From: Acidimicrobiales bacterium
GTDB taxonomy: Bacteria > Actinomycetota > Acidimicrobiia > Acidimicrobiales > SKKL01
Length of the DNA stretch: 64,000 nt
Reading direction: 5' to 3'
Assembly: GCA_034521975.1 (NCBI GenBank)
Contig: JAXHLR010000008.1
Location: 62,001-126,000, forward strand
The notes beneath the pieces are model-generated. The model made no database searches and was not told the origin of the DNA. It saw nothing but the letters and a program-made list of their open reading frames with translations. Positions within the stretch are counted from its first letter, which is position 1; the number at the start of each line of letters is the position of its first letter. Of this stretch, positions 1-64,000 are shown piece after piece. A program made the translations under genes and the position numbers.

Positions 1-279
1 GGCGTGGATGGCGTCGTCGGCGTTGAACTCGTCGACCACCGCCTCGACCTCGGCCTGGGTGGCCTCGGCCGGCAGGTGCCGGTGGAACGACGCGATGCCG
101 ATGCTCTCGCAGTCGCGGTGCTTCATGGCGACGTAGTTGGCGCTGGGGCCGTCGTCGCCGACGAGGATCGTGCCCAGCCCGGGCGTGATTCCCTCGGAGG
201 CCAGGGTCCTCACCCTGGCCTCCAGGTCGGCGAGGATCTGGTCGGCCAGTGCTTGTCCGTCGAGCTTCTGTGCAGTCAC
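1..279 (-). CDS. folD: Methylenetetrahydrofolate dehydrogenase/cyclohydrolase, N-terminal part
   Basis: N-terminal 93 residues of FolD, the bifunctional enzyme that oxidises 5,10-methylene-THF and hydrolyses methenyl-THF to 10-formyl-THF in the cytosol. The visible start ([14 protein letters not shown]), the segment [20 protein letters not shown] containing the catalytic-lysine region YxxxK, and the following helix match the family. The start is a GTG at 277-279. The rest of the gene lies beyond the left edge of the window. It is downstream of purH on the same strand, which fits its role in supplying the formyl donor used by PurN and PurH. Confidence 0.9.
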
Positions 280-313
280 CTGCCCAGTATCGCGGCCCGA
301 GCCGCGCCCGTGG

Positions 314-979
314 TCACGACTTGAGGCTGGAGCTCTTGGCCACCACGGTGGTGGCGATCTTGTCGTGGATGGTCTGGCGGAGCGCATCGGAGAACCCCAT
401 CACCACGGTGACGATGAAGAGGACCCAGCCGATGATCGGGACGGCGTAGATGATCCCTGCGATGTAGCGAACGGTCGCCACCCCGTACCCGGGGAGCGCA
501 GCATCCTTGCGGCGCACCACGGTCAGGCCACACACCATCTTTCCGATCGTGCGCCCGAAGGTGCCGATCATGTAGATCTCGTAGGCGGCGAAGACGGCGA
601 CCTGGATGATCAGCGCCGCGACGGGGAACTGGTTGGCGTCGGCGGCCGCCTCCTCGCTGAAGTCGAAGTCGAACCCGCCGATGCCGACGGCCTCGAGGAG
701 GAGAACCAGGGGCAACCCGATGATGAGCGCGTCGATCAGGCGGGCGATGAAGCGCAGGATGGGGTTGCCGGGGAGCGCACTGAACCCGGAGGCGCCCTGT
801 TGGGGCGGCATCTGACTGACCGGCGGTGCGCTGGGCATGCCTCCCGGTGAGGGCTGGATACCGTAGGGGTCGACCTGTGTCGCACCGGCGTGGTCGGCCA
901 CGTGGTGGGTCCACTGCGTGCCGTCGTAGTAGCGCTTGGGATAACGACCCAGCGGATCGTCGTGCCACCCGTCGCTCAT
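314..979 (-). CDS. DUF2510-RDD family membrane protein
   Basis: 221-residue predicted membrane protein. The first 35 residues hold a DUF2510-type module ([13 protein letters not shown]), followed by a Pro/Gln/Ser-rich linker and an RDD domain with three hydrophobic helices: the first carries the family's R-x-x-A-x-x-x-D pattern ([13 protein letters not shown]), the second spans about residues 100-120 and is followed by [19 protein letters not shown] proteins are membrane proteins of mostly unknown transport role. The start ATG is preceded by AAGGAGTCC at good spacing. It sits between purH and folD on the same strand. A specific function cannot be assigned. Confidence 0.85.
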
Positions 980-1053
980 GTTGGACTCCTTCGGATGCTG
1001 GCGGGGAAGTGTCTGGGTTCCAGGACGCCGGAACCATGTCGTGGTTTCACCGG

Positions 1054-2592
1054 TCAGTGCAGGAAGTGCCGCTCCCCAGTGAACACCATGGCCAGTCCGA
1101 GCTCGTCGGCCCGGGCGACGATCTGATCGTCGCGCATCCCGCCACCGGGTTGGATGACCACTGCCACCCCCGCCGACGCCGCGGTGTCGATCCCGTCGGG
1201 AAAGGGGTAGAACGCGTCGCTCGCGCACGCGCCGCCGGTGGCCCGCCCATCGGCCTTCTTGGCCGCGATCTCGCCGGATTCGACCCGGTTCTGCTGGCCG
1301 GCTCCGATGCCCCACGCCGCGCCGTCCTCGACCAGGACGATGGCGTTGGACTTCACGTGGCCGCACAGCCGCCAGGCCAACTCGGCGTCGGCCCACTGCT
1401 CGTCGGTCGGTTCGACCTTGGTGACGACCTGCCAGTCGCCGCGGTGGCGGGCGAAGTGGTGGGCGTCCTGGACGAGCCATCCGCCCGAGATCTGGCGCAG
1501 CTCGAGCGTGTCGCCGGTGGGCTCGGGAGCGGTGAGCAGCCGGGTGTTCTTCCGCTTCTTGCGGAGCGCGTCGAGCACCCCGTCCTCGTACCCGGGGGCG
1601 ATCACCACGTCGGCCTGGGCCGCGGCCACCATCGACTCGACGGTGGCGGTGTCGACGACCTGGTTGAGGGCGACGATCCCGCCGAACGCCGACCGCTCGT
1701 CGCACTCGAAGGCGCGCTGGTAGGCGGTGGCCAGCGAGTCGGCGACCGCGACGCCGCAGGGATTGGCGTGCTTGATGATCGCCACCGCGGGGTGTGAGCC
1801 GAGGTCGTGGACCAGGTTCCAGGCCGCAGCCGCGTCGTACAGGTTGAGATAGGACAAGGGCAGACCGCTGTGCTGTTCGACGTCGTCCCACCAGCTCGTG
1901 GTGCCGACGCTGCGATAGCGAGCACCGATCTGGTGCGGGTTCTCGCCGTAGCGCAGCTCCTGGACCCGTTCGACGGCGAGATGCACGGTCGGCGGAAGCG
2001 ACGGCGCGTCGCCGGCATCGGCTGCGAGACGGGCGTCGGTCTCGTCGAACCAGCCGACGATGGCCGCGTCGTAGGCCGCGGTGTGGGCGAACGCGGCACG
2101 AGCCAGGCGGCGACGCGTGCCGACGCCGAGATGGCCCCGCTCGCGCAGCTCGTCGAGGACCACGTCATAGTCCGACGGGTCGGTGACGACTCCCACGTGC
2201 GCGTGGTTCTTGGCCGCGGCCCGGACCATGGCGGGCCCGCCGATGTCGATCAGCTGGATCGAGGGATCGGAGCGGAAGGGATAGAGGTTGGAGACCAGCA
2301 GACCGAACGGCGCGATGCCCTGGGCCTCGAGGTCGGCCTGGTGCTCGGGAAGGTCGAGATCGGCCAGGAGGCCGCCATGGATCTTGGGGTGCAAGGTCTT
2401 GACCCGGTCAGAGAGCATCTCGGGCGACCCGGTGACCTCCTCGACCGGGGTGACCGCCAACCCGGCCTCGGTGAGGGCCCGGGCGGTGCCACCGCTCGAC
2501 ACCAGCTCCCAGCCCAGGTCGGTCAACCCTCGGGCCAGGTCGACCACTCCGGTCTTGTCGTAGACGGACAGCAGGGCGCGGGGGGCTGTCAT
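1054..2592 (-). CDS. purH: Bifunctional AICAR transformylase/IMP cyclohydrolase
   Basis: 512-residue PurH, which performs the last two steps of IMP synthesis: formylation of AICAR with 10-formyl-THF and ring closure to IMP. The N-terminal MGS-like cyclohydrolase domain contains KTLHPKIHGGLLA, and the C-terminal transformylase domain contains GENPHQ, the catalytic Lys-His pair in IIKHANPCGVA, and the ending GLAMVFTGERHFLH. Length is typical. The ATG overlaps the stop of purN in an ATGA arrangement, so the two are translationally coupled. Confidence 0.97.
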   Translation of the reverse strand: MTAPRALLSVYDKTGVVDLARGLTDLGWELVSSGGTARALTEAGLAVTPVEEVTGSPEMLSDRVKTLHPKIHGGLLADLDLPEHQADLEAQGIAPFGLLVSNLYPFRSDPSIQLIDIGGPAMVRAAAKNHAHVGVVTDPSDYDVVLDELRERGHLGVGTRRRLARAAFAHTAAYDAAIVGWFDETDARLAADAGDAPSLPPTVHLAVERVQELRYGENPHQIGARYRSVGTTSWWDDVEQHSGLPLSYLNLYDAAAAWNLVHDLGSHPAVAIIKHANPCGVAVADSLATAYQRAFECDERSAFGGIVALNQVVDTATVESMVAAAQADVVIAPGYEDGVLDALRKKRKNTRLLTAPEPTGDTLELRQISGGWLVQDAHHFARHRGDWQVVTKVEPTDEQWADAELAWRLCGHVKSNAIVLVEDGAAWGIGAGQQNRVESGEIAAKKADGRATGGACASDAFYPFPDGIDTAASAGVAVVIQPGGGMRDDQIVARADELGLAMVFTGERHFLH

Positions 2593-3164
2593 GGCAAGGT
2601 TCCTTCGATGACTCGTCTGATGGTGTCGGGATAGAGCCGCCGTTCGACCGCCTTGATGCGTTCGTGGAGCGTGTCTTCGGTGTCGTCGGGCTCGACCGGG
2701 ACCGCCTCCTGGGCGAGGATCGGGCCCTCGTCGACCTCGGCGGTGGCGAGGTGCACGGTGCAACCGGTGACCTTGACGCCCGCCGCCAGCGCGTCACGGA
2801 CCGCGTGCCATCCCTTGAACGCGGGCAGCAGAGCGGGATGGGTGTTCAGCATCCGGTCAGCAAACGCGGCCGGGGCCTTGGGCATGACCGTGCCGAAGCC
2901 CGCCATGACCACCAGGTCGATGTCGTGGTCACGCAGTGTGGCGACGACCCGGTCGGTGTAGGCATCCCGGTCGAACGCCTTGCCCCACTCGGTCCGCTCG
3001 ACGAGCACCGCGGGAACGCCGGCGTCCTCGGCGACCTGCAGAGCTCGGCAGCGACGGTCGGCGACGACGAGATCGACGTCGATGCCGGCGGCGAGGATGG
3101 CCTCGAGCAGGGTTCCGCTTCCTGAAGCCAGCACCGCGACGCGCACAGCGACGGACCGTAGCAT
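2589..3164 (-). CDS. purN: Phosphoribosylglycinamide formyltransferase
   Basis: 191-residue GAR transformylase, transferring a formyl group from 10-formyl-THF to GAR in step 3 of purine synthesis. Visible motifs: VAVLASGSGT near the N-terminus (phosphate-binding loop), the catalytic Asn-His motif NTHPALLPAF, and the catalytic Asp region EVDEGPILAQEAVPV. The ATG at 3164 was chosen because it begins just ahead of the first beta strand; a GTG a few codons downstream is an alternative. It is the first gene of the purN-purH unit and overlaps purH by four bases. Confidence 0.94.
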   Translation of the reverse strand: MLRSVAVRVAVLASGSGTLLEAILAAGIDVDLVVADRRCRALQVAEDAGVPAVLVERTEWGKAFDRDAYTDRVVATLRDHDIDLVVMAGFGTVMPKAPAAFADRMLNTHPALLPAFKGWHAVRDALAAGVKVTGCTVHLATAEVDEGPILAQEAVPVEPDDTEDTLHERIKAVERRLYPDTIRRVIEGTLP

Positions 3165-3320
3165 CTGGGTGTGCAACCGCTGTCCGAGCGTGTAACCGCC
3201 CACACCGTGTAGCGTCCAGGCTGCTGGTCACCATCTTCTCGACGAGGATCGCCGCGCGTACACGCTCGGTGGTCTAGCGTGGCCACTAACTACGACTTCG
3301 CCGTACATCTGGAGGCACGG

Positions 3321-3758
3321 GTGGATCTCAACAAATTGACCATGGGTGACAAGATCGTCGGAGGCACAGGCATCGTCCTGATCATCGGCTTGCTGTTCTT
3401 CCCGTGGCACAGCGTCAGCGCCGGTCCGTTCAGCGAGAGCTTCAGTGCTCTCTCGACGAACAACACGTTCTGGGCGATCATCGCCTTGTTGCTCACCATC
3501 GCCGTCGTCGGCGTGGTGCTGGCCGAGAAGCTGGGCAACGTCGACCTGCCCGACCTGCCGATCCCGTGGAACGACGCCAAGTTCTACGCCACGATCGCGG
3601 TTCTCGCACTCCTGTTGCTCAAGCTCATCACCGACACAGACTTCCTCGGCTGGGGTGCCTGGGTGAACATCATCCTCGCCGCCGGCATGACCTACGGAGG
3701 ATTCCTCATCAAGCAGGAAGGCGCCTCGGCAGGCTCCACTCCTCCCAGCTCCTTCTAG
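3321..3758 (+). CDS. Small four-helix membrane protein, unknown function
   Basis: 145-residue protein with about four hydrophobic helices: GGTGIVLIIGLLFF, FWAIIALLLTIAVVGVVL, ATIAVLALLLLKLI and WVNIILAAGMTYGGFLI, ending in a Ser/Pro-rich cytoplasmic tail. The GTG at 3321 is chosen because GGAGG lies at 3311-3315 with a 5-base spacer; an ATG 14 codons upstream lacks such a site. Similar short membrane proteins occur throughout actinobacteria without known function. A strong hairpin terminator follows the stop. Confidence 0.75.
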   Translation: MDLNKLTMGDKIVGGTGIVLIIGLLFFPWHSVSAGPFSESFSALSTNNTFWAIIALLLTIAVVGVVLAEKLGNVDLPDLPIPWNDAKFYATIAVLALLLLKLITDTDFLGWGAWVNIILAAGMTYGGFLIKQEGASAGSTPPSSF

Positions 3759-3796
3759 ACCAGCCGACACGGCGGATCACCACCAAGCCACGCACT

Positions 3797-3820
3797 CGGC
3801 CCCCGCTTCGGCGGGGGCCG
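3797..3820 (+). terminator. Rho-independent terminator with TTCG loop
   Basis: Perfect 10-bp GC stem (3797-3806 with 3811-3820) closed by a TTCG tetraloop and followed by TTT. It ends transcription of the small membrane protein gene. Its 3' end abuts the region that still reads as the N-terminus of the downstream hydrolase. Confidence 0.85.
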
Positions 3821-3862
3821 TTTCGCGTCGCCGTTCAGGACCACGGCGGCGATGGGCTGCCG

Positions 3863-4579
3863 GTGCTGCTCGCCCACGGCTTCTTGATGGACCACACCAT
3901 GTTCGACCCCCAGGTCGAGGCCCTTCGCGACCGCTACCGGGTGATCACCTTCGATCAGCGCGGGTTCGGGGACACCCCGGTCAGCGGCCCGTTCACCTAC
4001 TGGGACTCAGCCGCCGACGCGCTGGGCATCCTCGACGAGCTGGGCATCGACCAAGCGGTGCTCGGCGGAATGTCCCAAGGCGGGTTCCTGTCGCTGCGCG
4101 CTGCACTCACCGCTCCCGAGCGAGTCCAGGCCCTCGTGCTCATCGACAGCCAGGCAGGAGTCGAGGACCCCGCGAACATGGAGAGCTACGACACCCTCCA
4201 CGACGTGTGGATGAGCCAGGGCCCCGAACCGGTGCAAGAGGCCGTAGCCAGCATCATCCTCGGCGAAGGCGAGTGGCACGACTGGTACGCCAAGTGGGCG
4301 GCACTGCCCCGCGAGTCCTTCGCCCACACCTACCGATGCCTCATGGACCGCGACGACATCACCGATCGCATCGGTGAGATCACCTGCCCGACCCTTCTCA
4401 TCCACGGCACCGCCGATGCGGCCATCCCCATCGAGAAGGCCGAGGCGTTGCGCGACGGGCTCAGAGGCCCGACCACCTTCGTGCCGATCGAGGGTGGCTC
4501 CCACGCCTCGAACCTCACCCATCCCGAGCCGGTCAACCAGGCCATCGTCGAGTTTCTCGACAGCCTCGACCTGGGCTGA
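3863..4579 (+). CDS. Alpha/beta hydrolase, 5' end apparently lost
   Basis: Alpha/beta-hydrolase-fold protein of about 238 residues from the first usable start (GTG 3863). Visible: oxyanion loop HGF after strand beta-3 (VLLAHGF), the sequence TFDQRGFGDT, nucleophile elbow GGMSQGG with Ser, catalytic Asp region HGTADAAIP and catalytic His in EGGSHASNL. Family-like sequence (FRVAVQDHGGDG) continues upstream in frame to 3821, but no ATG, GTG or TTG exists there; immediately before it lies a terminator hairpin. Either translation starts late at 3863 without strands 1-2, or the gene has lost its beginning. Substrate unknown. Confidence 0.6.
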   Translation: MLLAHGFLMDHTMFDPQVEALRDRYRVITFDQRGFGDTPVSGPFTYWDSAADALGILDELGIDQAVLGGMSQGGFLSLRAALTAPERVQALVLIDSQAGVEDPANMESYDTLHDVWMSQGPEPVQEAVASIILGEGEWHDWYAKWAALPRESFAHTYRCLMDRDDITDRIGEITCPTLLIHGTADAAIPIEKAEALRDGLRGPTTFVPIEGGSHASNLTHPEPVNQAIVEFLDSLDLG

Positions 4580-4636
4580 ACGGATCGATGCGCCGCGCCG
4601 AACCGTGAGGCATCGGCCGTCGCGGAGCGATGTGGA

Positions 4637-5533
4637 TCAGAGGCTGCGGACGACCTCGACCATGAGGTTGCCGGCCTCGGTGGGGTTGTTGCCCACCTTG
4701 GCGCCGGCCTCGCTCAGGGCCTCCATCTTGGCCGCCGCGGTGCCCTTGCCGCCCGACACGATGGCGCCCGCGTGGCCCATCTTCTTGCCGGCAGGGGCGG
4801 TCACCCCCGCGACGTAGGAGACGACCGGCTTGGTCATCTTGTCCTTGATGAACTCGGCGGCCTCCTCTTCGGCCGAACCACCGATCTCGCCGATCATCAT
4901 CACGGCCTTGGTCTGCGGGTCGGCTTCGAATGCCTCGAGGCAGTCGATGAACGACACCCCGGGGACCGGGTCGCCGCCGATGCCGACACAGGTGGACACG
5001 CCGATGTCGTTGAGCTTGAGCTCGTACAGCGCCTGGTAGGTGAGGGTGCCCGACCGGCTCACGATGCCGACCGCGTGCTCACCGGGCTCGGGGACCTTGG
5101 CGATGTGGCCGGCGGTGATGCCGATGTTGGCCTTGCCGGGGCTGATGATGCCGGGGCAGTTGGGGCCGAGGACCCGAACCTTGGGGAAGTCGCGGCGGAG
5201 CTTGTTGTAGAACCACGCCTCGTCGTGGGCGGGCACTCCTTCGGTGATGGCCACGATGAACTCGATGCCACCCTCGGCGGCCTCCATCACCGCGTCCTTC
5301 ACTCCCGGGGCGGGGATGAAGATGCACGACGCGGTGGCGCCGGTCTCGGCCACGGCGTCGGCCACGGTGGCGAAGACAGGGATGCCGTCCACGTCGGTGC
5401 CGGCCTTCTTGGGGTTGGTCCCGGCCACCACCGGCGTGCCGTACTCGCGGTTGAGCAGGCCATAGAACCGGCCCTGGCTCCCGGTGAGGCCCTGGTAGAC
5501 GACCTTGGTGTTCTCGTCGACGAAGATGCTCAT
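4637..5533 (-). CDS. sucD: Succinyl-CoA synthetase alpha subunit
   Basis: 298-residue alpha subunit of the TCA-cycle succinyl-CoA ligase, which couples succinyl-CoA hydrolysis to NTP synthesis. The CoA-binding Rossmann domain begins VYQGLTGSQGRFY, with GTNPKKAG next; the phosphohistidine loop is GHAGAIVSGGKGTA. Length is typical. It starts 11 bases after the sucC stop, with a short purine-rich stretch (AGGACGACC) ahead of the ATG, so the two subunits are co-transcribed. Confidence 0.97.
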   Translation of the reverse strand: MSIFVDENTKVVYQGLTGSQGRFYGLLNREYGTPVVAGTNPKKAGTDVDGIPVFATVADAVAETGATASCIFIPAPGVKDAVMEAAEGGIEFIVAITEGVPAHDEAWFYNKLRRDFPKVRVLGPNCPGIISPGKANIGITAGHIAKVPEPGEHAVGIVSRSGTLTYQALYELKLNDIGVSTCVGIGGDPVPGVSFIDCLEAFEADPQTKAVMMIGEIGGSAEEEAAEFIKDKMTKPVVSYVAGVTAPAGKKMGHAGAIVSGGKGTAAAKMEALSEAGAKVGNNPTEAGNLMVEVVRSL

Positions 5534-5544
5534 TGGTCGTCCTC

Positions 5545-6687
5545 TCAGCTCGTGGCCAGCCCGACAGCCTTCTCGGCTGCGGCGACCATGGTCGGTTCCA
5601 TCATCAGGGCGTCGCTCAGGTGCGGCTCGAGGATCGCCCGGCCCTCGTCGGCGTTGGTGCCGTCGAGGCGCACGACGATGGGGACGTCGATGTCGACCCG
5701 CCCCATAGCGGTGACGATGCCGTTGGCAACCTCCTCACCCTTGGTGATGCCGCCGAAGATGTTGATGAAGATGGCTTTGACGTTCGGATCGTTGGTGATG
5801 ACCTCGAGCGCCCCCGCCATGACATCGGCGTTGGCGCCGCCGCCGATGTCGAGGAAGTTGGCCGGCTTGCCCCCCACCTGGTTGACGATGTCGACGGTGG
5901 ACATGGCCAGGCCGGCACCGTTGGCGATCACGCCCACGAAGCCGTCGAGGCCGACGTACTGCAGACCCTTGGCGTGGGCCTCGGTCTCGCGCTCGTCGCG
6001 AACCTGGGTCGAGTCGTACTTCTCGTAGTCGGGGTGGCGGAACACCGAGTTGCCGTCGAGGGTGACCTTGGAATCGAGGGCGTGCACCCGGTCGTCGGGG
6101 GTGAGGATCAGTGGGTTGATCTCGACCAGGTCGGCGTCGCCCTCGGTGTAGGCCACATAGAGCTTCTGGAGGATGTCGACCGCGCCCTCGGTGGCGGCGG
6201 GGTTGAGGTTGGCGGCGGCGACCCACTCGCGGGCGGCTTCCTCGGTGAGGCCGTCGACGGGATCGACCCAGACCTTGGCGATGGCGTCGGGATTCTCCTC
6301 GGCGACCGTCTCGATCTCGACACCGCCTTCGGCCGAGAGCATGCCGAGGTGCTTCTTGGCCGAGCGGTCGAGGGTGAAGCTGGCGTAGTACTCCTCGGCG
6401 ATGTCGGACGCGACCTCGACCCACAGGATCTCGACGGTGTGGCCCTTGATGTCCATGCCGAGGATGTTCCCGGCGTGGGTGCGGACCTCGTCGGCGTTGT
6501 CGGCCAGCTTGATGCCGCCGGCCTTGCCACGACCGCCCACCTGGACCTGCGCCTTGACCACCACGGGGTAGCCGATACGGTCGGCGACGGCGACCGCATC
6601 GTCGACGGTGGTGACCGCGTCGCCGGCGGATACGGGGATGTCGAACGATGCGAAGAACTGCTTGCCTTGGTATTCGAAGAGATCCAC
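5545..6687 (-). CDS. sucC: Succinyl-CoA synthetase beta subunit (ADP/GDP-forming)
   Basis: 380-residue beta subunit with an ATP-grasp N-terminal domain (DLFEYQGKQFFASFDIPV, then VVKAQVQVGGRGKAGGIKLA) and a C-terminal CoA-ligase domain (NGAGLAMSTVDIV, FINIFGGITKGEEVANGI). It pairs with SucD to form the TCA-cycle enzyme. The start is a GTG at 6685-6687 preceded by GGAGG about 10 bases upstream, and the encoded N-terminus matches the family exactly. Confidence 0.96.
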   Translation of the reverse strand: MDLFEYQGKQFFASFDIPVSAGDAVTTVDDAVAVADRIGYPVVVKAQVQVGGRGKAGGIKLADNADEVRTHAGNILGMDIKGHTVEILWVEVASDIAEEYYASFTLDRSAKKHLGMLSAEGGVEIETVAEENPDAIAKVWVDPVDGLTEEAAREWVAAANLNPAATEGAVDILQKLYVAYTEGDADLVEINPLILTPDDRVHALDSKVTLDGNSVFRHPDYEKYDSTQVRDERETEAHAKGLQYVGLDGFVGVIANGAGLAMSTVDIVNQVGGKPANFLDIGGGANADVMAGALEVITNDPNVKAIFINIFGGITKGEEVANGIVTAMGRVDIDVPIVVRLDGTNADEGRAILEPHLSDALMMEPTMVAAAEKAVGLATS

Positions 6688-6818
6688 TCGGTGCCTGCCT
6701 CCAGGGGGTGCCCGTGTGCCGCGCGAGAGGGCTGCACGGCTGCAGGGGATACTAGGGGCATGCCCCCACACCGGCTCCAATCGTCACGCCTCGCTCCTGG
6801 ACATCGGGAGGGTCCGCG

Positions 6819-7369
6819 ATGAGCCCTGTCGAGCGCCGCTCGTCCTCCGCGACCACCACCGCGGTCCTGGTCGGCATCGCCGGTGTCGTGGCCGGGCTGG
6901 GCCTGGTGATCCTGATCGTGAACCTGGCGAGCGATGGCGGCGAGAGCTTCGAGATCAGCCTCGGCGACCAGCGCTTCCAGGCGGGCAGCGCGGACAATCG
7001 AGCGGCGTCGATCGCCGACGACGGACCCATCTTGTTCCCCGACGTGGCGGGTGGGAGTCGCGACCTCATCCTCCAGCACCTCGGCGACGAGCCCGACGAG
7101 GGGTGGCACGCGTTCTCGGCCCAGCCGGCGGGCAAGCCTCGCGACTGCGTCCTCGAGTGGGACGATCGAGCGCCGGCGACTTCGCCGACTGCGATGGCGA
7201 GCGCTACCCGGCCGACGGTGACGACCCCGCGCTCACCCGCTACCCGGTAAACATCGAGGGTGGCACCCTGGTCGTCGACATCAACTTCGAGTTCCGCGAC
7301 GATGCCGATGGCGCCGGGGACAAGAACGACGTCGAGGACGGTGAGCCGACGCCCGGGGATGGGGATTAG
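6819..7369 (+). pseudogene. Frameshifted single-pass secreted or membrane-anchored protein
   Basis: The first frame gives MSPVERRSSS, one transmembrane helix ([20 protein letters not shown]) and a folded-looking region up to CVLEWDD, then dissolves into low-complexity sequence. From about 7170 the +2 frame continues with convincing protein, AGDFADCDGERYPADGDDP and then TRYPVNIEGGTLVVDINFEF, to a TAG at 7367-7369. Joining the frames by restoring one base near 7170-7177 gives a normal 183-residue protein. So this is a one-base deletion, either a real mutation or a sequencing error. I do not recognise the family; the D-C-D-G-x-x-Y-P-A-D-G pattern hints at a conserved extracytoplasmic actinobacterial protein. 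Confidence 0.75.
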
Positions 7370-7400
7370 ATCTCGCCGCATCGGGTAGGCGACCGACGAC

Positions 7401-8774
7401 ATGGCCCGGGCCGAACTCGCAGACCTCGACCGCGAACCAGCGCCAGCCCGCCCCCGTCCGCCCAGGGCACCGTCGGGCCGCAAGCTCGTTCCGTGGATCG
7501 GTCCCGGCTTGGTCTGGATGGTGTCGGCGGTGGGCACCGGATCGGTGCTGTTCACCCCGCGGGTCGCTTCCGAGTATCGCTACACGCTGCTCTGGGTGCT
7601 GCTCGGCGTGTGCGCCCTCATGTGGGTCATGATCCGCGAGGCCGCCCGCTACTCGATCGTCACCGGCGACAGCCTCCTCGAGGGTTTCGACCACCTTCCT
7701 GGTCCCCGCCACTGGGCAGTGTGGGTGATCCTCGTCCCCCAGGTGGTGGCCGCGGTGGCCGGGATCGCCGGCCTGGCCTCGGTGGCGGGCAGCGCCTTCG
7801 GCACCGCACTCGGCGGCGACCACCGCCACTGGGGAGCGGGGCTCATCACCGTCGCCGCCGTGCTGGTGATCACCGACGGCTACCGGATCGTCGAGCGGGG
7901 CGCGCGGGTGCTGGCCGGGGTGCTGGTGGCCATCACCGTGGTGGCGGCGGTGGGCGTGGCCCCATCGCCGGGCGATCTGGCCACCGGCCTCGTCCCCTCC
8001 CTCCCCAGCGATCCCGACCTGTACGTGATCGTGCCCTGGATCGGCACGATCCTGGCCGGGTCGATGGGCATCGTGTGGTTCTCGTACTGGACCGCGGCGC
8101 GGGGCTACGGCGGCCGGAGCGCGCTCAGCGAGCAGGGCGAGGACGAGGACCCCACCGAGGCCTTCGACGACGAGGAACGCCGCCGCCGCCTCGCCGACTG
8201 GATCCGCACCATGTCGTGGGCGGCGGGGCTCGGTGTGATCGCCGGTACCGTCGTCCTGGTCTCCTACATGGTACTCGGAGCCGAGCTGCTGGCCCCCGAG
8301 GGGATCCTCCCCGAGGGCGAGGACGTGGCCGGCGACCTGTCTCGTCTGCTGAGCGACGTGTGGGGCCGGACCGGCTTCTGGCTGATGATCCTGTCGATCA
8401 CCGTGGCGATCGGCGGCAGCGTGTTCGCCAACCAGGACGGCTGGGGCCGCTCGTTCGCCGACATGACCCTGATCGTGCGCGGCGGGCGCAGCGTCTGGGG
8501 CCTGGGGCGGCGCCGGCTCACCATGCTCTATGTCGCCACCGTGACCGGGCTGGTACCGCTCGGGGTGGTGCTGACCGTCTCGGACCCGGTGGCGATCATG
8601 TCGGTGTCCGGGTTGGTGGCGGCCCTGCACACCCCGTTCATCGTCGGGCTCATCCTGCTGGTCAACCGCCGCCAACTACCTGCCGGCCTCCGCCCGGGGG
8701 TGGCCATCGGGAGCCTGATGGTGCTGAGCGCCGTGCTCTATGCCGGGGTCGGCGTCCTGCAGCTCGCCTCCTGA
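7401..8774 (+). CDS. Nramp-family-like transporter lacking the usual metal-site motifs
   Basis: 457-residue polytopic membrane protein with about 11 helices. The first helix (KLVPWIGPGLVWMVSAVGTGS) aligns with Nramp TM1, and the order of later helices fits the LeuT-fold Nramp superfamily. However, the TM1 metal-coordinating DPGN motif is replaced by AVGTG, and the TM6 region (AGSMGIVWFSYWTAARG) lacks MPH. Hence classical Mn/Fe transport is unlikely; the substrate is unknown. A charged cytoplasmic loop (EQGEDEDPTEAFDDEERRRR) lies near the middle. It converges on the helicase gene. Confidence 0.75.
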   Translation: MARAELADLDREPAPARPRPPRAPSGRKLVPWIGPGLVWMVSAVGTGSVLFTPRVASEYRYTLLWVLLGVCALMWVMIREAARYSIVTGDSLLEGFDHLPGPRHWAVWVILVPQVVAAVAGIAGLASVAGSAFGTALGGDHRHWGAGLITVAAVLVITDGYRIVERGARVLAGVLVAITVVAAVGVAPSPGDLATGLVPSLPSDPDLYVIVPWIGTILAGSMGIVWFSYWTAARGYGGRSALSEQGEDEDPTEAFDDEERRRRLADWIRTMSWAAGLGVIAGTVVLVSYMVLGAELLAPEGILPEGEDVAGDLSRLLSDVWGRTGFWLMILSITVAIGGSVFANQDGWGRSFADMTLIVRGGRSVWGLGRRRLTMLYVATVTGLVPLGVVLTVSDPVAIMSVSGLVAALHTPFIVGLILLVNRRQLPAGLRPGVAIGSLMVLSAVLYAGVGVLQLAS

Positions 8775-8807
8775 CAGGCCGGCGCGGGCCGGTCACAGGC
8801 CTGTGGC

Positions 8808-11800
8808 TCAGGCCTTCTCGAGCGGGGCCCAGGCCAGCAGCAGGCGCTTCTCGCCCACCGACGGGAACCGCACCGTGGCTTCGGCTTTGTCTCCTTGGCC
8901 CTCGATGTCGAGGATGACGCCCTCGCCCCAGGAGTTGTGGCGCACGTCGTCGCCCACCTTCAGCCCGAGCCGGTCGGCGCCCCGCAGGTTCGGCCCGGCC
9001 GGGGCCATGGCCTGGTCGACCACCCGCTCGCGGTTGGCCGCGATCCGACCCTGACCCCGGGATCCACCACCGGACCCGAACCAGCCCGACGACCCGTCTC
9101 CCCGCCCTCGTCGACGAGTCGGGCGCTCGTCGGCCTCGACCAACTCGTCGGGGATCTCATCGAGGAACCTGCTGGGTGGGTTGTACTGGGTGGACCCGAA
9201 CAGGGTGCGGCACCAGGCGTGGGTGAGGTAGAGCCGCTGCTGGGCCCGGGTGATGCCCACGTAAGCGAGGCGCCGCTCCTCCTCCATCTGTTCGGGCTCG
9301 CCGATGGAGCGCAGGTGGGGGAACACGCCGTCTTCCAGTCCGATCAGGAACACCACGGGAAACTCCAGACCCTTGGCGGCGTGCAGCGTCATCAGCACCA
9401 CCGACGACGCGTCGTCGGCATCGTCGAGCTCGTCGGTGTCGGCCACCAGGCTCACCTGTTCGAGGAAGTCCTCGACGGTGTCGAACTCCTGGGCGTTGCC
9501 GACCAGCTCGGCCAGGTTCTCCAGTCGGCCGTCGGCCTCGATCGAGTGCTCGGCCTGCAGCTCGGCGACGTAGCCGGTGCGGTCGAGGATGGCCGACAGC
9601 ACCATCTCGGGGCCTTCGTGGCGGGCTTGGTCGAGCTCGTCGAGCATCTCGAGGAACGACTCGATGCCCTTGGTGGCGCGTCCGCTCACCCCGGCGTCGT
9701 CGGCCCGGCGCAGCGCGTCGACGAAGGTCATGTCGCGGGCCTGGGCGTAGAGGTCGAGCTTGGCGACCGAGCTGTCGCCGATGCCCCGCTTGGGCACGTT
9801 GAGGATCCGCTTGATGTTGACCTCGTCTTGGGGGTTCACCACCGCCCGCAGGTAGGCGAGGGCGTCCTTCACCTCGCGCCGGTCGTAGAAGCGGGTACCG
9901 CCGATGACCTTGTAGGGGATGCCCGAGCGCATGAGGTGCTCCTCGAGCACCCGGCTCTGGGCGTTGGTGCGGTAGAAGACCGCGACGTCGCCCCACCGGA
10001 TCTCGCCCTCGTCGTGCAGGCGGGACATCTCGTGGGTGACCCACTGGCCCTCGTCGGCTTCGTCGTCGGCGTGGTACCGGCGGATCTTCGGGCCACCGTG
10101 CTGGTCGCTCCACAGCTCCTTGGGCTTGCGGCCGAAGTTGTTGGCGATGACCGCGTTGGCGGCGTCGAGGATCGTCTGGGTCGACCGGTAGTTCTGCTCG
10201 AGCAGGACCACGGTGGTGTCGGGGAACGCGTCCTCGAACTCGAGGATGTTGCGGATGTCGGCCCCCCGAAAGGCATAGATGCTGTTGTGAACCAGCACTC
10301 CGTCGGCCACATAGGTGTGGGTGGGCTCGACCTCGAGATCGTGGACGGGGCCGTCATAGTCGAAGCATTCGACCGACTCGACCGCGTGGTCGCACATGGA
10401 TCCGTCAGCGTCGGGTATGAGCACCCGCATACCGGGTCGGAGGTTGGCGATCGGCGCGATGTCATAGACGGTGCCGCCGAGCGCAACACGGCGCCGGATC
10501 TCCATGTCGCCGACGGCGGCGAGCTCATGAGCCAGTCCCACCGCCTCGCGGTAGTCGCCCACCACCGTTGCCCGGTCCCCGGTCTCGACGACATGCCCAC
10601 CTGACTCGGCGTCCGAGAACATGGTCAGGCTGGCCACACGGCGGCTGTCTGGCATCGCGTGAGGGAACTCGAGATGCAGGTCGAGATCGTCGATGAGCGC
10701 CTTGGCCCGTGACGTCGTGTCGAGCTCGAGGTAGAGGCGGTCGATCTGTTCGTCGTCCATCGCCAGTGATCGGCCGCCACCGTGGAAGCACACGGTCGGC
10801 AGTCCGTACTCGGCTGCAAACCATGACTCCCAGTAGCCGGCCTCGCCGCGGGAATCACAGACCCGGAGGATCCAGAGCTTGTCGGCGTGCTCCTGGTTCA
10901 CACGGACCCGTACCCCTGGGTCTGACCGTCCGGCGCGAGCAGGTCGTTCGCTCATCGCCTGGCCGATCCGGAATCCACGGTCGGCCCGATACATGAGGTA
11001 CACGACGAAGCGACCTGGACCCAGCGATGAGTCGAGCGGGACGAGATGATGCGGGGTCCCGACGATCGTCTGACCACCAGCGGTCACCTCATAGACCCTG
11101 CCCTGGTAGTGGCGAAGGGGTGCAGCCGAGACGACACTCGGCCGCAGGACTCCCCTACCGTCGGCTCCGAGAACGGAGTCACCGGTTTCGAGCTCCTCGA
11201 TGGGACGATCACCCGCTGGGGTGGCGATGAGCGTTCCCGGGAGTAAGCACTGGTCGCTGTCGCCCACCACGCAGACGTTGCGATGGTCGGAGGCGAGGGC
11301 GAGCACCAGGTCGTTCTGGACCTTGTTGGTGTCCTGGTACTCGTCGACGAGGATGTGCTTGAAGCGGCGCTGGTAGTGCCCGAGCACGTCGGGGTGCTCG
11401 CGGAACAGCCTCACGGCGTTGAGCAACAGGTCGTCGAAGTCCATGGCGCCGGCCCGCCGCATGCGGAGCTGGTACTCGGCGAACACGTCGGCGATGCGCT
11501 TCTCGAACGGCCCTTGGGCCCGTTCGGCGTAGTCGCCGGCGTCGAGGCCGTCGTTCTTGCTGGCCGAGATCGTGGCCTGCACCTGGCGAGGCGGGAAGCG
11601 CTTGGTGTCGATGTTGAGGTCGCGGAGCACATAGGTGACCAGGCGCACCGAGTCGGCCTGGTCGTAGATGGTGAACGACGAGGGGAAGCCCAACCGGTCG
11701 GCGTCACGGCGCAGGATGCGCACGCACGCGGAGTGGAAGGTGGACACCCACATCTTCTGCGCGACCGGTCCAACCAGCTTGGCCACCCGCTGCTTCATCT

Positions 11801-12038
11801 CGGCTGCGGCCTTGTTGGTGAAGGTGATGGCGAGGATCTCGAAGGGTGAGACCTGGTCGTCGGCGATGAGATGGGCGATGCGGGCGGTGAGCACCCGGGT
11901 CTTGCCCGATCCGGCACCGGCCACCACCAGCAGCGGTCCGTCGCGGTGGGTGACGGCGTCGAGCTGGGCGGGGTTCAGCCCCGCGAGCAGCTCATCGGAC
12001 TGGGACGGCGGCGCGCCGGCGGCGAAGGGATCGGACAT
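8808..12038 (-). CDS. pcrA: UvrD/PcrA family ATP-dependent DNA helicase precursor containing an intein
   Basis: 1076-residue precursor. After removal of a 322-residue intein (residues 264-585) the mature helicase is about 754 residues, a normal PcrA/UvrD size. Helicase motifs: Q-motif region LNPAQLDAVTHRDGPLLV, Walker A GAGSGKT (41-47), ITFTNKAAAEMK (Ia), DEYQDTN (II, about 232-238), GDSDQ/SIYAFRGADI (III, split by the intein), LEQNYRS (IV), VVLMTLHAAKGLEFPVVF (V) and EERRLAYVGITRAQQRL (VI). The C-terminal Tudor-like tail VRHNSWGEGVILD is present. PcrA unwinds DNA in nucleotide excision repair and replication. No Shine-Dalgarno is obvious before the ATG; a TACGAT box lies 9 bases upstream, so a near-leaderless mRNA is possible. 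Confidence 0.95.
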   Translation of the reverse strand: MSDPFAAGAPPSQSDELLAGLNPAQLDAVTHRDGPLLVVAGAGSGKTRVLTARIAHLIADDQVSPFEILAITFTNKAAAEMKQRVAKLVGPVAQKMWVSTFHSACVRILRRDADRLGFPSSFTIYDQADSVRLVTYVLRDLNIDTKRFPPRQVQATISASKNDGLDAGDYAERAQGPFEKRIADVFAEYQLRMRRAGAMDFDDLLLNAVRLFREHPDVLGHYQRRFKHILVDEYQDTNKVQNDLVLALASDHRNVCVVGDSDQCLLPGTLIATPAGDRPIEELETGDSVLGADGRGVLRPSVVSAAPLRHYQGRVYEVTAGGQTIVGTPHHLVPLDSSLGPGRFVVYLMYRADRGFRIGQAMSERPARAGRSDPGVRVRVNQEHADKLWILRVCDSRGEAGYWESWFAAEYGLPTVCFHGGGRSLAMDDEQIDRLYLELDTTSRAKALIDDLDLHLEFPHAMPDSRRVASLTMFSDAESGGHVVETGDRATVVGDYREAVGLAHELAAVGDMEIRRRVALGGTVYDIAPIANLRPGMRVLIPDADGSMCDHAVESVECFDYDGPVHDLEVEPTHTYVADGVLVHNSIYAFRGADIRNILEFEDAFPDTTVVLLEQNYRSTQTILDAANAVIANNFGRKPKELWSDQHGGPKIRRYHADDEADEGQWVTHEMSRLHDEGEIRWGDVAVFYRTNAQSRVLEEHLMRSGIPYKVIGGTRFYDRREVKDALAYLRAVVNPQDEVNIKRILNVPKRGIGDSSVAKLDLYAQARDMTFVDALRRADDAGVSGRATKGIESFLEMLDELDQARHEGPEMVLSAILDRTGYVAELQAEHSIEADGRLENLAELVGNAQEFDTVEDFLEQVSLVADTDELDDADDASSVVLMTLHAAKGLEFPVVFLIGLEDGVFPHLRSIGEPEQMEEERRLAYVGITRAQQRLYLTHAWCRTLFGSTQYNPPSRFLDEIPDELVEADERPTRRRGRGDGSSGWFGSGGGSRGQGRIAANRERVVDQAMAPAGPNLRGADRLGLKVGDDVRHNSWGEGVILDIEGQGDKAEATVRFPSVGEKRLLLAWAPLEKA
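10284..11249 (-). mobile_element. Intein inside helicase motif III, with a GIY-YIG-like central domain
   Basis: 322-residue intein inserted between Gln and Ser of the motif III sequence GDSDQ/SIYAFRGA. Splicing blocks: N-terminal Cys1 in block A (CLLPGTLIATPAGDRPIEEL), block B with GTPHHLVP (TxxH-type His), block F VHDLEVEPTHTYVADG, and block G VLVHN with the terminal His-Asn, followed by extein Ser. All residues for splicing are intact. No LAGLIDADG or HNH signature is visible. Intein residues 81-150 instead read FVVYLMYRADRGFRIGQ, then an Arg-rich stretch, NQEH and GYWESWFAAEYGLPT, which match the layout of GIY-YIG nucleases. Confidence 0.92.
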
Positions 12039-12107
12039 CGTGTGTCGATCGTACCGGTGCCCAGCGACGGCGGAGCCGTCCTCGTGTGGCTGGGCCCGAC
12101 TCGGCGC

Positions 12108-12338
12108 TCACGTACCGCTGGCGATCGTTTCGGCGATGCGGCGAACCTCGTCGAGTGCCCGATGCCGGTGGCGGGGATCGGTCAGGGGTTCGCGCTGGAT
12201 CGCGACCCCATCGATGAGACCGGTGATGAGCATGGACCGGAACCGGCACTCGGCTGGGGTGGCAGACGGGTCGATCTCCTGCACGAACGCCGCCACATCG
12301 CCCTGGAACGGTGACCTATCATCGGGGATGGCAACCAT
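12108..12338 (-). pseudogene. Probable C-terminal remnant of a TetR-type regulator
   Basis: A 76-codon reading frame whose last 50 residues (RSMLITGLIDGVAIQREPL and then ALDEVRRIAETIA) resemble the ligand-binding C-terminal helices of TetR-family repressors. No helix-turn-helix domain is encoded upstream; within about 45 bases the DNA becomes the divergent start region of the F420-type oxidoreductase. No good ribosome site precedes the ATG. It is most likely the stub of a repressor that once faced the oxidoreductase gene. A free-standing small protein is the alternative. Confidence 0.45.
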
Positions 12339-12383
12339 GACCGAAGCACAGCGGCAGGTGGCGTGGCCGGTACACCTGCGGCC

Positions 12384-13316
12384 ATGACGACACCGTTTCG
12401 GTTCGGAGTGCAAGCCGGCGGACCCGCCGACGCGCGGGGGTGGGCCGAGCTGGCCCGCAAGGCCGAGGACCTCGGGGTGTCGACCCTCACCGTGGCCGAC
12501 CACCTCGACGACCAGCTCGCGCCCGTCGCCGCGATCATGGCCGCGGCGACCGCCACCACGACGCTGAGGGTGGGGGCGTTGGTGTTCTGCAACGACTACC
12601 GGCATCCGGTGGTGCTCGCCAAGGAGGCGGCCACGATCGACGTGCTGTCCGAGGGTCGCCTGGAGATGGGGCTCGGTGCCGGATGGATGACCACCGACTA
12701 CGAGCAGTCCGGCATCCGCCTCGATCCACCCGGGGCCCGCATCGACCGCTTGGAGGAGGCGGTCGCCGTCGTCAAGGGCCTGTTCGGCGACGGTCAGGTG
12801 ACCCACACCGGCTCCCACTACCGGATCGACGGCCTCGAGGGGACCCCCAAGCCGATCCAGCGGCCCCACCCGCCCCTGCTGATCGGTGGCGGCGGCAGGC
12901 GGGTGCTCTCGCTCGCCGCCCGCGAGGCCGACATCGTCGGCATCAACGTCAACCTGGCCGGAGGGACCATCGACGCCGGCGTCGGCCCGAACGCGACCGT
13001 CGACGCGACCGACGAGAAGATCGGCTGGATCCGCGACGCCGCCGGGAACCGGTTCGACGACCTCGAGCTCCAGGTGAGGGTGCACGTCGCCGCGGTCACC
13101 GAGGACCGTCACGGCTTGGCCGCGGCGATGGGTCCCGCCCTCGGCCTCAGCCCCGACGCCGCCCTCGCCAGTCCTCACGCCCTCGCCGGGACCGAGGACG
13201 AGATCGTCGAGACGCTGCTCGAACGCCGCGAGCGCTGGGGGATCTCCTACATCGGCATCAGCGCCGCCGAGCTCGACGATATGGCGCCGGTGATCGCCCG
13301 CCTCACCGGGACCTGA
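12384..13316 (+). CDS. LLM-class (luciferase-like) F420-dependent oxidoreductase
   Basis: 310-residue TIM-barrel flavin/F420 oxidoreductase: FRFGVQAGGPADARGWAELA at the N-terminus, LTVADHLDDQ (strand beta-2/3 loop), GLGAGWMTTDYEQSGI, RPHPPLLIGGGGRRVL and the C-terminal LLERRERWGISYIGI are characteristic of the actinobacterial TIGR03621-like subgroup. Such enzymes usually use reduced F420 or FMN; the substrate is not predictable. The ATG at 12384 gives the canonical N-terminus. It diverges from a probable TetR remnant and converges on guaA, with a hairpin between. Confidence 0.88.
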   Translation: MTTPFRFGVQAGGPADARGWAELARKAEDLGVSTLTVADHLDDQLAPVAAIMAAATATTTLRVGALVFCNDYRHPVVLAKEAATIDVLSEGRLEMGLGAGWMTTDYEQSGIRLDPPGARIDRLEEAVAVVKGLFGDGQVTHTGSHYRIDGLEGTPKPIQRPHPPLLIGGGGRRVLSLAAREADIVGINVNLAGGTIDAGVGPNATVDATDEKIGWIRDAAGNRFDDLELQVRVHVAAVTEDRHGLAAAMGPALGLSPDAALASPHALAGTEDEIVETLLERRERWGISYIGISAAELDDMAPVIARLTGT

Positions 13317-13320
13317 GCCA

Positions 13321-13367
13321 CTCTGCCGGCAGAAACGACCCGGGGAGGGTGCTCCCCGCCGGCAGAG
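13321..13367. terminator. Bidirectional hairpin between convergent genes
   Basis: CTCTGCCGG (13321-13329) pairs with CCGGCAGAG (13359-13367), with an inner CGGGGA/TCCCCG stem (13341-13346 with 13353-13358). It lies between the stop codons of the oxidoreductase gene and guaA and could terminate both. There is no T-tract, so folding energy is the only support. Confidence 0.55.
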
Positions 13368-13392
13368 CTCGCTCACACCGGGCTGGCGCCGC

Positions 13393-14937
13393 CTACTCCC
13401 ACTCGATGGTGCCGGGGGGCTTGGAGGTGATGTCGTAGGCGACCCGGTTGATGCCGTCGACCTCGTTGATGATGCGGCTCGACAGCTTCTCCAACAGCTC
13501 GTAGGGCAGCCGGGCCCAGTCGGCGGTCATGGCATCGTCGCTGGTGACGGCCCTGATGACGACCGGATGCCCGTAGGTGCGCTCGTCGCCCATGACCCCC
13601 ACCGAACGCACGTCGGCCAGCAGCACGGCGAACACCTGCCAGATCTCGCGGTCGAGACCGGCCTTGTGGATCTCCTCGCGGACGATGGCGTCGGCCTTGC
13701 GCAACAGATCGGCCCGCTCCTTTGTGACCTCGCCGATGATGCGAACCCCCAGCCCCGGCCCGGGAAACGGCTGACGCCACACGATCTCCTCGGGGAGCCC
13801 GAGCTCCTCGCCCACGCGCCGGACCTCGTCCTTGAACAGCGACCGCAGCGGTTCGATCAGCTCGAAGTCCATGTCGTCGGGAAGACCACCGACGTTGTGG
13901 TGCGACTTGATCTTGGCGGCGTCGGGGGTGCCGGACTCGATGACGTCGGGGTAGAGGGTGCCCTGCACCAGGAACTTGGCGTCGGTGAGCCCCCCAGCAG
14001 CATGCTCGAACTCGCGGATGAACCGCTCGCCGATGGCTTTGCGCTTCTCCTCGGGATCGGTGATGCCGACAAGACGCTCGAAGAACCGGTCGGCGGCCCG
14101 CACGTGGACCAGCTCGATGCCCTGGTGGCGCTGGAAGGTGTCGACCACCTGATCGGACTCACCCTGGCGCATGAGGCCGGTGTCGACGTAGACGCAGGTG
14201 AGCTGGGGTCCGATCGCCTTGTGCACCAGGGCGGCGGCGACCGCTGAGTCGACCCCGCCGGACAACCCGCAGATCACGCGCTCGGACCCCACCTGCTTGC
14301 GGATCTCCTCGATCTGGGTCTCGATGATGGAGGTCATGGTCCACGTGGGTGGGCAATCGGCCAGCTCGTGGAGGAACCGCTTCAACAGATCTTGACCGTA
14401 GGGCGTGTGGGCGACCTCGGGGTGGTACTGCACGCCGAAGATGCGCCGCTCGGCGGACTCGAACACCGCCGCCGGGGTCTCGGGGGTGGACGCGGTGGCC
14501 ACGAAGCCGTCGGGTGCCCGGCTGATGGAGTCGAAGTGGCTCATCCACACGACCTGGGAGTCGGGCTGGTCGTGGCCGAACAGCACCGACTCGCTTCCGA
14601 CCGCCAGATCGGTGCGGCCGTACTCGCCCCTGCCGGTCTTGGACACCTCGCCACCGAGGTCGCGGGCGATGAGCTGCGCCCCGTAGCAGATGCCGAACAG
14701 CGGGATTCCGAGGTCGTAGACGTCGGGGTCGATCGACGGCGCGCCCGCGACGTGGACGGACTTGGGACCCCCGCTGAGGATGATCGCCGCGGGCTGGTGT
14801 CGGGCGATCTCGGCCGCGGTGGTGGTGTGGGGGACGATCTCGCTGTAGACGTGGGCGTCGCGCACCCGGCGGGCGATGAGTTGCGCGTACTGCGCGCCGA
14901 AGTCGACGACGAGGACGGTGTCGAAGTGGTCGGTCAC
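13393..14937 (-). CDS. guaA: GMP synthase (glutamine-hydrolysing)
   Basis: 514-residue enzyme converting XMP to GMP with ATP and glutamine. The class I amidotransferase domain has Cys84 in GICYGAQ and the His172/Glu174 pair in QYHPEVAHT. The synthetase domain has the PP-loop [17 protein letters not shown] and the C-terminal dimerisation segment ending [18 protein letters not shown]. All catalytic residues are present and the length is typical. It begins two bases after the guaB stop, as the last gene of the guaB3-guaB-guaA operon. Confidence 0.97.
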
Positions 14938-14939
14938 GC

Positions 14940-17687
<2,748 letters not shown>

Positions 17688-18080
17688 TCAGCGGCCGGTA
17701 ACCGAGCGGAACAGCTGGCGGGCGACCGCCGCGTTCATCTCGTACATGGCCTTGGAGCCGGCGCCCGACACCTTCTTCACCAGACCTCCGTCGGTGGCGG
17801 TCTCGAGGGCGTCGAGCCCGGACAGGACCGCGTCGCGAGTGGTGTCGGTGGCCTGATACCCCATGGCAGTGAGGGCCTTCACGACATCGGACTGGGCCAC
17901 CGGGCCCGGCGCCGACGCGGCGATGATCCGCAGCGCGTCCTTGGTGAGCTCGGCACCCTGGGTGATGGCGTCGACCGGGGTGAGCACCTCGTCCTGCCGG
18001 CCGTCGACCGATGCGAGCCAGCGCCGAACCTTCGCCACGATCTCGGCATGGGTCTCGCCTTCGAAGCTCAAGCTCGGCAT
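17688..18080 (-). CDS. Small conserved helical protein, unknown function
   Basis: 130 residues, starting MPSLSFEGETHAEIVAKVRRWL. The central part (EVLTPVDAITQGAELTKDAL to DVVKALTAMGYQATDTTRDAVLSGLDALE) has the helix spacing of a winged-helix fold, and no signal peptide or membrane helix is visible. I do not recognise a named family. It lies 9 bases downstream of the decarboxylase gene on the same strand and is probably co-transcribed with it. Confidence 0.7.
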   Translation of the reverse strand: MPSLSFEGETHAEIVAKVRRWLASVDGRQDEVLTPVDAITQGAELTKDALRIIAASAPGPVAQSDVVKALTAMGYQATDTTRDAVLSGLDALETATDGGLVKKVSGAGSKAMYEMNAAVARQLFRSVTGR

Positions 18081-18089
18081 GGTGAGACG

Positions 18090-19583
18090 CTACTCCTCTG
18101 CGTCCTCTGCGCCCTCTGCGGTGGGCGCGACCTGGGGTCCCGAACGTCGGGCCAGCTCCGTGCCGGAGGCGGCATCGCTCAGCAGCTGCCACAACCGGTC
18201 GACGTGGGCGATCTCAGTCGTGGTCTGGCCGACCGAGGCCCGGATGACCAGTTCGCCGTCGATCCGGGTGTGGGTGAGCAACGCCTGACCCGAGGCGTTC
18301 ACCGCGTCGAGAATGCGCCGGGTCTCGTCCTCGCCGACGGCCGAGCGGAGACAGACGAGGTTGAGCCGGCAGGGAGCGGCGAGGACGAAGCGATCGTCGG
18401 CCTCGACCCGTCCTGCCAGCCGGCCGGCCAGCTCGACGTGGCGGGCGACGTGGTGGCGCAACCCCTCGGCGCCGTAGTGGCGGATCACGAACCACAGCTT
18501 CAGCGCGCGGAAGCGTCGACCGAGCGGGATCTGCCAGTCGCGATAGTCGATCACCTCGCCGGTGCTGGTCGCCGCGTTGCGGAGGTACTCCGGCACCACG
18601 CTGAGGGCCTCGATCAGCGGCTGACGGTCGGCGACGTAGAGGCAGTCGCAGTCGAAGTTGGTGAACAACCACTTGTGGGGATCGAAGCACCACGAGTCGA
18701 CGCGGTCGAGCCCGTCGTTGACCCACCGCAGCTCGGGCACGACCCCGGCGGCGCCGGCCATGGCGGCATCGACGTGGAGCCACGTGCGGTGCTGAGCGCA
18801 GACGGCGGCGATCATCGGCACGGGGTCGAAGGCCATCGTGGAGGTCGTTCCGGCCGTGGCGCAGACGAAGAACGGGCGGCGGCCCGCCGCCCAATCCTCG
18901 GCGATGAGCGCGGAGAGGTGCTCGGGCGACATGGCGAGGTCGTTGTCGGTGTCGACCACGCGCAGCTGACCCGGCCGGAACCCGGCAATGGCGAAGGCCT
19001 TCTCGACCGCGGAGTGCGCTTCGCGAGATGCATAGCCCACGAGCTCGGACAACATGTCGGCACCACCGGCCCGCTGCCGGGCGGCCAGCACGGCGCAGAG
19101 GATGGCGCTCGAGGCGCTGTCGGCGATGACGCCGCCGCCGGGGCCGTCGGACCGGAACGTGGTGGGGAGCCCCAACAGCTCGATCATCCAGTCGAGCACG
19201 TGGCTCTCGAGCTCGGTGCACGCCGGGCTCGTGGCCCAGAGCATCCCTTGCACGCCGAGCCCGGCCGACAACAGCTCGCCGAGCACCGACGGGCCCGACG
19301 AGTTCGCCGGGAAGTACCCGAAGAAGTCCGGGGACTGCCAGTGGACGACTCCCGGCATGATGAGCGACTCGACGTCGGCGAGCACGTCCTCGAACGGTTC
19401 CGGTCCGGCCGGGGGGTGGGCGGGCAGCTGCGACCTGATCTCCCCCGGTGCCACGGTCGAGCCGACCGGCCGGTCCTCGATCGTCTCGAGGTAGGACGCG
19501 ATCCAATCGACGACCCGGTACCCGTGCCGGCGAAGCTCATCGGGGGTCATGTGGTAGCTGTCGGGTCGGCCTTGTGATGTCAC
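18090..19583 (-). CDS. PLP-dependent aromatic-L-amino-acid decarboxylase family
   Basis: 497-residue group II pyridoxal-phosphate decarboxylase. Features: HMTPDELRRHGYRVVDWIASYLE N-terminus, PGVVHWQSPDFFGYFPANSS, cofactor-contact ATAGTTSTMAFDPV, LHVDAAMAG (the Asp-Ala pair that contacts PLP) and the Schiff-base lysine in SWCFDPHKWLFTNFDCDCLYV. Family members decarboxylate Trp, Dopa, Tyr or Phe; substrate specificity is not readable here. The start is set at a GTG at 19583 because the conserved HM lies just before the ATG at 19550, but that ATG remains possible. The C-terminus ends in an acidic tail (EGAEDAEE). Confidence 0.9.
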   Translation of the reverse strand: MTSQGRPDSYHMTPDELRRHGYRVVDWIASYLETIEDRPVGSTVAPGEIRSQLPAHPPAGPEPFEDVLADVESLIMPGVVHWQSPDFFGYFPANSSGPSVLGELLSAGLGVQGMLWATSPACTELESHVLDWMIELLGLPTTFRSDGPGGGVIADSASSAILCAVLAARQRAGGADMLSELVGYASREAHSAVEKAFAIAGFRPGQLRVVDTDNDLAMSPEHLSALIAEDWAAGRRPFFVCATAGTTSTMAFDPVPMIAAVCAQHRTWLHVDAAMAGAAGVVPELRWVNDGLDRVDSWCFDPHKWLFTNFDCDCLYVADRQPLIEALSVVPEYLRNAATSTGEVIDYRDWQIPLGRRFRALKLWFVIRHYGAEGLRHHVARHVELAGRLAGRVEADDRFVLAAPCRLNLVCLRSAVGEDETRRILDAVNASGQALLTHTRIDGELVIRASVGQTTTEIAHVDRLWQLLSDAASGTELARRSGPQVAPTAEGAEDAEE

Positions 19584-19765
19584 ATTCGGGATGCTAGGAC
19601 CATCTGCCGGATGCGCACCGCAGGCGGCTTGTTGACAGCATGGCAACGGGCTACGGTGACGTCCGCGTGTGGCAGGGGTCACACGCTCACCCACCCGCGC
19701 AGGGTGGCCGGCGCCCGCCGGATCGAGCACCAAGGTAGAACGTCCACACTGGGGGAATCACACAC

Positions 19766-21511
19766 GTGAACTACTCATCGACCACGGGTCGCCGAGCGCG
19801 ACTCTGGAGGGCACTGGCTGTCCTGCTGGCACTCGGTCTCGTCGCTGCCGCCTGCGGCAACGACGACGATTCGGCTGAGGAGCCCGACACCACCGATCCG
19901 GACACCACCGAGACCACCACCGACGACGAAGCCGCGCCCGAGGGCCCCGAGATCACCCCGGGCGGCAGCATCACCGTCGGCCTCGAGGACGAGCAGAACA
20001 ACTGGCTGCCCAGCGTCGGCTCCTTCGCCAACGCCGGCACCATGGCGGCTCGTGCCGTGTACGACCCGATCGCCGCTCGCGGCGAGGACGGCCAGATCTA
20101 CCCCTACCTGGCCGAGTCGATCGAGCCCAACGACGAGCTCGACGAGTGGACCGTCACCCTGCGCGAGGACATCCAGTTCCACGACGGCACCGACCTCACC
20201 GCCGAGGTGATGAAGACCATCTTCGACGACTACCTCACCGTCGAGGACGCGGTCACCGCGGGAAGCTTGTCCGATGTCGACGAGGTCAGAGTCGACGACG
20301 AGCTCACCTACACCTATGTGTTGAACCAGGCCGTCGCCTCGTTCCCCGACCTGTTGTACGGGTCGGTCGGCTGGCCGTTCTCGGTCGAGGCCTGTGAGGC
20401 CGCCGGCGGTCGCGACGGCGACTGCGGCGAGCAGATGGTCGGCACCGGACCGTTCGTGTTCGAGAGCTGGATCCGCGACGGTGACCTCACCCTCAGCCGC
20501 AACCCCGACTACTGGCGGGTCGACGCCAACGGCGAACAGCTGCCCTACCTCGACGAGCTGGTGTTCCAGTCGATCCCCGACGAGGACGCCCGGGTCAACT
20601 CGGTCGCCTCGGGAAGCATCAGCGTCGGCCAGACCCTGCGCCAGAGCTCGGTGCGGGCCGCCCGCGATCTCGACGGTGTGGCCACCTACGAGGCCATCGG
20701 AAACAACGGCGGTGGGTCGATCTTCAACACCGCGATCCCCCCGACCGACGACGTGCGGGTCCGCCGTGGCCTCACCCACGCCATCAACCAGGACGATCTG
20801 ATCGAGGTCTTGGGCGGCACCGACATCACGCCACCCCAGACCCAGTTCTTCAGCCCCGACTCGCCCTGGTACTCCTCCGCGGTCGAGGAGGTCTGGCCAA
20901 CCTACGACCCCGACCAAGCCGCCGAGCACCTCGACGAGTACATCAACGACCCCGAACGCTCCGACGGTCGCAACGTGGGCGACCCGATCGAGGTCGACTT
21001 CTACTGCCCGCCCGACCCGACACTGCTCGACGTGGCCCAGGCCTACCAGAGCTTCTGGCAAGCGGTCGGGGTCGATGTCAACCTCATCTCGCTCGACCAG
21101 CCCACCCACATCCAGAACGCGATCTCGGGTGACTACATGATCAACTGCTGGCGTGCGGGCGGCCAGTCGGACCCCTACATCACGCTGTCCAACGCGTTCA
21201 GCGACCCCGAGACCAACCCGCTCAACTTCACCAACTACGGAAGCGAGACCATCGACGAGAACCTGGAGATCCTGCGCACCAGCACCGACTTCGACGTCCG
21301 CTACGCGGCGGTCGAAGACATCATGTTCGAGCTGGCCGAGCAGCTCCCCCAGATCTGGACCGGGGGCACCGCCACGTCGATCTTCGCCATCGACGAGGTG
21401 CAAGGGCTCGACTCGTGGACGATCCCCGGCCCCGACCGGGCACCGCTGGTGAACGGCGACGGCGTCATCAACGCGACGACGTTTTTCGCCGAGGTCTGGC
21501 TCCAGCAGTAG
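19766..21511 (+). CDS. ABC transporter solute-binding lipoprotein (peptide/opine/nickel family 5), copy 1
   Basis: 581-residue extracytoplasmic binding protein. The signal sequence ends in a lipobox (LVAAACG) and is followed by a long Asp/Thr/Glu linker (DDDSAEEPDTTDPDTTETTT). The SBP_bac_5 fold is shown by YDPIAARGEDGQIYPYLAESI, LREDIQFHDGTDLTAEVMK and FESWIRDGDLTLSRNPDYW. It starts at a GTG after GGGGGAAT. It is the first gene of a cassette with an identical second copy and two permeases. Ligand could be oligopeptides or similar; not determinable. Confidence 0.93.
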   Translation: MNYSSTTGRRARLWRALAVLLALGLVAAACGNDDDSAEEPDTTDPDTTETTTDDEAAPEGPEITPGGSITVGLEDEQNNWLPSVGSFANAGTMAARAVYDPIAARGEDGQIYPYLAESIEPNDELDEWTVTLREDIQFHDGTDLTAEVMKTIFDDYLTVEDAVTAGSLSDVDEVRVDDELTYTYVLNQAVASFPDLLYGSVGWPFSVEACEAAGGRDGDCGEQMVGTGPFVFESWIRDGDLTLSRNPDYWRVDANGEQLPYLDELVFQSIPDEDARVNSVASGSISVGQTLRQSSVRAARDLDGVATYEAIGNNGGGSIFNTAIPPTDDVRVRRGLTHAINQDDLIEVLGGTDITPPQTQFFSPDSPWYSSAVEEVWPTYDPDQAAEHLDEYINDPERSDGRNVGDPIEVDFYCPPDPTLLDVAQAYQSFWQAVGVDVNLISLDQPTHIQNAISGDYMINCWRAGGQSDPYITLSNAFSDPETNPLNFTNYGSETIDENLEILRTSTDFDVRYAAVEDIMFELAEQLPQIWTGGTATSIFAIDEVQGLDSWTIPGPDRAPLVNGDGVINATTFFAEVWLQQ

Positions 21512-21528
21512 CACGCAGTGCACGCCCT

Positions 21529-21558
21529 GGTTCCGGATGGTGAGCACCATCCGGAACC
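21529..21558 (+). repeat. Perfect inverted repeat downstream of binding-protein copy 1
   Basis: Perfect 14-bp arms GGTTCCGGATGGTG / CACCATCCGGAACC separated by AG, 17 bases after the stop of copy 1. No T-tract follows. Half-arm copies (CCCGGATGGTG near 21576, CATCCATCCGGAC near 21609) follow in the same intergenic region. It may protect the 3' end of the upstream message or attenuate read-through. Confidence 0.8.
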
Positions 21559-21727
21559 AGCGCACTCGCACCGTTCCCGGATGGTGCTGACCCGATCAGG
21601 GATCCAGCATCCATCCGGACGGCACACACAGGGTGGGAACTGAACGGTGGACAGATACTCGGCCTGTGTGGGCCACCGGCATCCGCCGGGCCGACACCAC
21701 ACCTCACCCCTGGAGGGAATCACACAC

Positions 21728-23473
21728 GTGAACTACTCATCGACCACGGGTCGCCGAGCGCGACTCTGGAGGGCACTGGCTGTCCTGCTGGCACTCGGTC
21801 TCGTCGCTGCCGCCTGCGGCAACGACGACGATTCGGCTGAGGAGCCCGACACCACCGATCCGGACACCACCGAGACCACCACCGACGACGAAGCCGCGCC
21901 CGAGGGCCCCGAGATCACCCCGGGCGGCAGCATCACCGTCGGCCTCGAGGACGAGCAGAACAACTGGCTGCCCAGCGTCGGCTCCTTCGCCAACGCCGGC
22001 ACCATGGCGGCTCGTGCCGTGTACGACCCGATCGCCGCTCGCGGCGAGGACGGCCAGATCTACCCCTACCTGGCCGAGTCGATCGAGCCCAACGACGAGC
22101 TCGACGAGTGGACCGTCACCCTGCGCGAGGACATCCAGTTCCACGACGGCACCGACCTCACCGCCGAGGTGATGAAGACCATCTTCGACGACTACCTCAC
22201 CGTCGAGGACGCGGTCACCGCGGGAAGCTTGTCCGATGTCGACGAGGTCAGAGTCGACGACGAGCTCACCTACACCTATGTGTTGAACCAGGCCGTCGCC
22301 TCGTTCCCCGACCTGTTGTACGGGTCGGTCGGCTGGCCGTTCTCGGTCGAGGCCTGTGAGGCCGCCGGCGGTCGCGACGGCGACTGCGGCGAGCAGATGG
22401 TCGGCACCGGACCGTTCGTGTTCGAGAGCTGGATCCGCGACGGTGACCTCACCCTCAGCCGCAACCCCGACTACTGGCGGGTCGACGCCAACGGCGAACA
22501 GCTGCCCTACCTCGACGAGCTGGTGTTCCAGTCGATCCCCGACGAGGACGCCCGGGTCAACTCGGTCGCCTCGGGAAGCATCAGCGTCGGCCAGACCCTG
22601 CGCCAGAGCTCGGTGCGGGCCGCCCGCGATCTCGACGGTGTGGCCACCTACGAGGCCATCGGAAACAACGGCGGTGGGTCGATCTTCAACACCGCGATCC
22701 CCCCGACCGACGACGTGCGGGTCCGCCGTGGCCTCACCCACGCCATCAACCAGGACGATCTGATCGAGGTCTTGGGCGGCACCGACATCACGCCACCCCA
22801 GACCCAGTTCTTCAGCCCCGACTCGCCCTGGTACTCCTCCGCGGTCGAGGAGGTCTGGCCAACCTACGACCCCGACCAAGCCGCCGAGCACCTCGACGAG
22901 TACATCAACGACCCCGAACGCTCCGACGGTCGCAACGTGGGCGACCCGATCGAGGTCGACTTCTACTGCCCGCCCGACCCGACACTGCTCGACGTGGCCC
23001 AGGCCTACCAGAGCTTCTGGCAAGCGGTCGGGGTCGATGTCAACCTCATCTCGCTCGACCAGCCCACCCACATCCAGAACGCGATCTCGGGTGACTACAT
23101 GATCAACTGCTGGCGTGCGGGCGGCCAGTCGGACCCCTACATCACGCTGTCCAACGCGTTCAGCGACCCCGAGACCAACCCGCTCAACTTCACCAACTAC
23201 GGAAGCGAGACCATCGACGAGAACCTGGAGATCCTGCGCACCAGCACCGACTTCGACGTCCGCTACGCGGCGGTCGAAGACATCATGTTCGAGCTGGCCG
23301 AGCAGCTCCCCCAGATCTGGACCGGGGGCACCGCCACGTCGATCTTCGCCATCGACGAGGTGCAAGGGCTCGACTCGTGGACGATCCCCGGCCCGGACCG
23401 GGCACCGCTGGTGAACGGCGACGGTGTCATCAACGCGACGACGTTTTTCGCCGAGGTCTGGCTCCAGCAGTAG
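21728..23473 (+). CDS. ABC transporter solute-binding lipoprotein (family 5), copy 2, identical protein
   Basis: Encodes the same 581 residues as the gene 1962 bp upstream, with the same GTG start and lipobox. I find only two base differences, both silent and both near the 3' end: GGC-CCC versus GGC-CCG before Asp, and GGC versus GGT before Val. Similarity stops about 13 bases before the start and at the stop codon; flanking DNA is unrelated. The perfect coding match with unrelated flanks points to gene conversion or very recent copying. The next gene is the first permease. Confidence 0.93.
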   Translation: MNYSSTTGRRARLWRALAVLLALGLVAAACGNDDDSAEEPDTTDPDTTETTTDDEAAPEGPEITPGGSITVGLEDEQNNWLPSVGSFANAGTMAARAVYDPIAARGEDGQIYPYLAESIEPNDELDEWTVTLREDIQFHDGTDLTAEVMKTIFDDYLTVEDAVTAGSLSDVDEVRVDDELTYTYVLNQAVASFPDLLYGSVGWPFSVEACEAAGGRDGDCGEQMVGTGPFVFESWIRDGDLTLSRNPDYWRVDANGEQLPYLDELVFQSIPDEDARVNSVASGSISVGQTLRQSSVRAARDLDGVATYEAIGNNGGGSIFNTAIPPTDDVRVRRGLTHAINQDDLIEVLGGTDITPPQTQFFSPDSPWYSSAVEEVWPTYDPDQAAEHLDEYINDPERSDGRNVGDPIEVDFYCPPDPTLLDVAQAYQSFWQAVGVDVNLISLDQPTHIQNAISGDYMINCWRAGGQSDPYITLSNAFSDPETNPLNFTNYGSETIDENLEILRTSTDFDVRYAAVEDIMFELAEQLPQIWTGGTATSIFAIDEVQGLDSWTIPGPDRAPLVNGDGVINATTFFAEVWLQQ

Positions 23474-23529
23474 TCTCGTGCTGCTCGCTGCACGACAGCT
23501 GCGCAGCAACCACTCGTATCTGACCGTTC

Positions 23530-23566
23530 GATCCGGGGGGCCGGCCGACCGCCGACCTCCCGGATC
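23530..23566 (+). repeat. Hairpin between binding-protein copy 2 and the permease gene
   Basis: GATCCGGGGGG (23530-23540) pairs with CCTCCCGGATC (23556-23566), 11 bp with one G-T wobble and a 15-base loop. Like the hairpin after copy 1 it contains a CCGGAT core and lacks a T-tract. Its place between binding protein and permease fits the partial-attenuation or mRNA-stabiliser elements known from other binding-protein operons. Confidence 0.65.
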
Positions 23567-23641
23567 GACACCACCGTCCGAACAGCACGCTCGCGCTGCG
23601 ACCAGCAGCGCCACGAACCACAACACCGGGGGGCGACACAC

Positions 23642-24604
23642 ATGCTGGAACTGATCGGGAGACGGGCGCTCGGCCTGGTCCCGGTGATCGTTGCGGCCTC
23701 GATCATCACCTTCGTGATGCTCAGCCTGCTCCCTGGCGATTCGGTGATCGCCGACCTGCCACCCGACTTCACCCAGGAACAGCTCGACGCCCGGCGGGCC
23801 GAGCTCGGCCTCGACGACCCACTCCACATCCGCTACGTCGACTGGATCACCGGGGCGGTCCAGGGGGACCTGGGCCGATCGGCCATCACCAACGAGCGGG
23901 TCAGCCAGCTCATCACCGAGCGGTTCCCGGTCACGCTCCAGATCATGCTGATGACCATGGTCCTGGCCCTGCTCTTCTCCATCCCGCTCGGCGTGTTCAC
24001 CGCTTATCGAGCGGGCTCCTACTTCGACCGAGCCGTCAGCGCCATCACCTTCGGACTGCTGTCGATCCCCAACTTCGTGCTGGCGCTCCTGTTGATCATC
24101 CTCGTGGCCGTCGAGCTCGGATGGCTGCCGGCCACCGGGTGGACGCGCTTCACCGACGACCCGGTCGGAAGCCTCCGCAGCGGTCTGTTGCCCGCGCTGA
24201 CCTTGGCTGTGGCCATCGTGGCGGTGCTGACCCGCCTCCTGCGCACCGACATGATCTCGACCCTGCAGGACGACCACGTGGTGCTGGCCAAGTCCAAGGG
24301 GCTTCCCACCTCACAGATCCTGTTCCGCCACGCCCTGCGACCCTCGTCGTTCTCGCTCATGACGGTGCTCGGCCTCCAGATGGCTGCACTGCTGAGCGGG
24401 GTCGTGGTGATCGAGGAGATCTTCGCGCTACCGGGCCTGGGCCGGCGCCTGTTCGCGGCGGTCAACCAGCGCGACTTCATGGTGGTGCAGGGCCTGGTCC
24501 TGTTGCTCGCCGTGATCTATGTGCTCGTGAACTTCATCGTCGACATGCTCTATTCGTTCCTTGACCCGAGGATCCGCCATGGATACGCCAGATCGAACCA
24601 ATAG
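23642..24604 (+). CDS. ABC transporter permease, DppB/OppB type
   Basis: 320-residue inner-membrane permease with the DppB layout: N-terminal helix (RALGLVPVIVAASIITFVML), periplasmic segment, then five helices. The EAA loop that docks the ATPase is LAKSKGLPTSQILFRHALRP. It starts at an ATG after GGGGGG. It pairs with the DppC-type permease overlapping its 3' end. No ATPase gene is next to the cassette. Confidence 0.93.
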   Translation: MLELIGRRALGLVPVIVAASIITFVMLSLLPGDSVIADLPPDFTQEQLDARRAELGLDDPLHIRYVDWITGAVQGDLGRSAITNERVSQLITERFPVTLQIMLMTMVLALLFSIPLGVFTAYRAGSYFDRAVSAITFGLLSIPNFVLALLLIILVAVELGWLPATGWTRFTDDPVGSLRSGLLPALTLAVAIVAVLTRLLRTDMISTLQDDHVVLAKSKGLPTSQILFRHALRPSSFSLMTVLGLQMAALLSGVVVIEEIFALPGLGRRLFAAVNQRDFMVVQGLVLLLAVIYVLVNFIVDMLYSFLDPRIRHGYARSNQ

Positions 24605-25532
24605 CACCGCTGCTGGTGGCGACAACCTGAGCGCCGAGCCCGGTGGCCTCTCCACGCTGCCCCTCGAAGACATCGGTGTCGACCCCGAGGCCGACATCAA
24701 GCACCAGAAGAAGGGCAAGTTCGGCGTTCTCTTCGCCTTCAGCCTGTTCTGGCTGGTGTTGATCCTCATCTTCGCGGTGTTCGCCGACATCCTTCCCATC
24801 CCCGACCCCAACTTCCAGGACATCGGGGCCAACCGCACCCCACCGCTCACCGACGGTTACTTCCTCGGTACCGACAACCTCGGCCGCGACATGTTCTCCC
24901 GCATCGTGCACGGCGCGCGGGTGTCGGTGGTGATCAGCGTCACGGCGGTGGCGGCCGGCATGATCTTCGGCGGCATGCTCGGCCTGACCGCCGGCTACCT
25001 GCGGGGGCGCTACGAGTCGCTCGTCATGGGCATGGTCAACACGCTGCTGGCCTTCCCCGGCCTGGTGCTGCTGCTGGCTCTGGTCGCGCTGATGGGCCAG
25101 AACCTGCTCGCGGTCACCGCTGCGGTGGCGTTCCTATCGATCCCGACCTACACCCGTGTCGCCCGGGCCACGACCCTCGCCGTCTCCCAGCGTGAGTACG
25201 TCCTGGCGTCCAAGGCGCTGGGGGCCAAGCGCAGGCGGATCCTGATGCGAGAGATCGCTCCCAACGTGGCGCTTCCCGTCGCCGCGTTCGGTCTCATCGC
25301 GCTGGGGACCATCATCGTGCTCGAGGGCACGCTGGCGTTCCTCGGCCTCTCGGTCCAGGCGCCCCAGGCCACCTGGGGGTCGATGATCTTCCAGGGCCGT
25401 CGCTACTTCAGCGAGGGCGACTACTTCCTGACCCTCATCCCGGCCGCCGTGCTGTTCTTCACCGTGTTCTCGCTCAACTACGTGGGCGACGCCATGCGCA
25501 ACCGCCTCGACGTGCGCGAAGCCCAGCTCTGA
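24579..25532 (+). CDS. ABC transporter permease, DppC/OppC type
   Basis: 317-residue permease. A long polar N-terminal tail (about 50 residues) precedes the first helix VLFAFSLFWLVLILIFAVFA. The family motif FLGTDNLGRDMFSRIVHGAR follows, and the EAA loop is LASKALGAKRRRILMREIAPN. The ATG at 24579 was chosen over an upstream TTG because GAGGA lies six bases before it. It overlaps the upstream permease gene by 26 bases. A strong terminator follows, ending the cassette without ATPase genes. Confidence 0.93.
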   Translation: MDTPDRTNSTAAGGDNLSAEPGGLSTLPLEDIGVDPEADIKHQKKGKFGVLFAFSLFWLVLILIFAVFADILPIPDPNFQDIGANRTPPLTDGYFLGTDNLGRDMFSRIVHGARVSVVISVTAVAAGMIFGGMLGLTAGYLRGRYESLVMGMVNTLLAFPGLVLLLALVALMGQNLLAVTAAVAFLSIPTYTRVARATTLAVSQREYVLASKALGAKRRRILMREIAPNVALPVAAFGLIALGTIIVLEGTLAFLGLSVQAPQATWGSMIFQGRRYFSEGDYFLTLIPAAVLFFTVFSLNYVGDAMRNRLDVREAQL

Positions 25533-25562
25533 CCGCACCGATCCCTTGGGGGGGAACCGACT

Positions 25563-25586
25563 GTGGGGGCGCTTCGGCGCCCCCAC
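25563..25586. terminator. Terminator hairpin with TTCG loop
   Basis: GTGGGGGCGC (25563-25572), TTCG loop, GCGCCCCCAC (25577-25586): a perfect 10-bp stem between the stop of the dppC-type gene and the stop of the convergent NUDIX gene. It can serve both strands. Confidence 0.8.
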
Positions 25587-25592
25587 GTCGCG

Positions 25593-26363
25593 TCACGGGC
25601 GCGAACGATGCCGGTCGGTTCGGGTCACCAGCGCGAGGAACTGGCGCAACATCGACGCGGTGGCGCCCCACACCGTGTCGCCGTGCAGGTCGAAAAACCA
25701 CAGGGGCTGCTCGTCCTCACCGCGCCGCCAGACCTCCTCACGATACACCTCGTCGCTCAGCAGCTCGGCGAGGGCGACGTGGCGGATCTCCTCGACCTCA
25801 CGCGGATCGGGTTCGACGTCGGGGAGACCGGGAAGGAGCCCGACATAGGGCATGATCATGGAGCGGCTGGTGATGGTCTGGAGCGGCTCGAGGCGCCCGA
25901 CGATCTCGACGGTCTCGGGGCGGATGCTGACCTCCTCGTAGGCCTCGCGGAGCGCGGTGGCGACGAGGTCGGGGTCGTAGGCCTCGGCTCGACCACCGGG
26001 GAAGCTGACCTCTCCCCCGTGCGCGCGAAGGCTCCAGGACCGCCGGGTGAGCAGCACGTGGGGCTCACCGGCATGTTCGTAGACCGCGACGAGCACCGCC
26101 GACGGCCGTTCGGGGGGTGCGCCGTCGACCAGCAGGGTGGGATGCAAGTCGCGGCGCAGGGTGTCGGCCAGGTTGGCCCGCACCTCGTCGAGGGTGGGGT
26201 GGCGCCGTTCCGGCGGCAGGTCGTGCCACGGCGGTGGGTCACCGAGGCGCCAGTCCGGTGGCCGAGGGATGCGTTGGGGTCCGCCCCGGATGAGGTCGGG
26301 GGCTCCTGGCCGGCGATCGTCGAACGGCGAGGCGACCGGATGGTCGTTCGGGCCGTCACCCAC
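25593..26363 (-). CDS. NUDIX hydrolase, CoA pyrophosphatase type
   Basis: 256-residue NUDIX enzyme. The CoA-specific signature LLTRRSWSLRAHGGEVSFPGG directly precedes the NUDIX box GGRAEAYDPDLVATALREAYEEVSI, which has the metal-binding REAYEE. This combination identifies the NudL/CoAse group, which hydrolyses CoA or acyl-CoA to 4'-phosphopantetheine and ADP. A Pro/Arg-rich N-terminal extension of about 75 residues precedes the domain. The start is a GTG at 26363, four bases after the stop of a small upstream gene, so the two are probably coupled. Confidence 0.88.
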   Translation of the reverse strand: MGDGPNDHPVASPFDDRRPGAPDLIRGGPQRIPRPPDWRLGDPPPWHDLPPERRHPTLDEVRANLADTLRRDLHPTLLVDGAPPERPSAVLVAVYEHAGEPHVLLTRRSWSLRAHGGEVSFPGGRAEAYDPDLVATALREAYEEVSIRPETVEIVGRLEPLQTITSRSMIMPYVGLLPGLPDVEPDPREVEEIRHVALAELLSDEVYREEVWRRGEDEQPLWFFDLHGDTVWGATASMLRQFLALVTRTDRHRSRP

Positions 26364-26366
26364 GTG

Positions 26367-26546
26367 TCAGGTCCCGGTACCGGCACCGGGGTCGGTGATC
26401 GAGGCGGGGTTGGCCAGGTGTTCGAGCGTCTCGCGCATGCCAGCGGTCTTGAGGTCGGCCATGATCCGGCCGGGGGTGTCGTCGCCCCGCTCCCACCGCA
26501 TCCAGATGTCGAGCAGCTTCGCGGGTTCGGGCGGTGGTCGATCCAT
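26367..26546 (-). CDS. Conserved 59-residue protein
   Basis: Small gene reading MDRPPPEPAKLLDIWMRW, then ERGDDTPGRIMADLKTAGMRE. The LLDIWMRWERGDDTPGRxMADLKTAGM core looks like a conserved actinobacterial small protein, though I cannot name it. It is amphipathic and has no signal or membrane helix. The stop lies four bases before the GTG of the NUDIX gene, suggesting co-translation. Codon use is like that of the neighbours. Confidence 0.7.
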   Translation of the reverse strand: MDRPPPEPAKLLDIWMRWERGDDTPGRIMADLKTAGMRETLEHLANPASITDPGAGTGT

Positions 26547-26575
26547 GCTTCGATCCTACCGGCGTCGCCGACGCG

Positions 26576-26604
26576 AAAAGGCCGGTCCGACAGGACCGGC
26601 CCCT
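26576..26604 (-). terminator. groEL terminator
   Basis: On the minus strand GGCCGGTCC-TGTC-GGACCGGCC is followed directly by TTTT. A perfect 9-bp stem with tetraloop and T-run, 29-57 bases after the groEL stop, is a textbook intrinsic terminator. Confidence 0.88.
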
Positions 26605-26632
26605 TCGTACTGCACCATCCTGTGAGGGACGG

Positions 26633-28566
<1,934 letters not shown>

Positions 28567-28586
28567 TCATCGCCTCCGTGGGGCAC

Positions 28587-28613
28587 TTAGCAGTCTCACC
28601 TATCGAGTGCCAA
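28587..28613 (-). promoter_or_regulatory. CIRCE operator (HrcA site) of groES
   Basis: TTAGCAGTC-N9-GAGTGCCAA, one mismatch per arm from the CIRCE consensus TTAGCACTC-N9-GAGTGCTAA, with the exact 9-base spacer, 21-47 bases upstream of the groES start. CIRCE is bound by the heat-shock repressor HrcA. Confidence 0.85.
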
Positions 28614-28642
28614 CCGTACTCCGTTGGCACTCTCGATGGCAA
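28613..28642 (-). promoter_or_regulatory. Predicted groES promoter
   Basis: On the minus strand, -35 TTGCCA (28637-28642), an 18-base spacer and -10 TACGGT (28613-28618). The expected transcription start falls inside the CIRCE operator, the normal arrangement for HrcA repression. Confidence 0.55.
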
Positions 28643-28650
28643 GCTGCCAG
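28624..28650 (-). promoter_or_regulatory. Possible second, degenerate CIRCE
   Basis: TTGGCACTC-N9-AGCTGCCAG: the first arm is nearly consensus and the second keeps TGCCAG. It also forms an inverted repeat with the downstream arm of the first CIRCE (GAGTGCCAAC-N8-GTTGGCACTC). Tandem CIRCE elements are known in actinobacterial groES promoters. Confidence 0.4.
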
Positions 28651-28763
28651 CACGAGAAACCTGTTCGAGGCCTCCACCACAGCCGATCACCGACGCCGAC
28701 TGCCCCACCCTGCGCCCAGGCAAGGGTAGGGACAGCCGGCCGGCAACGCCAACGGCGCTCCCC

Positions 28764-30497
28764 CTACTGTTCGATCCAGACCTCGGCCCAGAAGACGGTG
28801 GCGTTGAGCGCACCGTTTCCTTCGACCAGTGGCGCCCCGTCGGGACCGGGGATGGTCCAGTCGGCGATGCCGTGCACCGAGTCGTCGGCGAAGAGCGACG
28901 TGGCCGTGCCCGCGGTCCAGATCTGGGGGACCTGGTCGGCCAGCTCGAACATGATGTCTTCGACCGCCGCGTAGCGGACGTCGAAGTCGGTGCTGGTGCG
29001 CAGGATCTCCAGGTTCTCGTCGATGCTCTCGCTGCTGTAGTTGGTGAAGTTGACCGGGGTCGTCTCGGGGTCACCGAACGCGCTCGACAGCGTGATGAAG
29101 GGATCCTCCTGACCACCCGCACGCCAGCAGTTGATCATGTAGTCGCCTGCGATCGCGTTCTGGATGTGGGTGGGCTGGTCGAGCGCGATGAGGTTGACCT
29201 CGAACCCGACGGCCTGCCAGAAGCCCTGGTACGCCTGGGCGAGGTCGACCAGCGTGGGGTCGGGCGGGCAGTAGAAGTCGATCTCGACCGGATCGCCCAC
29301 GGCCCGACCGTCGGAACGATCGGGATCGTTCACGTACTCGGCGAGGTGCTCCTCGGCCTGCTCCGGGTCGTCGCTCGGCCAGGCATCGGCGACGTCCGCG
29401 GAGTACCAGGGCGAGTCGGGGCTGAAGAACTGGGTCTGGGGCGGCGTGATGTCGGTGCCACCCAGGACCTCGACCAGGTCCTCCTGATCGACTGCGTAGG
29501 CCAGCGCACGGCGGACCCGAAGATCGTCGGTCGGCGCCATCGCGGTGTTGAAGATCGACCCGCCGCCGTTGTTGCCGATCGACTCGTAGGTGGCCACATC
29601 GTCGAGCTCGCGGGCGGCCCGCACCGAGCTCTGGCGCAGGGTCTGGCCGACGTCGATCGTGCCGGAGGCGACCGAGTTGAGTCGGGCGTCCTCGTCGGGG
29701 ATCGGCTGGAACACCAGCTCGTCGAGGTAGGGGAGCTGCTCGCCGTTGGCGTCGACCCGCCAGTAGTCGGGGTTGCGGCTGAGGGTGAGCTCACCGTCAC
29801 GGATCCAGCTCTCGAACACGAACGGTCCGGTGCCGACCATCTGCTCGCCGCAGTCGCCATCGCGACCTCCGGCGGCCTCGCAGGCCTCGACCGAGAACGC
29901 CCAACCCATCGGGCCGACCAGCGCGTCGGGGAAGGGCGCGATGGCGCTGTCGAGCACGTAGGTGTAGGTGAGCTCGTCGTCGACCCGCACCTCCTCGACG
30001 CGGTTGACCATGGCAGGCAGGCCGGTGGCCTCCTCGATGGCGAGGTACTCGTCGAAGATCGTCTTCATGACCTCGGCGGTGAGGTCGGTGCCGTCGTGGA
30101 ACTGCACGCCCTCGCGCAGGGTGACGGTCCACTCGGTGAGCTCGTCGTTGGGCTCGATCGACTCGGCCAGGAACGGATACACCTGACCGTCCTCGGCGCG
30201 GGCGGCGATCGGGTCGTAGACCGCGACCGCGGCCGCGACACCCGGGTTGGAGAAGGTCGCAGCGCCGGGCAGCCAGTTGGCCTGCTCGTCCTCGAGTCCG
30301 ACCGACACGCTCCCTCCCCGGGTGACATCCTCCGGACCGGGGGCGGCATCCTCGGTGGTGTCGGGGTCGTCGGGCCCGTCGGGGTCGGCCCCGGTGTCGC
30401 TGTCGTTGCCGCAGGCGGCGGCCACGAGACCGAACGCCAGAAGTAGGGCCAGGATCCTCCAGTACCGCGAGCGGACCGGAGTCGATGTGGTGTTCAC
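28764..30497 (-). CDS. ABC transporter solute-binding lipoprotein (family 5), diverged third paralogue
   Basis: 577-residue lipoprotein (lipobox LVAAACG, acidic Asp/Pro/Thr linker) clearly homologous along its whole length to the twin binding proteins at 19.8-23.5 kb, sharing long stretches such as EACEAAGGRDGDCGEQMVGT and ITPPQTQFFSPDSPWYS but with many substitutions. It is on the opposite strand with no permease beside it, so it may feed the same permeases with a different ligand. The GTG start follows GGGAGGGAAG, and the leader resembles those of the twins. Confidence 0.92.
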   Translation of the reverse strand: MNTTSTPVRSRYWRILALLLAFGLVAAACGNDSDTGADPDGPDDPDTTEDAAPGPEDVTRGGSVSVGLEDEQANWLPGAATFSNPGVAAAVAVYDPIAARAEDGQVYPFLAESIEPNDELTEWTVTLREGVQFHDGTDLTAEVMKTIFDEYLAIEEATGLPAMVNRVEEVRVDDELTYTYVLDSAIAPFPDALVGPMGWAFSVEACEAAGGRDGDCGEQMVGTGPFVFESWIRDGELTLSRNPDYWRVDANGEQLPYLDELVFQPIPDEDARLNSVASGTIDVGQTLRQSSVRAARELDDVATYESIGNNGGGSIFNTAMAPTDDLRVRRALAYAVDQEDLVEVLGGTDITPPQTQFFSPDSPWYSADVADAWPSDDPEQAEEHLAEYVNDPDRSDGRAVGDPVEIDFYCPPDPTLVDLAQAYQGFWQAVGFEVNLIALDQPTHIQNAIAGDYMINCWRAGGQEDPFITLSSAFGDPETTPVNFTNYSSESIDENLEILRTSTDFDVRYAAVEDIMFELADQVPQIWTAGTATSLFADDSVHGIADWTIPGPDGAPLVEGNGALNATVFWAEVWIEQ

Positions 30498-30594
30498 GTG
30501 GTGCTTCCCTCCCAGGGGTGACGTCTTCGGTCACCATCCATCCGACGGTGCCGTTCGGCTAGGGCCAAAGGTCCCGCGACGCGAATCGGCGGCG

Positions 30595-30873
30595 TCAGCG
30601 CGACGACCGGACCGAGAAGCCGTCGAGTCCATCGGGTGGCTCGTCGGCGATCTCGACGTCGTCCACCCTGGCCCGCCGGGGCCCGCGGCGCGACCAGTCG
30701 ACCATGGCGTCGACCGCGTCCGGCGATCCCTCGAACACGGCCTCGACCCGGCCATCGGGGCGGTTGCTGATCCACCCGGCGACCCCGAGCTCTTCGGCTC
30801 GCTGCCGGCAGCTGTCGCGGAACCACACGCCCTGCACACGGCCCGAGACGATCACGTGCCGTCTGATCACCAT
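30595..30873 (-). CDS. acyP: Acylphosphatase
   Basis: 92-residue enzyme hydrolysing acyl phosphates such as acetyl- or carbamoyl-phosphate. The signature VSGRVQGVWFRDSCRQRAEE contains the phosphate-binding Arg, and the catalytic Asn is in GWISNRPDGRVEAVFEG. The ATG at 30873 gives the usual short N-terminus; a GTG eight codons upstream is an alternative. It follows a DUF4202 gene on the same strand. Confidence 0.92.
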   Translation of the reverse strand: MVIRRHVIVSGRVQGVWFRDSCRQRAEELGVAGWISNRPDGRVEAVFEGSPDAVDAMVDWSRRGPRRARVDDVEIADEPPDGLDGFSVRSSR

Positions 30874-30909
30874 CACCGCAGCATCGCGGTCGCGCACGGG
30901 CGTGTCAGG

Positions 30910-31533
30910 TCAGCCGAGCGCGTCGGCCAGGATCTGGCGGGCCTCGTCGCCGAGCGGCACCTCGTCCACCAGGCCAAGGGCGGCGGGGCTCATCTTGTTG
31001 GCCGTCTTGGTGATCACCTCGATCAGGTGGTCGCGCTCGAGCTGTCCGGACACCTCGACCAGCTGGGTCTCGAGGAACACCAGGCACGCCGCATCCTCGA
31101 CCGTCTGGGTGCCTGACTCGTTGTCGAGTCGCTGGCGCCGCACCAGGGTCTGCACCCGGTGGATGGTGGCCTCGTCGTAGCCGGCCGTGCCCAGCAGGTC
31201 GGCCACCTGCTCGGCATGGCGGTCCTTCTGGTCGCGTCGCCAGCGCAGGTAGCCGGCCCGACCCTCGGGGTACGAGGACCGGGGCACCTCCCACCGCCGG
31301 AGGTGGTGGGCCCGGGCCGCGAGCAGCAGCGCCTCGTCGGCGTCGGGGACGAGGCGGGCGACCCACTCGGCGGCGAGCTGACCGTGCGCGAGGGCGAGCG
31401 GGCGGCGCTCACCCCGGACCGTCACCTGGTTGGGGTCCTCGGCGTTGGCCGAATCGATGATCGAGACGGCGGTGGCGTACCGGTCGGAGGGGTCTGGCCG
31501 GGCGGAGGGGTCTGGCCGGTTCAGACCGCGCAC
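30910..31533 (-). CDS. DUF4202 family protein
   Basis: 207-residue protein with the DUF4202 signature: SIIDSANAEDPNQ near the N-terminus, ALAHGQLAAEWVARL, LAARAHHLRRWEVPRSSYPEGR, GYLRWRRDQKDRHAEQVADL and DAACLVFLETQL. The conserved His/Asp spacing resembles an HD-type helical fold, but the biochemical role is unknown. The GTG at 31533 was chosen because it overlaps the reductase stop by 13 bases and lies right after GGGGGA. Coupling to the siroheme reductase gene suggests a related sulfur or nitrogen role (inference). Confidence 0.8.
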   Translation of the reverse strand: MRGLNRPDPSARPDPSDRYATAVSIIDSANAEDPNQVTVRGERRPLALAHGQLAAEWVARLVPDADEALLLAARAHHLRRWEVPRSSYPEGRAGYLRWRRDQKDRHAEQVADLLGTAGYDEATIHRVQTLVRRQRLDNESGTQTVEDAACLVFLETQLVEVSGQLERDHLIEVITKTANKMSPAALGLVDEVPLGDEARQILADALG

Positions 31534-33311
31534 TCCCCCTGGCCGATCTCGGCCGAGAACGGCCCGGTCTCGTCGAAGTCGACGAAGTACTCGGGACCGG
31601 CGTCGGGTTCGGGGAACCAGTCCAGGTCCTTCAGGTCGGCGGCGACCGCCTTGACGCCGCCGGCGCGGTCCATCCACCCCCGGAAGGTCTCACCGGCAGA
31701 GCGCTCGGCCGCGAAGCGCCGCACCACTCGGGTGGCCGCCTCGGGCGCGGCCTTGGCCGGCAGACGCAGCGCCTTCTCGCCGAAATGGATCGTCTCCTGG
31801 CCCACGTAGCCGCCGAGCAGCATCTGGTAGCCCGGCGCCGATTGGCGGTGGGCGCGGCGCTCGGCGCCGAAGAACCCGATGTCGGAGGCGTGGTGCTGCC
31901 CGCAGGAGTTGGTGCAGCCCGAGATGTTGATCCGCACGCCGCCCACCTCGGCCAGGCCTTCCTCCTCGAGCTGCTCGCCGATCGCCCTGGCCAACCCCCG
32001 CGACTGGGTGACAGCCAGGTTGCAGGTGTCGGCACCGGGGCAGGCGACGACGTCGCGGGCCAGCTCGGCGCCGGGACGGGCCATGCCGATCGCCTCGAGA
32101 CGCTGGTGGAGGATCTCGACCTGGCTCTCACTGAGTCCACGGAACACCACGTTCTGGCGGTTGGTCAGGCGGACGTCGGCCCCGAGCTCGCGCTGGATGG
32201 CGGCCAGCGAGCGGAACTGATCGGCGGTGATGTCGCCGAGCGCGGCGTAGGCGACCGCCGAGACGGTCCCCTTGGCCTCGCCGCGGACCACGCTGGTGGC
32301 CTCCCAGCGCTGGTAGGGCTCGTTGGGCATGATGTCGACCCGGACGCCCTGGCCGACCTGGGTGATCTCTCCGGTGCTGGCCTGTCCGGCGGGGGCGTCG
32401 CCCTCCTTGGCCACGATGCCGGGGATCCCGCCGGGCCAGCTGGAGGACGCGGGCAGGGTGTAGCGCAGCTTGAGGATCCGCTCACGCAGCTCGTCGGCGC
32501 CCATGGTGTCGACCAGCCACTTCATGCGGGCCCGCAGCTTGTTGTCGCGGTTGCCGTTCTGGTCGAAGATCCGCAGGATCGCCTCGATGGTGGGCAGCAG
32601 CTCCTCGCGGGTGGTGAAGTCCTCGAGCGCGATGGCGGGATGGGGGTTCGCGCCCAGCCCACCGGCCAGGTACACCTTGAAGCCCTGCTCGATCGAACCG
32701 TCGTCGAGCGTGCGGGCGGTGGCCACCACGCCGACGTCGTTGAACATGGCCTGGCCGCAGTCGGTGTTGCAGCCCGAGAAGTTGATCTTGAACTTGCGGG
32801 GCAGGCGCTGGCCGATGGGGTTGCGCACGAAGTGCTCGAACACGGCTTCGGCCCACGGGGTGACGTCGAGCTTCTCGTAGGGGCAGGCACCAGCGAGGTG
32901 GCAGGCCATGACGTTGCGGACCGTGTCGCCGCAGGCCTCGCGGGTGGTGAGGCCGACCGACGCCAGATGCTGCATCAGCTCGGGTGTCCTGGTGAGCTCG
33001 ACGAAGTGCATCTGGATGTTCTGGCGGGTGGTGATGTGGGCCCATCCTCGCGAGTAGGTCTCGGCGAGGAAGCCGATCATCTCGAGCTGTTCGGGGGTTG
33101 CGCTGCCGGCCGGGAACTTGATGCGCACCATCTGGTTGGTGCCGCCCTGGCGCTGGCCGTAGATGCCGTTGTTGAGGCGCATGACCCGGAACATGTCCTC
33201 GTCGATCTCGCCGGCGACGTATTGGGCGACGGCGGCCTCGAACCGCTCGATGTCACGCTGCTGTTCGGCGTCGAGGTCCCGCGGCGCCGGAACGACTGGT
33301 GTGATCGGCAC
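31521..33311 (-). CDS. Ferredoxin-type nitrite/sulfite reductase (siroheme, 4Fe-4S)
   Basis: 596-residue assimilatory reductase, performing a six-electron reduction of nitrite to ammonia or sulfite to sulfide. The 4Fe-4S/siroheme ligands are Cys424 and Cys430 in ACPGADTCNLAVTQSRG, and Cys466 and Cys470 in SGCTNSCGQHH. Two ferrodoxin-like half domains are present, the first with WAHITTRQNIQMHFV and FSGCNTDCGQ. It resembles the actinobacterial NirA/SirA group; sulfite versus nitrite cannot be decided from sequence alone. It has its own promoter upstream and is coupled to DUF4202 downstream. Confidence 0.92.
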   Translation of the reverse strand: MPITPVVPAPRDLDAEQQRDIERFEAAVAQYVAGEIDEDMFRVMRLNNGIYGQRQGGTNQMVRIKFPAGSATPEQLEMIGFLAETYSRGWAHITTRQNIQMHFVELTRTPELMQHLASVGLTTREACGDTVRNVMACHLAGACPYEKLDVTPWAEAVFEHFVRNPIGQRLPRKFKINFSGCNTDCGQAMFNDVGVVATARTLDDGSIEQGFKVYLAGGLGANPHPAIALEDFTTREELLPTIEAILRIFDQNGNRDNKLRARMKWLVDTMGADELRERILKLRYTLPASSSWPGGIPGIVAKEGDAPAGQASTGEITQVGQGVRVDIMPNEPYQRWEATSVVRGEAKGTVSAVAYAALGDITADQFRSLAAIQRELGADVRLTNRQNVVFRGLSESQVEILHQRLEAIGMARPGAELARDVVACPGADTCNLAVTQSRGLARAIGEQLEEEGLAEVGGVRINISGCTNSCGQHHASDIGFFGAERRAHRQSAPGYQMLLGGYVGQETIHFGEKALRLPAKAAPEAATRVVRRFAAERSAGETFRGWMDRAGGVKAVAADLKDLDWFPEPDAGPEYFVDFDETGPFSAEIGQGECAV

Positions 33312-33350
33312 GATGTTGGTCTCCCCGTTGAAATCCGACCTGCGGGGTGC

Positions 33351-33379
33351 ACTTTAGGGCATCGGGCCGGTCGAAACAA
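33351..33379 (-). promoter_or_regulatory. Predicted promoter of the siroheme reductase gene
   Basis: Minus-strand -35 TTGTTT (33374-33379), 17-base spacer, -10 TAAAGT (33351-33356). The predicted start leaves a leader of about 33 bases with GGGGAG before the ATG. The upstream region is AT-richer than its surroundings. Confidence 0.5.
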
Positions 33380-33406
33380 CAGAAAACCGATCTGAATTGT
33401 CAGGAA

Positions 33407-33664
33407 TCAGTCGCCCGGGTCCTCCCCGACCTCGCGCAGGGCGTCCCGCAGCGCGATCCGGAGCCGTCGTGCGTGCGACGGCAGCAGGTGGAAGACGAGT
33501 CCCGCCCCGGGTCGACCGACCTCCTCGGTGGTGAGCACGACCCGAGGTTCGGCATCGTCGTAGTCGTCGCTGATGGCCACCGCCCACGACACCGGCATCG
33601 CGTCCTCGGTGTCAGGGGGCAGGTCGGCCTCGGAGAAGGGCTGGTCGTCGATCGAGCGGCGCAT
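33407..33664 (-). CDS. Small conserved protein, unknown function
   Basis: 85 residues: an acidic N-terminus (MRRSIDDQPFSEADLPPDTED), a predicted beta-rich centre (SWAVAISDD and PRVVLTTEEVGRPGAGLVF) and a C-terminal Arg-rich helix (SHARRLRIALRDALREVGED). No signal or membrane helix. It sits alone between the reductase and the phosphotransferase genes. I do not recognise the family. Confidence 0.65.
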   Translation of the reverse strand: MRRSIDDQPFSEADLPPDTEDAMPVSWAVAISDDYDDAEPRVVLTTEEVGRPGAGLVFHLLPSHARRLRIALRDALREVGEDPGD

Positions 33665-33706
33665 GCCGACAGCTTGGCACGCCCCGCCCTCGATCCGGCG
33701 TGGTCG

Positions 33707-34759
33707 TCAGAGCAGATCGGCCAGCGACAGCTCTTCGACCGCTCGCGCGTAGCGGCTGTTCATGCACTCGACCAGCGCCATCTGCCGCGGATCCGAGAAG
33801 TCCATCCCGCGGCTGGCGATCACCGGGTAGCACAGGCAGAACAGCGCCGCCTTGCGGTAGTCCTCCCACATGCGGCCGAGGTCGGCCTCGGGCACACCAC
33901 CTGCCCGGAGTCCGTCGATCCACCGGTCGAACAGCGCCCGCTCGTGGCCGGCGGCCATGTCGGCATCGAGGCTCTGGGTGATGAAGTAGGCCAGGTCGTA
34001 CGCCGCGCTGCCCGAGCCGATGAGCTGGAAGTCGAGCAGGACCACCGAGCCGTCGTCGTCGAACATGATGTTGTCACCGCGGTAGTCGCCGTGGGCCAGG
34101 GTGTTGGGACCCTGGGCCAGGTCGGCGAGGAGCCGCTCGAACCCCCCCACCCATCGGTCGCCCACGTGGCGGATGCTCTCAGGCAGCTCGAGGAGACCGG
34201 TGACCTTCTCCCATCCCTCGGCGAACACCAGCGGCAGCACCGCGGGGTAGATCGGATCGTCGAGCGCGATGGCGGTGCCGGACTCCACGAGGTGATCGAC
34301 CTCGCGCCACCAGGTGGCCTGCCAGGCCGCGAGGGCATCGACGGCCCGCTCGGCGTCGGACAGCGCCATGCCGTCGAGCTGGTCGACGACGCGCATGGCC
34401 CCCATGTCCTCCATGACGATGACGAACTGGGCCGTCTCCTCGTCGACCGCTCCGTGATAGCTGGTCGGCACCCGCACGGGACACTGGTCGGCGAGCTGCG
34501 CGAAGAAGCCGACCTCGCGGTGGTACATCCGCAGGATCGTGGAGGTGAACACGGCCGCCTCGTCGAGCGCCGGCAACTTCACCACCACACTGGCGGGGCA
34601 GTCCGACCCGTCGAGGTGGAGGCGGTAGAGAGCGCTGCTCACCCCGATGCCGACACCGATCTGTTCGGCCTCCAACCCGTGGATCTCCAGCCCGGTCGCG
34701 TCGGCCAGCCATGCCGGGCTGATCTCTTCGATCGACGACGGGATGCTCGCGATGGTCAT
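33707..34759 (-). CDS. Aminoglycoside-phosphotransferase-like kinase family protein
   Basis: 350-residue protein kinase-like small-molecule phosphotransferase. The ATP-anchoring lysine lies in ASVVVKLPA, the hinge is VIVMEDMG, the catalytic loop is LAHGDYRGDNIMF (H-G-D-x-x-x-x-N) and the metal-binding Asp is in VVLLDFQLIG. The QATWW...HL and WVGGFERLL segments resemble the ecdysteroid-kinase-like/DUF1679 branch common in Acidimicrobiia and mycobacteria. The substrate is unknown. Confidence 0.85.
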   Translation of the reverse strand: MTIASIPSSIEEISPAWLADATGLEIHGLEAEQIGVGIGVSSALYRLHLDGSDCPASVVVKLPALDEAAVFTSTILRMYHREVGFFAQLADQCPVRVPTSYHGAVDEETAQFVIVMEDMGAMRVVDQLDGMALSDAERAVDALAAWQATWWREVDHLVESGTAIALDDPIYPAVLPLVFAEGWEKVTGLLELPESIRHVGDRWVGGFERLLADLAQGPNTLAHGDYRGDNIMFDDDGSVVLLDFQLIGSGSAAYDLAYFITQSLDADMAAGHERALFDRWIDGLRAGGVPEADLGRMWEDYRKAALFCLCYPVIASRGMDFSDPRQMALVECMNSRYARAVEELSLADLL

Positions 34760-34820
34760 CGTGTGCGGTCCTCCCCTGGTCCCCCTGATCACCGCCACTC
34801 TACGACGTATATGACCTCGG

Positions 34821-36062
34821 TCACAGTCGGGGCGGCGGGGAGCCCTCGAGAGGGGCCGGGACCGCGGGGAGGTGGTACCCGCCCGCCTCCAGCGCTCGCC
34901 CGAACCCGGCGGCGTCGAGGGGCTGGTCGAACAGGAACCCCTGGCCGAACAGACACCCCGCTGACACCACCCCACGGAGGTGCGCCGGCGTCTCGATCCC
35001 CTCGGCGACCACCAGCTCGGTGCTGAGTCCACCGGCCAGGTCGACGACCGCCGTGAGCAACCCGAGGCGGTCGACCCCGGTGAGCGCCAGAAAGGTCCGG
35101 TCCAACTTGATGACATCGATCGGGTAGCGGTGCAGCGCGGCGAGCGACGACTGCCCGACCCCGAAGTCGTCGAGGGCGATCCTCACGCCCACCGTCTTCA
35201 GCTCGGCCATGCGCGTCGCCGCCCGCCCGTGATCGGCGATCAGCGCGGTCTCGGTCACCTCGATCACCACCGAGCTCGCGGGGAGCCCTGCGTCCTCGAG
35301 AACCGCCTCGATGCGGGAGGCGAGGTCGGGATCCTCGAACCCGCGCCCGGACAGGTTGACCGAGAGCACGAAGTCGTCGAAGTCGGCAAGCACCGTCTCC
35401 CGCCACGCGACGACCTGGGACGCAGCCTGCCGGAGGATCTCGAGATCGATGTGGGTGATGACCCCTGCCGCCTCTGCCTGGGGGATGAACTCGGCCGGGC
35501 TCTCCACCCGGCCGTCGGGGGTGTGCCACCTGGCGAGGGCCTCGACCCCCACGATGCGGCCCGAACCCAGATCGACGAAGGGCTGGTACACCGGCCGGAT
35601 CTCGTCGCCGCCCAGCGCGACGAGCACCCGCTGGCGGAACTGACGGGCTTCGAGGCGTTCGCGCACCGCGGGCAGCGATCGGAGGTGCAGCGCCGCCACG
35701 ACCTGGCCGATGACCACGAAGACCAGGAGGCGCAGGGTCCAGTTCCCCGTCGACTGGGCGATATCGAGCTGGACGTTGAACGGCAGCAGCGGGCCGCACA
35801 CGACCCCCGAGACGACGGCGGTGACGAAGGCCCCGACGTGGCCGAACCGGGTGGCCGCGATGATGATCGGCGCGTAGAAGAGCTGGGGGCCGACGGTCCG
35901 GGACCCACCCCAGAGGTAGCTGAGACCCCAGGCGGCGACGATGGTCGCGCCGATCATGGCTACGGTCGTCAGCGGCGAACCCTCCGCCGATCGGGCGATG
36001 GCCAGATCGGCCCGCTCTCGCTGGTCCCTGACCTCGTGGACCGCCCGACCCAGCTGGTTCAT
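34821..36062 (-). CDS. Membrane EAL-domain cyclic-di-GMP phosphodiesterase
   Basis: 413 residues. About four N-terminal membrane helices (residues 30-125) are followed by a complete EAL domain. Catalytic motifs are intact: VEALARW (EAL), NLSGRGF, EVTETAL, DDFGVGQSSL (DDFGTG-like), IKLDRTF with Lys, VAEGIET and FGQGFLF with the late Gln. It should hydrolyse c-di-GMP to pGpG. No GGDEF domain is present. The ATG at 36062 is used; a GTG two codons earlier is equally possible. An HD-GYP protein elsewhere in the window is a second degradative enzyme. Confidence 0.92.
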   Translation of the reverse strand: MNQLGRAVHEVRDQRERADLAIARSAEGSPLTTVAMIGATIVAAWGLSYLWGGSRTVGPQLFYAPIIIAATRFGHVGAFVTAVVSGVVCGPLLPFNVQLDIAQSTGNWTLRLLVFVVIGQVVAALHLRSLPAVRERLEARQFRQRVLVALGGDEIRPVYQPFVDLGSGRIVGVEALARWHTPDGRVESPAEFIPQAEAAGVITHIDLEILRQAASQVVAWRETVLADFDDFVLSVNLSGRGFEDPDLASRIEAVLEDAGLPASSVVIEVTETALIADHGRAATRMAELKTVGVRIALDDFGVGQSSLAALHRYPIDVIKLDRTFLALTGVDRLGLLTAVVDLAGGLSTELVVAEGIETPAHLRGVVSAGCLFGQGFLFDQPLDAAGFGRALEAGGYHLPAVPAPLEGSPPPRL

Positions 36063-36158
36063 GGGCACACGCTAGATCCCGGCGCTCTGCGGCATACGGA
36101 TCGCGTCCCAGAGCCCGGTCGGTTGCAGCCGCGCCCACCACCGACCACGATGCCCACC

Positions 36159-36815
36159 ATGATCGAACCGAGCGTCGTCGACGACGTCACTGTGTTGACC
36201 ATGACCGCCGGCGAGAACCGGTTCAACCTCCCCTTCGTCGAGGCCCTGACCGTCGCGGTCGACGAGGCAGCCACACGAGCCAAGCCCCTGGCGATCACCG
36301 CCGAGGGCAAGTTCTTCTCCAACGGGCTCGACCTGGAGTGGCTGCAGGCAGACCAGGGCCGCGCCGAGACGATGTTCCCCGCCTTCTACCGCCTGCTGGG
36401 CAAGATCCTGACCTTTCCCGGCGCGACGGTCGCGGCGATCAACGGCCACGCCTTCGGGGCGGGGCTCATTCTCTCGGCGGTCGCCGACTGGCGGGTGATG
36501 CGGGCCGATCGCGGCTACTTCTGCTTCCCCGAGGTCGACCTGGGCATGGCCATGTCCGACGAGTTCGACGCCGTCATCAAGGCCAAGCTCCCCGCCGATG
36601 CGCTGCTCCATGCGCTCGTCACCGGCCACCGGTACGGCGCCGGCGAGGCGGTCGACGCCGGGCTGGTCCACCGCTCAGCAGGCGAGGAGGAGCTGCTCGA
36701 CACCGCGCTCGGCATGGTCCGCGACCTGGCCGCCAAGGACGGCGAGACGATCGGCCGCATCAAGGCCAAGCACTTCGAGCGCGTGGTCGATCTCCTCTGC
36801 CCCAACGGGCTCTGA
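36159..36815 (+). CDS. Enoyl-CoA hydratase/isomerase family protein
   Basis: 218-residue crotonase-fold protein. The two oxyanion-hole segments are AEGKFFSNGLDLEWL and AINGHAFGAGLILS. The region after PEVDLGMAMSDEF is closer to delta3,delta2-enoyl-CoA isomerases than to classic hydratases, so isomerase activity on unsaturated acyl-CoA is plausible. It is shorter than many relatives (about 250). The ATG at 36159 is preferred; another lies three codons upstream. It is divergent from the EAL gene. Confidence 0.85.
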   Translation: MIEPSVVDDVTVLTMTAGENRFNLPFVEALTVAVDEAATRAKPLAITAEGKFFSNGLDLEWLQADQGRAETMFPAFYRLLGKILTFPGATVAAINGHAFGAGLILSAVADWRVMRADRGYFCFPEVDLGMAMSDEFDAVIKAKLPADALLHALVTGHRYGAGEAVDAGLVHRSAGEEELLDTALGMVRDLAAKDGETIGRIKAKHFERVVDLLCPNGL

Positions 36816-36844
36816 ACGCCCGAACGTCTGGGTGGCGCCAGCCG

Positions 36845-38236
36845 CTACTCGGGGTCGTAGGTCCAGTCGGGACGCTTGCGCCAGAACGACTCGTCGTAGG
36901 TGGCGACTCCGTCGGCCAGATCGACCAGCTTGGGGATGGGCAGCTGGCGGGGCCGTGGGCAACGATGCTGTTCGATGTGATCGGCGAACTCGACGGTGAA
37001 GGCGTCGAGGATGCTGGCCACGACCTCGCGCTCCTCGGTGGCGAGGTAGCAGCGGGCGCCGTCGGTGACCCGGCCGAGCCAGTGGATGATCCCCTGCAGG
37101 TCTTCGTCGGTTCCGGCACCACGCTCGATGTTCTCGAGGTGCAGGGTGATCTCGCTCGAACCCAGCTTGCAGGGCGGGCACTGTCCGCACGACTCGACCG
37201 ACAAGAAGCGCGAGAAGCGGTAGGCGGTGTCGACCATGCAGGTGGTGTCGTCGCAGACGATGAACCCCACCGACCCCATGCCGGAGCCGATGCGCTGAAA
37301 GTCCTCGTAGGTGACCGGTGTGTCGAGGTGCTCGGCGGTGACCACGGCGTTGGCCACTCCGGAGAACACGGCCTTGACGCTGCGTCCCCCCGTCAGACCG
37401 CTGCCGACCGCGTCGATCACCGTGCGCAGCGGTGTGCCCAGCTCGATCTCGCCGACGTCGGGCGCGACGACGTCGCCGACGACGGTGGCGACCACGTTGC
37501 CGGGCGACTCCTCGGTGCCCATCGAGCGGAACCAGTCCACGCCCTTGACCAGGATGTGGGGCACGTTGGAGAGGGTCTCGACGTTGTTCGCCAGCGTGGG
37601 GTTGGAGCCGGTCGGGCCTCCTGAGGCATCCGAGCGCTCGGTGGCCTGCCAGCCCAGCTGGGGAGCGGAGGCGAAGAGCCCGTGCTGGTAGGGCGGGAAC
37701 CACCGGGGAAGCGGCGGGTTGCCCTCGATCACCTCGAGCATCGCCTTCTCCTCGCCGTAGAGGTACTCGTCGGGTCCGGCGACGATGTTCACCGTGCAGT
37801 CCGAACAGATCCCCGCCGACTGCATCTCCTGCACGGCCCGGGTGACGGCCTCCAGCTCCTGTTCGAAGCTGGCCTTGAGGCAGATGTAGGCCTCGGCGGC
37901 GTCGAGGGCGAAGGCAGCGATGATCACCCCCTCGACGAGCTGGTAGGGGTTGGCCCGCATGAGGGCTCGGTCCTTGAAGGTGCCCGGCTCGCCCTCGGCG
38001 GCGTTGCAGACCACGTAGCGGCGGCCGTCGCCTGCGCCGGCGATGCTGGCCCACTTGCGACCGGTCGGGAACCCGGCGCCACCGCGACCCCGCAGCCCCG
38101 AGGCGGTGATCGCCTCGATGGTGGCCTGTGGCCCCATCTGCTGGGCGGCCTGGACACCGAGCCCGCCCACGTCGGTGGCGAGGTAGTGGTCGAGCGATGT
38201 GATCGCCTCGGTCGGCAACAGGTACGGCTCGGCCAT
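36845..38236 (-). CDS. NuoF-like NADH:acceptor flavoprotein, stand-alone
   Basis: 463-residue homologue of the NADH-binding subunit of complex I. The FMN/NADH site is GLRGRGGAGFPTGRKW and CNAAEGEPGTFKDR; a SLBB-like domain follows; the 4Fe-4S motif is SCGQCPPCKLG with a later Cys in GARCYLA. No NuoE or NuoG partner is adjacent, unlike in a nuo operon, so it may serve a different NAD-linked electron-transfer complex. The ATG at 38236 is chosen because GAGGAG lies 8 bases upstream; another ATG is two codons earlier. Confidence 0.87.
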   Translation of the reverse strand: MAEPYLLPTEAITSLDHYLATDVGGLGVQAAQQMGPQATIEAITASGLRGRGGAGFPTGRKWASIAGAGDGRRYVVCNAAEGEPGTFKDRALMRANPYQLVEGVIIAAFALDAAEAYICLKASFEQELEAVTRAVQEMQSAGICSDCTVNIVAGPDEYLYGEEKAMLEVIEGNPPLPRWFPPYQHGLFASAPQLGWQATERSDASGGPTGSNPTLANNVETLSNVPHILVKGVDWFRSMGTEESPGNVVATVVGDVVAPDVGEIELGTPLRTVIDAVGSGLTGGRSVKAVFSGVANAVVTAEHLDTPVTYEDFQRIGSGMGSVGFIVCDDTTCMVDTAYRFSRFLSVESCGQCPPCKLGSSEITLHLENIERGAGTDEDLQGIIHWLGRVTDGARCYLATEEREVVASILDAFTVEFADHIEQHRCPRPRQLPIPKLVDLADGVATYDESFWRKRPDWTYDPE

Positions 38237-38341
38237 GTGCATCGCTCCTCGGGCTCGCCTACCGGGCCGAGGCTACCGACCCGGCCCGGCCCATCCGAGC
38301 GCTCGACCTCCGCCGCCCATTCGAACACTCGGCCCCGCTCC

Positions 38342-38392
38342 CATTCTTCGAAGGGTTTCCAACCCATGCGGTTGGAAACCCTTCGCGGAATG
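38342..38392 (-). repeat. Long inverted repeat / probable terminator of the aldo/keto reductase gene
   Basis: Perfect 15-bp arms CGAAGGGTTTCCAAC and GTTGGAAACCCTTCG (38349-38363 and 38371-38385) with a 7-base loop. A further CATTC/GAATG pair outside a 2x2 mismatch extends the hairpin to about 51 bases. It lies in the 180-base gap between the aldo/keto reductase stop and the NuoF-like start; no T-run follows. Confidence 0.7.
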
Positions 38393-38416
38393 AGACGGGG
38401 AGTCGGGACCGGCGGC

Positions 38417-39445
38417 TCAGCGGGCGCCGAGGGGCCGGCGCCGGCGCCAGGGCTGGGCGACCGCCGGCGACTGCCAGCCGGCATCGGCCGGGTTGAGGTT
38501 GGCGCCCGGGGGCACCAGCTCGTCGATGCGGTCGAGGGTGGCGTCGTCGAGCACGACCTCGCCCGCCCCCAGCACGCCCTCGAACTGCTCCATCGTGCGG
38601 GGACCGATGATGGCCGAGCTGATCGCCGGGTGGGCCAACACGAAGCCGAGCGCCAGGTGGGGCAAGGTGAGCCCTGCGTCGGCCGCGACCTTCTCCAGCT
38701 CGGGGATCAGGTCGAGCTTGCGGCTCACGCCCGCGTGTTCGGGGTTGAAGCGCTCGGGTTGGCGGGCGGCGCGGCCCTCGGCCGGGACGTCTTCGCCGGG
38801 ACGGTAGCGACCGGTGAGGAAGCCACCGTTGAGCGGGCTCCACGGGATGACGCCCATGCCGTAGCGCTCGGCGGTGGGAAGGACCGACGACTCGATGCCA
38901 CGCACGAAGATCGAGTAGGGCGGCTGCTCGACCCGGAACCGCTCGTGGCCCCGCTTCTCGGCCACCCACTGTGCCTCGACGATCTGCTCGGCGGGAAAGG
39001 TCGACGAGCCGAGGGTGAGGATCTTGCCCTGGTGGACCAGGTCCGACAGCGCCGAGAGCGTGTCGTCGATGTCGGTGGCGGGGTCGGGGCGGTGCACCTG
39101 GTAGAGGTCGATGCGGTCGGTGTCGAGGCGGCGGAGACTGTTGTCGACCTCCTGGACGATCCACCGGCGGCTGTTGCCCCGCTGGTTGGGGTCCTCGCCC
39201 ATCGGGCCGTGGAACTTGGTGGCCAGCACGACCTCGTCGCGACGACCCTTCAGGGCCTTGGCGACGACCTGCTCGGACTGGCCCGCCGAGTAGACGTCGG
39301 CGGTGTCAACGAAGTTGATCCCCTCGTCGAGCGCCTTGGTGATGACGGCGACGCCCTCGTCCTCGTTGCCGTGGGCGAAGTTCATCGCCCCCAAGCAGAG
39401 GTTGCTGACCTTGACGCCGGTCGTGCCCAGTGATCGGTAGCGCAT
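38417..39445 (-). CDS. Aldo/keto reductase
   Basis: 342-residue NADPH-dependent (beta/alpha)8 oxidoreductase. The catalytic tetrad is visible: Asp in NFVDTADVYSAG with the Tyr of VYSAG, Lys in VLATKFHG and His in YQVHRPDP. The cofactor-binding AIIGPRTMEQFE sits near the C-terminus. It resembles the YajO/AKR11-13 type. The C-terminal end is Arg-rich (QPWRRRRPLGAR). The substrate is unknown. Confidence 0.92.
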   Translation of the reverse strand: MRYRSLGTTGVKVSNLCLGAMNFAHGNEDEGVAVITKALDEGINFVDTADVYSAGQSEQVVAKALKGRRDEVVLATKFHGPMGEDPNQRGNSRRWIVQEVDNSLRRLDTDRIDLYQVHRPDPATDIDDTLSALSDLVHQGKILTLGSSTFPAEQIVEAQWVAEKRGHERFRVEQPPYSIFVRGIESSVLPTAERYGMGVIPWSPLNGGFLTGRYRPGEDVPAEGRAARQPERFNPEHAGVSRKLDLIPELEKVAADAGLTLPHLALGFVLAHPAISSAIIGPRTMEQFEGVLGAGEVVLDDATLDRIDELVPPGANLNPADAGWQSPAVAQPWRRRRPLGAR

Positions 39446-39493
39446 GTGATCCCCCGTGTTCGGCTGCGCCAGCCAGTGTGCCAGCGAACGCGC

Positions 39494-39583
39494 CTATCCG
39501 TTCGGGTCGATCTCGTCCTCGACAGCATCGAGGTATCGGGTCTCGCGGATCTCGGGGTACCTGTGCTGCGCCTCGGGATTCAC
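39494..39583 (-). CDS. Possible 29-residue coupled small ORF
   Basis: A GTG overlapping the transglycosylase stop (GTGA) opens a 29-codon frame, VNPEAQHRYPEIRETRYLDA and so on, ending in TAG. Its third codon positions are GC-rich, as in real genes here, and the peptide is acidic. There is no homology I can name. It could be chance read-through sequence. Confidence 0.25.
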   Translation of the reverse strand: MNPEAQHRYPEIRETRYLDAVEDEIDPNG

Positions 39584-40521
39584 TCCGAGACGGCCAGGTA
39601 CTCCTCGACCGGAACGCGCTCGTCCTCGTCGAACCCCACGGGCATCACCACGTCGCCTTCGGTGGTCAGCACATAGACCTGCCAGTGGTAGTAGCCCCGG
39701 AAGGCGGTGGGGTCGTCGCGGATCACCGAGGCATAGTGCTCGATGGCCCGCACGTAGTTGTGGTGGCGGTTGTAGGAGAACAGTGCTTCGCCCATGTCGG
39801 CGGGCGCACCGCTGTGGTTCAGGTAGCGGGCGGCGGCCATGATGGCGTCGCCGTGGTCGTGCACGTCGCCCTCGCCGAACGTGTCCCAGGTGGCGGGCAT
39901 GAACTGCATCGGCCCCTGGGCGCCGGCCACGCTGACCCCGTCGACTCGACCGATCGCGGTCTCCACGCGGTGGATCGCCGCCAGGTACTCCCACGGCACT
40001 CCGTACTCCTCCTCGGCAGCCAGGTAGTGGGCCATGAGCTCGTCGAGCGGCGGCGGTTCGACGATCTGCCACGCCGGCAGGGTCTCGAGCAGGTGGGTGT
40101 GCATGCCCCGCAGCTCGCGACGCGCCTCGACGTTGGCGTGGAGCGGGTCGTGGAGGTCGGCCGGGACCGCGGCGCGGACCTCGTCATCCCACTCGGGATT
40201 GGCGGCCAGGACTCGATAGGCGTACTGCTGCACACGGGCGGCCTCGGCCAGCTCGTCGTCGGGGGTCGAGACGTCACGGATCGCCCGCTCGGCCTCGACC
40301 AGCTGGGCGGCGACCCCCGACGGTTCCGCAGCCAGCTCGGGTGGCCGGTCCGGAGGGTGGGCCTCGGTGGTGGTCGTCGAGGCCTGGTCGGCACCGGATG
40401 CCGGGGACGGCGCCGAGACCACGGTGCGACCCGCGTCGGAGGCGACCTCATCGCTGCCACAGGCGGCTATCGACAGCACCACCATCGTGAGTGCCGCCGT
40501 CCGCCGGACCCGAGGGTGCAT
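39580..40521 (-). CDS. Lytic transglycosylase (SLT-fold) lipoprotein
   Basis: 313 residues. A short signal peptide ends in lipobox SIAACG, then a Thr/Pro-rich linker. The C-terminal half is a lysozyme-like domain: YGVPWEYLAAIHRVETAIGR with catalytic Glu, VAGAQGPMQFMPATW, HGDAIMAAARYLNHSG and ALFSYNRHHNYVRAI. It should cleave peptidoglycan to 1,6-anhydro-muropeptides at the cell surface. The start is an ATG at 40521. Downstream a tiny ORF overlaps the stop. Confidence 0.9.
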   Translation of the reverse strand: MHPRVRRTAALTMVVLSIAACGSDEVASDAGRTVVSAPSPASGADQASTTTTEAHPPDRPPELAAEPSGVAAQLVEAERAIRDVSTPDDELAEAARVQQYAYRVLAANPEWDDEVRAAVPADLHDPLHANVEARRELRGMHTHLLETLPAWQIVEPPPLDELMAHYLAAEEEYGVPWEYLAAIHRVETAIGRVDGVSVAGAQGPMQFMPATWDTFGEGDVHDHGDAIMAAARYLNHSGAPADMGEALFSYNRHHNYVRAIEHYASVIRDDPTAFRGYYHWQVYVLTTEGDVVMPVGFDEDERVPVEEYLAVSE

Positions 40522-40599
40522 GCACCCAGGGTAGGCGTCGTCTCCCCGCTGCGAGGGGTCGCCGCATGAAGTCAGCAGGGATCCTGTGTTTGAGACAGA

Positions 40600-42705
40600 A
40601 TGTCGGCCATGTCGCTCCCGGTTCGTCCTCGTCGCGTCCTCGCTGCCCTCGCGGCAGCGTTGGTCGCCCTGCCCCTGCTCGTCGTCGTCGGCCCTCCCGC
40701 CGGGGCTCAGACCGCCACGGTCGGCGACGAGAGCGCGCTCCGATCGGCGGTCACCGCTGGCGACGCCATCATCGAGCTGTCGGCCGACATCGAGCTCACC
40801 TGCGCCGACGGCGCGCTGCAGATCGACAGCGACACGGTCCTGCGGTCGTCCTCGAGCGAACGGCACACCCTGTCGATCGACAGCGACGGCTGCCGCAACC
40901 GGATCATCGAGGTGAGCGCGGCGGCCGAGCTGACCATCGAGAACCTAACGCTGACCGGAGGCCGTGCACCCCACGGGGACGACGGCGTGAACCCGGATAG
41001 CCCCACCGATGGAGCTGCCGGAACGGCAGGCGACGATGGCGGCAACGGTGGCGCGATCGAGAGCGACGGCAACCTCGTGCTCGACGACGTCGTCCTCACC
41101 GACAACCAGGCAGGCGACGGTGGGACCGGCGATGTCGGCATCGTCGGTGCCGCCGGCGCGACCGGCGGCGAAGGAGGAGCCGGAGGTGCCGGTGGTGCCG
41201 GTGGCGCGATCTTCACGACCGGCACAGTCACCGCCACCGACAGCACGTTCTCCGGCAACAGCGCGGGCACTGGCGGCCTGGGTGGCCAGGGCGGCACCGG
41301 AGGGACCGGCGCGGACGCCGTCGATACCAATACGGACGGCGATCCCGGAGGTACCGGCGGCATCGGCGGCTCCGGCGGCATCGGCGGTGCCGGCGGGGCA
41401 ATCGACGCCGAAACCGTGACCCTCACCACCTCGACGCTCAACGACAACGCCACCGGGTCGGGAGGCCCAGGCGGGAAGGGGGGCACCGGAGGGGCCGGAG
41501 GGGCCGGTGACGGCACAGGAGTGCAGGGCGCGGGAGGCGACGGAGGTGACGGTGGACCAGCCGGCGACGGCGGTGACGGCGGTGCCGCGAGTGCGGACAC
41601 CGCCATGGTCAACACCAGCACTGTGCACGCCAACGAGACAGCTGGGGGCGGAACCCCCGGAAGCGGTGGCCAGGCTGGCGAGGGGGGCACCGGCAGCGAA
41701 GGGTCTGAGGGCTCGGGAGGGACCCCAGGCACCGGCGGTGCCTTCTCGGCGACCACCAGCATCGATCTCACCTCCTCGACCGTCACCGAGAACTCGGCGG
41801 AAGGAGGTGCCCGCAGCCTGGCCGCCGCCGGGATCGACCTCGACCACACCGTGGTGCTCGGCACCGGCGGTGGCGACGACTGCGTCGCCGACACGGTCTC
41901 GGCGTCGAACTCGCTCGCCGGCGACGCGACCTGTGACAGCGACGATGTCTCGACCAGCGATCTCGACCTTGCCCCTCTCGCCGACAACGGCGGGACGACC
42001 GAGACCCGGCTCCCCCGTGATGCCAGCGCCCTGCTCGACGCGGGAACGAGCTCGTGCCCCGAGAACACCGATCAGCGGGGCGTCGACCGTCCCCAGGGCG
42101 ATGCCTGCGACATCGGCGCGGTGGAACGGGTCGGCGACTTCATCGCCACGGTCCTCGCCGACGCGGACCCGATGAGCCTCGTCGCCGGAGAGACCACCTC
42201 GGTCGTCTTCACCGTCGAGGTCGTCGACGGCGGGTCGACACTGGCCATCGAGCCGGAGATCACCGGCTGCACCTCGACCCCGATCCAGGTCGGCGATCCG
42301 CCCTACGCGGTCGGCGATGAGATCACCTGGACCTGCGATGTCACCTCCGACGTGGAGGGCGAGGTCGTGGTCGCCTTCGACGCCGACTACGTGAGCGGCG
42401 AGAACGGCACGATGCCGCTCGCCACCGACATCACGGTGACCTTCACCCAGGTCACCACCACCACCGAGGCGACGACCACCACCCCGACCACGGTCGCACC
42501 GGTGGCGACCGACACCAGCGCAGGTGGGGCGTTGCCGACCACCGGCTTGTCGGCACTGCTGACCCTGCTCGCCGGAGCCACGTTGATCTTCGGCGGCACC
42601 GGGCTCACCCGCTACGCCAGGAACAGGGTGGCCCGCAGCCGCTGGGGCATGAGGTACGGCGAGCCCATGCCGGTGGGCACCCGCCGCTCACGGCGCCAGA
42701 GCTGA
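40600..42705 (+). CDS. LPTTG-anchored, glycine-rich right-handed beta-helix surface protein
   Basis: 701 residues. A signal peptide (RRVLAALAAALVALPLLVVVG...AGAQ) is followed by a parallel beta-helix-like N-terminal region and about 280 residues built from GG-x-GG repeats (Gly/Ala/Thr/Asp), interrupted by helix turns such as TSTLNDNATG and DSTFSGNSAG. Then comes a choice-of-anchor-Q type segment (LADNGGTTETRLPRDASALLDAGTS... and GDACDIGAVE), an Ig-like domain, a Thr/Glu linker, sortase motif LPTTG at 645-649, a hydrophobic stretch and an unusually long basic tail of about 33 residues. It should be covalently anchored to the wall. Role unknown; an adhesin or matrix protein is plausible. Confidence 0.88.
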   Translation: MSAMSLPVRPRRVLAALAAALVALPLLVVVGPPAGAQTATVGDESALRSAVTAGDAIIELSADIELTCADGALQIDSDTVLRSSSSERHTLSIDSDGCRNRIIEVSAAAELTIENLTLTGGRAPHGDDGVNPDSPTDGAAGTAGDDGGNGGAIESDGNLVLDDVVLTDNQAGDGGTGDVGIVGAAGATGGEGGAGGAGGAGGAIFTTGTVTATDSTFSGNSAGTGGLGGQGGTGGTGADAVDTNTDGDPGGTGGIGGSGGIGGAGGAIDAETVTLTTSTLNDNATGSGGPGGKGGTGGAGGAGDGTGVQGAGGDGGDGGPAGDGGDGGAASADTAMVNTSTVHANETAGGGTPGSGGQAGEGGTGSEGSEGSGGTPGTGGAFSATTSIDLTSSTVTENSAEGGARSLAAAGIDLDHTVVLGTGGGDDCVADTVSASNSLAGDATCDSDDVSTSDLDLAPLADNGGTTETRLPRDASALLDAGTSSCPENTDQRGVDRPQGDACDIGAVERVGDFIATVLADADPMSLVAGETTSVVFTVEVVDGGSTLAIEPEITGCTSTPIQVGDPPYAVGDEITWTCDVTSDVEGEVVVAFDADYVSGENGTMPLATDITVTFTQVTTTTEATTTTPTTVAPVATDTSAGGALPTTGLSALLTLLAGATLIFGGTGLTRYARNRVARSRWGMRYGEPMPVGTRRSRRQS

Positions 42706-42713
42706 TCGGCAGG

Positions 42714-42751
42714 TCCGAAGGTGGCGGCGCCGCGACGTCGCCACCTTCGGA
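42714..42751. terminator. Bidirectional terminator between convergent genes
   Basis: Perfect 13-bp stem TCCGAAGGTGGCG (42714-42726) with CGCCACCTTCGGA (42739-42751), 12-base loop, centred between the stops of the LPTTG protein gene and the SurA-like gene. Confidence 0.75.
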
Positions 42752-42771
42752 TCGCTGAGCGTCGCGCCCGT

Positions 42772-43590
42772 TCAGCCCGCGGGCTCGGGAGCGGGAACGT
42801 CCTCGGGTGCCGGTGCATCCTCGGGGGCAGGCACCGCCCCTGGTGGTGGTGCCTGTGGCATGCCTTCGGGCTGGACCTGGCCCGACTGCGGGTTCCAGGT
42901 CCCGTACTCGCTCGACACCGTCACGTCGGCGGCGGCGAAGTGATCGACCGCCCAGGACGAGAGCTCCTGTTGGGCCTCGGTCGGTTGACCCTCGGCCGCC
43001 CCTCCACCCGAGGCGCCCTCCTCGATGCCGAACTCCTCTTCGAGCTGGGTGAGGGCGGTGAGCAGCGGCAGCTCGAGCACCTCGAACACGTTGCGGGAGA
43101 TGCCCGACGCGTCCAGATCCGAGACGAGCTGCTCCTCGCCTCCCATCTCCTCGGCGTACTCGTCGAAGGTGGCGTCGAGCGTTTCGTCGGTGACCTCGAC
43201 GTCGTAGTCCTCGGCCGCAGCCTCGAGGATGATCTCCTGCACGATCAGCTGGCCGAGGATCTGTGACCGAAGCACCGACGACATGAGCTCACCGTTCTCG
43301 CCTTCGAGCTGGGGAGCGAACGCAGGTGACTCCGCCACCTCGTCATAGAGGTCCTCGACGGTGGTGACGGTGATCTCGGTGTCGTCAACCGTCGCCGCCA
43401 CACCGTCGGGCGGTTCCTCACCTTCACCCTCCTCACCTTCCGGCGCGTCGCCAGAATCGTCGCCGGCGGCCGAGTCTTCCGCCTGGCCGTCGGGGGCCGT
43501 GTCGGCCTGGTCGCTGGTGTCGTTGCCGCAGGCCACGAGGAAGAGGGAGAGCACGGCGAAGAGCGCGAGTGCGGTCCGAATGCGGGTCAT
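42772..43590 (-). CDS. SurA N-terminal-like lipoprotein
   Basis: 272 residues: signal peptide with lipobox FLVACG, a very acidic linker (DSAAGDDSGDAPEGEEGEGE), then a helical domain of SurA/PrsA-N type (ATVDDTEITVTTVEDLYDEV, LRSQILGQLIVQEIILEAAA, DETLDATFDEYAEEMGG), ending in a Pro/Glu/Ala-rich tail. No parvulin PPIase domain is visible, so it may be a chaperone-like domain without isomerase activity. The ATG at 43590 follows AGAAGGACCC. Confidence 0.82.
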   Translation of the reverse strand: MTRIRTALALFAVLSLFLVACGNDTSDQADTAPDGQAEDSAAGDDSGDAPEGEEGEGEEPPDGVAATVDDTEITVTTVEDLYDEVAESPAFAPQLEGENGELMSSVLRSQILGQLIVQEIILEAAAEDYDVEVTDETLDATFDEYAEEMGGEEQLVSDLDASGISRNVFEVLELPLLTALTQLEEEFGIEEGASGGGAAEGQPTEAQQELSSWAVDHFAAADVTVSSEYGTWNPQSGQVQPEGMPQAPPPGAVPAPEDAPAPEDVPAPEPAG

Positions 43591-43717
43591 GGGTCCTTCT
43601 TCTGTTGCGATTCGATGACGAAGCGACCCTAGCCACGACCTCGGCAAGATCCGTCGCGGGCCTTCCGTCCGCGGCCTCATCGGTGGTCGAGGCCCTTCGG
43701 CCCTGCCGGCCAACCTG

Positions 43718-44145
43718 GTGCTCCTCGCCGCGGTGGTCCACGGTGTCGCGTCGCAGGGCCCGTCCAGCAGCCGCGCCGAGTACCGCCGTCAGGTGACCTC
43801 CACCCTCGCCTCCAGTCCGCCCGCCGACACCGCGGTGACCGATGCCACAGGACCGGAGATGGATCGCGCCGAGACGGTGACGATCCTCAACGACATGTGC
43901 CTGTTCGCCCCGGCGGCACTCGTCGACGCGTCGATCGCGTGGGGGCCGGTCGAAGCTCACCGGGTCACGGCGACCTTCACCCGGGGCACCCAGGTGGTGA
44001 GCGCCGACCTCGTCTTCGACGACGACTACGAACTGGTCGACTTCATCTCCGACGACCGGTCCCGCGCCTCCCGCGATGGCAAGGGGTTCACGCCCCAACG
44101 CTGGTCGACCCCGGTGCGCGCTCACGACGACGCGGGCCGACCGGT
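43718..44145 (+). pseudogene. Fragment of a DUF6544/DUF6920-like family protein
   Basis: An in-frame stretch reading GPEMDRAETVTILNDMCLFA, PAALVDASIAWGPVEAHRVT, ATFTRGTQVVSADLVFDDDY and then FTPQRWSTPVR matches the middle-to-late part of a conserved actinobacterial family (the DUF label is from memory). The usual N-terminal half is missing or very short, and after about 44145 the sequence turns into arginine/serine-rich noise instead of the expected C-terminal beta strands. No good start is present. It is a truncated remnant, followed closely by a small intact gene. Confidence 0.55.
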
Positions 44146-44211
44146 TGAGGATGGGGCAGGACCGGCGGCGGTGCTCCTATGCTCGTCACACGCGATGCGG
44201 GGAGCGACATC

Positions 44212-44364
44212 ATGGGCATCAACTCGACACGGGGGCTGCTGTACCGGCTGGCCCGCATGCTCGGCGATGTGCAGTCGGTGCGGCGCGGGACCGTCGGTCG
44301 ACGGATCGCGCGCCGGGCGACGGGACGGGTCACCGGTCGCGGGCTGGGCCGCTTGTTCCGCTGA
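44212..44364 (+). CDS. Conserved 50-residue basic protein
   Basis: MGINSTRGLLYRLARMLGDV followed by QSVRRGTVGRRIARRATGRV, ending LGRLFR. The protein is strongly basic, with a hydrophobic-helical first half. It matches the pattern of a short conserved actinobacterial protein of unknown role. The start ATG is preceded by GGGGAG at seven bases. The stop is followed by convergent DNA with a small GCGCCC/GGGCGC stem at 44393-44406. Confidence 0.72.
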   Translation: MGINSTRGLLYRLARMLGDVQSVRRGTVGRRIARRATGRVTGRGLGRLFR

Positions 44365-44412
44365 CCTGTCCGCTCCGCTGACACGACCTCGTGCGCCCCA
44401 GGGCGCCCGGGA

Positions 44413-44958
44413 TCAGGTCAGCTCTGGTACCTCCGGAAGGTCGAGCTCGGTACCGACGAGATGGTTGAAGTAGTTGGTGAAGATGGTCCGCACCACCTCG
44501 GCGTAGGCCTCGAGGATCTGGCGGTCCGACCAACCCGCATCGATGGCAGCCGCCCATGTGGCGTCGTCGACGTGGCCCTTGTTGGCGGCGACCTGGCGGG
44601 TGAGCGTGAGCAGCGCGGTGAGCGCCGGGGCATCGGGAACCTCCCCCCGGCGGATGTCGAGGGTTGCCTCCTTGCTGTGTCCGGCCTTCTGGGCGGCACC
44701 GGTGTATGCGGCTTGGCAGTACGAGCAGTCGTTCACCTGGGCGACCGTGAGATGGATGGCTTGTCGGGTGGGCTCGTCCAGCGACGAGGTGGACGCCAGG
44801 AGTTGCTCCATCGTGACGTAGGTCTCGAGCACCACCGGCGCGTGGGCCATCTCGGCGAAGATGTTGAGCGTCTTGCCGACGTTCTCGGTGAGTTGCCCGA
44901 GCCGCTCCTTGGACTCTTCGGGCGCGGTGTCGGGGGTGTGGACCGGTGTTCTCGGCAT
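44413..44958 (-). CDS. Carboxymuconolactone decarboxylase/AhpD-like protein
   Basis: 181 residues in the AhpD-like fold: QAIHLTVAQVNDCSYCQAAYTGAA contains the redox-active CxxC with the following His/Tyr pattern, and the C-terminal helix is QILEAYAEVVRTIFTNYFNHL. Proteins with this CxxC are alkylhydroperoxidase-like disulfide reductases or peroxidases. The ATG at 44958 follows GGAGAAGG. It is the gene after the HD-GYP operon on the same strand. Confidence 0.87.
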   Translation of the reverse strand: MPRTPVHTPDTAPEESKERLGQLTENVGKTLNIFAEMAHAPVVLETYVTMEQLLASTSSLDEPTRQAIHLTVAQVNDCSYCQAAYTGAAQKAGHSKEATLDIRRGEVPDAPALTALLTLTRQVAANKGHVDDATWAAAIDAGWSDRQILEAYAEVVRTIFTNYFNHLVGTELDLPEVPELT

Positions 44959-45015
44959 GGGAGGCCTTCTCCATCTGGGGGGTGACGCCATCGGGAACCA
45001 CTCGGGTCGCGGCGA

Positions 45016-46407
45016 TCATTCCCTCGTGGAGGAGGGGGCGACCATCGGCGGCGACGGTCGCGGGAGCGCCTCCGCGCAGAGGTCGCCGATCCCCGCTGGT
45101 GACGGGCCGAGGTCGGTGCGGGTGCCGATGCCGCCGAGATGGGTGAGATCGGCGGGCCCGTTGGCTCGAACCTCGGCCAGCAGGTGGGCGACGGCGTCGT
45201 GTCGCCACTGGGTGCCCGCTCCCTCGCTCAGGATCGCCTCCGCCCGCTCGAACGGCATGCCCGTCCGGTACTGGCGCGTGTTGGTCATGGCGTCCCAGGC
45301 GTCGACGACGCTCACCAGGCTGACCTCGAAGGACACCTCGTCGCCTCGGAGTCCGTCGGGGTACCCGCGTCCGTCGACCCGCTCGTGGTGGCCACGCACA
45401 TACGGACCCGCCCCGCCGAGGCTCGGGGCAGAGCTCAAGAGCCGCTCGCCCTGTTCGGGATGGGTGCGGATGGTGGCGAACTCGTCATCGGTGAGGGATC
45501 CCGGCTTGTGCAGGATCTCGCTCGGCATCACCAGCTTGCCGATGTCGTGGAGCAGCGCCCCGATGCCGACGTCGCGCACGACCCGAGCCGGCAGGCCGGC
45601 GCGGGAAGCGACCCGCATGGCGAGGGTGGAGGTGCGCACGACGTGGTCGCGGGTGATGGGGTCGATCCGCTCGAGCGCGGCGACGAAGGCGTGAAGCTCA
45701 GGCGCCATGCCCACTTCGAGGGCGGCGAGCGGCTCGAAGGCCAGCACCGGCCCCAACACGTCGGTCACGGCGGTCTCGGTCCGATATCCGACGAGGACCG
45801 CGAAACCGGCGGCGAAGACGCCCAGGCTCTCGATACCGAGGACCACCCATGCCGCAGCCCCAGCGGGTTGGACGAGCGCTGCGGCGGTGGAGGTGGCGGC
45901 GATGGTCGCCACGGCGCCGGCCACGACGAGCGCCGACCCCCGGCCGCTGACCTGATGCAGCCAGACCTGGCGGCGCGCCAGTGTCAGCGCACCGGCGACC
46001 CCGACCACGATCATCGTGGCGACCAGCGCCGCCGGTGGAGCACGGTCGGTCGACGCCGTGGCGAACCCGGCCACCAGGGCGCCCAGCACCCACCCGAGCA
46101 CCCAGGGGCGCCAGTGGAGGGCCCACCACCCTGCCCACCCGCGGCGGGGAGCCAGCAGAGGGAGCGTCGCCGCGATGCCGAGCGGAAGCGCAACGACCGC
46201 TGCCCAGCGCGACGGTCCAGCATCCGCGAGGGTGGTGCCGCTCAACCCGTGGGCGGTCGCGAAGACCGAGACCACGAAGAGCCCGGTTCCGAGGAACACG
46301 ACCTCGGGCAGGCGGCGTCTCCAGCCCGACACGATGACGACCGCGGCCAGCACTGCACAGGCCGCGCCGCTGCCGGTCGCGGTCCAGAACCAGGTGGAGG
46401 AGATCAT
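45016..46407 (-). CDS. Membrane HD-GYP domain protein
   Basis: 463 residues. The N-terminal half has about seven membrane helices. The C-terminal half is an HD-GYP metal phosphohydrolase: ITRDHVVRTSTLAMRVA, the HD pair in GALLHDIGKLVMP, RTHPEQGERLL, GHHERVDGRGYPDGL (GYP motif intact) and VVDAWDAMTN. Such domains hydrolyse c-di-GMP. Its ATG overlaps the DegV stop (ATGA), making it the third gene of plsY-degV-HD-GYP. This links a second-messenger enzyme with a phospholipid acyltransferase operon. Confidence 0.9.
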   Translation of the reverse strand: MISSTWFWTATGSGAACAVLAAVVIVSGWRRRLPEVVFLGTGLFVVSVFATAHGLSGTTLADAGPSRWAAVVALPLGIAATLPLLAPRRGWAGWWALHWRPWVLGWVLGALVAGFATASTDRAPPAALVATMIVVGVAGALTLARRQVWLHQVSGRGSALVVAGAVATIAATSTAAALVQPAGAAAWVVLGIESLGVFAAGFAVLVGYRTETAVTDVLGPVLAFEPLAALEVGMAPELHAFVAALERIDPITRDHVVRTSTLAMRVASRAGLPARVVRDVGIGALLHDIGKLVMPSEILHKPGSLTDDEFATIRTHPEQGERLLSSAPSLGGAGPYVRGHHERVDGRGYPDGLRGDEVSFEVSLVSVVDAWDAMTNTRQYRTGMPFERAEAILSEGAGTQWRHDAVAHLLAEVRANGPADLTHLGGIGTRTDLGPSPAGIGDLCAEALPRPSPPMVAPSSTRE

Positions 46408-47240
46408 CCCTGGCTCCCCTGTACAGGCGCCCAGACCGCGCCCACGGTGCCGGCACCCGAATGGGCACCCACCGAAGGACCGACCTCGTAGCGGACCAGG
46501 TCGACGACGCCGGAACGACCGCGGATCAGGTCGGCGAGATGGTCACCGAGGTCGGGGCGATCGGCGTCGCCGACACCGATGCGGACGGGCTGGTGAGCCG
46601 CCACGTTCCCGACGTGGTCGGCCATGGCATCGAGCGCCTGGGTCACGCTGTCGACGGTCGCCAGCTCGGTGAGACCACCCGGGCCGAGCGCCAGGATCGT
46701 GGTCGGGGTCGGTGCCGCCAGGTCGTCGGGGAGACGACCGCTGCGTCGGAGCAGGTCGGGTGCTCCCACGACGAACGCGCTGTCGACGGTGTCCACGGTC
46801 TGCTCGGCGCCGGCGATGACCTCGTGGTGGTCGCACCCGGCACCGCGTGCACGAGCAGCAGCGGTCACGCACAGTGCAACGGGGAAGGACACGGTGCGGG
46901 AGTCGACCAGATGGACCGGCACCTCGATCTGGCCGGCCGCCACCCGTGCTGCGGAGAGGACCGCCGAGTAGTCCGCACCGGTGTGGATCGACACGATGTG
47001 GGACGCTCCGCGACCCACTGCCGCCCGGTACACCGCCAGGATCTCACCCGGTGACGGTGCCGAGGTGGAGACCGTCGCCCCAACGGCGAGCTGTCGGTAG
47101 AAGGTGGAGGAATCGAGCTCGATCCTCTCGCGCAGCGGTGCACCGTCGAGCACGATCGTCATCGGCACGACCGCGACGTCGAGCTCGTCCGCCCACACCG
47201 GGGGCAGCATGGAGGCCGAGTCGGTCACGATGGCGATCAT
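46404..47240 (-). CDS. DegV family fatty-acid-binding protein
   Basis: 278 residues, DegV fold: IAIVTDSASMLPPVWADEL at the N-terminus, VSTSAPSPGEILAVYR with the Ser-binding motif for the lipid carboxylate, and IVSIHTGADYSAVLSAARVA and LVDSRTVSFPVAL typical of the family. DegV proteins bind a fatty acid and, in FakA/FakB systems, present it for phosphorylation to acyl-phosphate. Here it overlaps both plsY upstream and the HD-GYP gene downstream by four bases. No FakA-like kinase is in the window. Confidence 0.9.
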   Translation of the reverse strand: MIAIVTDSASMLPPVWADELDVAVVPMTIVLDGAPLRERIELDSSTFYRQLAVGATVSTSAPSPGEILAVYRAAVGRGASHIVSIHTGADYSAVLSAARVAAGQIEVPVHLVDSRTVSFPVALCVTAAARARGAGCDHHEVIAGAEQTVDTVDSAFVVGAPDLLRRSGRLPDDLAAPTPTTILALGPGGLTELATVDSVTQALDAMADHVGNVAAHQPVRIGVGDADRPDLGDHLADLIRGRSGVVDLVRYEVGPSVGAHSGAGTVGAVWAPVQGSQG

Positions 47241-47845
47241 GACCGCATCCTGGTGGCCCGGAACTTGGCCAGGATCATGAGCGAGGAGGTGGCGGCGAAG
47301 ATCGGGAGCGCAGCGGTGGGTGCAGGACCCCAGGCGTTGGGAAGGCGGCGACGCCACCAGGCGACCGCGGCGACGGTCCATGCCGCGCACGAGATCTGGA
47401 TGGACCGCTCGGCTCCTCGCGTGGCGGTCGTGGCGAGCGCGGCGACGACCGTGTCGACCGGGAAGTATGCGGGGAACACGGCGAGGCACGCTCCCGCCGA
47501 GGTGGCGACGCCCTTTCCGCCCCGACCCCGGTTCCACACCGGCACGATGTGGCCGGCGATCGATGCCGTGCCGGCAAGGTAGGCGCCGCCGTCGCCCGCC
47601 AGCGCGCGACCCAGCCACCCCGCGGCCGCGCCCTTGGCCATGTCGACCGCGAGCACACCGGCACCCCAGCCAGGACCCAGAACCGTCATGGCGTTCGCCG
47701 CACCGGGGTTCCCGCTGCCCTCGCGATGCAGATCGCGGCCGGTGCCCGCCAGCCTGGTGGCGATGACCGCCGAGGGGAACGAGCCGAGGAGGTATCCGAC
47801 GACCGCGGACGATCCCAGGTGCCGCAGCGAGTAGACGTTGTTCAT
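47237..47845 (-). CDS. plsY: Acyl-phosphate:glycerol-3-phosphate acyltransferase
   Basis: 202-residue membrane enzyme that makes lysophosphatidic acid from acyl-phosphate and glycerol-3-phosphate. The three conserved cytoplasmic motifs are present: GSFPSAVIATRLA, the glycine-rich GSGNPGAANA and GRGGKGVATSAGA. The start ATG encodes MNNVYSLRHLGSS. Its acyl-phosphate substrate is what a DegV (FakB) plus kinase route would supply, which matches its neighbour. Confidence 0.93.
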   Translation of the reverse strand: MNNVYSLRHLGSSAVVGYLLGSFPSAVIATRLAGTGRDLHREGSGNPGAANAMTVLGPGWGAGVLAVDMAKGAAAGWLGRALAGDGGAYLAGTASIAGHIVPVWNRGRGGKGVATSAGACLAVFPAYFPVDTVVAALATTATRGAERSIQISCAAWTVAAVAWWRRRLPNAWGPAPTAALPIFAATSSLMILAKFRATRMRS

Positions 47846-47912
47846 GGCGGGTCGGAAACCACCCCCGTCCGCTCTACATTCCACACATACCACCTGCAGG
47901 AGTCGATGGCCG

Positions 47913-49142
47913 ATGAGACCCGACGTCACCAAACTCACCTTCCCGGGAACGCAGGGCACCGAGCTCGCGGCGCGACTCGATCTCCCACCCCACCCACCGC
48001 GGGCCATCGCCCTGTTCGCCCACTGCTTCACCTGCGGAAAGGACATCGCCGCCGCGACCCGCATCAGTGCCGGACTGGTCGCCGAGGGGTTCGGGGTGCT
48101 GCGCTTCGACTTCACCGGGCTCGGCTCGAGCCAGGGCGAGTTCGCCAACAGCAACTTCAGCTCCAACGTCGGTGACCTCGTCGCGGCAGCCGACATGTTG
48201 CGCGATCGCTACCAGGCACCGACCCTGCTCGTGGGGCACAGCCTCGGCGGCGCAGCGGTGCTGGCCGCGGCCCAACAGATCCCCGAGGTGGCGGCGGTGG
48301 TCACCATCGCCGCACCGTCGGATCCTGCGCACGTGTCGGGGGTGTTCGCCGATGCCGACCTGCGTTCCATCAACGAGCACGGCGAAGCCGAGGTCACGCT
48401 GGCCGGCCGGGCGTTCCGGGTCCAGCGCCAGTTCCTGGAGGACATCTCCAACCAGCACCTCGGCGAGGCCATCGGACGGCTGGATGCCGCCCTGCTGGTC
48501 CTGCACTCGCCGATCGACGAGCTCGTATCGGTCGACCACGCTCGGCGCATCTACGAGATGGCCCGGCACCCGAAGAGCTTCGTGTCCATCGACGGGGCGA
48601 ACCATCTGCTCACCGATCGGCGCGACGCGACCTATGTGGCTCGCACGATCGCGACGTGGGCGTCGCGATACCTCCCCGACGACGCCGCACCGACGTCGCC
48701 GCCCGAGGGCCATGTCGTGGTCGAGGAGACCGAGCTCGGCTCCTTCGCGCAACGGGTCAACGCCGGTCACCACACCTTCCTCGCGGACGAGCCGATCGGC
48801 GTGGGAGACGACACGGGGCCGACGCCCTATGACCTGTTGCTCGCCGGGCTCGGCGCCTGCACGTCCATGACGCTGCGGATGTACGCGCAGCGCAAGTCGA
48901 TCCCGCTGGATCACGTGCGGGTCACCCTGACCCACGAGCGCCGCCACGCCGACGACTGCGCCGATCCGGCTCGTCCGACCTGTTCGGTGTCGGTGATCGA
49001 GCGACGCATCGAGCTCGTGGGAGACCTCACCGCCGACCAGCGCTCCAAGCTGGCCGAGATCGCCGACAAGTGCCCGGTGCACCGCACCCTCGAGGGCGAG
49101 GTGCGCGTGGTGACCGACCTCGTCTCGGCGTCCGACCCCTGA
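47913..49142 (+). CDS. Alpha/beta hydrolase-OsmC fusion protein
   Basis: 409 residues in two domains. Residues about 1-260 are an alpha/beta hydrolase (FAHCFTCGKD, nucleophile elbow VGHSLGGAAV with Ser, DELVSVDH and GANHLLTD). Residues about 270-405 are an OsmC peroxiredoxin-like domain with the two redox Cys in GLGACTSMTLRMYAQRK and DKCPVHRTLEG. This bifunctional architecture occurs in many bacteria; the likely job is detoxifying organic hydroperoxides, perhaps after ester cleavage. The ATG at 47913 follows GGAG about 11 bases upstream. Confidence 0.88.
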   Translation: MRPDVTKLTFPGTQGTELAARLDLPPHPPRAIALFAHCFTCGKDIAAATRISAGLVAEGFGVLRFDFTGLGSSQGEFANSNFSSNVGDLVAAADMLRDRYQAPTLLVGHSLGGAAVLAAAQQIPEVAAVVTIAAPSDPAHVSGVFADADLRSINEHGEAEVTLAGRAFRVQRQFLEDISNQHLGEAIGRLDAALLVLHSPIDELVSVDHARRIYEMARHPKSFVSIDGANHLLTDRRDATYVARTIATWASRYLPDDAAPTSPPEGHVVVEETELGSFAQRVNAGHHTFLADEPIGVGDDTGPTPYDLLLAGLGACTSMTLRMYAQRKSIPLDHVRVTLTHERRHADDCADPARPTCSVSVIERRIELVGDLTADQRSKLAEIADKCPVHRTLEGEVRVVTDLVSASDP

Positions 49143-49187
49143 CCGGCCGGCCGGGAACACCCACCACCCTCATCGGGTTTCCTGCAC

Positions 49188-50555
49188 ATGACGACGAACG
49201 ACACAGCAGACGTGGTGGTCATCGGCATGGGACCCGGCGGTGAGGATGTCGGTGGACGCCTGGCCGAGGCCGGACTCGACGTGGTCGGCATCGACTACGA
49301 GCTCGTGGGCGGCGAGTGCCCCTACTGGGGGTGCATCCCGTCCAAGATGATGATCCGAGCTGCTCACCTGCTGGCCGAGGCTCGCCGCATCCCGGGGATG
49401 GCGGGGCAGGCCAGCGTGGTTCCCGACTGGGCACCGGTGGCGAAGCGGATCCGCGACGAGGCGACCACGAACTGGGACGACACCATCGCCGTCGAGCGCT
49501 TCGAAGGCAAGGGTGGCCGCTTCATCCGTGGCCGGGGCCGCATCACCGGGCCCGGCGAGGTCACCGTCGACGACCGGGTCATCACCGCCCGGCGAGCCAT
49601 CGTGGTCGCCACCGGCACCAGCGCGGCGATCCCGCCGATCCCGGGGCTCGACCAGGTCGCGTACTGGACCAACCGCGAGGCCATCGAGGCCGAGCAGCTG
49701 CCGGCGTCGTTGATCGTGCTCGGCAGCGGCGCGGTCGGTGTCGAACTGGCCCAGACCTTCGCCCGCTTCGGCGTCGACGTCACCGTCGTCGAGGCCCTCG
49801 ACCGGTTGGTGCCGCTGGAGGAACCAGAGGCGGGTGAGGTCCTCGCCGGGGTCTTCACCGAAGAAGGGATCGGCGTGCGGACCGGTGCCCGGGCGACCTC
49901 GGTGGCCGCGGCGGGCGACGGCGTCCGCGTCGAGCTGGAGGGCGGCGAGACCCTCGACGCCGAACGCCTGCTGGTGGCCACCGGACGCCGTGCCGACCTC
50001 TCGGCGGTCGGGGTCGCAGCGGTGGGCATCGACGAGGACCAGCGTTGGGTGCCGGTCGACGACCACCAGCGCGTCACCGATGGCGTGTGGGCGGTCGGTG
50101 ACATCACCGGCAAGGGGGCGTTCACCCACATCGCGCTCTACCAGTCGGCGATCGCGGTCGCCGACATCCTCGGAGAGGACCACGAGCCGGCGAGCTACCA
50201 CGCCCTGCCTCGCGCCACCTTCACCGACCCCGAGATCGGATCGGTCGGGCTGACCGAGGCCGATGCCCGCAGCGCCGGCCTCGACGTCTCGGTCGGGTTC
50301 GCCAAGGTTCCCCACACCGCCCGCGGCTGGCTGCACAAGGCCGGCAACGAGGGCTTCATCAAGCTCGTCGCCGACACGGATGACGGGGTCCTCGCCGGCG
50401 CCACCGCCATGGGACCCAACGGCGGCGAGGTGCTGGGCCTGCTCACGGTCGCGGTCCACGCTCGAGTCCCCGTCGCGTCACTGCGGCAGATGATCTACGC
50501 CTACCCGACCTTCCACAAGGGGATCGAGGACGCGCTGCGCGATCTCCGCGCCTGA
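49188..50555 (+). CDS. Pyridine nucleotide-disulfide oxidoreductase (mercuric reductase/Lpd-like)
   Basis: 455-residue FAD enzyme. FAD site VVVIGMGPGGEDVGGRLAEA, redox disulfide GGECPYWGCIPSK (C-x4-C), NAD(P) site IVLGSGAVGVELAQTFARFG, second FAD motif GVWAVGDITGKGAFTHIAL, and the C-terminal dimer/His region YAYPTFHKGIEDAL. It lacks the N-terminal heavy-metal domain of true MerA and the lipoyl-complex context of Lpd, so a thiol or quinone-type substrate is more likely. A dihydrolipoyl dehydrogenase-like role cannot be excluded. Confidence 0.9.
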   Translation: MTTNDTADVVVIGMGPGGEDVGGRLAEAGLDVVGIDYELVGGECPYWGCIPSKMMIRAAHLLAEARRIPGMAGQASVVPDWAPVAKRIRDEATTNWDDTIAVERFEGKGGRFIRGRGRITGPGEVTVDDRVITARRAIVVATGTSAAIPPIPGLDQVAYWTNREAIEAEQLPASLIVLGSGAVGVELAQTFARFGVDVTVVEALDRLVPLEEPEAGEVLAGVFTEEGIGVRTGARATSVAAAGDGVRVELEGGETLDAERLLVATGRRADLSAVGVAAVGIDEDQRWVPVDDHQRVTDGVWAVGDITGKGAFTHIALYQSAIAVADILGEDHEPASYHALPRATFTDPEIGSVGLTEADARSAGLDVSVGFAKVPHTARGWLHKAGNEGFIKLVADTDDGVLAGATAMGPNGGEVLGLLTVAVHARVPVASLRQMIYAYPTFHKGIEDALRDLRA

Positions 50556-50593
50556 TCGACGACGAGCTCGGAGTGAACCGGGACCGAGCGGGG

Positions 50594-51106
50594 TCAGCCC
50601 TGAGGGTTGCGATCGCCGGAGGCGGCCGGGTCGCTCGGAACACGAGCGGAGCCGTCGACGGTCGCTTCGATGTCGACCTCGGTCTCTGCGCCAGCCTCTG
50701 CGCCAGCCTCTGCTGGCAAGGAGGTCGGGCCTTCGGGCACGTCCTCGGGCCGGTGGTCGGCAGCGGGAGTGCTGTCGGCCTTGTCGAGTCCGACCTCTCC
50801 CTGGGTTCGAGCCTTGGCTGCGATCGACGGGCCGTCGACGCCGCCTTCGCGAGCAAGCTCGGCCACACGGGTGCCGAATTCGGCGGCATCGGGAAGGGAG
50901 TCGTCGGTCACGGTGACGACGTCGGAAGGATCAGCGGGAGCCTCACCCTCGACGGAGATCTCGGTCGACTGCTCGGGAGCGGACTCTGCCTGGGTGGGCA
51001 GAACGTCGGCAGCTCCTGCAGCGGCGGTCGTGGCGACGACAGCGACGCCGCCGGCGACGACCTTGGTGGTCAGGGTGAGTCCTGCGAGGAACTCGGTGAT
51101 CAGCAT
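50594..51106 (-). CDS. Small secreted or membrane-anchored acidic protein by the sigma-factor locus
   Basis: 170 residues. The first 32 hold one hydrophobic helix (LTTKVVAGGVAVVATTAAAGA); the remainder is acidic and low in complexity, ending in an Ala/Glu-rich region with a short AGAEAGAETE repeat. It is divergent from an ECF sigma gene across a 160-base gap. Its N-terminus (helix then Ala-rich exit) resembles the membrane region of the anti-sigma-like partner, which suggests a related extracytoplasmic role. I do not recognise a named family. Confidence 0.6.
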   Translation of the reverse strand: MLITEFLAGLTLTTKVVAGGVAVVATTAAAGAADVLPTQAESAPEQSTEISVEGEAPADPSDVVTVTDDSLPDAAEFGTRVAELAREGGVDGPSIAAKARTQGEVGLDKADSTPAADHRPEDVPEGPTSLPAEAGAEAGAETEVDIEATVDGSARVPSDPAASGDRNPQG

Positions 51107-51266
51107 GGGGGTGCTCTCTTCGGTGGGAAGAAGCGATCGGGATGATCACTCCACAGGGGAAACGCAGCGCAGTGCGGTGTCGTTACCGATGGTGGGAGAA
51201 GGTTGGTGTTCACCCGAGGCATCAGATGGTCGACAAAGAAGGTGTGCTGACTGTGATTCGCTACTG

Positions 51267-51815
51267 ATGGCCGTTGGAGAGGACTTCCCCGACGTGCTCA
51301 TGGCGGCCCAAGCTGGTGCCGACCATGCCATCGGCCAACTGTTCGCGGCTCACAACCCGGAACTGGTCCGCTACCTCGACGGGCGGGCACGGGGATTCGG
51401 CGACGATCTGGCCCAAGAGGTGTGGATCGCTGCTGCAAGGAACCTGCGGTCTTTCACCGGGGACGAACAGGCATTTCGCGCCTGGCTGTTCTCGATCGCT
51501 CGGTCCAAGCTCATCGACCACGGGCGCCGTCTGACCCGCCAACCCGCGAGCCCGACCGATCCCCACATCATGGAGGACACCTCCCGAGCGGAGGTTCCCA
51601 TCGATGCGCTCACCTCCAACGAGGCCATCGCCGAGCTCGTCGACGGTCTCAGCGACCAGCAGGCCGACATCGTGCTGCTCCGTGTCGTCGGCGGGTTCAG
51701 CGTCGACGAGGTGGCAGCGATCATCGGAAAGCGACCGGGGGCGGTGCGGGTCGCCCAGCATCGTGCGCTGCGTCGGGTCGCCGATCGACTCGAGGAACGG
51801 GGTGTAACACGATGA
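51267..51815 (+). CDS. ECF-type RNA polymerase sigma factor
   Basis: 182 residues with sigma region 2 (DDLAQEVWIAAARNLRSFTG, AFRAWLFSIARSKLIDHGRR) and region 4 (SDQQADIVLLRVVGGFSVDE, VAAIIGKRPGAVRVAQHRAL). No anti-sigma domain is fused. Its stop overlaps the start of the next gene by ATGA, a classic sigma/anti-sigma coupling. The start is taken as the ATG at 51267; only weak ribosome-site sequence precedes it. Confidence 0.88.
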   Translation: MAVGEDFPDVLMAAQAGADHAIGQLFAAHNPELVRYLDGRARGFGDDLAQEVWIAAARNLRSFTGDEQAFRAWLFSIARSKLIDHGRRLTRQPASPTDPHIMEDTSRAEVPIDALTSNEAIAELVDGLSDQQADIVLLRVVGGFSVDEVAAIIGKRPGAVRVAQHRALRRVADRLEERGVTR

Positions 51816-52555
51816 GCCGCCGAGACGTTCCCCCTGATGAGATGAAGACTCCGCCGCTCGACGCGAACACCGCTGACCGCCTCTTGGCCGGTGCGATCCA
51901 GCCAGATGACGCGCCCGACGGGTACCAGCGCATCGCTGCTCTCATCGCCGTCGCCAACGAACCCGCTACCGAGGCCGAGCGGCAGGACCCACCGCCTGGG
52001 CTGGCCGCACTGGTCACGAGCGCCGAGGAACCAGCCGATCGTGGGCCGAGGACCCGGCGCCGCTCCACCCAGGTCGCGGTGGCCGCCGCCGTGCTGTGTC
52101 TCACCGCGTCCAGCGCCGCTGCCGCGACCAACAACCTGCCCGACCCGATCCAGCGAGCGGTGTCCAGCGTCGCCTCCCAGATCGGCGTGTCGATCCCAGA
52201 GCCCGCATCACCGGACGACATCACTCTCGAGCCGACGGGTCCGGATCGCGACGTTCCCGGTTCGGCGCCGTCCGGTTCGGGCGACGCACCCGACCAGACC
52301 GTCCCCGATCCCGCTGAGCTGCTCCCGAACGATCGGGTTCCCGAGACGGTGGACGAGGTCGTGCCCGATCCGGTCGCTCCGCCGGTCACCGAGAGCCCCG
52401 AGGTTCCGGACGTCACCGAGATCCCTGAGATCCCCGAGGACGATGGCGACATCCCGACACCGCCCACCGGCGGTTCCGACGTCCCCACCGACGGCGGCGA
52501 CGCCTTGACGACCGATCCGGTGGTTCCACAGAACGGCTCCGAGGCGCGCCCCTGA
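51812..52555 (+). CDS. Putative membrane-anchored anti-sigma factor
   Basis: 247 residues. A cytoplasmic N-terminal part of about 90 residues (DANTADRLLAGAIQPDDAPD, then a helical stretch) precedes one hydrophobic helix (TQVAVAAAVLCLTASSAAAA), then NNLPDPIQRAVSSVASQIGV and a long acidic Pro-rich tail. The position right after, and overlapping, an ECF sigma gene, and the one-helix topology, support an anti-sigma role. No HxxxCxxC zinc motif is visible, so it is not a classic ZAS protein. Confidence 0.7.
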   Translation: MSRRDVPPDEMKTPPLDANTADRLLAGAIQPDDAPDGYQRIAALIAVANEPATEAERQDPPPGLAALVTSAEEPADRGPRTRRRSTQVAVAAAVLCLTASSAAAATNNLPDPIQRAVSSVASQIGVSIPEPASPDDITLEPTGPDRDVPGSAPSGSGDAPDQTVPDPAELLPNDRVPETVDEVVPDPVAPPVTESPEVPDVTEIPEIPEDDGDIPTPPTGGSDVPTDGGDALTTDPVVPQNGSEARP

Positions 52556-52557
52556 CC

Positions 52558-53322
52558 TCAGTGGTCGCGCCGGGCGACGATCCGCTGGAGCGCGATGCCG
52601 AGCGCTGATCCGATCCACCGTTCGGCGACCCGGCTGGCTCGGTCGAGGCGAGGAGCCGCGACACCCGGCAGGTACAGGGCGTCGACGAGGCGCCGGCCGG
52701 ATGCAGGGTCGACCAGCGGGTAGTCGAAGCGCCGGTGTTCGATGGTCGAGGCGCTGAACCCGGCTTCGGCGAGGACCCGGGTCGGGTGACGCCGCAGCGG
52801 CGATGGCGGGAACCGGGCGGGCGAGACCAAGGCGAGATAGAGGCGCAGGTAGCGACGGGTGTCGCCGGCGGTCAGCGGCCGGCGTGCAGGCACCATCACA
52901 TGGAGGGCCCCGCCGGGCACCAGGACCCGCCGCATCTCCTCGAGCGCCCTGGTGAGCGGCGAGACCAGCATGAGCGCCATCGAGCACACCACCGCATCGA
53001 CGCTGTGGGAGGGCATGGGCAGCGCCAGCGCGTCGGCTCGCGCCACCGGCCCCGCGTCGTTGGCCACCGCTCGATCCAACTCCTCGGCCGATCGGTCGAC
53101 TCCGATCCAGCCCGGTCCGAGGAGGCCGTGCATGGGACCGCTCCCGCAGGCCAGATCGAGGACGCGACCTCCGGAGGTGACACCGCTGGCCAGCCACTGG
53201 TAGGGGTCGCGACCGTTGTCATCTCGACAGTCGAGTAGCAGGTCCTCGGTGATCCCCGGTCGCTCTGTGTGGAACCGCTCCAGGTAGTGCGGCCAGTCAG
53301 GTCGGAACCGGTCGCGGATCAC
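52558..53322 (-). CDS. SAM-dependent methyltransferase (class I)
   Basis: 254 residues. SAM-binding motif I VLDLACGSGPMHGLL, motif II acidic residue in WIGVDRSAEEL, motif IV DAVVCSMALMLVSP and motif VI LVPGGALHVMVPA fit the Methyltransf_11 type. The C-terminal part is Arg-rich with a hydrophobic YLPGVAAPRL. The start is a GTG overlapping the ccdA-like stop (GTGA), so it is the third gene of the tlpA-ccdA-methyltransferase unit. Substrate unknown. Confidence 0.85.
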   Translation of the reverse strand: MIRDRFRPDWPHYLERFHTERPGITEDLLLDCRDDNGRDPYQWLASGVTSGGRVLDLACGSGPMHGLLGPGWIGVDRSAEELDRAVANDAGPVARADALALPMPSHSVDAVVCSMALMLVSPLTRALEEMRRVLVPGGALHVMVPARRPLTAGDTRRYLRLYLALVSPARFPPSPLRRHPTRVLAEAGFSASTIEHRRFDYPLVDPASGRRLVDALYLPGVAAPRLDRASRVAERWIGSALGIALQRIVARRDH

Positions 53323-54212
53323 GACTCGACGTGGGACGACATCGCATCCGGCTCGGTCGACCGGTCGACGCTCGTTCCCCCGCGTCGGCTCCAGAACCCG
53401 ATCACGGCCGTGACCACGACCAGGATCAACCCGGCGGTGACGAGGAACGAGACGGGGTCATGGGGAACGATCATCTGCTGCAACCAGGATTGCACGGCAG
53501 CCGCCCGCTCGATGACCGGGTCCTGGGTCGCGCCGCGAAGGATCCGGATCTCGTACCAGCCGTAGTAGGCGACGTAGGCCCCCGCGACGACCATCAGGGC
53601 GCCAGCGATCCGGTTGACGCGGGGCAGCAAGCGGCGGAACCGGTGCACGACACCTTCGCGGGCGAGGCCGACGGCGACGGTGAGGATGGTGATCACCACT
53701 CCCATGCCGAGGCCGTAGGCGACGAAGACGCTCATGCCCGACCACCAGCTCTCGGCGCGGAACGTCGCGGTGGTGACCGCCAGGAAGGGACCGATCGTGC
53801 ACGACAGCGACGCGATCGCGAACGACACGCCGAACAGGAACATCGACGGCAACGTTCCGTCACGGCCGCCCCGCTGGAACGTGGGGAGGTGGATGGTGAG
53901 CTGGCGTCCGGCCAGCAGCGCCACGCCGAGGCCGACCAGTCCCACACCGATCACGATCGTGACCCACGGCAGGTGCTGTTCGATCTGTAGGGCCAGTGGG
54001 GTGACCACCACCCCGAAGATCCCGAAGACGACGACGAAACCTGCGGTGAGCACGCCCGAGACGGCCAGTGCCCGGCCGATCGCCCTGGGGGCCCCTCCAC
54101 CATGGTCGAGCCCGACGAAGGCCGCGAGGTAGGCCGGGAGGAGGGCGAAGCCGCACGGGTTGACGGTGGCCGCCATCCCGGCGGCGATGGCGAGCGCGAG
54201 CGATTCCGACAT
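53319..54212 (-). CDS. ccdA: CcdA/DsbD-family thiol-electron transporter
   Basis: 297-residue polytopic protein with six core helices of the CcdA family. The redox Cys pair is visible: AATVNPCGFALLPAYLAAF in helix 1 and AIASLSCTIGPFLAVTTATF in helix 4. An additional C-terminal helix (FLVTAGLILVVVTAVIGFW) and a polar tail follow. It passes reducing power across the membrane to an extracytoplasmic thioredoxin, here the TlpA-like protein encoded immediately upstream. Confidence 0.88.
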   Translation of the reverse strand: MSESLALAIAAGMAATVNPCGFALLPAYLAAFVGLDHGGGAPRAIGRALAVSGVLTAGFVVVFGIFGVVVTPLALQIEQHLPWVTIVIGVGLVGLGVALLAGRQLTIHLPTFQRGGRDGTLPSMFLFGVSFAIASLSCTIGPFLAVTTATFRAESWWSGMSVFVAYGLGMGVVITILTVAVGLAREGVVHRFRRLLPRVNRIAGALMVVAGAYVAYYGWYEIRILRGATQDPVIERAAAVQSWLQQMIVPHDPVSFLVTAGLILVVVTAVIGFWSRRGGTSVDRSTEPDAMSSHVES

Positions 54213-54219
54213 CGACCGG

Positions 54220-54807
54220 TCAGGCGCCGGCGAGGGTGGCGACCCGATCGTCGAGCGCCGAACCCAGGGTCCCGACGAACACCTCGATCTGGCCGGTGTC
54301 GTCGATGAAGGCGAACGCCGGTTGGCCGTACACCCCGAACGCGGTCCAGATGCTGCCGTCGTCGTCGACGACGTGTTCCAGTGCACCGGTGCCGGTGTCG
54401 TCGACGAACTGCTCCATGGCGTTCACCTGTCCCCGACCGGGAACGCCGATGACGCGGACATCGTCGCCGTGGCGTTCCGCGACCTCTGCGACCTCTGGGC
54501 CTTCGGCCCGGCAGCTGGTGCACCAGGGCGCCCAGAACCACAACACGGTCTTGGTGCCGGCGAGTCGGCCGCCGTCGAACTCCTCGCCGTCGAGGGTGGC
54601 CGCACCGGCGAAGACCGAGTCGAACGTCTCCCCGGCAGCTGGCTCTTCCTCTGGCTCTGGCTCTTCCACTGTGTCCGGTACGGTTGCCGCTCCCTCTCCC
54701 CCGGCCGGGTCGTCATCGCTCCCTCCGCTGCAGGCGGCACCAACGAGGACCACCACCGCCAGAGCGGCAGCGGCGCGGATGTGGAGACGTTGGCGCATCG
54801 ACCTCAT
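54220..54807 (-). CDS. TlpA/ResA-like thioredoxin lipoprotein
   Basis: 195 residues: signal peptide with lipobox VGAACS, an acidic Pro/Glu linker (EEPEPEEEPAAGE), then a thioredoxin fold with WFWAPWCTSCRAEGPEVAEV (CxxC) and the cis-Pro loop YGQPAFAFID. It is membrane-anchored on the outside and likely keeps cytochrome c apoproteins or other exported thiols reduced with electrons from the CcdA-like partner 7 bases downstream. Confidence 0.9.
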   Translation of the reverse strand: MRSMRQRLHIRAAAALAVVVLVGAACSGGSDDDPAGGEGAATVPDTVEEPEPEEEPAAGETFDSVFAGAATLDGEEFDGGRLAGTKTVLWFWAPWCTSCRAEGPEVAEVAERHGDDVRVIGVPGRGQVNAMEQFVDDTGTGALEHVVDDDGSIWTAFGVYGQPAFAFIDDTGQIEVFVGTLGSALDDRVATLAGA

Positions 54808-54885
54808 GGTGTTGGAAACCCGCAGGCGGACAGGAGAGATTCCCGATGCGGGAAGTTCTCACGCGCTCACCGGGTTCCGCTCTCC

Positions 54886-55107
54886 ATGGGACCGTCCCAG
54901 AACGGCGTCCGCGCCCTGACCGCCTCGCTGCACCTGGAGATCCTGCTTCCGCGCACCGACGCCGGAGTGCTCGCCCAACTGGTCGCCCTGGCCGCCGTCG
55001 TGCTCGCCGTGTCGGTACTCCTCCGCCACCAACGCGAGCTGCTGCTGCTCACCTGGGGAATCGGACTCATGGTGCTCGGCGGCATGGGGCTGCGTGCGAT
55101 CCATTGA
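54886..55107 (+). CDS. Small membrane protein, 73 residues
   Basis: MGPSQNGVRALTASLHLEIL followed by two hydrophobic helices (AQLVALAAVVLAVSVLL and LLLLTWGIGLMVLGGMGL). The polar N-terminus and short loop RHQRE suggest a hairpin in the membrane. It is divergent from the tlpA-like gene. Function unknown; it may be co-transcribed with the next small membrane gene. Confidence 0.6.
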   Translation: MGPSQNGVRALTASLHLEILLPRTDAGVLAQLVALAAVVLAVSVLLRHQRELLLLTWGIGLMVLGGMGLRAIH

Positions 55108-55135
55108 CCCCGACCATCGAAACGAGAGTTGACCA

Positions 55136-55345
55136 TTGACCTGGATCACATCGGTGCTCGCCTATCACGGCACCGGACATGGCGGAGGCGGAGACGGATC
55201 GAGCAGTTGGACCTTGCTGATCGTCGTCCTGGGGCTCTTCGCCACCGCGGGCTGGTTCATCTTCTCCGAGCTCCAGTTCCGAAACACCGTTCTCGCTGCG
55301 GTCGGAGCATGGTCGACCGGCCTCGCGCTCCTGTTCCTCATGTGA
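55136..55345 (+). CDS. Small membrane protein with TTG start, 69 residues
   Basis: Starts at TTG: MTWITSVLAYHGTGHGGGGD, a His/Gly-rich segment, then helices WTLLIVVLGLFATAGWFIF and TVLAAVGAWSTGLALLFLM. The HGTGHGGGG segment could bind metal, but this is speculative. It sits 28 bases after another small membrane gene and before the NfeD gene. No named family is recognised. Confidence 0.55.
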   Translation: MTWITSVLAYHGTGHGGGGDGSSSWTLLIVVLGLFATAGWFIFSELQFRNTVLAAVGAWSTGLALLFLM

Positions 55346-55439
55346 TCGGGCCCCCGGGAATCTCGCCCCCGTGACCCGGGCCAGCTCCCATTCGGCTCGC
55401 GAGCGAACGCCCACCGCCACGCCGTCCTACGCTGCGGTA

Positions 55440-56948
55440 ATGGCAGGCGTCGACGCTTCACGCATGCGCAGGCTCGGGGGCATTGCCTGGCGAACCCTCG
55501 TCATGTTCGCGGTGCTGCTCACCGTCGTCGGTGTCCCATCTGCCGGCGCCCAGGATGACCAGCCGGGCCCGGTCTATGTGATCGAGGTCGGCGGCACCAT
55601 CGACCTCGGGCTTGCTCCCTTCCTCGAGCGGGCGCTCGACGAAGCTGAGCGGGCCGCCGCGGCGGCGGTGATCATCGAGATCGACACCTTCGGGGGACGT
55701 CTCGATGCCGTCATCCAGATGCGCGACTCGCTGATCGACAGCCCCCTGCGCACGGTCGCGCTGGTGGACGCGACCGCGTTCTCCGCAGGAGCGCTGATCG
55801 CCATCGCCGCCGAGGAGATCTGGATGACCCCGGGATCGACCATGGGGGCGGCGACCCCGGTCGACGGCACCACCGGGGAGGTGGCCGACGAGAAGACCAT
55901 CTCGGCGGTGCGGGCAACGTTCGAGTCCACCGCAGAGGAGCGTGGGCGCGACCCGCGCGTCGCGGCGGCAATGGTGGACGACTCCGTCGAGATCGAAGGC
56001 CTCGTCACCGACGGCCAGCTGCTCACCCTCACGGTGTCGCAAGCGGAGGAGTTCGGCTACGCCGATGGTCTGGCCGCCGATCGCAGCGCACTGCTCGACG
56101 AGCTGAGGCTCGCCGACCGCGAGCTGATCGAGCTGAGCCCGAGCTTCGTCGAGCAACTGGCCCGCTTCATCACCAACCCCGTCGTTGCCTCGCTGCTGTT
56201 GCTGGCGGGGATGCTGGCGGTGATCACCGACCTGTTGAGCGGCGGGCTGGGGATCGGCGTGGTCGCCGGCCTGGGTCTGCTGGGGCTGTTCTTCTGGGGC
56301 CACATGCTCGCGGGGCTCGCCGGGTGGGAGGATCTGGCGCTCGTGGTGCTCGGCCTGCTCCTCATCGCGGTGGAGGTCTTCGTCTTCCCCGGGTTCGGGG
56401 TGGCAGGGATCCTCGGGCTGCTCGCGCTCGGCGCGGGAGCGTTCATGGCCATGATCTTCCGGGAGTTCGACTTCGTCACCAACGAGGACCTGGTCCGGGC
56501 CGCCCTCACGGTGAGCCTGACCCTGGTGGCGGTGGTCGTCGGCACCATCGTCCTGATCGCCACCGTTGCTCGCCGAGGACCGCCGAGCGGGCTGGTGCTG
56601 CACCCGGGGGTAGGTGCCGCTTCCTCCGCCTCCCAACGAACCAACACCGGCTGGGTCCGCTGGTTCGATGTCGCCGCCAAGCTCCCGGCCGACCGCATGC
56701 CAACCGACGGTGGCCGGCGCGACGGGACCGCTGATGTCGAGGAGAGCGGAGGGTCCGCAGCGGCCACGAGCTCGATGGTGGGGGCGACCGGGACCGCCCT
56801 CAGCGATCTACGACCCTCCGGGGTGGCCGACTTCGACGGCGAGCGGGTCGACGTGGTGACCGCGGGCGACTACGTGCGCCGGGGAGAACCGATCGAGGTC
56901 ATCGTCGACGAGGGCTACCGGCGAGTCGTCAGGCGGACCGACACCTGA
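55440..56948 (+). CDS. nfeD: NfeD1b-type membrane serine protease
   Basis: 502 residues. A signal sequence ([19 protein letters not shown]) is followed by a ClpP-like protease domain with the Ser nucleophile in [20 protein letters not shown] (about residue 115) and [14 protein letters not shown]. Four or more membrane helices follow (about residues 260-390), and a C-terminal OB-fold ([33 protein letters not shown]). Full-length NfeD proteins pair with FloA/stomatin-like scaffolds; floA follows directly. The ATG at 55440 gives a normal N-terminus. Confidence 0.88.
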
Positions 56949-57012
56949 GTTACCCTCGACGTGGCGCCGGTTTCTCGACCGCCCCCACGACCGCGTCACG
57001 AGGAATGAACCC

Positions 57013-57966
57013 ATGGACAGTAGTGCCATCATCTTGATCGTCATCGCCGCGGCCGTCGTGGTCGTCGGCTCGCTGCTCTTCTACTTCGTTCCGCTCGGCC
57101 TGTGGGTCACCGCCATCTTCTCCGGGGTCCGGGTCCGCATCGGGACCCTGATCGGGATGCGGCTGCGCAAGGTGGTCCCCAGCGCGATCATCCGGCCGCT
57201 GATCAGCGCCACCAAGGCCGAGATCGACCTCGAGATCGGGCAGATGGAAGCTCACTTCCTCGCCGGCGGCAACGTCGACCGGGTGGTCACCGCGCTGATC
57301 TCGGCCGACCGGGCCAACATCGAGCTCCCGTGGAAGCGGGCGACGGCGATCGACCTCGCCGGACGCGACGTGCTGCAGGCGGTGCAGATGAGCGTCAACC
57401 CGAAGGTCATCGACACGCCGCGGGTGGCGGCGGTCGCCAAGGACGGCATCCAGGTCGTGGCCGTCGCCCGTGTCACCGTGCGGGCCAACATCGAGCGGTT
57501 GGTCGGCGGTGCCGGCGAGGAGACGATCATCGCCCGCGTCGGCGAGGGCACCGTGTCGGGCATCGGCTCCGCCGACTCCCACAAGTGGGTGCTCGAGAAC
57601 CCCGACGCCATCTCGACCAGGGTGCTCGACCGGGGCCTCGATGCCGGAACCGCCTTCGAGATCCTCTCCATCGACATCGCCGACGTCGACATCGGACGCA
57701 ACGTCGGCGCCGAACTGCAGACCGCCCAGGCCGAGGCCGACAAGAACATCGCCCAGGCACGGGCCGAGGAGCGCCGGGCGATGGCCGTCGCCGAGGAACA
57801 GGAGATGCGCGCACGAGTCGTCGAGGCCGAGGCCCAGGTTCCGTTGGCCCTCGCCGAAGCGCTGCGGAGCGGCAACCTCGGTGTGATGGATCACTACCGC
57901 ATGCAGAACGTGCAGGCCGACACCCAGATGCGGTCCTCGATCGCCGGCGAGGACGAGCAGAGCTGA
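57013..57966 (+). CDS. floA: Flotillin-like protein FloA
   Basis: 317 residues: an N-terminal hairpin of hydrophobic helices ([31 protein letters not shown]), the SPFH/band-7 region ([42 protein letters not shown]), and a C-terminal coiled coil with [20 protein letters not shown]. FloA scaffolds ordered membrane domains in bacteria and is often paired with NfeD, as here. The next small gene overlaps its stop by one base. Confidence 0.92.
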
Positions 57967-58124
57967 TGGACCCCCTCGCCCGCGACCGGCTCAAGCGGGC
58001 GCTTGCCGACCCCGCGGCGGTGCGCCAGGCAATGATCCTCCGCGAGGTGCTCGGCCCCCCGGTCGCGCTCCGCGAGGAGGCCGACGGTGCCGGCCGCGCG
58101 TTCTCGAACCAAGCGCCCGAGTGA
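57966..58124 (+). CDS. FloA-coupled 52-residue protein
   Basis: ATG overlapping the floA stop (TGATG). The peptide [20 protein letters not shown] continues QAMILREVLGPPVALREE; it is helical and charged with no signal or membrane helix. The one-base overlap suggests translational coupling, so it may be a FloA accessory or simply an uncharacterised small protein. Codon use matches the surroundings. Confidence 0.65.
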   Translation: MDPLARDRLKRALADPAAVRQAMILREVLGPPVALREEADGAGRAFSNQAPE

Positions 58125-58173
58125 CCTCCCCACCACGTGCCGCCGCGTCGCAGGCTCGCCTGGGGTGTTGCTG

Positions 58174-58644
58174 CTACAGGTACTGACCCTGAGCGTGGTC
58201 GTCCGCGAGCTGCGGGCGCTCCTGTGAGAGTCCTTGTGGGAGCTGTCCCATCTGTCTTCCCGCTGCCATCTGCTGGGCCATGACCGACGCCTGCATTCCC
58301 TGGAAGACGCCGTTCAGCCATCCCACCAGCTGGGCTTGGGCGACACGTAGCGCCGGACCGCTCGCGTCGGCCTCCTCGATGGGTAGGCCGAGGCTCTCGA
58401 GCTCCTCTTCCAAGTCGTCGGAGAGCAGATCCTTGAGGGCTTCGATGGCATGACGGTGGATGTCGAAGAGACGTTTGCGGCCCGCCTCGTCCAGTTCCAG
58501 CTCACGCACCTCGGTCATGAGTGCTTGGAACATGTTCGCCAGCCGGATCATCTCCGCCGGGTTCGAGACATCCGGCTCCCGCTCGGTGCGCGTCTCCATC
58601 GCTGTTGGATCGGGTGGGTTGGGTTCGGCCTCTTGCTCAGCCAT
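58174..58644 (-). CDS. bpa: Bacterial proteasome activator (Bpa/PafE type)
   Basis: 156 residues. A long central coiled-coil region (EMIRLANMFQALMTEVRELE, GRKRLFDIHRHAIEALKDLL) and the C-terminal GQYL, the proteasome-docking motif that inserts into the 20S core in Mycobacterium Bpa. Also present: ALRVAQAQLVGWLNGVFQGM and a Gln/Met-rich stretch. Bpa is an ATP-independent activator of the 20S proteasome, so this genome should encode PrcAB elsewhere. Confidence 0.9.
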   Translation of the reverse strand: MAEQEAEPNPPDPTAMETRTEREPDVSNPAEMIRLANMFQALMTEVRELELDEAGRKRLFDIHRHAIEALKDLLSDDLEEELESLGLPIEEADASGPALRVAQAQLVGWLNGVFQGMQASVMAQQMAAGRQMGQLPQGLSQERPQLADDHAQGQYL

Positions 58645-58724
58645 GGAACATCTCCTGTGGCGGGTCGCGTGCCGGACAGATGCTCTTGCGCTCGGGAGCC
58701 GACTGTCTGCTGGTGGTGGTGCCT

Positions 58725-61163
58725 CTACCCCGGCGGCGGGTCGGCGGAAACCACACGGGCGGGCTCGCCGCGCGCCAGGTGGTGACGGGCCCACAACATC
58801 AGGGCGCCGGGTTCGAGCAGCAGTGCGCCGAGCAGCGCGAAGGTGATGCTCAGCGCCCCGAGCAGCCCGAGCTGGCGGACCGGCCCGAGGCCCGACGATG
58901 ACAGCACCACGAATGCGCCAAGGGTGGTGACCGCGGACCCGGTCAAGGCCATTCCCGTGCGCTCGATCGTGGCCCGGGTCGCAGTGGCGGGGTCGTGTCC
59001 GTGGCCGATCTCCTCGGTGAAGCGGTTCACGACGTGGATCCCGTAGGGAACGCCGATCCCGAGCGAGATCGCGGTGATCGTCGAGGTGACGGGGTTGAAG
59101 CTGATGCCGAGGAACCACATCGCACCGAACAGCATCGTTGCGCTGAAGGCGGCTGGAAGGAGGGCCGCGATGCCCAAGGTGGGACGCCGCTGCACACCCC
59201 CGTAGTAGGCGACCAGCAGGACCAGGACCGAGACCATGGCGATGACGATCGACCTCGTCTGAAAGACGCGGAGCTCCTCGGCCATCTCGGAGAGGACGAG
59301 TTGCTCGCTGGTGACGGTGATCGTGGCGCCAGCGGCGACGACCGGTGCGAACGCCTGCTCGATCTGCACCCGCATCCGTTCGGTCTCCGAACCCGTCCCG
59401 GCCGTCGTCTGGATGTGGACCACCCCGGCGGTGGCGTCGTCGGCGAGGAGCTCGGCTACCACCGTTGCCCCGGCTGCGTCACGCAGCTGGTCATAGAGGG
59501 GGCCCAGGTCGTCGACCCCGGCCGCGAGCGAGGCCAGGTCGGGGTCGGCATCGCCGGTGAGCTCCCGCGCTGCGGTCAGCGCGAGGGTGGCGATGGAGCG
59601 GGCCTCGGCTTGGCCGTTGACGCTGCGAACCTGATCGACCCGACCGAGCGCGTCGTGTCCGACCAGCATCGCCGCGAGCAGCTGCGGGTCACCGAGGTCG
59701 CCGTCGACGATCACATAGGTCGTCTCCGCCAGGTCACCGCCGAACAGCTCGGACTGGGTCTCGAAGGTCCGGCCGATGTCGGAGTCCTCGGGCACGAAGT
59801 CAGTGGTGTCGAAGGTGGTCTCCAGCTCCGAGGAGACGCTCAGCGCCGACACGGCCAACACCGCACCGACCGCCAGCGCGACGACCGGGGCGCGGGAGGC
59901 CAGCCACACCGGCGCGGCGAACATTCGGTCAGTGGCGCGGTGCCGGATCCGGGTGCTCACTGCCATGGTTCGCCGACCCCGGAGCGTGTTCACCGCCGAG
60001 ACGAGCAGCGCCATGACCACGAACGCACAGATCACCCCGAAGGCGGTGAAGATCCCCACGTCGGCGATGACCGTGAGGGGCGCGGCGGCGTTCGACGCGA
60101 AGCCGAGCGCGGTCGCGGCGGTGGCGAGCACGAGCGCGGCGCCGACCGTGTGGAGCGAGCGAGAAGCCGCGACGGCCGGCGCGTCCCCGGCCGATCGCTG
60201 CTCGCGATGACGGAACACCAGATGGACCGTGTAGTCGATGCCGAGACCAACGAGCAGGACCGGGATCACGATGCCGATCTGGCTGAACTCGCCGCGCCAA
60301 TCCAGGACCTGGGGCCCGAGGACGACGACCAGGCCGAGGGTCCACACCACGATCATGATCAGACCGGCCAGGCCAACGACCAGATCGGTGACCGAGCGCA
60401 GGATGAACCACAGGAGCACCAGCACCACCAGCAGCGCCAGACCGAGCAGCGTCGGCATCTCCCGCTCGACCTCCTCGAGCAGCCCGTCCATGAGCAGGTC
60501 GGCGCTGAAGACCAGCACCGAGGGTCCACCGGCTCCGACTCCCTCGCCGTGGCCATCCGAGAGCATCGCCTCCACGTCGCGCATCGCGTCGAGGCTCTCC
60601 TCGTCGCTGAGACGAGGGGCGAGCTCGACGAGCACGAACGTGGCCCGTGCCGACGGGACGTCCAGGTCGCGCTCGAAGCTGATGAACCGCGCCAGCTGCG
60701 GTCGGAGGTCGAGGAGGTCACCGAGAGCCCCGCGGACCTCTTGGTCACTCGCCCCGGTCAGCGAGGTGCCACGATCCTCCAGGGCATCGGCAACGATCCC
60801 GGCGAGTGAACGAACCGCGGGGGAGTCGTCGACGTCGAGTCGGATCCGGTCACCCAGCACGTCTTCGACCCGTTCCCGTACCTCCTCGACCACTCGTAGC
60901 CCGTCAGCGTCGAGAACATCGCCGCCGGGCCCCGCGTCCACCAGCACCTGGATGGCGCTTTCGGCTACACCGAACTCGCTCTGGACCCGGTCGAGCGCGG
61001 CGACCACCTCGGAGTCCTCGTCGGCGAAGGCCGCCAGGTCGACCTCCATCTCGAGCTTGGTGGCGGACCAGCCCATCGCCATGGTGACCAACCCCAGCCC
61101 GACCAGGACCCACACCGGATGTCTGGTCGCGGGACGTGAGAACAGATCGAGCAGGCGACGCAC
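58725..61163 (-). CDS. MMPL/RND-superfamily transporter
   Basis: 812-residue transporter with 12 predicted helices in two repeats. Each half has a large extracytoplasmic domain after its first helix (VLVGLGLVTMAMGWSATKLE; APVVALAVGAVLAVSALSV). The GLGIDYTVHLVFRHREQR segment in the first half carries the conserved GxDY proton-relay motif; the second half has the related GIGVPYGIHVVNRFTEE. Cargo unknown; hopanoid or lipid export is common for such proteins. Confidence 0.9.
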   Translation of the reverse strand: MRRLLDLFSRPATRHPVWVLVGLGLVTMAMGWSATKLEMEVDLAAFADEDSEVVAALDRVQSEFGVAESAIQVLVDAGPGGDVLDADGLRVVEEVRERVEDVLGDRIRLDVDDSPAVRSLAGIVADALEDRGTSLTGASDQEVRGALGDLLDLRPQLARFISFERDLDVPSARATFVLVELAPRLSDEESLDAMRDVEAMLSDGHGEGVGAGGPSVLVFSADLLMDGLLEEVEREMPTLLGLALLVVLVLLWFILRSVTDLVVGLAGLIMIVVWTLGLVVVLGPQVLDWRGEFSQIGIVIPVLLVGLGIDYTVHLVFRHREQRSAGDAPAVAASRSLHTVGAALVLATAATALGFASNAAAPLTVIADVGIFTAFGVICAFVVMALLVSAVNTLRGRRTMAVSTRIRHRATDRMFAAPVWLASRAPVVALAVGAVLAVSALSVSSELETTFDTTDFVPEDSDIGRTFETQSELFGGDLAETTYVIVDGDLGDPQLLAAMLVGHDALGRVDQVRSVNGQAEARSIATLALTAARELTGDADPDLASLAAGVDDLGPLYDQLRDAAGATVVAELLADDATAGVVHIQTTAGTGSETERMRVQIEQAFAPVVAAGATITVTSEQLVLSEMAEELRVFQTRSIVIAMVSVLVLLVAYYGGVQRRPTLGIAALLPAAFSATMLFGAMWFLGISFNPVTSTITAISLGIGVPYGIHVVNRFTEEIGHGHDPATATRATIERTGMALTGSAVTTLGAFVVLSSSGLGPVRQLGLLGALSITFALLGALLLEPGALMLWARHHLARGEPARVVSADPPPG

Positions 61164-61218
61164 AGATCTTGCAGGCTAGCCACCGACCGGGTGGTCAGCG
61201 GCTGGTCGGGGTGCAGCG

Positions 61219-61878
61219 TCAGCGGAGGAAGCGGAGGCACTCGGTGTCGTGTTGTAGCAGGAGACGGCGGCGCAGCACGGGGTTGTCGGCCGACTGGCTG
61301 GTGTGACATTCGATGGCGGCGAACTGCGTCGTGCGGTCGACCTCCAGAGTGAGGTGGCACTCGTCGTCGTTGCGGCCCACGAAGGTCGTGTCGAACTCCT
61401 GGTTCAGCGTGGCCGCGACCTGTGCCGGGATCGCCCATGCGAGAACACGGAGGTCGAGCATGTCGGCGGCGGCCAGCGCGGCGTCGGTCGCGGCCTGGTG
61501 GTCGGGATGGCCGGTGATGCCACCGTGGTCGAAGACGAGGAGCCCCTCGGCGTCGACATCGGTCGCGAGCTCCACGACGTGGTCGACGAGGGCATCACGT
61601 GGTTGATCGGCGAGTGCGCCGTCGGGGTAGTCGAGCACGTGGACTCCGGCCACACCAAGGTGGTCGCTGGCCGCGGCGAGCTCGGCGGCTCGGATGGTGG
61701 TGAGGTCGCCGTCGATGCCGTGGAGCGTGGAAGCTTCACCGTGGGTGAAGCAGAGGATCGTGACCTCGGTTCCGCCGGTCGCGAAGGCATGGATGAGGGC
61801 ACCGACCCCGAAGGACTCGTCGTCGGGGTGGGCGCACACGACGAGCATGCCCGTCAGGTCGGGTAGCGCACCGGTCAT
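61219..61878 (-). CDS. PIG-L/LmbE family zinc deacetylase
   Basis: 219 residues. Zinc-binding motif CAHPDDESFGVGALIHAFAT, second metal motif HGGITGHPDHQAA, plus TILCFTHGEASTL. PIG-L enzymes N-deacetylate GlcNAc-type substrates, including MshB in mycothiol synthesis and Bca. The substrate here is undetermined. The start ATG gives MTGALPDLTGMLVVCAHPDDE. It lies 8 bases downstream of a degraded DsrE-like gene on the same strand. Confidence 0.88.
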   Translation of the reverse strand: MTGALPDLTGMLVVCAHPDDESFGVGALIHAFATGGTEVTILCFTHGEASTLHGIDGDLTTIRAAELAAASDHLGVAGVHVLDYPDGALADQPRDALVDHVVELATDVDAEGLLVFDHGGITGHPDHQAATDAALAAADMLDLRVLAWAIPAQVAATLNQEFDTTFVGRNDDECHLTLEVDRTTQFAAIECHTSQSADNPVLRRRLLLQHDTECLRFLR

Positions 61879-61886
61879 CGTGGTCC

Positions 61887-61994
61887 TCAGAAGGTGATGA
61901 CCTTGTCCGCCCAGATGCTCCAGTCGGTCAGCTCGTCGAGGGTGGACCGCTCGGTCCCGTAGGGCGGGTCGTTCAGGATCAGCAGCGTCTTCAT
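61887..61994 (-). pseudogene. DsrE-family gene reduced to its two ends
   Basis: A 35-codon frame whose first 17 residues (MKTLLILNDPPYGTERS) equal the N-terminus of DsrE/DsrF-like sulfur-carrier proteins and whose last 18 (TLDELTDWSIWADKVITF) equal their C-terminus. The intervening ~80 residues, with the catalytic Cys region, are gone, joined in frame at a serine. It is an internal deletion, probably by short-repeat recombination, leaving a nonfunctional peptide. It faces an ArsR-rhodanese regulator gene. Confidence 0.8.
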
Positions 61995-62043
61995 GTGTCG
62001 TCCCTTCGTCGCCGCCTACAGTAGCAGACATTCAAGAGATCAG

Positions 62044-62071
62044 TTGACCAGTTGAACAAATCCTGTATGGT
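62044..62071 (+). promoter_or_regulatory. Predicted promoter and operator of the ArsR-rhodanese operon
   Basis: -35 TTGACC (62044-62049), 16-base spacer, -10 TATGGT (62066-62071). The expected start is 62078-62079, exactly at a GTG codon, predicting a leaderless mRNA. Direct repeats CAGTTGAC-CAGTTGAA span the -35 and an ATTCAA lies upstream, giving a plausible site for the encoded ArsR protein. Confidence 0.6.
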
Positions 62072-62078
62072 GTCGGTT

Positions 62079-62735
62079 GTGACAGCACGCACCAAGTCCG
62101 CGTTGTACGACCAGTTCGCACTGGTGGGGAAGGCGTTCTCCAACGGTCGGCGCGCCGAGCTCGTCGACGTGCTCGCCCAGGGCGAGCGGTCGGTCGAGGC
62201 GCTGGCCGAACAGATCGGCCAGTCGGTGGCGAACACCTCCCAGCACCTGCAGGTCCTGGCCCGCTCCGGCCTGGTGGCCTCGCGCCGCGACGGGAACCGC
62301 ATCGTGTACCGGCTTGCTGGAGCGCAGGTCGAGTCTCTGTGGGAGACGCTGCGGGCGGTCGCGGCCGAGAACGTCACCGGCGTTCACCAGGCGGCAGACG
62401 AGTACCTGGGAGATCGCGGCGAGCTCGAGCAGGTGAGCCGAGACGAGCTCGCTCGGCGCCTGGGCCAGGGCGTTCTCGTGTGGGACGTCCGACCGGGTGC
62501 CGAGTTCGAGGCCGGGCACATCCCCGGCGCGGTCTCGGTGCCCCCCGAGGAGGTCCAGCGACGACTCGACGACGTGCCCGCCGACGTCGAGATCGTGGCC
62601 TACTGCCGTGGCCGCTTCTGCGTGTTCGCCGACGAGGCCGTCCGCGCCCTGGCCGCCCGCGATCGGCGGGCCATGCGACTCGAAGACGGCTTCCCCGAAT
62701 GGCGGCGGGCCGGGCTCCCGGTCGCCGTGGGATGA
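62079..62735 (+). CDS. ArsR-family regulator fused to a rhodanese domain
   Basis: 218 residues. The N-terminal winged helix (RAELVDVLAQGERSVEALAE, then SVANTSQHLQVLARSGLVAS) is ArsR-type; the C-terminal domain (WDVRPGAEFEAGHIPGAVSV, YCRGRFCVFADEAV) is a rhodanese with its catalytic Cys in a CRGRFC loop. The DNA-binding half has no Cys, so sulfane-sulfur or electrophile sensing may use the rhodanese Cys. The GTG at 62079 is chosen because the promoter predicts transcription from that base; an ATG at 62067 falls inside the -10 box. Confidence 0.85.
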   Translation: MTARTKSALYDQFALVGKAFSNGRRAELVDVLAQGERSVEALAEQIGQSVANTSQHLQVLARSGLVASRRDGNRIVYRLAGAQVESLWETLRAVAAENVTGVHQAADEYLGDRGELEQVSRDELARRLGQGVLVWDVRPGAEFEAGHIPGAVSVPPEEVQRRLDDVPADVEIVAYCRGRFCVFADEAVRALAARDRRAMRLEDGFPEWRRAGLPVAVG

Positions 62736-64000
62736 CCAACGCCGCAACACCGCCATCGACCGGCACTGCGGCGACCGGCATCCAGCTCGGTCTGCGTGAG
62801 AACCTGCCCCAGTTCGGGTTGTTGGTCCTGATCAACGCCCTGGTGGGTGCCACCGTGGGTCAGGAGCGCACCGTGCTCCCGCTGCTGGCCGAGGACGTCT
62901 TCGGGCTGTCGGCCTACTCGGCGATGCTCAGCTTCATCGCGGTGTTCGGCGTGTCGAAGGCGATCACCAACCTCTTCGCCGGCACACTCGGCGACCGCTA
63001 CGGCCGCAAGCCCGTGCTCATCATCGGCTGGCTCGTCGCCATCCCGGTGCCGCTGCTGTTGATCTGGGCGCCGACGTGGGGATGGGTGCTGTTCGCCAAC
63101 GTCCTGCTCGGCATCAACCAGGGCCTGACCTGGTCGCTCACCGTCATCATGAAGATCGACCTCGTCGGTCCCGCTCGCCGTGGGCTGGCGATGGGACTCA
63201 ACGAGGGTGCCGGCTACGGGGCCGTCGCCGCTGCCGCGTGGGCCACCGGGTGGATCGCGTCCGAGTACGGCCTGCGGCCCGAGCCCTTCTACCTGGGCAT
63301 CGGCTTGGTCATCATCGGTCTCGGCCTGTCGATGGCCTTTGTTCGCGAGACCTCCCATCACGTGGCCCACGAGGCCGCCAACCACGTTCAGCGAGATGGC
63401 CACCCAGGGGCCGAGCTGACGTCGCGGCAGGTGTTCGCGCTGTCCACGTGGCGGAACCCGTCGTTGTCGGCGGCCAGCCAGGCCGGGCTTGTCAACAACC
63501 TCAACGAGGGCATGGCCTGGGGGCTGTTCCCCCTGTTCTTCGCGGCCGGCGGGGTCTCGGTGGGCAAGATCGGCGGGCTCATCGCCATCGCCCCCGCCGT
63601 GTGGGGCGTCGGCCAGCTCTTCACCGGTGCCCTGTCCGACAAGGTCGGCCGCAAGTGGCTCATCGCCGGCGGCCAGTTCGCCGAGGCGACCGGGTTGACC
63701 ATCATCGCTCTCGGCAACGGCTTCGGGGTGTGGGCGCTGGGCAGCGCCGTCTTCGGTGCCGGCACCGCCATGGCCTACCCCACGCTGATCGCGGCCATCG
63801 GCGACGTCGCCCACCCCACCTGGCGGGCCAGCGCGGTCGGCGTCTACCGGCTCTGGCGCGACCTGGGCTTCGCGGTCGGCGCCGTGCTCGCCGGCGTCCT
63901 CGCCGACGTGGTCAGCATCGAGTTCGCCATCCTCATCATCGCCGGCATCACCGCCGCCAGCGGCCTCGACGTCTCGGCCCGCATGCGCGAGACCCTCCAC
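62732..64000 (+). CDS. MFS transporter, truncated by the window edge
   Basis: At least 423 codons, open to the end of the window. Major facilitator fold: motif A GTLGDRYGRKPVLIIGWLVA after helix 2, LNEGAGYGAVAAAAWATGW, and the second-half equivalent GALSDKVGRKWLIAGGQFAE. Its ATG overlaps the regulator stop by four bases, so it is in the same operon and probably exports or imports the compound sensed by the ArsR-rhodanese protein. The substrate is unknown. Confidence 0.88.
   Translation, partial: MTNAATPPSTGTAATGIQLGLRENLPQFGLLVLINALVGATVGQERTVLPLLAEDVFGLSAYSAMLSFIAVFGVSKAITNLFAGTLGDRYGRKPVLIIGWLVAIPVPLLLIWAPTWGWVLFANVLLGINQGLTWSLTVIMKIDLVGPARRGLAMGLNEGAGYGAVAAAAWATGWIASEYGLRPEPFYLGIGLVIIGLGLSMAFVRETSHHVAHEAANHVQRDGHPGAELTSRQVFALSTWRNPSLSAASQAGLVNNLNEGMAWGLFPLFFAAGGVSVGKIGGLIAIAPAVWGVGQLFTGALSDKVGRKWLIAGGQFAEATGLTIIALGNGFGVWALGSAVFGAGTAMAYPTLIAAIGDVAHPTWRASAVGVYRLWRDLGFAVGAVLAGVLADVVSIEFAILIIAGITAASGLDVSARMRETLH

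Follow-up and report, generated by a model that had tools for sequence, protein, structure and literature searches.

The window analysed here is a stretch of 64,000 nucleotides from an Acidimicrobiales bacterium, and it contains a pcrA/uvrD helicase gene interrupted by an in-frame, stop-free insert of 322 codons. In a profile search the gene matches PcrA (TIGR01073) with 965 bits, in two stretches flanking the insert. The latter begins with CLLPGT, ends with GVLVHN followed by Ser, and splits PcrA between VVGDSDQ and SIYAFRGA (VVGDSDQ^SIYAFRGA), a point that we take to be helicase motif III. The features of the locus are:

8808..12038, minus strand: pcrA/uvrD helicase gene hosting the intein, 1076 aa including the intein (TIGR01073 PcrA, PF00580, PF13361)
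10284..11249, minus strand: intein, 322 aa, Cys1...His321-Asn322, +1 Ser (translation, Hint_2 and TIGR01443 matches, AlphaFold model)
11031..11249, minus strand: Hint splicing domain, N-terminal half, residues 1-73, with block B T65-P-H-H68 (PF13403, 1.9e-7)
10770..11015, minus strand: putative divergent GIY-YIG nuclease domain, residues 79-160 (predicted topology, hhalign, lowest dN/dS of the intein)
10998..11000, minus strand: Tyr84 codon, the 'GIY' tyrosine (60/62 relatives; aligned to the UvrC-type Tyr)
10962..10970, minus strand: Arg94-Ile95-Gly96 codons, 'YIG' strand with Tyr replaced by Arg (R94 in 60/62, G96 in 62/62)
10890..10904, minus strand: Arg116...Glu120 codons, helix 1, R and R+4 (R116 in 59/62, E120 in 56/62; model helix 112-119)
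10827..10829, minus strand: Glu141 codon, putative metal-binding catalytic Glu, helix 2 (60/62; aligned to the GIY-YIG Glu)
10641..10769, minus strand: helical extension past the nuclease, residues 161-203, ending near Pro196 (model helices H166-175 and H178-188)
10476..10640, minus strand: second domain, residues 204-258 (alignment gaps against 352-aa relatives; dN/dS 0.449, to be read as a rank)
10284..10475, minus strand: Hint splicing domain, C-terminal half, residues 259-322 (TIGR01443 and PF14890 matches)

The 322-residue insert is a real intein. All splicing residues are there (Cys1, T65-P-H-H68, H321, N322 and the +1 Ser), with His68 invariant in alignments A1 and A4, and the Hint_2 and intein_Cterm profiles exceed their own cut-offs. 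An AlphaFold model of the full-length intein reaches a pLDDT of 94.2, and a fold search with it matches solved inteins and hedgehog domains. From the intact residues and the Hint fold we expect the insert to be an intein of class-1 type and to excise itself from PcrA. A first-pass annotation of this DNA had placed the intein in motif III of pcrA with intact splicing blocks; its coordinates are exact and the description stands. Antisense ORFs over the intein are taken as by-products of high G+C. Outside the window, two other long ORFs of the same genome, of 2282 and 1219 aa (G000 contig C4:317833-321318 and 346961-347530), show several LAGLIDADG_3 matches and, judging from these, probably hold LAGLIDADG inteins.

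Conserved residues and decay of the intein

Library profiles left the domain between blocks B and F without a name, and we therefore gathered relatives. The set, collected with the whole intein, comprises 62 inteins from the same family and class, from cyanobacteria, a Wolfebacteria (CPR) genome, phages, plasmids and viral contigs. Seven residues of the domain are near-invariant (Tyr84, Arg94, Gly96, Arg116, Glu120, Trp126 and Glu141), Trp126 being kept in all 62, and the rest of the domain mostly varies; Pro196, further downstream, is kept in 59. Such near-invariance shows that the motif text noted at first pass, VVYLMYR...RIGQ...NQEH...GYWESWFAAEYG, which is present as described, did not arise by chance. 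The list of candidate active-site residues proposed with it needs revision: Tyr84, Gly96 and Glu141 are retained, but Arg102 (27/62), Arg105 (5/62) and His121 (22/62) are not conserved, and in the helix it is Arg116 and Glu120 that are kept. No conserved Asn was seen at motif E in the alignment of relatives; this residue can be absent in GIY-YIG enzymes (PMC1564403).

Exceptions at the near-invariant positions are found mostly in visibly damaged copies. Locus L022 is without several of these residues, and L035 carries Tyr84Cys and Arg116Pro. The two copies lacking Glu141 (E to A), L010 and L011 of the sister genus, are also without the Arg116 segment, so that Arg116 and Glu141 are lost together. 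Genome G090 has two intein-bearing pcrA copies, L020 (contig C28) and L035 (contig C20), one of them without Tyr84 and Arg116; these may represent mixed strains, an effect of assembly or a true second copy.

In complete relatives the second domain, with its alternating strands and helices, is about 75-85 aa long; short phage forms lack it. We compared the window copy with that of its sister species by the NG86 method; dS is high, near saturation, and the dN/dS values, 0.064 for the nuclease, 0.142 and 0.205 for the Hint halves and 0.449 for the second domain, are to be read as ranks. This ranking suggests that the nuclease was kept under selection until recently, and that its partner domain is being lost. 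Decay appears to be stepwise: a same-genus copy of 352 aa is complete, the second domain of the window copy is short of about 30 aa that the sister species retains, and the sister genus lacks the active site. Two records of the same-genus intein, L002 (Acidimicrobiales MAG CSSed162cmA_159) and L009 (genome G003), have identical intein sequences and lie on contigs that match in length; they appear to be the same record, and are counted as one independent relative.

We may hypothesize that the GIY-YIG domain is real but out of use, and that the window intein is in decay, a remnant with splicing as its sole activity. The partial loss of the second domain here and the loss of the active site in the sister genus both fit this idea, as does the intein tree, which follows the host tree within the window's own family, as vertical descent predicts. 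On the other hand, the window copy retains all seven near-invariant residues, and its nuclease is the intein part that has changed least relative to the sister species. On balance, we give such complete disuse slightly less than an even chance; it does not conflict with the explanation that we prefer for the whole family. The window intein is a putative homing element in early decay. Part of its second domain is deleted, which makes its present homing ability doubtful even with a GIY-YIG core that is intact and under constraint.

Relation to the GIY-YIG superfamily

Direct database searches say little about the nuclease. Searches of Pfam, NCBIfam and PHROGs with the window intein gave no nuclease match, sequence searches of solved structures with the intein returned Hint domains only, and the isolated domain, when used for a fold search of the PDB, yielded only noise at E>=1, with no GIY-YIG structure. 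Comparison with the PF01541 profile, the check suggested in the first-pass annotation, gave no significant result: the window copy is not matched, and 2 of 50 members match weakly (E 0.087 or worse), none reaching the gathering cut-off.

Comparison between profiles is more informative. Using hhalign, we aligned a profile of 50 domain sequences with one built from 31 GIY-YIG domains of UvrC, Cho-like and small YhbQ-like proteins encoded in genomes of the phylum. The two profiles scored 32.4 (P 2.8e-5), as against at most 18.4 for 200 column-shuffled profiles and 9.5 for a reversed profile, and their Tyr, Gly and Glu positions were in register. Against phage homing GIY-YIG enzymes alone the domain scored 19.3, the best of 100 shuffles reaching 14.3. 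In the model, the order of predicted elements is strand-strand-helix-strand-helix (E81-88, E92-99, H112-119, E124-131, H134-148), and the domain folded alone shows the same order with a pLDDT of 89. Furthermore, a fold search of a viral library returned three matches at E<0.001, all of them the intein nuclease domain's own kin. The next ranks contained many endonucleases of the GIY-YIG, Seg-like or group I intron type, each at E 0.002-0.3 and with low TM-scores.

The domain shares with the GIY-YIG superfamily (UvrC/Cho, the YhbQ type, I-TevI and Seg homing enzymes; PF01541) the strand order, the GIY Tyr, the YIG Gly, and the helix Arg and Glu. It differs in lying in frame within an intein and in three further respects. 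The canonical YIG Tyr is missing, its position being occupied by Arg94 in 60 of the 62 inteins; Glu120 stands at Arg+4 in 56 of them, where His or Tyr is canonical; and Arg116 lies 20 residues past Gly96 instead of the usual 8 or so, which makes the loop before helix 1 longer by about 12 residues. The residue at Arg+4 differs among GIY-YIG families, being His in I-TevI and Tyr in UvrC. Nor do we take the YIG Tyr as universal, since T5orf172 proteins (PF10544), which are counted as GIY-YIG relatives, are also without it and have a charged residue in its place ('VKIG' in L119 and L121). T5orf172 is not supported as the closest subfamily: its profile match is weaker (20.8) and covers 25 columns only, and T5orf172 domains, unlike the present one, are not known from inteins.

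An unrelated fold, either a nuclease or a DNA-binding domain, could have converged on the pattern of Tyr, Gly, Arg and Glu. The absence of a PDB match for the domain, the non-significant Pfam result and the replacement of two canonical positions are what such convergence would predict. However, it accounts poorly for the wide margin over shuffled and reversed controls that was obtained with each of two separate sets of GIY-YIG proteins, for an element order identical to that of GIY-YIG, and for the dominance of GIY-YIG enzymes in the viral fold ranks just under the family's own members, and we consider it unlikely. That the intein is of the usual LAGLIDADG or HNH type is highly improbable and was rejected, as the nuclease profile scores only 10.9 against LAGLIDADG_3 and 6.8 against HNH, and Pfam matches of either type occur in 0 of 25 members, even if the second domain of longer relatives scores faintly against LAGLIDADG_3 (17.3, shuffles at most 13.9, probability 3.5%). 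From this faint score we may suspect that an old LAGLIDADG half adjoins the GIY-YIG core, a weak lead.

The profile comparison with its controls, the topology, the viral fold search and the conservation pattern together bear out the initial proposal of a GIY-YIG rather than a LAGLIDADG or HNH nuclease. We put at roughly 0.84 the probability that the PcrA intein carries an in-frame putative homing endonuclease of a divergent GIY-YIG branch, and class the domain as a divergent member of the superfamily rather than of PF01541 proper. In the proposed homing mechanism, the nuclease would cut a pcrA that has no intein, at the conserved motif III sequence, or, in the case of relatives, genes for phage helicases and methyltransferases; the allele with the intein would then serve as the repair template, so that the intein is copied into the cut gene. 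Phosphate would be bound by Arg116 and a single metal ion by Glu141, and Tyr84 would act as the general base. The second domain and the helical extension, perhaps together with the Hint domain, would determine which target is chosen.

Distribution, mobility and known systems

Among 118 sampled genomes of the order, the pcrA site is occupied in at least 9, empty in 104, where the match is unbroken, and unclear in 5. Trees were built for 20 pairs of host protein and intein. The branch on which the cyanobacterial host proteins stand has a length of 1.52 changes per site, yet the inteins of these proteins fall within the acidimicrobial intein group (enclosing group 90/90, branch 0.54). On these sequences, the trees show a movement of the intein between phyla. 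Two loci from the same class, L023 and L025, have a PcrA similar to that of the window and far diverged inteins.

Phage helicases have the module too, either at motif III or close to the DExQ motif, as does a Streptococcus phage methyltransferase, like flanks being found in several viral contigs. A scan of viral contigs with the single window protein gave no match; an alignment of distant relatives used as the query did find relatives. The view that GIY-YIG in an intein is rare, expressed at first pass, is understated in one respect, as the family is broad, spanning many phages and several bacterial phyla. One viral contig (L052:1882-6366, IMGVR_UViG_3300028920_000035) holds a single helicase-like ORF of 2381 aa with three inteins at different sites, all carrying this GIY-YIG-like domain. 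The intein type also occurs in another host protein, where the flanking sequence resembles WQHEP^C(L/F)YGW, at L046, L048, L060, L062, L068, L070, L072, L075, L076, L078 and L082; the host protein of L046 is annotated as an adenine-specific DNA methyltransferase.

A survey published in 2006 did not find GIY-YIG in inteins (PMC1564403). In the split NrdHF intein from Ace Lake, an ORF for a GIY-YIG-type putative homing nuclease lies between the intein halves (PMC7891396); in that system the nuclease has its own ORF between two gene halves, whereas in the PcrA intein it is fused in frame within a single intein. An intein in the UvrD of phage CampHawk has been reported, its nuclease type unnamed (PMC3868849). 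Inteins of phage UvrD helicases (SPO1 gp34.33, CampHawk, and E. coli phages such as JohannJBalmer) carry the same domain at the corresponding helicase site and are annotated as inteins in records that name no nuclease type. LAGLIDADG inteins (PI-SceI, PI-PfuI, VMA inteins) share with the PcrA intein the Hint splicing fold and the presumed homing logic, but have a different nuclease fold, and a LAGLIDADG signal is absent from the PcrA intein nuclease domain. In the open-access literature, to which the search was confined, we found no in-frame GIY-YIG intein, so that priority is not certain.

These observations raise the prospect, to which we give even odds, of a widespread undescribed class of bacterial and phage inteins with its own GIY-YIG homing branch (YLM...RxG...R-x3-E...W...E), established in no fewer than three settings (motif III of helicases, their DExQ region, and DNA methyltransferases), the bacterial forms being joined to a second domain that came, perhaps, from a LAGLIDADG half. 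If the domain cuts, it would be a third major nuclease type captured by inteins through fusion, and the family, in which near relatives have copies at a single site that are intact, half-decayed or dead, would allow the cycle of homing and decay to be tested for the GIY-YIG type. Compact, naturally fused GIY-YIG domains are also material for enzyme engineering.

Further inteins occupy the same pcrA site. Three from the same class are shorter (L031, L024 and L028, with 140, 238 and 260 aa), and their nuclease domain is apparently missing. A second pcrA intein lineage (L023, L025, L026, L028, L030, L031 and L032), with a C-terminus HNFVANGIVTHN or close to it, is about 31% identical to the window intein, and its hosts are 62-64% identical to the window PcrA (L023, L025).

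Follow-up and report, generated by a model that had tools for sequence, protein, structure and literature searches.

Concerted evolution, probably by gene conversion, of a tandem pair of substrate-binding-protein genes in an Acidimicrobiales bacterium

Long-lasting concerted evolution of duplicated prokaryotic genes has been described for tuf, amo/hao, fla, mtrA and others (PMC6053082), and importers with more than one binding protein are likewise known, since in Borrelia burgdorferi multiple OppA binding proteins serve one Opp-type importer (PMC7822543). The locus analyzed here, found in a window of 64,000 nucleotides from the draft genome of an Acidimicrobiales bacterium (G000), is a further case of these already known phenomena. 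It resembles the described examples of concerted evolution in that paralogues within a species are closer to each other than to their orthologues, that the differing flanks are conserved by position, and that homogenization is limited to the gene. However, it is a tandem pair followed two species deep, with whole-gene identity in one species and mosaic copies in its sister. Transporter or binding-protein genes are not mentioned in the main text of PMC6053082, and in the library searched no direct counterpart turned up for conversion between genes of binding proteins. As in Borrelia, there are several family-5 binding proteins per importer, with pocket differences between copies; however, the OppA copies are divergent and functionally specialized, whereas G000 has two identical ones, and conversion between oppA genes is not reported in PMC7822543. 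With NikA, DppA and GsiB (PF00496, cluster C), the locus shares the fold, the domain match and a gene order with two permeases, but its binding proteins are far below the equivalog cut-offs and the residues of the NikA pocket are replaced.

Both members of the pair are on the forward strand. Gene A (19766..21511), at the first tandem position, codes for a 581-amino-acid family-5 substrate-binding protein, a putative lipoprotein, recognized by its open reading frame and by a match to PF00496 (SBP_bac_5, E 7e-66), while gene B (21728..23473), at the second position and adjoining the permeases, has 99.9% nucleotide identity to it. The original prediction described two genes of 1746 bases with the same 581 residues and two silent differences near the 3' end, and a base-by-base comparison (offset 1962) bore this out: all 581 residues are the same, and the only mismatches are at 21433/23395 (C in A, G in B; codons CCC/CCG, Pro) and 21463/23425 (C/T; GGC/GGT, Gly). 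At the first of these positions, the base of A is also present in a third paralogue (C, described below) and in the first copy of the pair found in a related genome, G001; at the second, G001 copy 1 has the base of A and C that of B. The silent divergence between A and B is 0.005 (2 of about 413 silent sites differ), and both mismatches are located within the final 79 of the 1759 common bases, a placement with a probability of about 0.002 if random. A match of 99.9% over 1.76 kb cannot have arisen by chance.

Exact identity starts at 19753/21715, 13 bases 5' of the GTG start codon (or 17-18 bases, allowing for a single 1-base indel), and ends with the stop codon, the same limits that had been predicted. 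The 13-bp leader of A, which is ribosome binding (19753..19765, +), is an exact match to that of B (21715..21727, +). Both have the form AATCACACAC, while C has AAGCACCAC and G001 copy 1 has AAACACCAC (GGAATCACACAC is common to A and B, with GAAGCACCAC in C and GAAACACCAC in G001 copy 1). A and B have, therefore, a leader form of their own, and the homogenized stretch takes in the ribosome-binding region. Outside the shared stretch, identity per 40 bases falls to 18-43%. The spacer and flanks had been described as unlike, which is true of the upstream regions, not distinguishable from shuffles (z 1.0), but less so of the downstream ones, where there is a weak likeness (z 3.2, equaled by 5 of 500 shuffles) far below the 99.9% of the genes. 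Similarly, homogenization confined to the gene holds as a description of its extent, but special targeting is not needed, since gene and leader are the sole homology shared by the two places.

The protein encoded by A and B scores 223 bits against PF00496 (gathering score, 32.4), with residues 110-480 aligned to positions 1-363 of the 368 in the model. Its AlphaFold2 model (pLDDT 89.2) has a two-lobed fold of the DppA/NikA/GsiB type; the best PDB matches are CtaP, the family-5 binding protein 5u4o, YliB and DppA (E about 1e-38), and the TM-scores, normalized by query, are about 0.67-0.76 against structures of the NikA/DppA/GsiB type. A lipobox, VAAAC (LVAAAC), ending at Cys30 can be read from the sequence alone, and Cys30 and Gly31 are kept in at least 90% of 32 relatives. 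The product is thus lipoprotein-like, a putative family-5 substrate-binding lipoprotein (SBP_bac_5). Among the NCBIfam equivalog models, the protein is far under every cut-off. Candidate identities as the nickel-binding protein NikA (TIGR02294, 125 bits versus a cut-off of 393, with pocket residues not conserved) and as DppA (NF043070, 55.5 bits versus 1005) were rejected.

Directly 3' of B, there are two BPD_transp_1 permease genes, both on the forward strand and the first of them ascribed to the importer that A and B serve. Permease 1 (23642..24604) is of the OppB/DppB/NikB type (PF00528 and PF19300; below all NCBIfam equivalog cut-offs), and permease 2 (24579..25532) is of the OppC/DppC/NikC type (PF00528), with an ATG start assumed inside an open reading frame listed from 24561. 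No partner ATPase genes were recognized in the stretch examined near A and B, and oligo_HPY ATPases are found elsewhere in G000, on contigs C5 and C9. A block 5' of A (19590..19710, +) is orthologous to the region 5' of G001 copy 1, with the common pattern TTGTTGACA..TACGGTGAC..GTGTG.CAGG.GTCACA (local alignment z 22.7, reached by none of 500 shuffles), and is probably the control region of A. Just 3' of A there is a hairpin with a perfect 15-bp stem (21527..21560, +), similar to a terminator or attenuator without a T run. The folding of a 129-nt stretch of the spacer has a z of -6.5 versus shuffles, and the G001 spacer also has a strong hairpin (z -4.0). A consensus scan for promoters and terminators found nothing, and thus no classical terminator.

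The collections contained four genomes of the family, with G001 as the one congener, a public MAG of an Acidimicrobiales bacterium (contigs SKKL01000064 and SKKL01000247); each of the two species is represented by one genome. A search for further relatives found none among viral contigs, and G001 is the sole congener in the collections searched. The order of its genes, guaA-guaB-guaB3-small ORF-PLP decarboxylase-copy 1-copy 2-permease 1-permease 2-NUDIX-groEL, is the same as in the window. The G001 assembly is fragmented, and copy 1 is divided between two contigs, which abut inside the gene with an 84-base identical end-to-end overlap; once joined, the gene reads through. The two copies have 84% nucleotide identity and are mosaic. 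In addition to the 120 bases 5' of A, orthologous to those 5' of G001 copy 1 (z 22.7), orthology extends to the downstream flanks of B and G001 copy 2 (z 4.3; 2 shuffles in 500 did as well). Between the spacers of G000 and G001 there is no significant resemblance (z 0.8); hence, positional orthology is proven by the outer flanks only. Both spacers contain a strong hairpin together with a ACGGTGGAC...CCTGTGTGG match, though their orthology is not significant. In G002, a genome in one contig, the place is occupied by a single gene, and in G003 the decarboxylase has a binding-protein gene on either side, so that the tandem pair is, as far as visible, particular to this genus. Other tandem sets, a triple in G016 and a pair in G003, have about 74-83% identity, without near-identical tracts.

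Four sequences, A, C and the two G001 copies, were used in the analysis of site patterns. The 174 informative sites divide into 115 that group by species, 33 that group by what we call Y or P type and 26 that group in the third way, and they are strongly clustered along the gene: the longest unbroken run of species sites is 47, a length not reached in any of 20,000 shuffles. Over all sites, the longest stretch of identity between the two copies of G001 was not equaled in any of 10,000 shuffles, while the same test was not significant for A and C (P 0.06) or, on silent sites alone, for either the G001 pair (P 0.21) or A and C (P 0.09). The whole-gene and core trees and the silent divergences place same-species paralogues closer than sister-species orthologues, with the two G001 copies joined at 100/100 in the tree of core residues 205-455. 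For reference, the silent divergence between the species is 0.30 in groEL, 0.31 in guaA, and 0.39 and 0.42 in the permeases. Other parts of the gene follow a different pattern. The protein tree of residues 150-204 joined C and G001 copy 1 at 98.1/99, and segment 1 (20255..20374, +; residues 164-203 of A) groups A and B with G001 copy 2 (TAG...YG.VGW) and C with G001 copy 1 (GLPA...GPMGW), not by species. Segment 2 (21125..21211, +; residues 454-482) contains a weaker second cluster of trans-species paralogue-type sites, which again tend to place A and B with G001 copy 2 and C with G001 copy 1, with a weak tree, and the last 37 residues of A and B are nearest to G001 copy 1 (support 86.6/86). 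Considering the orthologous flanks and this conflict between species sites and Y/P segments, the pair is older than the split between G000 and G001, and its members have been homogenized within each lineage, most completely in A and B. The original prediction favored gene conversion or strong homogenization and proposed relatives as the place to look for the same pair and pattern; G001 provides both, with a tandem pair, an orthologous flank at copy 1 and patchy homogenization within the species.

A third paralogue, gene C (28764..30497, reverse strand), had gone unnoticed in the original prediction and seems to take part in the exchange. It codes for 577 amino acids, with 77% amino acid and about 83% nucleotide identity to A and B, and is inverted relative to them, beyond the permeases, NUDIX and groEL. 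Its pocket is of the P type, like that of G001 copy 1, and it has species-specific tracts in common with A and B: the silent divergence between A and C is 0.03 in aligned codons 496-540 and 0.42-0.47 at both ends and in segment 1. C appears, then, to join the exchange despite its inversion and a distance of several genes, and exchange between inverted copies without inversion of the segment would point to conversion. The flanks of C are unlike those of A, B or G001; they match nothing, which rules out C as a copy carrying the promoter of A. In G001, nothing equivalent to C stands between groEL and the HD gene, where its counterpart would lie.

It seems very likely that A and B, as an old tandem pair, were homogenized by recombination within the genome, that is, by concerted evolution through gene conversion, a known process. 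The basis for this is the identity of two genes whose flanks are unrelated, the presence of the pair in the relative as well, the orthology upstream of A and the mosaic site patterns. If one gene had simply been duplicated in tandem, and recently, in the G000 lineage, 99.9% identity and a tandem same-strand layout would also result; such a duplication was noted for fla as the formal alternative to concerted evolution of tandem pairs (PMC6053082). However, no flank came along with the gene, the upstream region of A is orthologous to that of copy 1 in the relative, and the relative already has two copies in place, with the Y and P types common to both species. The original prediction considered such a duplication unlikely; flanks that mismatch beside 99.9% identical genes exclude it for practical purposes, and we leave it only a very slight chance. 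Even less probability, practically none, can be given to purifying selection alone, which would keep the proteins identical, as could be expected of a binding protein constrained by its tie to one permease, but not the silent sites, of which only 2 of about 413 differ here versus 30-40% between species. Unequal crossing-over, by expansion to three copies and then contraction, is a more serious candidate for having homogenized A and B in place of non-reciprocal conversion, although we consider it unlikely. Repeats in tandem on one strand, with 216 bp between them, lend themselves to it, the outer flanks would also be left intact, and related genomes have tandem pairs or triples (the G016 triple and the G003 pair). 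Against it are the species-specific tracts that the inverted C has with A and B (aligned codons 496-540), since a crossover with an inverted copy would leave the segment inverted, and at least the exchange between A and C thus resembles conversion. In a tandem pair, both processes leave the same end product and are, hence, indistinguishable from it.

An assembly effect, in which the assembler or polisher collapsed the interior of copies whose true difference there is one to a few per cent, is rather improbable. The position of both mismatches in the last 79 common bases and the draft state of G000, in which no 16S gene was found, would be in agreement with it. However, only copies already close to identity could be collapsed, there is also identity in the first bases that follow the unique 5' flanks, and a unique spacer with a gene on both sides implies two copies; besides, the 84%-identical pair of G001 escaped collapse, and there are no exact k-mer overlaps at the contig ends of G000 (ends that are uninformative on the type of assembly). 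The gene-spacer-gene loop would be walkable in the graph without long reads, and so contiguity is no proof of them. The clustering of mismatches at the 3' end fits both the end of a conversion tract and a smoothed short-read graph anchored by the unique flank. Consequently, the two silent differences, which had been taken as an argument against a pure assembly duplication, do not by themselves exclude smoothing. The true identity of the interior could be slightly under 100%, but the copies would be nearly identical and the conclusion would hold either way, as would a strong homogenization in comparison with G001.

Under concerted evolution by conversion, A and B would encode the substrate-binding protein of a single ABC importer of the Dpp/Opp/Nik type and would already have existed as a pair before G000 and G001 separated. 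Homologous recombination between the copies, presumably of the RecA type, would have repeatedly moved stretches from gene to gene, with unequal exchange possibly helping. It would be mostly the central part of the gene that was homogenized in G001, and likewise in G000 as regards C and A/B, while for A and B themselves one or more recent events would have overwritten nearly all of one gene with the sequence of the other, leader included and almost as far as the stop codon, the tract halting where the homology of the two places ends. The flanks, with separate control regions no longer homologous, would have been left uncopied, and the upstream regions and hairpins kept distinct. Since A and B are of the Y type in segment 1 but have a 3' end like that of G001 copy 1, which also has the bases of A at both mismatches, we infer at least two events in opposite directions, assuming that the arrangement in G001 is the older. 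The benefit would probably be that one permease is served by more of a single binding protein, from two genes under separate control.

The segments exempt from homogenization give a hint about the binding pocket. The pocket of NikA is formed by Arg97, Trp100, Arg137, Tyr382, Trp398 and Tyr402 (PMC11091072), which in a remote alignment correspond to residues 162, 165, 203, 449, 464 and 468 of A; the NikA template, 2noo, is listed as a mutant and has Ala at five of the six positions. At the positions of Trp100, Arg137 and Tyr402, A has Ala, Trp and Ser, and this last residue (Ser468) is Glu in C and G001 copy 1. Amino acid sites of the Y/P type are found two residues or less from pocket positions in 6 of 15 cases, whereas 1 of 28 sites of the species type is so close (Fisher P 0.005), in a test with clustered, non-independent sites, a distance picked after seeing the data and a remote alignment. 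The coincidence of the exempt segments with pocket positions of NikA/DppA is suggestive, as a lead only. Tentatively, conversion might spare the pocket: the body of the protein would be kept uniform to fit the shared permease, while short exempt segments would let Y and P pockets persist in different species, and from time to time a conversion of the whole gene would put a pocket type under the promoter of another copy. The control region of position 1 in G000 would now drive a Y-type protein, the P type being left only as C.

Near-identical tandem genes in draft genomes may conceal smoothed differences, and this locus is a warning in that respect. It is also a well-bounded natural case of gene conversion, with identical genes, unrelated flanks, a half-homogenized pair in the sister species and a third copy with signs of exchange over a distance. 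If the sparing of the pocket proves true, the locus would illustrate how conversion can reshuffle promoter and specificity, and it would offer a route to the ligand-determining segments of uncharacterized importers from sequence alone.

A third paralogue, C (28764-30497, minus strand), is absent from the corresponding place in the congener G001, and its flanks match neither those of the tandem binding-protein genes A and B nor those of the two G001 copies. Downstream of both A and B there is a very strong RNA hairpin (21512-21640, z -6.5, and 23474-23620, z -6.1, respectively), in neither case with a T run; one is also present in the spacer between the two G001 copies (z -4.0).

Long open frames run antisense to A (19775-21571, minus strand) and to B (21737-24277, minus strand), but such frames are usual in high-GC coding sequence and we regard them as spurious. 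Elsewhere in this genome (G000), two contig tips, L077 (C10:1-1105) and L079 (the end of C3), overlap over 1126 bases with 88% identity and may represent strain variants or a paralogue pair at which the assembly broke.

Binding-protein genes of the same family form a tandem triple in G016, a genome of the same order (L055, 4483-9864), with 79-83% identity among the three. In G003, from a related genus, a PLP decarboxylase gene is flanked on either side by a binding-protein gene (L052, 4417-10236), the two sharing 76% nucleotide identity.
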